Below, one piece after another: positions 1 through 26,235 of a stretch of DNA of 26,235 bases. Source of the stretch: a virus. The notes under the pieces were generated by a model, which was not told the origin of the DNA, made no database searches, and was given only the letters and a program-made list of their open reading frames with translations. Location: the IMG/VR virus record IMGVR_UViG_3300032240_001988, positions 1 to 26,235 of that record; one strand, given 5' to 3'. The position numbers and the translations under genes were made by a program. The first letter of the stretch is position 1, and each line of letters starts with the position of its first letter.

Positions 1-102
1 ATCGGCACGTGGCAGAGCTTCTACGACCGCGCCGCTGCCATGATCGGCGGGGAGGACATGGGCAAAATCTTCGACCGCTCATCTAGCCGCAAGGAGGTTT
101 AA
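1..102 (+). CDS. C-terminal end of an upstream phage gene (partial)
   Basis: Frame 1 is open from the window edge to a TAA at 100-102 and encodes a 33-residue tail starting IGTWQSFYDRAAAM and ending SSSRKEV. Its last codons (AAG GAG G) double as the Shine-Dalgarno of the tail-fibre gene, so the two are translationally close-coupled. Its position just before a tail fibre and a gp10-like hub suggests a head-tail or tail accessory protein, but the fragment is too short to assign a family. Confidence 0.75.
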   Translation: MGTWQSFYDRAAAMIGGEDMGKIFDRSSSRKEV

Positions 103-105
103 TCC

Positions 106-2088
106 GTGGCCTACACCAACGTATTTGGCGGCACCACCATCTACCCATCGGACGTGTCTTATCTGGCCCTGTCCCTGAGCGCGGACAACCCGCTGGAGTG
201 GCCCCTCGAAAGCTCCGGCACGGCTGACCCGGCCGCGCGCATCATCGACGTGACGCCCACGGCCTCGGGCCGCAGTGTCATTCTGCCCGACGCGACGCAG
301 ACCGGCGCGGGCCAGACGATCCTGTTCAACAATCTGAGCGGCTCGTACAGTTTCTACGTCAAGGACTTTTCGGGCGCCACGGTGGCCACGGTGGCTGCGG
401 GCACGCAGTGGCAGGTGTATCTCGCCGACACGGCCACGGCGGCGGGCACGTGGCGCGTGTTCCGCTACGGCGCATCCACGGCGACCGTGCAGCCCTCGTC
501 GCTGGCTGGTTCTGGCCTCACGGTAGACGGCTCCACTCTCGCGCAGTCCACGCCCGTCACCAACTTTTCCACGTCGGGCCTGACGCTGTCCTCGTCCAAC
601 CGGGCGGCCGCCTTCGTCTGGACAGGCTCGGGCGCGGGCACGCTCAACCTTCCCGCCGCCGCCACCGTGGGCAACAACTACTTCGCCATTGTGCGCAACT
701 CCGGTTACGGCGATCTAACCGTCGATCCTGATGGCACGGAGCGCATCAACGGCGCGACCTCTCTCGCCTTCCGCCCCGGCGACAGCGCCACCCTCATCAC
801 GGACGGCGTGCGCTGGTACAGCGTCGGTTTCGGGCAGGATGCGGTCTTCGCCTTCGACTACACGTCCATCAGCGTAACCGGAGGCAACTACTCGCTGACC
901 GGCTCGCAGCTCAACCGCATCGCCTACAAGTTCGTCGGTACGCTCACGAGTGATGTGTACATCATCGTGCCCGCCACGGTGCAGCAGTACTGGATCACCA
1001 ACGCCACGACGGGCTCGTTCAACTTCTTCGTGCAGATCGCGGGCGGAACGCCGACGCAGGTGCAGCAGGGTGCCAAGGGCATCTACTACTGCGACGGCTC
1101 CAACATCATCCTCGCCTCCGACCCGACGAGCCTCACCACGCCCATCGCCCTATCGCAGGGCGGCACGGGCGCAACCACCGCCTCGGGCGCGCGGCTGAAC
1201 ATCGGCATCTCGACTTTTGCCGATCCCATCGTCACGGCGACCACGGGGGCGTCCGTGCGCGCCACCATCGGCGCGGCGGCCTCGGGAGCCAATACCGACA
1301 TCACGTCGCTGACGGCGTTGACTAGTTTGGGCGTCGGCACGGCCTCTCCCGCGACGCTGCTGCAGGTATCCGGCTCCGCTACCACAGCCACGATCCGCGT
1401 CGCCAACACCGGAAACGGCAGCGGCGCGTTTGACGGCTCGGGCGCGGGTCTGGAGCTGCTGGCGAACGGCATGTCCGTCCCGTCGCTGAAGTACGCCCCG
1501 GCCATCAAGTTTGGCTCGACGGACGTGGACTTCACGACCACGAACCCCAAGTACGGGGCAGCTATCACCGCCGAGGCGGCCGAGACCTACAACTCCGACG
1601 CCAAGAGCGGCATGATCCTGTCGTTCTGGACCTCACCCACCGGCCAGACCACCTCGGGGCTTGTCGCCCGGGCGCAGATAACGAACACTGGCGACTTCAA
1701 CATGCTGGGCGGCAGCGTGACCCTGTCTGGCAGCGGCAGCGCACTGGTGAAAGGCACGGGCGGCCTCGGCTACGGCACGGGCTCGGGCGGCGCGGTGACG
1801 CAGGCCACGAGCCGCACGACGGGCGTCACGCTCAACACCACGAACGGCGCGATTACACTCGTCTCTGCCGCAGGCAGCACGGCGTGGCAGAGCTTCACGG
1901 TGACGAACAGCGCGGTGGACGCCACCGACGTGATCCGCGTATGCCAAAAGAGCGGGACCGACTTGTACCAGATTTTCGTGACGGCTGTGGCTGCTGGCAG
2001 CTTCCGCGTCACCTTCGCCACCACGGGCGGCACGACGACGGAGCAGCCTGTTTTCAACTTCGCGGTCGTCAAGGCCGTCACGGCGTAA
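106..2088 (+). CDS. Tail fibre / receptor-binding appendage protein
   Basis: 660 residues from a GTG at 106, with an AAGGAGG Shine-Dalgarno at 91-97, 8 nt upstream. The composition is typical of trimeric beta-rich fibres: high Gly, Ala, Ser and Thr, few charged residues, and many short repeated TG/SG-type turns. Residues 349-367 read LSQGGTGATTASGARLNIG, the GGTGAT...ARxNLG motif common in side-tail-fibre and tail-collar proteins, and a related T-G-A-S-V-R-A-T-I-G segment follows. An N-terminal repetitive region (about 1-340), the motif, and a C-terminal beta-rich part (about 370-660) suggest shaft and tip regions. It probably sits on the virion tail and binds the host surface. The receptor cannot be inferred, and no chaperone or enzymatic domain was recognised. 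Confidence 0.8.
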   Translation: MAYTNVFGGTTIYPSDVSYLALSLSADNPLEWPLESSGTADPAARIIDVTPTASGRSVILPDATQTGAGQTILFNNLSGSYSFYVKDFSGATVATVAAGTQWQVYLADTATAAGTWRVFRYGASTATVQPSSLAGSGLTVDGSTLAQSTPVTNFSTSGLTLSSSNRAAAFVWTGSGAGTLNLPAAATVGNNYFAIVRNSGYGDLTVDPDGTERINGATSLAFRPGDSATLITDGVRWYSVGFGQDAVFAFDYTSISVTGGNYSLTGSQLNRIAYKFVGTLTSDVYIIVPATVQQYWITNATTGSFNFFVQIAGGTPTQVQQGAKGIYYCDGSNIILASDPTSLTTPIALSQGGTGATTASGARLNIGISTFADPIVTATTGASVRATIGAAASGANTDITSLTALTSLGVGTASPATLLQVSGSATTATIRVANTGNGSGAFDGSGAGLELLANGMSVPSLKYAPAIKFGSTDVDFTTTNPKYGAAITAEAAETYNSDAKSGMILSFWTSPTGQTTSGLVARAQITNTGDFNMLGGSVTLSGSGSALVKGTGGLGYGTGSGGAVTQATSRTTGVTLNTTNGAITLVSAAGSTAWQSFTVTNSAVDATDVIRVCQKSGTDLYQIFVTAVAAGSFRVTFATTGGTTTEQPVFNFAVVKAVTA

Positions 2089-2098
2089 GGAAGCGGCT

Positions 2099-3730
2099 GT
2101 GGCCGAGGAAATCATCCAGATCAGGTCGCTGCCCGGCATCAAGCGGGACGGCACGCGGTTTGAGGGTGACCAGTACGTGGACGGCCAGTGGGTCCGCTTC
2201 CAGCGCGGCCTGCCTCGCAAAATGGGCGGATACCGCTCCGTCAACAAGTATCTGCAGAGCGTGGCGCGCACGCTGCATGAGTACACCCTCGACCTGCTCA
2301 CCTACGTCCACGCCGGGTCGGCCGACCGGCTGGAGCGGTTCTTCATCGACGGCAGCCTGAACACCAGCATCATCAGCGACCGCACGCCGGACAGCCTGAT
2401 CCAGAGCAGCGCCAACCTGTGGCAGTTCGACGTGGACACGGCGGGCGGCAGCGGCCTGCAGCTCATCGCGCAGGTGGCTCCTAACCTCAACTGCATCTGC
2501 AACAGCGAGGGCGGGCAGCTCTTCTACGGCGACGCCTTCGGCACGGCGCCCCTCACCGAGATCACCAACCTACCCTCGCCGTACAGCGTCACGGGCGGCG
2601 TCGTGACGCTCCATCCCTACACGGTGGCCTTCGGCAATGACGGCTTCGTCATGTGGTCGGTGCCGGGCAACCCGACAGACTTCACTGGCTCGGGGGCGGG
2701 CAATGCGTACGTCACGGGGCAGAAGATCGTGCGCGGCATGCCCCTGCGCGGCGGCCCGGGCAACAGCCCCTCGGGTCTGCTCTGGTCGGCCGATAGCCTG
2801 CTGCGCATGACCTACGTGGGCGGCACGCCGACGTTCCAGTTTGACACCATCTCGGCCCAATCGTCGATCCTGTCGGCGCAGTCCGTGATCGAGTACGACG
2901 GCATCTTCTACTGGATCGGCACGGACCGCTTCCTGTCCTTCAACGGCGTCGTGCGCGAGATCGAGAACAACCTCAACCTGAACTTCTTCTTTGACAACCT
3001 GAACTATGCGCAGCGCCAGAAGGTGTTCGCCATGAAGGTGCCGCGCTTCGGGGAAATCTGGTGGTGCTTCCCCATGGGCGACAGCACCGAGCCGAACCAC
3101 GCCGTGATCTACAACGTGCGCGAGAACGTGTGGTACGACACCGAGCTGCCCAACGGCGGCCGGGCGGCGGGCCTGTCCCCGGCGATTTTCCGCAAGCCGA
3201 TGATGACGGGCGTCGTCCCCTCCTTCCAGCCCGAGGTGCAGCGCATCTCCGAGGCGGGCGACACGCGCGTCACGGAGGCCAGCACGGACACGGACCCCAT
3301 CATCCGCATCACCGAGCAGAGCAACGACCCGCAGTACCGCATGTGGGTCCACGAGATCGGCACGGACGAGATCGACGGGCTGAACGTCAACCCGATCCTG
3401 TCTTACTTCGAGACCGGCGACTTGAGCCTGCCCGTGCAGAGCCAGACCAACCGCGCCCTGCAGGTGCTCATCATCGAGCCCGACTTCGTACAGAGCGGTG
3501 ACATGACGGTGGAGGTTCACGGCCGCGCCAACGCCCGCTCGCCGGAGGTCAACAGCGAGCCCAAGGTCATCGTCGAGACGCCGCAGACGCCGCAGGAGCA
3601 GGTCGTCTACTTCAAGGAGCAGCGCCGCGAGCTTCGCTTCCGCTTCGCCAGCAACACGGTCGGCGGGGACTACCAGATGGGCCTCATCCTCGCGCACGTG
3701 CAGCCGGGTGACGGCACGATAATCGGATGA
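2099..3730 (+). CDS. Candidate packaged-DNA stabilisation / tail hub protein (P22 gp10-like)
   Basis: 543 residues from a GTG at 2099; AAGGA at 2087-2091 overlaps the upstream stop and lies 7 nt before the start. The N-terminus (IRSLPGIKRDGTRFEGDQY, then VDGQWVRFQRGLPRKMGGY) resembles the opening of podophage proteins annotated as packaged-DNA stabilisation or tail accessory factors, which plug the portal after packaging and form the tail hub. The central region has repeated aromatic/Gly strands such as GIFYWIGTDRFLSFNGVVREI and IWWCFPMGDS, consistent with a beta-propeller; the last 100 residues look like a beta-sandwich. P22 gp10 is about 470 residues, so this is longer. Assignment rests on remembered family resemblance plus gene position. 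It could be another virion structural protein with the same opening. Confidence 0.6.
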   Translation: MAEEIIQIRSLPGIKRDGTRFEGDQYVDGQWVRFQRGLPRKMGGYRSVNKYLQSVARTLHEYTLDLLTYVHAGSADRLERFFIDGSLNTSIISDRTPDSLIQSSANLWQFDVDTAGGSGLQLIAQVAPNLNCICNSEGGQLFYGDAFGTAPLTEITNLPSPYSVTGGVVTLHPYTVAFGNDGFVMWSVPGNPTDFTGSGAGNAYVTGQKIVRGMPLRGGPGNSPSGLLWSADSLLRMTYVGGTPTFQFDTISAQSSILSAQSVIEYDGIFYWIGTDRFLSFNGVVREIENNLNLNFFFDNLNYAQRQKVFAMKVPRFGEIWWCFPMGDSTEPNHAVIYNVRENVWYDTELPNGGRAAGLSPAIFRKPMMTGVVPSFQPEVQRISEAGDTRVTEASTDTDPIIRITEQSNDPQYRMWVHEIGTDEIDGLNVNPILSYFETGDLSLPVQSQTNRALQVLIIEPDFVQSGDMTVEVHGRANARSPEVNSEPKVIVETPQTPQEQVVYFKEQRRELRFRFASNTVGGDYQMGLILAHVQPGDGTIIG

Positions 3731-3960
3731 TCGACCCGCGCGGCATGACATTGCTTCAGTGGGCGGATGCGGTTATACTGTCCAACGGTGACGCTTGGTC
3801 CTTCGGCCGCCTGCTCAACGAGAGCGACTGGCAGTCGTGGGCCGCAGCCTTTGTACGCGCGCAGCCCTTTGCGCAGCGCAGGCCACCAGACCCGTTTCAG
3901 TTCACTGATTGGCGAGAGTGGGCCATGCGCGCGTACCCGATGCTCGAAGGACAAGGCTGA
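3727..3960 (+). CDS. Small conserved phage virion-operon protein (77 aa)
   Basis: The ATG at 3727 overlaps the stop of the hub gene (ATGA), so translation is coupled. The product is 77 residues and Trp-rich (W12, W24, W35, W38 and two near the C-terminus), with an F-x-D-W-R-E-W-A motif near residues 59-66. It has no signal peptide or transmembrane segment and is probably a compact helical protein. Small proteins of this kind sit between the hub and ejection genes in many podophages, which suggests a role in tail or internal-protein assembly. No family was recognised with confidence. Confidence 0.75.
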   Translation: MIDPRGMTLLQWADAVILSNGDAWSFGRLLNESDWQSWAAAFVRAQPFAQRRPPDPFQFTDWREWAMRAYPMLEGQG

Positions 3961-5645
3961 TGGTTTCCCCACTGGAGCAGGCGGCCATGGACGCGTACAC
4001 CCCGGCGGTCAAAAACGCCGTGGGCTCGGACCTCGCTGCACAGTATCCGGGCGGTATCGGCTACAGCGCCCCCGGCACGGGCCCTGCGTACGATCCGAAT
4101 ATGGTCTTCCGTTTCAGCACGGGAGTGAAAAATCTCGGCTCGTCCGGTCCTTCCAAAAATCTGCCCGTGGTGCTGCGGCCGGGTGAAGTATACACGCTGA
4201 CCGATTTCAACGGCAATGTCATCGCGACGGCCAGCACCCCCGAGCAGATGCGCGACCTAGTCTCTGCCTCGGACAAAAAGGGTGCCTCTGGTTGGAAGCT
4301 GTATAGCAACCAAAGTCTGTACTCTACGCCGGGAACGTCGCCCACAGACCTGAGCAATCAGGTGTATTCGCATAGCCCAGCAGACAACACGATGGCGTAC
4401 ATATTGGGCGCTGCGGCGGCAGCCATGAGCGCGGGTGCCCTTACTGGTGTCGGCGCGGGTGCTGGCGCGGGTGCTGGCGCGGGTGCTGGCGCGGGTGCTG
4501 GCGCGGGTGCTGGCGCGGGTGCTGGCGCGGGTGCTGGCGCGGGTGCTGGCGCGGCTGCTGGCGTGGGTGCTGGCGCGGGCGCTGGCGTGGGCGCTGGCGC
4601 GGGCGCACTCGGTACTCTCGGTGGTGAGATTGTTGTTCCGGGTATTGTCGGGACTGGTGGCATCACGGCGGCACAGGCAGCCGCGCTTGCAGGAGTTGCA
4701 GGAGCTGGCGCACTCGCATCTGGGGTCGGCGGAAGCGCGGGTGCCGGAACCGGGGCTGGTAGCGGAGCCTCGACTGGGACGAGTACCGTCGATACGAACC
4801 CTATTGAGGTGAGCGCCACCAAGCCACCCGTGACTGCGGTGCCGAACACCATTCCGCCTATCACGATACCGCCCATCAATATCCCGCCTGCAGAGGTGCC
4901 GCAGGTTCCCACGAACAGTGGCCCGACCAACGATCCTAACAGCACGGTCGATACGAACCCTATCGAGGTCAAGGCACCCGTGACTGCAGTGCCGGACACC
5001 ATTCCGCCGATCACGATACCGCCCATCAATATTCCGCCTGCCGATGTGCCGCAGCTACCTACGAACACCGGCCCGACCAAGACCGCCCTCGACAAGTTCT
5101 TTGACTATCTCCGGCTGGCGGGTCTCGCCTCCGGCACGCTAGGCAGCCTCTTCGGTGGCGGCTCGGGCGGCGGCAACGCGGGCAAGTACTTCGGCACCGG
5201 CACGGGCAACCCGATCTTCTCGGCCAAGCTGCCCGAGGCTTCGCTACCGGGCGGTGTGTCGAGCATGTCCGCGCGGCCCGTGCCGGAGCAGAACTGGTAC
5301 GAGTACGGCTACCATCCCGGGCAGAGCTTCTTCAACACGTCCGCCCCGGGCTACACGCCCAAGCCCGGCAAGACGCCCGGCATGGCGCGCGGCGGAGACT
5401 TTGCCGTCCGGGGCCCGGGCACGGGACGCAGCGACAGCATCCCCGCCCGCCTGTCCGACGGCGAGTACGTCATGGACGCCGAGACGGTGGCCCTCCTCGG
5501 CGACGGATCGACGAAGGCGGGCGCGCAGAAGCTCGACCAGTTCCGCGTGAACTTGCGCAAGCAGAAGGGCCGCAACTTGGCCCGTGGCGAGTTCAGTGTT
5601 AAAGCAAAGAGGCCGGAGGCTTATCTGGCAGGGGGCCGCACGTAA
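3960..5645 (+). CDS. Gly/Ala-repeat virion protein with C-terminal SDSIPA motif
   Basis: Start chosen at ATG 3960, which overlaps the previous TGA (TGATG) and has GAAGGA at 3946-3951, 8 nt upstream; an in-frame ATG at 3909 lies inside the previous gene without that signal. The 561-residue product has a ~140-residue N-terminal domain, a hydrophobic Ala segment (about 144-160), a (GAGA)n tract (165-216), a repeated Pro/Ile-rich linker (about 277-374), a Gly-rich segment, and a C-terminal domain with ARGG (476-479) and DSIPARLSDGEYVM starting near residue 492. The last motif (S-D-S-I-P-A-x-L-S-x-G-E-Y/F-V) is common near the C-termini of tail, tape-measure and ejection proteins. The architecture fits an internal or ejection protein spanning tail and membrane; that role is inference. 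Confidence 0.7.
   Translation: MVSPLEQAAMDAYTPAVKNAVGSDLAAQYPGGIGYSAPGTGPAYDPNMVFRFSTGVKNLGSSGPSKNLPVVLRPGEVYTLTDFNGNVIATASTPEQMRDLVSASDKKGASGWKLYSNQSLYSTPGTSPTDLSNQVYSHSPADNTMAYILGAAAAAMSAGALTGVGAGAGAGAGAGAGAGAGAGAGAGAGAGAGAGAGAAAGVGAGAGAGVGAGAGALGTLGGEIVVPGIVGTGGITAAQAAALAGVAGAGALASGVGGSAGAGTGAGSGASTGTSTVDTNPIEVSATKPPVTAVPNTIPPITIPPINIPPAEVPQVPTNSGPTNDPNSTVDTNPIEVKAPVTAVPDTIPPITIPPINIPPADVPQLPTNTGPTKTALDKFFDYLRLAGLASGTLGSLFGGGSGGGNAGKYFGTGTGNPIFSAKLPEASLPGGVSSMSARPVPEQNWYEYGYHPGQSFFNTSAPGYTPKPGKTPGMARGGDFAVRGPGTGRSDSIPARLSDGEYVMDAETVALLGDGSTKAGAQKLDQFRVNLRKQKGRNLARGEFSVKAKRPEAYLAGGRT
4452..4607 (+). repeat. 12-bp tandem repeat encoding Gly-Ala-Gly-Ala
   Basis: Eight perfect copies of GGCGCGGGTGCT (4452-4547) are followed by five degenerate copies to 4607. 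Each unit is exactly four codons (G-A-G-A) in the frame of the host gene, so gain or loss of units keeps the reading frame. Perfect copies are at the 5' side and decayed ones at the 3' side, as expected for recent slippage-driven expansion. Confidence 0.97.
4788..5080 (+). repeat. Imperfect ~140-bp direct repeat encoding Pro/Ile-rich linker
   Basis: Copy 1 (4788-4930) and copy 2 (4947-5080) both run from GTCGATACGAACCCTAT to GCCCGACCAA. They encode the same pattern: T-N-P-I-E-V, a V-T-A-V-P stretch, then TIPPITIPPINIPPA and P-T-N-(S/T)-G-P-T. Differences are mostly third-position changes plus a short in-frame indel after I-E-V, so this is an in-frame tandem duplication under protein-level constraint. 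Confidence 0.92.
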
Positions 5646-6706
5646 TGTCAAACTCCGATTTCCTGACCAACGGCGGCAACCTTCCCCCTAATACGGGTGT
5701 CAGGTCTACCGTCAGCGAGACAGTGCTGCCCGATCTGTACACCAATGGTGGCTACCAGATATTCGCAAACCAACTCGGCGTGATGAACACGCCGTATCAG
5801 GCGCCGCCCATGCCTCGCGTGGCGGGTTTCACTGAGACGGGCCTGCTGGGTCAGGCCATGACCAAAAACGCCGCCACGGCCTACCAGCCCGGCCTCAATG
5901 CGGCCGTGAACACCGTCAACTCGGCCGCCGCCGGACCGGGCGCGCTGTCGGCTTCGAACCCGTACTTCCAGAACGCTGCGCGCAGCTCCGTGTCGAATAT
6001 CGGCGCGTATATGAACCCCTACACGGAGAACGTGGTCAATCGCATCGCCGAGCTGGGCGGGCGTAACCTGTCCGAGAACATCATGCCCGGCATCGAGGGG
6101 CGCTACATCGGCGCGGGGCAGCTTGGCGGTGCCACGCGCGGCGGCGGCCTGTCTGGCGCACCTTCGGGCATGCTCACGGACACGGCGCGCGCCGTGCGCG
6201 ACACCAACGCAGACATCCTCGGCAAGCAGTACGAGGCCCTCAACAGCGGCTACAGCGGCGCGCTCAGCGCGGCGGCCAACGACCTCAACCGCATGGGCAA
6301 CATCGGTGCCAACGTGGCCAACGCGGCCAGCACGGAGATGCGCGACCGCCTCGCTGCAGGCAGCAACATGGCCGATCTGGCCGCCAAGGGGCAGGAACTG
6401 GGCCTCGCGGGCGCGAATGCCGTCACGGGCGTGGGCAACGCCGAGATGGCCAAGAACAAGGAAAACCTCGACGTGGCCCTGTCCGACTGGATGGCCGAGA
6501 AGGGCTATCCGCAGGAGCAGATCACCAACGCCTTGGCCACGCTCAAGGGCGTCTACCCGGCCATGCCCACGCGCACCTCTACGGAGGGCATCGAGCCTGT
6601 CTCGCCAGTGCCCACGACCAGCACGGCGCAGGATATCAGCAGCACCCTTACCACTGCGGCGGCAGCCTATAAGTGGGCCAAGGAGAATGGATGGACGGGC
6701 CTCTGA
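5645..6706 (+). CDS. Internal virion / ejection-type protein (353 aa)
   Basis: ATG at 5645 overlaps the upstream TAA (TAATG). The 353-residue product is Asn-, Ala- and Gly-rich with a long predicted helical core: N-P-Y-T-E-N-V-V-N-R-I-A near residue 120, a Gly-rich turn around 155-175 (GRYIGAGQLGGATRGGG), then helices rich in Ala, Asn and Met to about residue 300, a low-complexity Ser/Thr/Pro linker, and a final Ala-rich helix. The combination of a 'GR-[FY]-x-x-x-G' turn followed by amphipathic helices with small residues is seen in podophage internal or head-tail proteins of unknown mechanism. No signal peptide, enzyme motif or cysteine cluster is present. I infer that it is packaged and possibly ejected, from its place among similar genes. 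Confidence 0.65.
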   Translation: MSNSDFLTNGGNLPPNTGVRSTVSETVLPDLYTNGGYQIFANQLGVMNTPYQAPPMPRVAGFTETGLLGQAMTKNAATAYQPGLNAAVNTVNSAAAGPGALSASNPYFQNAARSSVSNIGAYMNPYTENVVNRIAELGGRNLSENIMPGIEGRYIGAGQLGGATRGGGLSGAPSGMLTDTARAVRDTNADILGKQYEALNSGYSGALSAAANDLNRMGNIGANVANAASTEMRDRLAAGSNMADLAAKGQELGLAGANAVTGVGNAEMAKNKENLDVALSDWMAEKGYPQEQITNALATLKGVYPAMPTRTSTEGIEPVSPVPTTSTAQDISSTLTTAAAAYKWAKENGWTGL

Positions 6707-7578
6707 TGCCCCACTACACCCAAGACGAATGGATGCGGCTGGTGGCGGATAACTTCCCCAGCGCGCTGCCGCCCGAGATGGAGGCGTTCCGCAACGCCAA
6801 CAACGTATTCGTTGATGGGTTGCCGCCGCCGAAGTATAGTGGGCCCCTCTCCACCGGGGGCTACGCCGGAACCCCGCCGCAGACACAAGGACCGAGCACC
6901 GTGGACCCCGAGGACGATACTCCTGATCAGGACCAGACGGGCGCGCTTCCCGGACCCGTCACCAGCGTGCCCGAGTGGTCCAAGGCCATGTCGAACCTGA
7001 CGAAGGAAGAGACGGACTACGGCGCGAAGTACCCGGCCGACCGCACGAAGCACTACGAGGAGACGAGGGACGCCATCCTCAAGCGCCGCCTTGGCCCGAC
7101 GCAGTCGGAGCAGCTCTTCGCCCTCGCCGCCGCCATCGGCACGCCCATGCTCCGCCCCAGCTTGGGCGGCGTCATGCACAACGTGGGCATGACGATGGCG
7201 GACTTCCAGAAGGCCAATCGCGAGGCGGAGCAGCAGCGCGCGGACGCCTTGCTGGCCCTCAACCAGACTTACGCGAACGACTTGGATGCGGCGCAGAGGG
7301 CGCAGTTCAAGGCCCGCCGCGAGGCGTTGGCGGCGCAGGGTACGGTGCTGGCTCGGGCGAGCGCGCCGCATACCACGATAAACCCAAAAACGGGTCTCTT
7401 TGTGGATCGGAACAACCCGCGCCCGACTGAAAATGTGTATTATGACCCGAAGACACGTTTCAAAGTCGTACAATGGCAAGACGGCTATTGGCGGCAAACG
7501 AACCCGGACGGCTCAACGACTACATACGAACGTTACGGTGACGAGTTTAGACCCGTTGTCGAGGGGGCCGGTAAATGA
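6691..7578 (+). CDS. Conserved phage virion-operon protein with coiled coil (295 aa)
   Basis: Start chosen at ATG 6691 because AAGGAG at 6680-6685 lies 5 nt upstream; ATG 6706, overlapping the previous TGA, is an alternative giving 290 residues. The N-terminal ~75 residues include M-P-H-Y-T-Q-D-E-W and a Pro/Asp-rich linker. The centre has the pattern LFALAAAIGTPMLRPSLGG followed by a long charged helix (about residues 165-220, rich in Gln, Ala, Arg, Glu) likely to form a coiled coil. The 'L-A-A-A-x-G-x-P' plus helix arrangement resembles proteins found next to internal virion proteins in many podophages. The C-terminus (about 230-295) is beta-like, with V-V-Q-W-Q-D-G-Y-W. Function is unknown. 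Confidence 0.65.
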   Translation: MDGPLMPHYTQDEWMRLVADNFPSALPPEMEAFRNANNVFVDGLPPPKYSGPLSTGGYAGTPPQTQGPSTVDPEDDTPDQDQTGALPGPVTSVPEWSKAMSNLTKEETDYGAKYPADRTKHYEETRDAILKRRLGPTQSEQLFALAAAIGTPMLRPSLGGVMHNVGMTMADFQKANREAEQQRADALLALNQTYANDLDAAQRAQFKARREALAAQGTVLARASAPHTTINPKTGLFVDRNNPRPTENVYYDPKTRFKVVQWQDGYWRQTNPDGSTTTYERYGDEFRPVVEGAGK

Positions 7579-10220
7579 GTACGACCATCAAGATCGACCC
7601 AAGTAACTTCAGCGGACCGGACGCCGAAAGCCACGCCAAAGAAGTAGGCCAAGTCAATTCCACGCAGAGGCGCGAGGCACGCGCAGAGGCGCTTCTTCCC
7701 GGCCAGCAGCGCTTGGCCAATGCCCGCGCACAGCAGATTGAGGCCAAGAACGCGGCGGCTGCCAAAGTCGAGGCAGACGCGGCCCGCGCCACACTGAACG
7801 CCCAAAGCGTTCTGCGCGGCCGTGTGCAAGACACTCTTGCGGCCCTTGCGAAAGTGCGCAAGCTCGCCTATCAGGGCGCGGGCTACGCCGCCTTGGCGCG
7901 CAAAATCCCGGGGACGCAGGCAAAGGAGCTGCAGTCCGCCCTTGAGTATGCGACGAAGTCGGGGGTATTCAGCCAGTCCCTTGCGGACCTGAAGAGTGGC
8001 AGCAAGACGGGAAGCACCAGCATTGGTCGCATTCTGCAGTCTGAAATCCCCATGCTTGTAGGTCGCTTTGGTGCCCTCGACGCCGAGCGTAATCCGACGG
8101 GCATCATCCAAACTGTGGACGATATCGAAAATGCCGTCCGCACCGCCTACGCCCGCGAGAACGGCGCTAGTGATGCACTGGCAAGCCAAGACCCCCAGAC
8201 ACGCCTGCGCGCCATGACGGCGTACGGCATCACGGAGCCCGGCCAGCCGCGCTCGCCTGCCGTATCGGCTCCGCTGTACAGCAAGCCCACGGAGACCCCG
8301 GGCCTGCTCGCGGCGGGCTCCGAAACCAAGTCGCTGCCGATCCCGCCTGCGATGCAGCAGGCATTCGAGGGCTACGTCGCAAAGAACTACGGCGACCTTG
8401 ATCCCAAGGCCTACGCCGATTTCCGCGCCCAGCTCGACAAGCAGTACAACTTTGGCCCTCTCGATCCGGCTAAGCGGGCGGAGTACGAGAAGGAGGCCGC
8501 GACCCTCAACGACATGGCCAAGCGCGGTGTTTCCGCGAACCTGCAAATCCCTCCAGTGAACGCCGCCGCGACGGCATTTGAGAAGGAAACTGCAGACGCC
8601 GCCGCAGACCCGATTGGCAGCCGCTTGAAGGCCGCGCTGGCGGGCGCCGCGCAGTCTGGTGTGGGTCTTATCTTCAACGAAGATACGCGCGCCAAGCTGG
8701 CCGCGCTGCAGCAGAAGCACCCCGAATGGGCTACGGGCGGCAAGCTGGCCGATGCGGTTCTCCTGACTTCGCTTGGCGCACGCGCGGGGATGAACCCGTT
8801 CACCGCAAACGTCGTGCAGGGCGCGTACTCGGGCGCTAATGAGCATCCCGAGGCCCCGGTGTCCGGTGCCGCTGTCGGTGCCGCTACAAACGCCGCCTTC
8901 GGCAAGGCGGGCGAGGCGGTCGCGCCCTTCATCAAGGGTGTCGGCAACGTGCCGCTTCCGCTCATGACCAAGTACGGCGTGCCCACGACGGCGGGCGACA
9001 TTTTGGGCGGCCTCACGTCCAAGTACATCGAGCCGACCATTGCCAAAATCCCGTTTGCGGGGGCTCCGCTGCGCGCGCGGCAGAACGAGGCCCTGAAGGG
9101 CTTCAACAGCGCCGCGCTTAATCACGCGCTTGAGGACATCGGTGCCACTACAGGCCGCGCCATTGGCCACGAGGGCGCGGCTACTGCGCTTGATGCGGTG
9201 AACGGTGCCTACACGGCGGCCCTGCACGACGTACAGGTTCCGCAGATCAGGGACAAGATCGACGGTTTCCTCGTCCAGCTTGACAAGACCGCGCCCGCCG
9301 CAGGCAAGACCCTGCGGAACGCGATCCAGCCGATCCTTGAGAAGACGGAACTCAACGGCGAGGATGTCCAGCAGCTTCTGCAGGAAGTGCGCAACACCGC
9401 GTCGGGCTTCCGGGGCGAACCGGGCTGGAAGCAGAACATCAAGCCAGCCACCGACGGCATGCAGAAGACTGTCGAGGAGCACCTTGCAGAGAACGGCTTC
9501 AAGGATAATCTGGCCCTCCTCCGCAAGGCCAACGCCGCAAACCGCAAGGTCAGCGTCGTCGTTGACAGCGTAAACGCGCATCAGGGCGAGGGTGGCGTGT
9601 TCACTCCGAAGACCCTGCTGAAGAACGCAGAAAGCAGTGCCAAAGACTTTGAGGGCAAGGGAGCCCTCGCGCGCAACCAGACTGCCGCTGGCGAGCCTAT
9701 CCCCATGCTCGACATCGCCAAGGAAGGCATGCGCCTCGGCATGCCCGGAAAGACCGGCATGACCGCGCCCGCCACCGTTGCTGGCCTCGGCCTTGCCGAT
9801 CTGGGCGTGCGGTATCTGGCGCGCGACGAAAACGACCACAGCGGCGACTATGCGGCCAATGCCCTGCGCGATACGGCCCTCCTCACCGCGCTGGCCGGTG
9901 GCCCGGCTGCAGCCTACACCAAAACCGCGCAGAACGCGGCGCGCAAGCGTCTCCTGCAGACCGGCGGCGGCAATTGGCTGACGGATGCGCTCCTGCGCTA
10001 CGCCCCTGCCGCAGGCGCCACTGTCGCGCGGAACTTCGTCAACCCCACCCCGCGCTACGCGCCGCCCGCCGTGTCTGGCGGCTTTGCGCAGTTGCCGCTG
10101 CCGAGCGGCATCATGCCGCCCGTGGTCGATCTGCCGCCGGAGGACCAGTCCGCCGAGCAGGGTACGGACCAGAGCCTTAACCAGAGCACGGGGCTGGCTT
10201 ACCCCGTCGGGAACGAGTAG
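7575..10220 (+). CDS. Large internal virion / DNA-ejection candidate (881 aa)
   Basis: ATG at 7575 overlaps the previous stop (ATGA). The first ~110 residues are an Ala/Gln/Arg/Glu-rich helix (likely coiled coil). Residues ~110-330 are a helical domain with a Pro-rich linker. Near residues 400-470 lies a small-residue, weakly hydrophobic stretch (AVGAATNAAFGKAGEAV) that could insert in membranes. The C-terminal half contains V-P-T-T-A-G-D-I-L-G-G, then F-N-S-A-A-L-N-H-A-L, and then G-G-V-F-T-P-K-T-L-L-K-N-A near residue 675. These elements recur in large phage internal or ejection proteins of proteobacterial podophages and prophages. No transglycosylase catalytic motif was found. It is the largest product of the operon and a likely part of the ejected trans-envelope conduit; that role is inferred from architecture and position. 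Confidence 0.65.
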   Translation: MSTTIKIDPSNFSGPDAESHAKEVGQVNSTQRREARAEALLPGQQRLANARAQQIEAKNAAAAKVEADAARATLNAQSVLRGRVQDTLAALAKVRKLAYQGAGYAALARKIPGTQAKELQSALEYATKSGVFSQSLADLKSGSKTGSTSIGRILQSEIPMLVGRFGALDAERNPTGIIQTVDDIENAVRTAYARENGASDALASQDPQTRLRAMTAYGITEPGQPRSPAVSAPLYSKPTETPGLLAAGSETKSLPIPPAMQQAFEGYVAKNYGDLDPKAYADFRAQLDKQYNFGPLDPAKRAEYEKEAATLNDMAKRGVSANLQIPPVNAAATAFEKETADAAADPIGSRLKAALAGAAQSGVGLIFNEDTRAKLAALQQKHPEWATGGKLADAVLLTSLGARAGMNPFTANVVQGAYSGANEHPEAPVSGAAVGAATNAAFGKAGEAVAPFIKGVGNVPLPLMTKYGVPTTAGDILGGLTSKYIEPTIAKIPFAGAPLRARQNEALKGFNSAALNHALEDIGATTGRAIGHEGAATALDAVNGAYTAALHDVQVPQIRDKIDGFLVQLDKTAPAAGKTLRNAIQPILEKTELNGEDVQQLLQEVRNTASGFRGEPGWKQNIKPATDGMQKTVEEHLAENGFKDNLALLRKANAANRKVSVVVDSVNAHQGEGGVFTPKTLLKNAESSAKDFEGKGALARNQTAAGEPIPMLDIAKEGMRLGMPGKTGMTAPATVAGLGLADLGVRYLARDENDHSGDYAANALRDTALLTALAGGPAAAYTKTAQNAARKRLLQTGGGNWLTDALLRYAPAAGATVARNFVNPTPRYAPPAVSGGFAQLPLPSGIMPPVVDLPPEDQSAEQGTDQSLNQSTGLAYPVGNE

Positions 10221-10957
10221 TGGCCGCCAAGCAAACCTCGTGGCTTGATGATCTGCTGATGGCGGTCAGCCGTCGCAGCAACGACATCGTCGGCGGCGCT
10301 GCCGATCTGGCCGCGCAGTACGGAGTGACGCCCGCCAACTCCGCCGCGTGGGTGGCGCAGCACATCGCCGGGTACAGCCCGCAGGAGGCCGAGCGCATTC
10401 GGCGCAATCTCTCCGGCGTGGGCAGTATGCGCAATGTGGTCGAGGCGGGCGTCCGTTCGAATGAGAACCGCTTCCGCCGCGCGGGCGGTGTCGGATCACG
10501 CGCGCCCGAGGAGGTGCAGATGCCCACGCACCTGAGCGCGGTAACGTACAACCCGGGCGCTGTCGTTCGCGCCGTGGCGCACGCCGCGCCAACCGCCCTG
10601 CAGGCCATCCCCGGCGCTCTGCATACGGCAGGCTCGTATGTATCGTCGCACACGCCCAGTGCCGTTGGGAGAGATGTAAGCGGCCTCCTGTCGCAGGCCT
10701 ATGATGCCATCAAGGCCGACCCGTACGGCATACCCTTCGACACGGCCCTGTACCCCGCCTTTCCACTGGCCGCGAGCGCGGATGACTACGCCCAGTTGCG
10801 CGAGGCTTCGCAAAGCCTTGAGCCGTACGTCAAGGATGACGCGGAGGCCGCCAAGGCGCAGAACACGGTAGACCTCATGAGCGCACTGCCCCTCGCGGTG
10901 GCCGTTCCCGCCGCTGGCAGCAAGGCACTGGCCGTCAGGAGGAAATTGTGGCCCTGA
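10220..10957 (+). CDS. Helical virion-operon protein, unknown function (245 aa)
   Basis: GTG at 10220 shares a base with the upstream TAG (TAGTG), so expression is probably coupled to the large ejection candidate. The N-terminus (WLDDLLMAVSRRSNDIVGG, then A-D-L-A-A-Q-Y-G-V-T-P) looks like a short amphipathic helix pair. The middle is rich in Ala, Val and His; residues about 150-200 read as a helix-turn segment with A-D-P-Y-G-I-P-F-D-T-A-L-Y-P. A hydrophobic C-terminal stretch (MSALPLAVAVPAAGSKALAV) could be a membrane or membrane-surface helix. No family was recognised. The size and C-terminal hydrophobic segment would fit a small ejection protein. Confidence 0.6.
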   Translation: MAAKQTSWLDDLLMAVSRRSNDIVGGAADLAAQYGVTPANSAAWVAQHIAGYSPQEAERIRRNLSGVGSMRNVVEAGVRSNENRFRRAGGVGSRAPEEVQMPTHLSAVTYNPGAVVRAVAHAAPTALQAIPGALHTAGSYVSSHTPSAVGRDVSGLLSQAYDAIKADPYGIPFDTALYPAFPLAASADDYAQLREASQSLEPYVKDDAEAAKAQNTVDLMSALPLAVAVPAAGSKALAVRRKLWP

Positions 10958-12861
10958 TCCCCTACCTTGCACGCCTTGCGGCCAAGGCAGCCAAGAGCGC
11001 CGAGACGCGGGCCGCCGAGGAGGCCGCAGCGCAGTCAGCAGCACGGGCCGCCGAGGAGGCCGCAGCGCGCAGTTTGGCCGTCAGGGTAAAGCCGCGCGCC
11101 TTGCCCGCGCCGCCCAAGGTGCTGGCGCTGCCTGCACCGAAGCCGGGCCTTCCGTCGCTGGCGGCCAAGCCGCGCGGCGGCCAGTTCTTCCCTGACGCAC
11201 CGCTTGGCGGGCACGACGCGGAGGCGGCGGGCTTTAAGATACGCGACCGTGGTGAGCACGCGCCCGCAGGCATGCGCTATCAGGTAGTCCGGCCGAGTGG
11301 GGAAGGCTCCGGCATGTTTGCCGACACTCCCGCCGACGCGCGCAGGCAAGCGAACAGTTACTACAAATCTACCAGCACAGCGCAGTATAATCTGTCGCCC
11401 GAGGCGGCCGCGCGTGAAATGCGCAGCGACGCGAACCTCATAGACTGGACACCTGAAGGAGGGACCAGTCCGGAGCACGGCAGGCAGCTCGGCGACTGGC
11501 TAGAGAAGGCACTCACCAAGTACTACAAGACGGACTTCGGCGCGCCGAACGACCCGCTGCGCGATCTGGCCGCGCGCGGCTTGCACTACGATCCGGAGAT
11601 GACGCCCGAACGGTGGCACCAGACGGTCAATGACAGCCTGCGCGAAGACCCCATCGGCTACTACACGGTGCCTCGCCATGAGAACGATATTCGCATGGAG
11701 CACAATCCGCCGCAGTTCTCAACCGACTTCGCGGGCGATACGGACAACCTCGCGCAGCAACTGGCCCCCGGCCTGAGCTACTACGCCAATGCCGACCCCA
11801 CCGCGCAGGGCGCGCTCATGCAGGCCGCGCCGTGGCTTCGCAAGCAACCCGCCACGGACATGCTGTACGGCATCCGACCCGAGATGGACCTGAGCCACTT
11901 CACGGATGAGATGCGCAACGCCATGGACGTAGGCCAGAGCGGTCTGCCGATGGACCTCGCCGTGCGCCCCGAGAGCCTGCAGCGCATGAGCTTCCCGCAA
12001 GCTGTGGAGCACGTCGGGAAGATCAACCAGTTCCGCGCTCGCGAAATGGAGCGGATGGATGCTGCGAAGCGCGCCGAAACCTTGAAACTTGCCGCGCAGC
12101 AACTGCGAGAGAGCCCGGTCACGCATCTGTTCAAGGAATACCCAGACGACCCGCGCGGTATGCGCTGGGTTGAGATGGCACCACCCAAAGGCGAAGGCTC
12201 GACTAACTACAACGTGCAGGACGAGTTGCAACGGGCGCTCAAGTTCGAGGGTGACACCATGGGCCACTGCGTCGGCGGCTACTGCCCCGATGTGATGTCT
12301 GGCCAGAGCCGCATCTTCTCGCTGCGCGATGCGGAGGGCATGCCGCACGTCACGATTGAGACATCGCCGCGCGGCGGCTGGCTATCTGGCGAGCAGCTAA
12401 ACGAGTGGGAGCCGGGGGCCTTTGACCGCTATCTAGCACAGCGGCACGAGGAAGGAGGCATCGGCGACATGCACCGTTGGGCGAACGTCAATTTCCCAGA
12501 CCAGATGACGGGCCAAGACATCGTCCAGATCAAGGGCCCAAAGAACCACAAGCCGCAACCCGAGTACCTGCCCTTCGTGCAGGACTTCGTGAAGAGCGGC
12601 AAGTGGGGCGACGTGGGCGATCTACGCAATACCGACCTCGTGCGGTTGCCGGACCAGCGGTTCATCACGCAGGAACAGTATCACGAAGGTATGGCCCGTG
12701 CTCGCGAAGCACTCCCGCCAGAAGCGGACCCATACTCTATGCTCACGTTCAACTGGAATGGCCTAGCTCCGCACTTCGAGGGTTACGCGCAGGGCGGTCT
12801 TGCGGTAAAGAAGTGCGGCTGCATGCAGTGCGGAGGCCTCGCGGTAAGGAAAGCGGCATGA
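10948..12861 (+). CDS. PcfJ-like domain protein in the ejection-gene cluster (637 aa)
   Basis: GTG at 10948 has AGGAGG at 10937-10942, 5 nt upstream, and overlaps the end of the previous gene. Residues 1-45 are an Ala/Glu helix built partly from a 12-codon repeat. The middle (about 60-420) is unassigned. Residues 438-475 contain M-G-H-C-V-G-G-Y, then G-Q-S-R-I-F-S-L-R-D, then P-H-V-T-I-E, followed at ~525 by D-I-V-Q-I-K-G-P-K-N. This is the conserved pattern of the PcfJ-like family, known from conjugative plasmids and phages, biochemical role unsettled. The C-terminus has two G-G-L-A-V-(K/R)-K boxes flanking a CGCMQC cluster (623-628). In a late virion operon it may be a packaged, injected protein acting early in infection; that is inference. 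The family call rests on the motif alone. Confidence 0.6.
   Translation: MALIPYLARLAAKAAKSAETRAAEEAAAQSAARAAEEAAARSLAVRVKPRALPAPPKVLALPAPKPGLPSLAAKPRGGQFFPDAPLGGHDAEAAGFKIRDRGEHAPAGMRYQVVRPSGEGSGMFADTPADARRQANSYYKSTSTAQYNLSPEAAAREMRSDANLIDWTPEGGTSPEHGRQLGDWLEKALTKYYKTDFGAPNDPLRDLAARGLHYDPEMTPERWHQTVNDSLREDPIGYYTVPRHENDIRMEHNPPQFSTDFAGDTDNLAQQLAPGLSYYANADPTAQGALMQAAPWLRKQPATDMLYGIRPEMDLSHFTDEMRNAMDVGQSGLPMDLAVRPESLQRMSFPQAVEHVGKINQFRAREMERMDAAKRAETLKLAAQQLRESPVTHLFKEYPDDPRGMRWVEMAPPKGEGSTNYNVQDELQRALKFEGDTMGHCVGGYCPDVMSGQSRIFSLRDAEGMPHVTIETSPRGGWLSGEQLNEWEPGAFDRYLAQRHEEGGIGDMHRWANVNFPDQMTGQDIVQIKGPKNHKPQPEYLPFVQDFVKSGKWGDVGDLRNTDLVRLPDQRFITQEQYHEGMARAREALPPEADPYSMLTFNWNGLAPHFEGYAQGGLAVKKCGCMQCGGLAVRKAA
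11008..11068 (+). repeat. 25-bp direct repeat in Ala-rich N-terminus
   Basis: A 25-bp block beginning CGGGCCGCCGAGGAGGCC occurs at 11008-11032 and identically at 11044-11068, a period of 36 bp (12 codons). It encodes the repeated R-A-A-E-E-A-A-A helix segment of the 637-aa protein. Confidence 0.9.
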
Positions 12862-14384
12862 GCATAATTTCGGATTTTGCGGCGAAGGCGGCCCGGACTG
12901 CAGCGGCGAAGGCGGCCCGCGAGGCCGAGGCAGAGGCTGCGCGCGTGGCCGAGGCAGAAGCCGCGCAGGCTGCAGCGCGCGCTGCGCGCAAAACTGCGCC
13001 AACCAGTTTTGTAGTGTCTGAGCGGCAAGCAGCGGCTGAAAAGGCCCGTGCGCAAGCCGCGCGTGCGACCAAAACCAAGTACTCCGCTGTGGAACCGCAC
13101 CCTGATCCGCACCCCGAACTAGTTGATATTCAGTTTCCGCAAGGCGCGGGCCTTGGTGGCCCCTTTGCCATTCAGCAAGGTGTCCCCCTTGTTGGCCGTA
13201 AGCCGTTCATGGCGCAGAGCAACCGTGGATATTCAGGGCTGGCGGCAAGTGTTCCAGCAAATCGGGTAGAGGCCGACATTGTGCCTTTTGTCGATATGGC
13301 TCCGCGCGTCATCCGGTCCCCGGAAGAGATTGCACGTCAGTTTGCCGCAGGTATTCCTCTCACTGGCGATAAACTGCGCGCGGGTGTGGGTATCGCTAAA
13401 GTCAATGATATGCCGCAAGTAGGCATCGCGCCTGCATGGGGCGGCCCAGACTTCCCTAGACAGCAAGCTGCTATGGGTAGACGGGATGCATGGGGCAGCT
13501 TGGACGCGGTTATCGGCGGGCTCAACAACATGCGCGCCGCTGGCGAAAAAATGTATAACGGTCCCGTGGCCGGTGTTTATACCGCCATGGGAAACACCGG
13601 CCTCGACCAATCGACGGCTATGATGGACCTGCTTGGGCGCCAGCTTGCGGCGGGTGGCGTCACTAAGGCAAATCTGAAAGTTCTTGACCAACGGGTAAAA
13701 GCTCTCATGGGCGAGGATTTCGCCAAAACATTTACGGGCTTTGCGAAAGACCCCATTGAAGCTGCGGCGCAACTGAGCGATGTAACTCGCGTTCAGATGC
13801 CAAAGCGCACCGCCATCATTCAGGGGCTTGATAGCGCCAATGCACTGGCTGCGGGGTTCCCTGATATTGGCGCTAATCGGGCGGCCGCTACCACACCGGA
13901 ATTGCTTTACGCACCCGAAGGTGCTTCTGGCCACATGATCTCAGGGCTGACGGGCGAGACCCCGAGCAGCAGTGTCCCCGGCGTTGGGCATCACCCTAAC
14001 TACTTGAAGACCATCACGGGAGACTACTTCGGGGGCTTGGAGCAGAGTGTTCCGCGCGAACTTATGTTCCCTAACTATTTCAAGGCGATGCACGGGTCTG
14101 GGTATGACCCTGTTCAAGTGCAAGCGTACTTGTTTTCCAGAACTCCGAAAGAGATCAAAGAAGCCTTCGGCTCAGACCCGCGCATTCAACCCTTCGATCA
14201 GGAATGGGTGGACAAGAACTCTAAGTATCTTGAGGACATCGCGAAGTACGGCCACGAGCCTTACGCGCGTGGTGGTCTCGCTGTGAAGCAGCGTCCAAAA
14301 CGCCCTTCGGCACCTCGCTCCCTTGCTGCTCGCAAACCCAGCAAGGAAGCGCCCAAGGCACGGCATGCGGGCAACATTCGCTAG
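12858..14384 (+). CDS. Orphan protein with Ala-rich N-terminus and GGLAVK tail (508 aa)
   Basis: Start chosen at ATG 12858: it overlaps the previous TGA (ATGA) and has AAGGA at 12846-12850, 7 nt upstream. Residues ~8-55 are an Ala/Arg/Glu helix with K-A-A-R repeats, like the N-terminus of the preceding protein. The body includes M-D-L-L-G-R-Q-L-A-A-G-G, a G-E-D-F-A-K-T-F-T-G-F segment, H-H-P-N-Y-L-K-T-I-T-G-D-Y-F-G-G and a D-P-V-Q-V-Q-A-Y-L-F helix. It ends with YARGGLAVK (469-477) and a basic Pro/Arg/Lys tail. No family was recognised; it could be a polyvalent-type injected protein. Base use is lower in GC than its neighbours (about 48% in 13681-13740 against about 73% in 11761-11820), suggesting a more recent origin. 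It is the last gene of the operon. Confidence 0.65.
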   Translation: MSIISDFAAKAARTAAAKAAREAEAEAARVAEAEAAQAAARAARKTAPTSFVVSERQAAAEKARAQAARATKTKYSAVEPHPDPHPELVDIQFPQGAGLGGPFAIQQGVPLVGRKPFMAQSNRGYSGLAASVPANRVEADIVPFVDMAPRVIRSPEEIARQFAAGIPLTGDKLRAGVGIAKVNDMPQVGIAPAWGGPDFPRQQAAMGRRDAWGSLDAVIGGLNNMRAAGEKMYNGPVAGVYTAMGNTGLDQSTAMMDLLGRQLAAGGVTKANLKVLDQRVKALMGEDFAKTFTGFAKDPIEAAAQLSDVTRVQMPKRTAIIQGLDSANALAAGFPDIGANRAAATTPELLYAPEGASGHMISGLTGETPSSSVPGVGHHPNYLKTITGDYFGGLEQSVPRELMFPNYFKAMHGSGYDPVQVQAYLFSRTPKEIKEAFGSDPRIQPFDQEWVDKNSKYLEDIAKYGHEPYARGGLAVKQRPKRPSAPRSLAARKPSKEAPKARHAGNIR

Positions 14385-14744
14385 TCACCGCCCCTCCCCC
14401 TTCGCCTCGGCCTTGAGCGCCGCGTAGGCGATGCAGTCCTCGGCGCTGTCGGCGTGGTAGGCCGCGCGCGTGAAGAGGCGCACGTCCTTGAGCACCTGCA
14501 GGAGCAGCCAGCCCTCGCTCTCGCTGAGCGTGTGACCCGTGATGGCGTTGAAGGCCGTCACGGCCTTTCCCATCGACCGCTCACCGCCGGGCGCGTCGTA
14601 CGTGCTGGCGCGGTCGTGCATGTGCCGTGCGGCGCGCCCCAGCAGCTCTGGGGCCTGCACAGGCGGTTGCGTCTCCTCGATCACCTCAAGGGTATACGGC
14701 GGCACCTCATAGAGCGGCTCGCTATCGCTGGGCAGGTCGTTCAT
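14385..14744 (-). CDS. DUF6378 domain phage protein (119 aa)
   Basis: ATG at 14744 (complement) overlaps the SNF2 helicase stop (ATGA), with GGAG 7 nt upstream. After a ~35-residue acidic, Pro-rich N-terminus, the body has the DUF6378 pattern: R-A-A-R-H-M-H-D-R-A-S-T-Y-D, G-G-E-R-S-M-G-K-A-V-T-A-F-N, T-G-H-x-L-S-E-S-E-G-W-L-L-L-Q-V-L-K, then a D-S-A-E-D-C-I-A-Y-A-A-L-K-A-E-A helix. The family is common in phages and its function is unknown; the conserved His, Asp and Glu residues in an all-helical setting resemble nucleotide-metabolism (MazG-like) folds, which is only my inference. It is the last gene of the replication arm and ends directly against the stop of the late operon. Confidence 0.8.
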   Translation of the reverse strand: MNDLPSDSEPLYEVPPYTLEVIEETQPPVQAPELLGRAARHMHDRASTYDAPGGERSMGKAVTAFNAITGHTLSESEGWLLLQVLKDVRLFTRAAYHADSAEDCIAYAALKAEAKGEGR

Positions 14745-16105
14745 TTCTTTCTCCGTTTCATTGCCTCAAGCAGGACTTCCTGCGTGGTCTTCTTCGATGT
14801 GAGGCGGTCCAGCACCATGTCGTCCACGGTGTTCCGGGCCAATATACGGTGAACAAAAACAGGACGGTTAAATCCCGCCTGCTTCTGGCGCATGGGCCCG
14901 ATACGCTCGATGATCTGCATGTCATTCTCAAGGCTCCAATTTGAGGAAAAGAAGGCCAAGATGTTGCCGCCATCGGCAAGGTTCAGTCCGTGACCCGCCG
15001 ACGCAGGGTGAGCGAGTAGTACCTCGATCCGCCCGGCGTTCCAGTCGTGGATCGTACGAGGGTCAGCGTCCAGCGTCCGAGCTTGAGGGAAGTGACGCCG
15101 TAGCCGCTCCAAGTCGTGCTTGAAGTTGTAGGCGACGAGGACGGGCGCGCCGTTGGCCTCTTCAACGACGCTGTCGAGCGCCTCCAGTTTCGCATCGTGA
15201 ACCGTCTCCCACTCGGTGCCCTCATTCATGTAGATCGCACCGTTGGCAATCTGCAAGCACTTCTGGGTGCGCACGGCGGCATTGGCTGCCGCCACGCCCT
15301 CCGCGCCGATCTGGGCGAACATCTCCTCCTCCATGTCGTCGTACAGGATGCGCGCGGCGCGCGGCAAGTCCACGTAGATCGGGTTGCGGATCGGCTCGTC
15401 CACGGGCAGGCCGGTGACGGTCAGGCAGATGTCGCGTAGCAGCTCCTGTATCTCCTCCTGCGCGTGTGGCAGGGGCTGCAGGCTGAAGCCGTCATAGCCG
15501 CGCGTGAACCAGCGCTGCTCGAAGGCCGTGAAGGTGCGCCCCAGCCTCTCGCCCTTGTCGAGGAACCACGTCTGTCCCCACAGGTCTTTCAGGCCGTTGG
15601 CCCCGGGCGTGCCGGTGAGGCCGACGAAGCGCCTCACCTTGCTGTGCGCCACGCGCCCCAGCGCGGCCGCGCGCTTGCTGCCCTGCCGGATGCGGAAGCT
15701 CTTGAGGCGCGTCAGCTCGTCCGCCACCACCGTGACGAAGGGCCACCCCTCGCCCAGCGTCTCGCACAGCCAGACGAGGTTGTCGTAGGCCATGGTGTAG
15801 ATGTCCGCCGGGGTGTCAAGCGCCGCCTTACGCTGCTTGGGCGTGCCGGTGATGGAGACGACGCGCAGGCGGCGCAGGTGACCCCACTTGGCCACCTCGT
15901 CCGGCCACGTGGTGATGGCCACGCGCTTGGGTGCCAGCACCAGCACGGGGTAGGCCCCCTCGACCAGATCGAGGGCGTCCAGAGCCGTCAGGGTGGTGAC
16001 GGTCTTGCCGCCCCCCATGGGCATCCAGAGGGCCGTACGAGGATGCTCGTACAGCCACTCCATCGCCTCCTGCTGGTAGTCGTGCGGGGTGAAGGTGCGG
16101 CTCAC
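14741..16105 (-). CDS. SNF2-type superfamily II DNA helicase/translocase
   Basis: 454 residues. Start chosen at GTG 16105, which overlaps the zinc-protein stop (GTGA); a GTG 9 nt upstream is possible, while the longer open frame to 16870 is only a shadow of the zinc-protein gene. Motif I is M-G-G-G-K-T (K34, T35), motif II is V-A-D-E-L-T (D129, E130), motif III is L-T-G-T-P (163-167). The C-terminal RecA lobe has H-P-A-S-A-G-H-G-L-N-L (motif V) and Q-I-I-E-R-I-G-P-M-R-Q (motif VI). This is the compact phage SNF2 group lacking long insertions. Such enzymes use ATP to move along or remodel branched DNA and often accompany PolA, VRR-NUC, DUF2800 and DUF2815 genes, as here. Likely role: fork or recombination-intermediate processing in the cytoplasm. 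Confidence 0.9.
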   Translation of the reverse strand: MSRTFTPHDYQQEAMEWLYEHPRTALWMPMGGGKTVTTLTALDALDLVEGAYPVLVLAPKRVAITTWPDEVAKWGHLRRLRVVSITGTPKQRKAALDTPADIYTMAYDNLVWLCETLGEGWPFVTVVADELTRLKSFRIRQGSKRAAALGRVAHSKVRRFVGLTGTPGANGLKDLWGQTWFLDKGERLGRTFTAFEQRWFTRGYDGFSLQPLPHAQEEIQELLRDICLTVTGLPVDEPIRNPIYVDLPRAARILYDDMEEEMFAQIGAEGVAAANAAVRTQKCLQIANGAIYMNEGTEWETVHDAKLEALDSVVEEANGAPVLVAYNFKHDLERLRRHFPQARTLDADPRTIHDWNAGRIEVLLAHPASAGHGLNLADGGNILAFFSSNWSLENDMQIIERIGPMRQKQAGFNRPVFVHRILARNTVDDMVLDRLTSKKTTQEVLLEAMKRRKK

Positions 16106-17028
16106 CAGCCCCACCTGTCTGCGCAGATGGGGCCGATGCCGCGAGCGACGCTCTCGGGGTTGGTCAGCTCTCGGCCGCAGCACGAGCACTGGCCGAACTC
16201 GTGACCGTGCGCCTCGGCGGCGGCAGCCGGATCGGAAGCCACGCGGGCGACCACCTCGGCGTCTGCGTCGGTGCAGTCGCGCGAGCGGAGGAACTTGTCC
16301 TCCGGCGTGATCTTGCCGAGGTACGTGTCGTCCTCGGCGCGCACCACGTAGATGCATCCGCCGTTGCGGGCCGTGGCCGGGGCCAGCGAGAACTGCACGT
16401 TGGCGATGCGCAGCTTGGGGCGCTTGAGGTAGCGCACGGCGCTCTCGAAGCCCGAGCGGATTTTGTCCATGCTCAGGACGGCGGCACCGGCCTCGCGCTC
16501 GGCCTTCTCGGCAGCCCACTGCGCCTTGCGCGCGGCGGACTTGGCAGCGGCGCTGCGCACGGCGGCCTCCTGACGCTCGGTGAAGGAGCCGTACTTGACC
16601 AGCGCGTCGCGCATCGAGACGGCGAACTCGAAGCCGCGAGCGACGCCCTCGCGCAGCCACTCGCCCTCGACCGGGTTGGCCTCCAGCCACGCGATGGCGG
16701 CCAGCGCGCTGTTGGCGGCCTCGGTGGCGCGCTTGGCAGCAGCCGCGTCGCGGGCCTTGGCGCGCTGCTCGCTGCTGGTCTTGTACTGGCGCGTGCCCTT
16801 GCCCTTGCAGGTGAAGCAGTTGCCGAGGACGCGGCCGGTGTAGCCCACGAAGCGGCCGGTGCCGTTGCACTTGTCGCAGTCTTCCTCGTACGTGATGACC
16901 GAGGTGGCGTTGGACAGGGCGGCCTTGGCGAAGGCAACTGGGGCCGGGCCGTCGTACACGACGCCGCCGAAGATATCGCCGAGGTCGTCGTTCAGGGCGT
17001 CATGCGAGCAGTTGGACAGGTTGCACAT
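16102..17028 (-). CDS. Zinc-binding protein: DnaJ-like CxxCxGxG pair plus DUF6011
   Basis: 308 residues. Start chosen at ATG 17028 (M-C-N-L-S-N-C), with GGAG 7 nt upstream and a promoter just before it; the ATG at 17055 would start inside the promoter -10 region. Residues 51-78 hold two C-x-x-C-x-G-x-G units (C51/C54 and C71/C74), the zinc-knuckle form of DnaJ-type domains. The middle (85-170) is a long Ala/Arg/Lys/Glu helix. The C-terminus has C-S-C-C-G-R-E-L-T-N-P-E-S, then GIGPICADRW, the DUF6011 signature (cysteines 281-302), another likely zinc site. Its stop overlaps the helicase start, so the two are co-translated. A DNA-binding or helicase-partner role is plausible but unproven. Confidence 0.8.
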   Translation of the reverse strand: MCNLSNCSHDALNDDLGDIFGGVVYDGPAPVAFAKAALSNATSVITYEEDCDKCNGTGRFVGYTGRVLGNCFTCKGKGTRQYKTSSEQRAKARDAAAAKRATEAANSALAAIAWLEANPVEGEWLREGVARGFEFAVSMRDALVKYGSFTERQEAAVRSAAAKSAARKAQWAAEKAEREAGAAVLSMDKIRSGFESAVRYLKRPKLRIANVQFSLAPATARNGGCIYVVRAEDDTYLGKITPEDKFLRSRDCTDADAEVVARVASDPAAAAEAHGHEFGQCSCCGRELTNPESVARGIGPICADRWGW

Positions 17029-17038
17029 GGTAGGTCTC

Positions 17039-17048
17039 CGTTGCTGAT
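17039..17048 (-). promoter_or_regulatory. Leader element copy A (ATCAGCAACG)
   Basis: The minus strand reads ATCAGCAACG, then GGAGACC including the Shine-Dalgarno of the zinc-protein gene. The same element occurs upstream of the gene starting at 23520 and, inverted, at 20086-20099. Its position matches the expected transcript 5' end. Confidence 0.6.
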
Positions 17049-17054
17049 GACGCA

Positions 17055-17083
17055 CTGGTAAAGCATGCGGTTTACCCCGTCAA
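17055..17083 (-). promoter_or_regulatory. Sigma70-like promoter A (zinc protein/helicase operon)
   Basis: On the minus strand: -35 TTGACG (17083-17078), a 17-nt spacer, then a weak -10 TACCAG (17060-17055). The start codon is at 17028. The flanks (GGGGTTGACGGG, then GCTTTA) match promoter B, which supports a real shared promoter family despite the poor -10. Confidence 0.5.
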
Positions 17084-17361
17084 CCCCTTATGTGCGCCAC
17101 AATCTCGTCGATGTCCTCAATGGAGCGCGCGATGAAGACCGGGACGCCGTCGGCCTCCATGCGCTCGATCTCGCGCACCTGCAGCTTGCGCAGGCGGTCG
17201 CCCTCGGCCTTGATCTCCACGAAGGCGGCGCGCGGCCACGTCCACCAGATGAAGCAGTCAGGGCAGCCGCTGCGGCCCTCCCAGCGCACCTTGCGGTACT
17301 GGCCGCCGCTCTTCTGCACGACGTGCTTGAGGTGGTCCTGCAGCCTACCGGCGGGGGTCAC
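17080..17361 (-). CDS. VRR-NUC domain nuclease
   Basis: 93 residues from GTG 17361, overlapping the HNH stop (GTGA). The stand-alone VRR-NUC fold of the PD-(D/E)xK superfamily is shown by G-C-P-D (32-35; D35 catalytic), then F-V-E-I-K (47-51; E49, K51) and Q61 in K-L-Q-V-R-E-I. Length is normal for phage single-domain members. These metal-dependent enzymes cut branched or flapped DNA and act as resolvase- or FAN1-like nucleases; here it would trim replication or recombination intermediates made by the PolA and SNF2 enzymes of the same arm. Its stop codon lies inside the -35 box of promoter A. An alternative start, ATG, is absent nearby, and the GTG fits the coupled layout. Confidence 0.9.
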   Translation of the reverse strand: MTPAGRLQDHLKHVVQKSGGQYRKVRWEGRSGCPDCFIWWTWPRAAFVEIKAEGDRLRKLQVREIERMEADGVPVFIARSIEDIDEIVAHIRG

Positions 17362-17876
17362 TGCGCGAAGGCTCCGTGGGCCTTTTCAGCGGCCCGCCTG
17401 TACGCTTCGCCTGCGGCTTCAGCAGTCTCGTAGTGGCCCAAAAACACGGATTTCCGGTCAAGCACTATTTGAGCACGCCATTTCCCACGAGGCTTGTCCC
17501 AGCAAACACCTTTGTGGCCCGAGGTGTTGTTCTTGTTCGCGCCGCGATTGTACTGGTTCTGCGTGTTGGTAGCCTCCCGCAGATTTTCGATTCGGTTGTC
17601 ACCGGGATTTCCATTGATGTGGTCGATCTGCTGATCAGGCCATCGGCCAGTCTCAAACAGCCACGCCAAACGGTGCGCCTTCAAAAGGCGATGCGAGAGA
17701 TGAATGCTGACACGCCTGTCCGGCCCTATGGTTCCCGCCCGAGTTCCTGCGTATTTGCTGTTCCAAGCGCGGGCAGCGCGCTGACTGGCGAAATGTTTTT
17801 CGGGCCGTGAGAGCCAGCGAAACTCTCCTGTGTCGCGGTCATAGCACAAACAGTCCCGCAAAAACGCCAACTCCAC
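17358..17876 (-). CDS. HNH homing endonuclease with AP2 DNA-binding domain
   Basis: 172 residues from GTG 17876; AAGGA in the 3' end of the polymerase gene supplies the Shine-Dalgarno. The HNH_3 core is H-R-L-A-W (66-72), I-D-H-I-N-G-N (84-90; H86 catalytic), and N-R-I-E-N-L-R-E-A-T (94-103). It is followed by the usual N-T-S-G-H-K-G-V-x-W and an AP2-like module (about 118-170) with K-W-R-A-Q-I, L-G-H-Y-E-T and A-Y-R-R-A-A. The order HNH then AP2 and the length are typical of free-standing phage homing endonucleases. It sits directly downstream of the DNA polymerase gene, a classic homing niche, with lower GC than the surrounding genes. It is probably a selfish element that cleaves the polymerase locus of related phages. 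Confidence 0.92.
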   Translation of the reverse strand: MELAFLRDCLCYDRDTGEFRWLSRPEKHFASQRAARAWNSKYAGTRAGTIGPDRRVSIHLSHRLLKAHRLAWLFETGRWPDQQIDHINGNPGDNRIENLREATNTQNQYNRGANKNNTSGHKGVCWDKPRGKWRAQIVLDRKSVFLGHYETAEAAGEAYRRAAEKAHGAFAQ

Positions 17877-17878
17877 AC

Positions 17879-19834
17879 TCAGTCCTTTCGGTATCTGTAC
17901 GTCTCAAACCCGGCTGCGGCCAACGGAAGCCCCATCGTCCACGGAAGATTGGCGGACATTAACGCAGAAAGATGTTCCGCGCTATAGTCTTCGGTGTCGG
18001 GAACGTCGCAAATCAGCTCGTCGTGTACGTGGAGGCAGACCTCGTACCCGGCGGCTTGAGCGGCAAGCAACCCCGAGGCGAAAACGTCGCGAGCGGTGGC
18101 TTGCACGATGTTTTCGACCAGTTTGCCGTAGTAGGTATCAAGCGCCTCCCACTTGCGAGTGTACTGGTTGACCCCGTCGTACAAAATCGCGCCGTCTTCA
18201 ATGCGCGCATTGGGGTAGCTCAGATACCGGCCTGATCTCAGTTTTATGCGGAGCCAACCCGTCTTCATGTCGAAAAACATTCCGCGCGCCTCAAAGACGC
18301 CTTCTGGACTGTTGATTGCTAAGCGCGTAGCACGCTCCACGTCATGCCAGAATGCAACGACGTTTTTGTGGGCATTACGCCAAGCTCGCACCAATACGTG
18401 TATTTCATCGTCAGTCATGGCGTCTACTGCGGATCCCCCCATCTTCCGGTACGCCCCAACAGACCCCCCAAAACCACAAGCCAATTCCATCGTTTTTCCG
18501 TATTGACGCATCGAACCGTCGCCGTATTTCTTATTTTCGACGACGACATCGGGATCGACATCAAACGCCTTCGCATACGCGACTACGTAAAGGTCGTGCC
18601 CTGTACCTGCGTCGAAGGCCCTGAACGCATCAATCTTCCAATCCTCACCGGCCAACCACGCCAATACACGCCCCTCAATATTGGATAGGTCAGCCACGAC
18701 CAATTTGTTACCGGGCGACGCCACGAGGCACCCTCGTACCGCTGAGGAGCAAAGTTCGGTCACGTTCCCGAAAAGCAAATCCTCGCAGTTGAGTTTCATC
18801 GCCGCGATGCCTTGCTCAATTTCTTTGGGCTCCAGCGTTGGCCTTGGTAGATTTTGGGGCTGAAAAAGCCTGCCACCCCATCTTCCGGTCCTAGCTGCCC
18901 CGCAAAACTGCAAAGAACCACGCAGCCTACCATCCGGCGACGCGGCGTCCAGAACCACCTTGTACTTGGCCGGGGACGTGGCCGAGGCTTGCTGCCTTAT
19001 CTCCAACAGCTCACGTACCCTCGGGTCAAGCTCGCTGTTCAACAAGCCAGATACGGTGCCCTTGGTCATGTCTTCCGGGGCAAAGTTATGGTGTACAGCG
19101 AGGTAGTCCAGCAACTTCTGGCGCTGCGTCAGGCTGGCTACGGCGCCGCCCGTGAGCTTGGCGGTACGAGTGGCCAAAGCTCGTGAAGTTCGTTCAAAAG
19201 CTCGGAGAGCAGATCGTGCGAGGTCTCGGTCGCAACAGGTGCCAAAGTCATTAATTCTTTGGTCTGCCAGCCATAGGTTCCGCTCACGATCACCACAATT
19301 CCATCTTGGCAGGCGTCGATATACGTCTCGCATCGCGTCCACATCGAGGCGGGCGTATTCGATGAAGGATGCCCACTCATCTGGGTGCGTCTCCCGCGTG
19401 GCCCGGCGCAGCTTCACGTTCTTCGGCCGGGGTTTGGTGAGCAGTTGTATCAGCTTCTTGCCCGCCTTGTCTTTAGCCTTGTCCTGCGGCACGCCAAGCA
19501 CGTCGCAGAGCATGCCCAGCGAGGCGGGCAGGCTGTGCTGCAGGGCCAGCACCATGGTGTCCGTAATTTTATCCACAGGAATATTTACGCCGCAGTGGCG
19601 CAGCACGGTGCGGTCGAAGTGGCTGTTGTGCAGCACCACCTCGTCGGCGTAGTCGATCATGGCGATCAGGCTGTCGCGCCAGTCTGGCACGTCCTGCGTG
19701 TCCCACACGGTGACCGGCTCGTCGTCCCACGCCCACGGCACGAGCATGACTTCGGCGCCCTCGGCGTATGCGTGCGTGCCGTGCGTGATGGGCACCTCGC
19801 TGAAGGTCTCCGTGTCGAGGAAGAGCGTGTTCAC
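17879..19834 (-). CDS. DNA polymerase, family A (PolI type) with 3'-5' exonuclease
   Basis: 651 residues from GTG 19834, overlapping the upstream stop (GTGA), with GAGG 7 nt before. Proofreading domain: Exo I LDTET (D7, E9), Exo II H-N-S-H-F-D (N70, D74), Exo III Y-A-R-L-D (Y160, D164). Polymerase domain: motif A A-D-L-S-N-I-E (D382, E387), motif B R-Q-Y-G-K-T-M-E-L-A-C-G-F-G (R443, K447, Y462), motif C V-H-D-E (H604, D605, E606). All catalytic residues are present. There is no 5'-3' exonuclease domain. It is the probable replicative polymerase, working with the primase-helicase and DUF2815 SSB. The coding sequence changes from about 70% GC in its 5' part to about 50% around 18.3 kb, next to the HNH gene. 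Confidence 0.96.
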   Translation of the reverse strand: MNTLFLDTETFSEVPITHGTHAYAEGAEVMLVPWAWDDEPVTVWDTQDVPDWRDSLIAMIDYADEVVLHNSHFDRTVLRHCGVNIPVDKITDTMVLALQHSLPASLGMLCDVLGVPQDKAKDKAGKKLIQLLTKPRPKNVKLRRATRETHPDEWASFIEYARLDVDAMRDVYRRLPRWNCGDRERNLWLADQRINDFGTCCDRDLARSALRAFERTSRALATRTAKLTGGAVASLTQRQKLLDYLAVHHNFAPEDMTKGTVSGLLNSELDPRVRELLEIRQQASATSPAKYKVVLDAASPDGRLRGSLQFCGAARTGRWGGRLFQPQNLPRPTLEPKEIEQGIAAMKLNCEDLLFGNVTELCSSAVRGCLVASPGNKLVVADLSNIEGRVLAWLAGEDWKIDAFRAFDAGTGHDLYVVAYAKAFDVDPDVVVENKKYGDGSMRQYGKTMELACGFGGSVGAYRKMGGSAVDAMTDDEIHVLVRAWRNAHKNVVAFWHDVERATRLAINSPEGVFEARGMFFDMKTGWLRIKLRSGRYLSYPNARIEDGAILYDGVNQYTRKWEALDTYYGKLVENIVQATARDVFASGLLAAQAAGYEVCLHVHDELICDVPDTEDYSAEHLSALMSANLPWTMGLPLAAAGFETYRYRKD

Positions 19835-20049
19835 GACGTGACCTCGCGTACGGTGCGCCGGATGTCGGCGATCTTGTTGAGTAAGGCGCGGTGGTCGCTG
19901 GGGGTGCCGCTGAACGGCACCTTGCGTCGCCTGCCTCCGCAGGAGATCACGACGCGCGGGTGCTTGCCGCCGCGCTCGATGCAGTACTGGATGTTGGTGT
20001 GTCGTGACAGCTCGGCCTCTATGGCCTGCTCGGTGTCTTTGTACCGCAT
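19831..20049 (-). CDS. Small basic conserved phage protein (72 aa)
   Basis: 72 residues from ATG 20049 with GGAGG about 5 nt upstream; the stop overlaps the polymerase start. The pattern is an N-terminal amphipathic helix, I-E-R-G-G-K-H-P-R-V-V-I, G-G-R-R-R-K-V-P-F-S-G-T-P-S-D-H-R-A-L-L-N, and a basic C-terminal helix with D-I-R-R-T-V-R-E-V. I recognise the K-H-P-R-V-V ... G-T-P-S-D-H-R-A pattern from small phage proteins of unknown function, often near replication genes. The high Arg content suggests nucleic-acid contact. It heads the polymerase sub-operon and lies just downstream of the hairpin-rich region 20061-20172. Confidence 0.8.
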   Translation of the reverse strand: MRYKDTEQAIEAELSRHTNIQYCIERGGKHPRVVISCGGRRRKVPFSGTPSDHRALLNKIADIRRTVREVTS

Positions 20050-20060
20050 GGTGCCCTCCG

Positions 20061-20131
20061 TTCAGGTGGGCCGTGCCGCGAAGTTATCAGCAACGAAGGG
20101 GAGACCCAACGCGCAGCACGGCCCGCCTGAA
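20061..20131 (-). repeat. Long imperfect inverted repeat (possible RNA hairpin)
   Basis: TTCAGGTGGGCCGTGC (20061-20076) and GCACGGCCCGCCTGAA (20116-20131) are reverse complements at 15 of 16 positions, and CGCG pairs inside at 20077-20080/20110-20113 with a 2-nt bulge. The loop of about 30 nt carries the inverted leader element. On the minus strand the 3' arm ends directly before the Shine-Dalgarno of the 72-aa gene. Confidence 0.85.
20086..20099 (+). promoter_or_regulatory. Leader element copy C, inverted (ATCAGCAACGAAGG)
   Basis: The plus strand reads ATCAGCAACGAAGG, then GGAGACCC, matching the minus-strand leaders of the genes starting at 23520 (14 contiguous bases) and 17028 (10 bases, plus GGAGACC). 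No plus-strand gene follows. Minus-strand transcription here yields the antisense of those leaders. Confidence 0.6.
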
Positions 20132-20135
20132 AGGA

Positions 20136-20172
20136 GGGCGCGGGCGGCAGCTTCCATCCACCGCCCGCGCCC
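20136..20172 (-). terminator. Strong GC hairpin after gapR; probable terminator
   Basis: GGGCGCGGGCGG (20136-20147) and CCGCCCGCGCCC (20161-20172) form a perfect 12-bp stem with a 13-nt loop, 11 bases after the gapR stop on the minus strand. The transcript continues as TCCTTTC, a weak U tract. This fits an intrinsic terminator or attenuator separating the SSB/gapR genes from the polymerase genes; it could also be part of an origin. Confidence 0.5.
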
Positions 20173-20174
20173 CT

Positions 20175-20203
20175 GTTATAGCCTCACACGAGGTCGAGGC
20201 CAA
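20175..20203 (-). promoter_or_regulatory. Possible promoter before the polymerase sub-operon
   Basis: On the minus strand TTGGCC (20203-20198), a 17-nt spacer and TATAAC (20180-20175) resemble a sigma70 site. It lies within the end of gapR, and its transcript would begin inside the following hairpin, so the call is weak. Confidence 0.22.
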
Positions 20204-20441
20204 GTGCCCGCTTGTACGTGTCGAGGACCGCCTCCATCTCGCGGCGGTCATCAGGCTGCATCTTCCTGAGCCGCACGATCTGACGCATGATTTTGGCGTC
20301 GTAGCCGACGGAGCGTGCCTCAAGGTACACGTCCTTGATGTCGTCCGCGATGCCCTTCTTCTCCTCCTCAAGACGCTCGATGCGCTCGATCAGGAGCCGG
20401 AGGCGGTCGTCCGCGTCTCCGTTGTGGCCGAGGCCCGCCAT
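20184..20441 (-). CDS. gapR: GapR-family nucleoid-associated protein (DUF2312)
   Basis: 85 residues from ATG 20441, sharing a base with the SSB stop (TAATG). After a short N-terminus ([10 protein letters not shown]) the protein matches DUF2312/Gap[21 protein letters not shown], then [27 protein letters not shown], and a final [11 protein letters not shown] helix. GapR is an alphaproteobacterial chromosome-structuring protein whose coiled-coil dimers/tetramers clamp overtwisted, AT-rich DNA ahead of forks and help gyrase and topoisomerase IV. Phage copies are known in alphaproteobacterial phages. Here it is co-transcribed with the SSB and nuclease and next to the polymerase, so it may relieve torsional stress during phage replication or displace host GapR. 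Length and motif order are complete. Confidence 0.93.
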
Positions 20442-21052
20442 TAGAACAGGTCTTCCGCGTCGGGCAGCGGCGCCGCGAACTGGGAAAAGTCTGCCACCGA
20501 AGTGCGGGGGGTAGTATTGACGAAACGCTCACCGTCGTCGGCAAACATGACGCCCTGCACCTCGCAAGAAATGCGGTTCCCGTCATCACGGAGCAGCACG
20601 TAAACCTCGACCTTGAAATGCGCGTAGCAACCCGCGTAGAGCGTTGCTGCCTGCTTGTCCGGCTCAATCTCTTGGCCGAACTTGTCGAGCAGCAGCGGCT
20701 TCTTGCTCCTACCCTTCTTGTCAAACTCCGGCGCGCTCGCGCCGAGGCTGAACTTACCCTCGAAGCCCGAGTATACCTCGCCCGCGCTGTTGGTGTAGTC
20801 TTCCTTGTTGAACGCCGAACGACCCTTGGTGATAATGGTCTTCAGCGAGCCTTCTGCCGTTTTGCCAAACGTGTATGCGGCTACAGCCTTGATGGCTTCG
20901 TCGATAACCGCCACGTCGGGGTCAGTGGGGTCGATGATGATACGGCACCCATACACGGGCTTGCCGCCCTTAATCGACCGCGCCTGCGCGAGGTCAGGAA
21001 AGGCCAGACGCTTGCTGCGAAGCATCAGTGTAATGTTTTTTGCAGGTTCCAT
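20441..21052 (-). CDS. DUF2815 single-stranded DNA-binding protein
   Basis: 203 residues from ATG 21052, with GAAGGA about 7 nt upstream overlapping the DUF2800 stop. The order [25 protein letters not shown], a charged loop, [32 protein letters not shown] and G-V-M-F-A-D-D-G-E fits the DUF2815 family, an OB-fold group resembling T7 gp2.5 SSB. It ends with the acidic tail P-L-P-D-A-E-D-L-F, an Asp/Glu-rich tip with a terminal Phe as in T7 gp2.5 and bacterial SSBs, where it recruits partner proteins. Role: coats ssDNA for the polymerase, primase-helicase and recombination nuclease. DUF2815 and DUF2800 genes are usually adjacent, as here. Confidence 0.9.
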
Positions 21053-21063
21053 TCTAATTTCCT

Positions 21064-22299
21064 TCAGGTTTCAGAGTTTACGAGACCGGCGAAGTCTTCG
21101 ACGGTCGTTACGTTGACGGCCAGTGCTGGCCGCCTATCGGCCGCCGGGGCGACAGATGGCTTGCCCTCCGCGCGCGTCGTCAGGTCCATGGCCCGCTTCA
21201 AGCGCTTGGGGGTCTCCTTGAGCAGCTTCTCGGCCGCCGTCGGACTGATCAGTTTCTTGGTGTACATCTCGTCGTCGCGCAGGCGGAACGAGCGCTTGAA
21301 CATCTCCTCCACGGCCTCCTCGTTGGCCCACGCGCGGTTGCCCTTGCGCCCCTCCACGAGCTTCCAGCCGTCCACGGCCTCGCCCGCCAGCAGGCGGCGC
21401 TCGGTCTCGGCGCGCACAGCCTTGCACCATGCCTCGACCAGATCAACCTTGCCCATGGCCATGGACAGGTAGTTGTCCCCCGTCTCGGCGTTGGGCACGT
21501 CTGGCACGAACTCGGCAAAGTCGTGCGCCGTGGCCGGGCCCGCGATGGACATCACCTCCTCGCGCAGGGCAGGGCACGTGGCCTTGGCCTTGCAGAAGCG
21601 GCACTGCTTCTCGCCGGGGATGAGATACTGGTCGGTCCAGCCACGCTCGTGCGTCTCGTACGCGCTGTTATGCCCCGCCTCCACATATTGGCTGGAAATG
21701 CACACCTGCTCCGCAAAACGCTCAAGCTCCGCCGTGGAGATGTGCCACTCCGCGACGTGGTTCATGCGCGGCTGGTGGATCACCATGGTCGCCCACGAGA
21801 AGTCGGAGATAAGCGAGTGCTCGTGCAGCGCCCCGAGGGCGTACATCTGCATCTGGTGGTTGTCCTCGGCGTAGACCTTGACGCCCGCGCCGTACTTCAG
21901 GTCGATGACCTCGATGGCCTCCTGATCGTAGTCGATGATGATGGCGTCGCTGGTGCCGGTGGCACCCTCCTCGCCGGTCAGGTGGCCGATGGGCACGGAT
22001 TGCTCGACGAGCAGCGTCTTGCCCTCCGAGCGCTCCCAGACCAGCCTGCAGTAGTCCATGACGTGGTCCGCCATGTCCTGCGTCACCTTGATCGCGTAGC
22101 CGTCCACGAGCTTGGTCTCGCCGACGGGGATGACGAACTCCGGGTCGGTCAGGACCGACGCGGCCAGATCGTGCGCGCACGTGCCCTCGGCGGCGTAGGG
22201 GCTGCTGTCGTTGGGGTAGGCCGCCTCAAGGACGACGCTACCCGGGCAAGCCATCCAGCGGTGGGCACCGCTGGGGCTGAGCTTTGCGTGTGCGGCCAT
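21064..22299 (-). CDS. DUF2800 Cas4-like PD-(D/E)xK exonuclease
   Basis: 411 residues from ATG 22299, overlapping the preceding stop (ATGA). Features in order: L-S-P-S-G-A-H-R-W-M-A-C-P-G-S (7-21, first Cys), Y-A-A-E-G-T-C-A-H-D-L-A-A, then the nuclease core G-T-S-D-A-I-I-I-D (about 115-123) and I-E-V-I-D-L-K-Y-G-A-G-V-K-V (about 129-142; D and K of the DxK motif), N-H-Q-M-Q-M-Y-A-L-G, and C-R-F-C-K-A-K-A-T-C (about 233-242). The three late cysteines plus the early one match the Fe-S cluster of Cas4/AddB-type nucleases. The family acts as a recombination exonuclease next to a DUF2815 SSB. The C-terminal ~110 residues, with K-L-V-E-G-R-K-G-N-R-A-W, are typical of DUF2800. Confidence 0.93.
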   Translation of the reverse strand: MAAHAKLSPSGAHRWMACPGSVVLEAAYPNDSSPYAAEGTCAHDLAASVLTDPEFVIPVGETKLVDGYAIKVTQDMADHVMDYCRLVWERSEGKTLLVEQSVPIGHLTGEEGATGTSDAIIIDYDQEAIEVIDLKYGAGVKVYAEDNHQMQMYALGALHEHSLISDFSWATMVIHQPRMNHVAEWHISTAELERFAEQVCISSQYVEAGHNSAYETHERGWTDQYLIPGEKQCRFCKAKATCPALREEVMSIAGPATAHDFAEFVPDVPNAETGDNYLSMAMGKVDLVEAWCKAVRAETERRLLAGEAVDGWKLVEGRKGNRAWANEEAVEEMFKRSFRLRDDEMYTKKLISPTAAEKLLKETPKRLKRAMDLTTRAEGKPSVAPAADRRPALAVNVTTVEDFAGLVNSET

Positions 22300-22745
22300 C
22301 AGAGGAGCGCCTCCAGCGCGGCCACCAGCTCGGGCACCTGCTCTGCGGGCACGTCCGAGGCCTTGGCGGCTCCGAAGGTGTCGAGCACAGCCACCATGGC
22401 CTCGCGGCCCTTCACCTTGACCACGCGCAGGACGAGGTCGCGGATGGCGGCCGCGTCAATAGCGGGTGCCTCAGAAGGGGATACCGTCGCAGGCATAGCA
22501 TTCGGCCCAGCCTCGGTAGTCGCGGCGGCGGGTTCGGGCGCGGCAGGACCAGCACTCGGCTCCGGGGCGGCTGCCATGTCGGCGACCTCCGGCATGATGG
22601 GGTCGATGATGGTGGGCAGAGCCACCGTCTGGTGCTTGTACTCATGCATGAACGTGGCGGGCGGCCCCTTCAGACTGCCGCCGATGGCGAGCAGCTTGTC
22701 GGCCACTTCGGCGATGCTGGCGCCGGTCACTTCGATCTTGATCAT
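22299..22745 (-). CDS. Hypothetical phage protein with Ala/Pro linker (148 aa)
   Basis: 148 residues from ATG 22745, overlapping the upstream stop (ATGA); the upstream extension of the frame is antisense-type noise from the neighbouring gene. The N-terminal ~45 residues are a small alpha/beta unit (M-I-K-I-E-V-T-G-A-S-I-A-E-V-A-D-K-L). A low-complexity Ala/Pro/Glu linker occupies about 50-95. The C-terminal ~50 residues are helical: I-R-D-L-V-L-R-V-V-K-V-K-G-R-E-A-M-V-A-V-L-D-T-F-G-A. The K-G-R-E-x-x-x-x-x-L-x-x-F-G-A-x-x-x-x-D-V pattern recurs in small phage proteins next to recombination genes; the function is not known to me. It precedes, and is coupled to, the DUF2800 nuclease. Confidence 0.75.
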   Translation of the reverse strand: MIKIEVTGASIAEVADKLLAIGGSLKGPPATFMHEYKHQTVALPTIIDPIMPEVADMAAAPEPSAGPAAPEPAAATTEAGPNAMPATVSPSEAPAIDAAAIRDLVLRVVKVKGREAMVAVLDTFGAAKASDVPAEQVPELVAALEALL

Positions 22746-23014
22746 TTCTTCCCTTTCAGTTGTGCTTCCAGTTCTTCGATGCGGTCTTCGCGCTGGCCGA
22801 GCATCAGCTCCAGCTCCTCGATCTGGTCGAGCAGCCTGCTGATCTCGCGGCCGATTTTGTCCTCGAAGTACTCGCGTCCGTCCCTGCCTTCCGCGAGTTC
22901 GTCGTCGGCGTCCTCCAACCGCTCGCCCAGAGCGATGCACAGCTCGCAGCCCTTGGTGCGCGCCTCCTCAAGCAGACGCGCAGTCGGCTCGCTGCGCCAG
23001 TAGTCCCTGTCCAT
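22742..23014 (-). CDS. Acidic coiled-coil phage protein (90 aa)
   Basis: Start chosen at ATG 23014 (M-D-R-D-Y-W-R-S), with AAGGAG about 6 nt upstream overlapping the previous stop; a GTG further upstream at 23038 lies within the preceding gene and lacks this signal. The 90-residue product has an N-terminal helix with two cysteines (C-E-L-C) and a C-terminal heptad-like coiled coil (about 50-88) rich in Glu, Leu and Arg. No enzymatic motif is visible. It probably oligomerises; its partner is unknown. Confidence 0.7.
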   Translation of the reverse strand: MDRDYWRSEPTARLLEEARTKGCELCIALGERLEDADDELAEGRDGREYFEDKIGREISRLLDQIEELELMLGQREDRIEELEAQLKGKK

Positions 23015-23025
23015 TAGTCTCTCCT

Positions 23026-23205
23026 TCAGAAGTTCCACGGCGTGGCGCCGTACTGCTTCGCGATCTGGCGCGCCTCGCGCTTGGTCGCGACGTTGAAGCT
23101 GATCAGCCGCGTGCGGCGGCCGTCGATGATGCGGTTCAGGTCCAGTGTGGAGGGGCGCGCAGCCCCTCCCTTGGTGAACTCGGCGGCGAGGACGTTGCAG
23201 CGCAT
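23026..23205 (-). CDS. Small phage protein, unknown (59 aa)
   Basis: 59 residues from ATG 23205, 3 nt after the preceding stop, to TGA at 23028-23026; GGAAGG about 9 nt upstream may serve as Shine-Dalgarno. It begins M-R-C-N-V-L-A-A-E-F, has a basic centre (D-G-R-R-T-R-L-I-S-F-N-V-A) and ends Y-G-A-T-P-W-N-F. Its stop overlaps the Shine-Dalgarno of the next gene, and it fills what would otherwise be the only sizeable gap in this tightly packed operon, which supports it as real. Confidence 0.65.
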   Translation of the reverse strand: MRCNVLAAEFTKGGAARPSTLDLNRIIDGRRTRLISFNVATKREARQIAKQYGATPWNF

Positions 23206-23208
23206 CGC

Positions 23209-23520
23209 TCAGGCCTTCCGCGCCACGACCTTGACGGTCGTGTAGCCCTTGGTGGTCTTCTGGTTCTTGGAGAACCAGCGGCCGTCCACGCCCAGATCGC
23301 GCAGCTTGGCCTCGGCGGCCTTGGCGTCGAGCGAGTGGCGCTCGGCCACCTGCGAAACGGTGGCGCGGAAGAAGCGGCCGTCGATGGCGTCCTGCTCGCT
23401 GTCGATCAGACGCTGTACGAGGTCGGCCTCGATCTTCTTGAGGTCGGCGATCTGTGCCTTGATGTCGCCGAGGCGATCAACGATGGCGGACGAAAAGTCG
23501 GTGACGGGTGCAGTTGCCAT
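23209..23520 (-). CDS. Conserved small phage protein with coiled coil (103 aa)
   Basis: Start chosen at ATG 23520, with AAGGAG 7 nt upstream and promoter B at -30 to -57; the open frame extending to 23577 would begin inside the promoter. Residues 10-45 form an amphipathic helix (I-V-D-R-L-G-D-I-K-A-Q-I-A-D-L-K-K-I-E-A-D-L), followed by G-R-F-F-R-A-T-V-S and a compact C-terminal domain with L-D-A-K-A-A-E-A-K-L-R-D-L-G. I know similar sequences from phage replication regions without function. It is the first gene of the promoter B transcript. Confidence 0.8.
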   Translation of the reverse strand: MATAPVTDFSSAIVDRLGDIKAQIADLKKIEADLVQRLIDSEQDAIDGRFFRATVSQVAERHSLDAKAAEAKLRDLGVDGRWFSKNQKTTKGYTTVKVVARKA

Positions 23521-23529
23521 TGGGGTACT

Positions 23530-23543
23530 CCTTCGTTGCTGAT
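23530..23543 (-). promoter_or_regulatory. Leader element copy B (ATCAGCAACGAAGG)
   Basis: The minus strand reads ATCAGCAACGAAGG with the AAGGAG Shine-Dalgarno embedded, just downstream of the promoter B -10 box. It is identical over 14 bases to the inverted copy at 20086-20099. Confidence 0.65.
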
Positions 23544-23549
23544 GAACCC

Positions 23550-23577
23550 CATATAAAGCACCCGCTTGGCCCGTCAA
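23550..23577 (-). promoter_or_regulatory. Sigma70-like promoter B (recombination/SSB operon)
   Basis: On the minus strand: -35 TTGACG (23577-23572), a 16-nt spacer, -10 TATATG (23555-23550). The start codon is at 23520. It lies just after the primase-helicase stop (23584-23582) in a short intergenic gap, and matches promoter A in the -35 flanks and the leader. Confidence 0.65.
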
Positions 23578-23581
23578 CCCC

Positions 23582-25621
23582 CTACGTGCAAAAAATTACA
23601 CGACCATGCTCGACGGCCAGCGGGCCGTCCTTGCGCTTGAGCAGAGACTGCACGGCGCGGCGCATCAAGAACAGGCGCTGGTCGCGCTTCCCTGCATCTG
23701 GCTTGGGCAGCAGCTCGGCACAACGCGCAACAAACAGCGCCTCGCTGACGCTCTCCACGGCGGCGTACTCGCTCTCGATCACCTCCAGCACGTGACGCTC
23801 GTTGGCACCGTAGCGCACGACGCCCCGGCCGGGCTTGTCCTCCACCTTGGCCACGGGCAGATCGGCCTCCACGGCCACGCAGGACGTGAGCTTGTCTCCG
23901 TCCTTGTCCGTACCAAGTTCGATGGTCTCCAGCTTGAAGCCGAAGCGTATGCCGTCCTCGCCGTCCTTCATCTTCTCGATGTGGATTTCGCGCTGGCCGT
24001 TCTCGTGGCGCAGCACCTCGATCTGCGCGTCGGCGGCGGCCTTGATGCCCGACCAGCCACGCGAGCCCTTGCTGGCGTCCTTGCCTGCGTGGTGGATAAC
24101 CATGACGGTGGCCCCGGTCATCTCGCGGATCAGGCGCAGGTTGGCCAGTGCGCGGCCCATGTCCTCCGCGCCGTTCTCGTTCGCTCCGGGCGTCACCTGC
24201 GCGAGGGTATCGACCACGACGAGGGCCACGTCTTCGAGTGCCTTGATCTCGGCCAGCACCTCGGCGATGTCCTCCTCGGCGAGGAAGTTGGGCGCGGCGC
24301 TGATGATCTGGATATCCACGTCGCGCAGGTCGATGCCGTGGTGCTGCGCGTAGGCCTTGGCACGCTTGTTGAGGCCGCCCGCGCCCTCGGCGGCGATGAT
24401 GACCACCTTGCCCTGCTTTACCCGGTTGCCGCGCCACGGGAGGCCCTGCGCGATGTGGAAGGCCATGTCGAGGGCGACGAACGTCTTGCCGCTGCCGGAG
24501 GCTCCGAACAGGACGATCAGGTCGCCGTCGGGCAAGACGGTCTTGATCAGCCAGTCGCCGGGGGGCTGCAGCGACAGCTCGTAAATCGGTATCGGTCCAA
24601 AGCGGCCTCTCTCGGCACGCGGTGCAGCGGCGATGGCCTCGGCCCGGGCCATCACCTCTTCGGGGCTGCTCGCGTTATCGGGGCGCGTGTGGACGTAGCC
24701 GGTCCTCTTGGCCATCTGGATCACGCTGGCCATTGTCGTCTGCTTGTGGCCGCGCCCGACGCGGCGGTCGAAGCTGTCCCACTGCGTGCGCAGGCCGTCG
24801 GTGCCGGGGTAGGTCGCGCCGTCGGCGGACCACGTGTCCCACAGGTCGAAGCCTGTGTCGTCTCCTTGGCACTCGTGGTGCAGGGCCATGCCGACCCTGA
24901 TCCACTCGTCCCGGCCGATGTCGGCGCTGATGTGCCCGAGGATGCGCTCCATAAGGGGCTGGCTCAAGCCGAGGGGCTTCTCGTGCCCGGCGGTGAAGTC
25001 GTCGCTGATCTCGGCCGCGCGCTTGGGGCCGAAGCGGGATGCGCAGAAGTCGATGACGCGCTTCGGCAGCGGGGCGATCAGATCGCCTTCACCCATCAGT
25101 TCGACGTGGTCGAGCATCCATCCGGTGCAAGTCACAAAACCACTCGTGGAGAAAACCTCCGCCCCGAACTGGTCGGGCGTGGCGTAGGACTTCTTGTCGC
25201 CCAGCAGGTCGGCCGCGCCCCAATAGAACGCACGCACGCCGGTCCCGCTGGGCGAGTACTCCGCGTATGTGCCAAGCACCAGATCGAGTACTTGCGGGTC
25301 AACGACGCCGTCGCGAACGCATGCGTCGAAATCCAGAGCAATTACCCCGGCGTCGGGCATCAGTGCGAAGCCTACGCCCGCCAGATTGCGCTTGGCTGCG
25401 GCGTCGCGCGCGATGGCGAACGTGGTCAGCTTGTTGCGGTCGGCGGGGCTTCCTTGCTGGCCGTAGCGGCGACCGCCCATGGCGTACATCGGGATTTTAC
25501 GGGGCTTCTCCTCCCCCTCAAATTGCTCGAAGTCCCACACCAGCCAGAGCGGCAGGTCACGCAAGGGTGCCGGGACGTGCATGGACCGGATCGCGGGCGA
25601 TATGCGATGTACTGCGGTCAT
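23582..25621 (-). CDS. Primase-helicase: AEP-like primase-polymerase plus RepA-type ATPase
   Basis: 679 residues from ATG 25621; no clear Shine-Dalgarno, so coupling to the HTH gene is likely and ATG 25582 is an alternative. The N-terminal domain (about 15-190) resembles archaeo-eukaryotic primases: V-I-A-L-D-F-D (D97, D99), Y-S-P-S-G-T-G-V-R (122-130), and A-E-V-F-S-T-S-G-F-V-T-C-T-G (154-167). A PriCT-2-like linker follows (about 225-285: W-I-R-V-G-M-A-L, W-D-T-W-S). The C-terminal RecA/AAA_25 domain has Walker A G-A-S-G-S-G-K-T (373-380), Walker B A-L-V-V-V-D-T (D471) and I-H-H-A-G-K (509-514). It would prime and unwind at the phage fork, the counterpart of T7 gp4 built from different domains. 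Confidence 0.9.
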   Translation of the reverse strand: MTAVHRISPAIRSMHVPAPLRDLPLWLVWDFEQFEGEEKPRKIPMYAMGGRRYGQQGSPADRNKLTTFAIARDAAAKRNLAGVGFALMPDAGVIALDFDACVRDGVVDPQVLDLVLGTYAEYSPSGTGVRAFYWGAADLLGDKKSYATPDQFGAEVFSTSGFVTCTGWMLDHVELMGEGDLIAPLPKRVIDFCASRFGPKRAAEISDDFTAGHEKPLGLSQPLMERILGHISADIGRDEWIRVGMALHHECQGDDTGFDLWDTWSADGATYPGTDGLRTQWDSFDRRVGRGHKQTTMASVIQMAKRTGYVHTRPDNASSPEEVMARAEAIAAAPRAERGRFGPIPIYELSLQPPGDWLIKTVLPDGDLIVLFGASGSGKTFVALDMAFHIAQGLPWRGNRVKQGKVVIIAAEGAGGLNKRAKAYAQHHGIDLRDVDIQIISAAPNFLAEEDIAEVLAEIKALEDVALVVVDTLAQVTPGANENGAEDMGRALANLRLIREMTGATVMVIHHAGKDASKGSRGWSGIKAAADAQIEVLRHENGQREIHIEKMKDGEDGIRFGFKLETIELGTDKDGDKLTSCVAVEADLPVAKVEDKPGRGVVRYGANERHVLEVIESEYAAVESVSEALFVARCAELLPKPDAGKRDQRLFLMRRAVQSLLKRKDGPLAVEHGRVIFCT

Positions 25622-25625
25622 TGCG

Positions 25626-25841
25626 TCAAGCCGGTTCGCCGACGAGGGCGACGAGGGTGGGCTTGACGAGGTGCGCGCGGTCCACGCCGTACTTGGCCTC
25701 GATCTCCAGCGCGCGCTGCGGCGGCACCCAGCCGCGCTTGACCCACTGGCCGACGGCCTGCACCGTGACGGGCGGGTTCAGACTGAGGGCGAAGGTGCGG
25801 CGGTCGCCCGCCTTGACGATGGCTGTCTCGATGCCGCTCAT
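25626..25841 (-). CDS. YdaS/Cro-family HTH transcriptional regulator (71 aa)
   Basis: 71 residues from ATG 25841, overlapping the previous stop (ATGA). The segment V-T-V-Q-A-V-G-Q-W-V-K-R-G-W-V-P-P-Q-R-A-L-E-I-E-A-K-Y-G-V-D-R-A-H-L (about 25-58) is the helix-turn-helix and following helix typical of YdaS-type Cro-like proteins ('V-x-x-W-x-x-x-G-x-V-P-x-x-R-A-x-x-I-E'). The first part (I-V-K-A-G-D-R-R-T-F-A-L-S-L) is shorter than usual before the recognition helix. It sits near the head of the early arm, so it probably regulates early phage transcription. No divergent CI-type repressor or integrase is seen here, so lysogeny cannot be judged. Confidence 0.8.
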   Translation of the reverse strand: MSGIETAIVKAGDRRTFALSLNPPVTVQAVGQWVKRGWVPPQRALEIEAKYGVDRAHLVKPTLVALVGEPA

Positions 25842-26011
25842 GCCGCCACCCGCTTGATCTCGTTGCGCACGTGGAAGTCGCGGAAGCCGGTGCAGCCACG
25901 GCGCTTGCCGTACTCCACACAGGCCTTGTGCAGGATCGGCTCAAGGCGGCGCAGCTCGGCGCGCAGGGTGTCCACCTTGTGCAGGAGGTCGATGGTCTCT
26001 TCGTCAGTCAC
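25838..26011 (-). CDS. Small early phage protein (57 aa)
   Basis: 57 residues from GTG 26011 to TGA at 25840-25838, with AAGGAG 7 nt upstream and a TTGACA promoter further upstream. The stop overlaps the HTH start (ATGA). It starts M-T-D-E-E-T-I-D-L-L, has a helical middle (H-K-V-D-T-L-R-A-E-L-R-R-L-E), two cysteines (C31, C40) around Y-G-K-R-R-G and a basic end. No family was recognised. Codon use and coupling support a real gene. Confidence 0.75.
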   Translation of the reverse strand: MTDEETIDLLHKVDTLRAELRRLEPILHKACVEYGKRRGCTGFRDFHVRNEIKRVAA

Positions 26012-26033
26012 GGTGTGTCTCCTTCGGTGTGGT

Positions 26034-26062
26034 GCCTACAGGGCGCCCGCTGGGCCTGTCAA
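26034..26062 (-). promoter_or_regulatory. Sigma70-like promoter D (early operon head)
   Basis: On the minus strand: perfect -35 TTGACA (26062-26057), then TGTAGG or GTAGGC at 16-17 nt as a weak -10 (26040-26034). The start codon of the 57-aa gene is at 26011. The TGA of the upstream gene (26061-26059) is inside the -35 box, as at promoter A. The -35 and the gene start support it; the -10 is poor. Confidence 0.5.
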
Positions 26063-26235
26063 GCGGCTGGTTTCAAGTGCTCCCCGGCTTCGATGGCCGT
26101 GGCAACGTCATCTGTAAGCGGGACGGGAAGGCTGCGGAGCCAAGCCACGATCTGCCTGCACTCCTCCTCGCGAGCCATGCGTACGAGGTCGGCGTGCTGC
26201 TGGCGAAAGGGGCCGGGCATGATGGTGATGCCGTG
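26059..26235 (-). CDS. Small early phage protein, 5' end unresolved (partial at window edge)
   Basis: The frame is open from the window edge to TGA at 26061-26059. An ATG at 26220 would give 53 residues (M-P-G-P-F-R-Q-Q-H-A-D-L-V-R-M-A-R-E-E-E-C), but no Shine-Dalgarno is seen before it and the frame continues outside the window, so the true start may lie beyond. It is helical and charged, with W-L-R-S-L-P-V-P-L near the middle. Function is unknown. It belongs to the same minus-strand early cluster. Confidence 0.6.
   Translation of the reverse strand, partial: HGITIMPGPFRQQHADLVRMAREEECRQIVAWLRSLPVPLTDDVATAIEAGEHLKPAA

Follow-up and report, generated by a model that had tools for sequence, protein, structure and literature searches.

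The replication cassette of the virus record IMGVR_UViG_3300032240_001988 contains a block of low GC content that ends inside a polymerase gene, which raises the question of how this block arose. The window is the full 26,235-base virus record, positions 1 to 26,235. The cassette lies on its minus strand and comprises a primase-type ATPase, a DUF2800 protein, an Enc34-type SSB, a GapR-like protein, a family A DNA polymerase, an HNH_3-AP2 protein, a VRR-NUC protein, a DUF6011 protein and an SNF2 helicase. An earlier note had explained the block, 17358-19380, as the footprint of a homing event in which the HNH gene imported the flanking polymerase segment up to 19380. The block as such is real. 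Its GC content of 0.567 compares with 0.647 for the whole window and is the 13th lowest when 24,213 sliding windows of equal length are ranked (mean 0.645, sd 0.027); GC was 0.508 in 18301-18420 and 0.70 in 19501-19560. We consider it likely, with a probability of about 0.8, that the block consists of two unrelated, superimposed features, i.e. a gene nested within the polymerase gene and an imported 3' part of the polymerase gene together with the HNH gene. The features are listed in Table 1.

Table 1. Features of the polymerase locus, positions in the window
Feature	Position	Strand	Basis
Family A DNA polymerase with 3'-5' exonuclease domain, 651 aa	17879..19834	-	Pfam profile match
Polymerase codons 1-300, native lineage, groups with L002/L006/L007	18935..19834	-	Trees, identity
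Polymerase codons 301-651, likely foreign tract, GC3 0.63	17879..18934	-	Trees, AU tests, nucleotide identity, GC3
Nested ORF, 80 aa, +1 frame, within polymerase codons 152-232	19138..19380	-	ORF and conservation
Shine-Dalgarno-like GGGAG, 10 nt 5' of the nested ATG	19391..19395	-	Sequence
HNH_3-AP2 endonuclease, 172 aa, at the polymerase/VRR-NUC junction	17358..17876	-	Profile matches; junction empty in L006 and L007
VRR-NUC endonuclease, native, GC3 0.93, 88% identity to L007	17080..17361	-	Profile match, composition

GC3 of the polymerase gene was 0.89 in codons 1-150, 0.47 in 151-225, 0.81 in 226-300 and 0.63-0.64 in 301-651 (codons 1-150 vs 151-651, Fisher p 1e-10), followed by 0.65 in the HNH gene. 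Segmentation of GC3 over the polymerase, HNH and VRR-NUC genes had the best BIC with four segments of 0.88, 0.36, 0.66 and 0.93, cut after codons 168 and 223 and near the end of the HNH gene. Three segments, cut after codon 82 and near the HNH end only, and five segments were 0.6 and 1.0 BIC units off; the preference for cuts at the nested ORF is slight. Codons ~169-223 are the core of this ORF and GC3 is low there in relatives as well. Codons ~300-651 and the HNH gene are low in GC3 in the window phage, but not in its near relatives L002, L006 and L007. Because one dip is common to relatives and the other is specific to the window phage, the block is composite rather than single. Elsewhere in the window a second low-GC stretch is formed by a gene at 12858-14384 with a GC3 of 0.59.

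An 80-codon ORF (19380-19138) in the +1 frame of the polymerase gene and on the same strand has its ATG start at position 19380. Among 81 polymerases compared, the window and 80 relatives retained, 70 including the window have this ORF. In the 69 carrier relatives GC3 of codons 151-225 was 0.39-0.56, while the 11 non-carriers (L021-L025, L032, L034, L035, L044, L064 and L074) had 0.71-0.92, so that the ranges alone separate the groups. In codons 226-300 GC3 of the carrier relatives was 0.68-0.96 with the exception of L033 (0.49). GC3 falls to the level of second positions in the nested region because third positions of polymerase codons serve as second positions in the codons of the nested frame. 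Since all 69 relatives with the nested ORF show the drop at codons 151-225, whatever their GC content, 19380 is not the edge of an import, and a single foreign block starting there is ruled out; the ancestry of the polymerase switches around codon 300, as detailed below. On a tree built without the nested region, carriage is explained by two state changes.

The start of the nested ORF is at codon 147 in 40 of the 70 carriers (35 GTG, 5 ATG) and is an ATG at codon 152 in the other 30. All 40 polymerases with the 147 start have GGAG, AGGAG or AGGAGG 7-8 nt 5' of codon 147, and codon 144 is AGA or AGG in each of them; the motif is absent at this place from the other 41. Of the 30 polymerases starting at 152, 24 have GGAG 10 nt 5' of this codon; it is absent there from all 40 with the 147 start and from all 11 non-carriers. 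Three of the remaining six have another four-base Shine-Dalgarno fragment 13 nt upstream and three have none; AGGA occurs 12 nt 5' of codon 152 in one non-carrier. Thus 64 of 70 carriers possess a GGAG-type motif 7-10 nt upstream, as would be required of the ribosome-binding site of an overprinted gene. The nested stop straddles codon 227 in 67 carriers, codon 232 in two including the window, and codon 235 in one. The alternative open frame is therefore conserved along with its start and stop, the start being at 147 or 152 in 70 of 70.

Whether this frame is coding was judged from the codon columns of 35 non-redundant carriers (<95% identity, from 42 rows) with 7 non-carriers as a contrast. 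Columns with A or T in the third position in at least 90% of the sequences (GC3 ≤ 0.1) amounted to 18 of 77 inside codons 147-227 and to 2 of 543 elsewhere; inside 147-227 the non-carriers had none. The ratio of third- to first-position changes in carriers was 1.00-1.07 in codons 171-227 compared with 1.33-3.15 in other segments, and the non-carriers had 1.51-1.79 in codons 171-227. The 75-codon windows with the lowest ratio started at codons 168-170 (1.09-1.11), while the lowest one clear of 147-227 had 1.42. When +1 identity was related to polymerase identity, codons 152-227 of carriers ranked second of 575 windows, next to their own neighbour. The same measure gave rank 185 in non-carriers, and the +2 frame in carriers had rank 170. 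Observed +1 identity was 0.610 as opposed to 0.433 ± 0.006 with synonymous codons redrawn, a null model that ignores kinship. The codon positions thus display the selection pattern of an overprinted gene except for the first nested codons 147-170, where the third-position signal is absent (ratio 3.15). Openness of the +1 frame, seen in 73 of 81 polymerases with 35.7 expected, includes the three non-carriers L032, L034 and L035 and by itself is weak evidence for a nested gene in high-GC genes. Plain synonymous conservation over the nested region was modest: codons 161-240 had 0.71-0.93 of expectation and were matched by codons 561-600 with 0.72-0.80.

Any element acting at the nucleotide level could in principle constrain third positions, and the constraint in codons 160-226 might then reflect RNA structure or some signal in the DNA such as an origin, promoter or operator. 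However, RNA folding was not in excess in 16 of the 35 carriers, with a mean z of 0.11 vs synonymous permutations (control segment -0.96). Moreover, start, Shine-Dalgarno motif and stop are all kept, the motif shifts together with the start, and the drop of third-position relative to first-position change is a prediction of the +1 frame. We regard a non-coding element as very improbable. Programmed frameshifting into the nested frame, which would give a protein with the exonuclease domain and a different tail, could make use of the fact that the +1 frame is open 5' of the start. In the window this openness extends back to codon 141. Where the ORF starts at 147 it covers the preceding 4-18 codons, and some polymerases starting at 152 are open over a far longer stretch, in L076 and L078 as far as codon 2. 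Two alternative starts, each with a Shine-Dalgarno motif of its own, would then be superfluous, and we give frameshifting hardly any credence. We favor the view that the nested ORF is a conserved overprinted gene, the translation of which is predicted from sequence comparison. We propose that ribosomes initiate internally on the polymerase mRNA, at the Shine-Dalgarno site that belongs to the nested ORF, and in relatives this would yield a protein of 75-85 aa, the length range among the sequences aligned.

An alignment search with the nested protein retrieved 139 matching stretches in IMG/VR, some of which are repeats of one contig, and one in GTDB. In all 81 loci examined, 80 of the 139 viral ones and that of GTDB, the ORF lies inside the polymerase gene in the +1 frame and starts at codon 147 or 152; all of these loci were found via the nested ORF itself and many are contigs already among the polymerase relatives. 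As a lead to the host, the single GTDB match is a 4.2-kb contig of a MAG labelled Bacteroidia, which is too short for naming a host. The nested protein of the window had only one weak, partial tblastn match in 50,697 phage records (E 0.6) and no match to PHROG at E 0.01. With 48 aligned members we obtained scattered weak Pfam matches only (best 0.013; ten members searched again, best 0.08) and weak PHROG matches only (best 0.003, a family of unknown function hit by 4 of 48 members). PDB sequences gave nothing at E 1. The frame is interrupted by 1-5 stops in the polymerase genes of BPP-1, KcrB, 606R2, 4316, APSE-1, APSE-7, YeP4, BcepC6B and BL94 (9 of 9), which rules out the nested gene there, and Bbp41 of BPP-1 is not an annotated nested counterpart since it is located upstream of the polymerase.

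The 48 members share 12 invariant columns, to which conservation of the polymerase contributes. Structure models were of moderate quality with a mean pLDDT of 64.6 (first model) and 69.2 (second model). The second predicts a β-hairpin (residues 27-36 and 39-48; block pLDDT 72-84) and a helix (55-67), the first 20 residues being uncertain. Foldseek had its best hit for the first model in PDB (E 0.74) and for the second in BFVD (E 0.038); another structure comparison reached a Z of at most 3.5, which excludes no fold. The nested protein thus seems to be devoid of a convincing relative in sequence and fold searches. Our guess is that the product has a role linked to replication, as a small partner or regulator. 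More tentatively than at even odds, we propose that the ORF represents a new family of phage proteins that arose by overprinting on the polymerase, its small product being a dedicated replisome partner or regulator (or inhibiting some host process) and being produced in step with the polymerase. If so, a gene written into the polymerase could neither be swapped nor lost without altering the polymerase.

The second feature concerns the back of the polymerase. Membership in family A is borne out by a Pfam DNA_pol_A match of 44.2 bits (cut-off 34.3), while the exonuclease domain scored 22.6 bits, slightly below its cut-off of 23.6. The closest relative of the window is L007 with 94% identity in GapR, 88% in VRR-NUC, 86% in SNF2 (partial), 83% in DUF2800 and 71% in the polymerase. 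Identity to the polymerases of L002, L006 and L007 was 86-90% in residues 1-150 and 68-84% per 50 residues in 151-300; in residues 401-450 it was 32-36%, whereas the other members of L001-L016 had 76-80%. Separate phylogenies had been proposed in the earlier note as the check on a foreign segment, and we built them for residues 1-150, 151-300 and 301-651, i.e. with its part 151-651 split in two. The trees were incongruent. The window grouped with L002, L006 and L007 for 1-150 (support 97) and 151-300 (99). For 301-651 it had a long branch (0.49), and its sister group was a clade of eight rows from L001-L016 (97). AU tests rejected keeping 301-651 with L002, L006 and L007 (p 1.5e-5) and joining 1-150 to the L001 clade (p 0.009); 151-300 with the L001 clade was not rejected (p 0.114). 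The polymerase segment adjoining the HNH gene is foreign, as had been suspected.

Nucleotide identity to the same three relatives drops from 77-85% in codons 276-300 to 57-63% in 301-325. Diagnostic residues in 301-400 are mixed, 5 being like the near relatives, 2 L001-like and 4 like neither; a clear turn comes only past 400. This leaves the edge somewhere from about codon 300 to 415, with codon 300 (about 18935) as the best place according to nucleotide identity and GC3. In codons 401-651 GC3 was 0.64 in the window and 0.88-0.93 in L002, L006 and L007, a contrast by which the window is likely the recipient. Because trees alone do not give the direction, L002, L006 and L007 might instead be the recombinants and the window might have kept the ancestral 3' half. 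Against this, GC3 in their 3' halves is at least that of the rest of their polymerases, while that of the window's 3' half is well below the 0.89 of its codons 1-150; we hold the reverse direction to be quite unlikely. The window thus appears to have acquired codons about 301-651 from an unsampled relative of lower GC content. Our search for a donor of this part found none, the best relative having 71% identity.

The HNH protein matched HNH_3 with 66.9 bits and AP2 with 36.2 bits, both over the cut-off, and so combines a nuclease with a DNA-binding domain. In L006 and L007 the TGA of the polymerase overlaps the ATG of VRR-NUC, i.e. the junction is empty. In the window the HNH gene sits exactly between the two genes; it starts 2 nt past the polymerase stop and ends on the TGA within the GTGA start of VRR-NUC. 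The HNH-free relatives for which the earlier note had called were at hand in L002, L006 and L007, which have no match to the HNH gene and carry the other polymerase 3' half. A search for close relatives of the HNH gene found none; L074 has a different HNH gene at the junction (52% over 87 residues). Among 78 relatives with a measurable junction its size was ≤6 nt in 25 and 185-1,718 nt in 53 with several kinds of ORFs, one of which, in L014, L015, L043 and L061, is a putative methyltransferase judged by a sequence motif. Varied genes occupy the junction, which is an accessory slot. We picked by hand 11 pairs with differing junction content, none of which includes an HNH match. Their two polymerase halves were similar to within 3.4 points (e.g. 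99.2 and 98.5), whereas the halves of the window had 82.2 and 62.8% identity to L007 and 81.8 and 61.1% to L006, differences of 19.4 and 20.7. As the halves were equally similar in the 11 pairs, the combination of the HNH gene and a replaced 3' half is exceptional here, which is the outcome expected of co-conversion.

On account of this comparison and the similar GC3 of the two parts (0.63 and 0.65), we favor a single import, in which the polymerase 3' part and the adjacent HNH gene most likely arrived in one event. The HNH gene may have homed into the empty junction, and co-conversion driven by the double-strand break would have carried the polymerase segment along. The foreign tract is on one side only, and this single HNH insertion is the whole sample for co-conversion of flanks. 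Homing as the driver has about even odds because exchange also occurred without an HNH gene: SSB has 51% identity to L007 beside GapR with 94%, and codons 26-75 of the L007 polymerase have 64-69% nucleotide identity between flanks of 88 and 97%. Such mosaic patches and the extra DNA in the junctions of 53 of the 78 relatives would also suit ordinary recombination between co-infecting phages, with the HNH gene as a passenger or a separate arrival and no homing at all. This account fits less well with the other junction differences, which left the polymerase 3' half in place in 11 of 11 pairs, and with the low GC3 common to the HNH gene and the 3' half, and we put it just short of an even chance. 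Of the homing footprint as originally proposed, the foreign polymerase segment beside the HNH gene has stood, and the boundary at 19380 has not.

IPA-HNH (HNH-AP2) homing endonuclease genes are located near essential phage genes at exchange boundaries, 29% of them beside a DNA polymerase gene (PMC10448857). The window HNH gene resembles them in its HNH and AP2 architecture, the neighbouring polymerase gene and the exchange boundary. It differs in that its HNH domain matches Pfam HNH_3, a profile for which IPA-HNH domains are called too divergent (PMC10448857), and in that homing has about even odds here. It adds a case of a polymerase 3' half changing along with a nuclease gene, while other differences in the slot spare the polymerase.

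The nested ORF resembles overprinted viral genes in that an older gene encodes an additional protein in a different frame. Here, however, the host gene is a family A polymerase of tailed phages, two alternative starts equipped with Shine-Dalgarno motifs exist among relatives, and the protein lacks a convincing match to a described family. Hidden out-of-frame HNH endonucleases occur in methylases of phages such as ShiLan and are likewise ORFs within a phage enzyme gene (PMC11855218). The ShiLan-type ORF belongs to a mobile insertion with an undetectable ribosome-binding site (PMC11855218), whereas the present ORF shares its bases with ordinary polymerase codons and is preceded by a Shine-Dalgarno motif. 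Among the matches listed for the open-licence literature, titles and beginnings of abstracts contained no description of a nested gene within a family A polymerase of phages. Annotation easily skips nested genes on the same strand; the present one matches 139 IMG/VR stretches, and the phage records gave one weak match. A dip in GC3 together with a shifted codon-position pattern offers an easy screen for further nested genes, and a GC step within a gene may reflect dual coding rather than transfer. By gene names, the replication genes of the window resemble ORFs 62-67 of Erythrobacter phage R34L1, which are named as a helicase, VRR-NUC, a methyltransferase, a family A polymerase, SSB and an exonuclease, with GapR as ORF28 (PMC12185513).

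The SSB gene of the window was only 51% identical to that of L007, one of the window's nearest relatives, versus 94% for the adjoining GapR gene, and its GC3 was lower at 0.745. From these identities and the GC3 we concluded that the SSB gene is likely a further exchange, in which no nuclease gene was involved.

Features and their positions in the window
Feature	Position
Predicted protein with Gly-Ala repeat	3909-5645
Low-GC3 gene	12858-14384
Polymerase/VRR-NUC junction	17358-17879
SSB gene	20441-21052

Codons 26-75 of the L007 polymerase gene formed a divergent patch against the window (64-69% nucleotide identity, flanks 88% and 97%). Residues 417-449 of the window polymerase, within the imported part, carried before and around the RQ.GK motif another version than L002, L006 and L007.

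The polymerase/VRR-NUC junction was an accessory-gene slot across L001-L080, the relatives by polymerase, with extra DNA in 53 of 78. An MFTQLNP-type protein of 60-66 aa recurred there, and the paired ORFs in these junctions are, judging by a motif, presumably methyltransferase-like. The polymerases of phages KcrB and APSE-1 (960 and 993 aa) were interrupted by large insertions, and the annotation of APSE-1 places an HNH gene within its polymerase gene.

Distant from the nuclease gene, the low-GC3 gene (0.59) gave no match in the Pfam comparison. The Gly-Ala repeat tract of the predicted protein was long.
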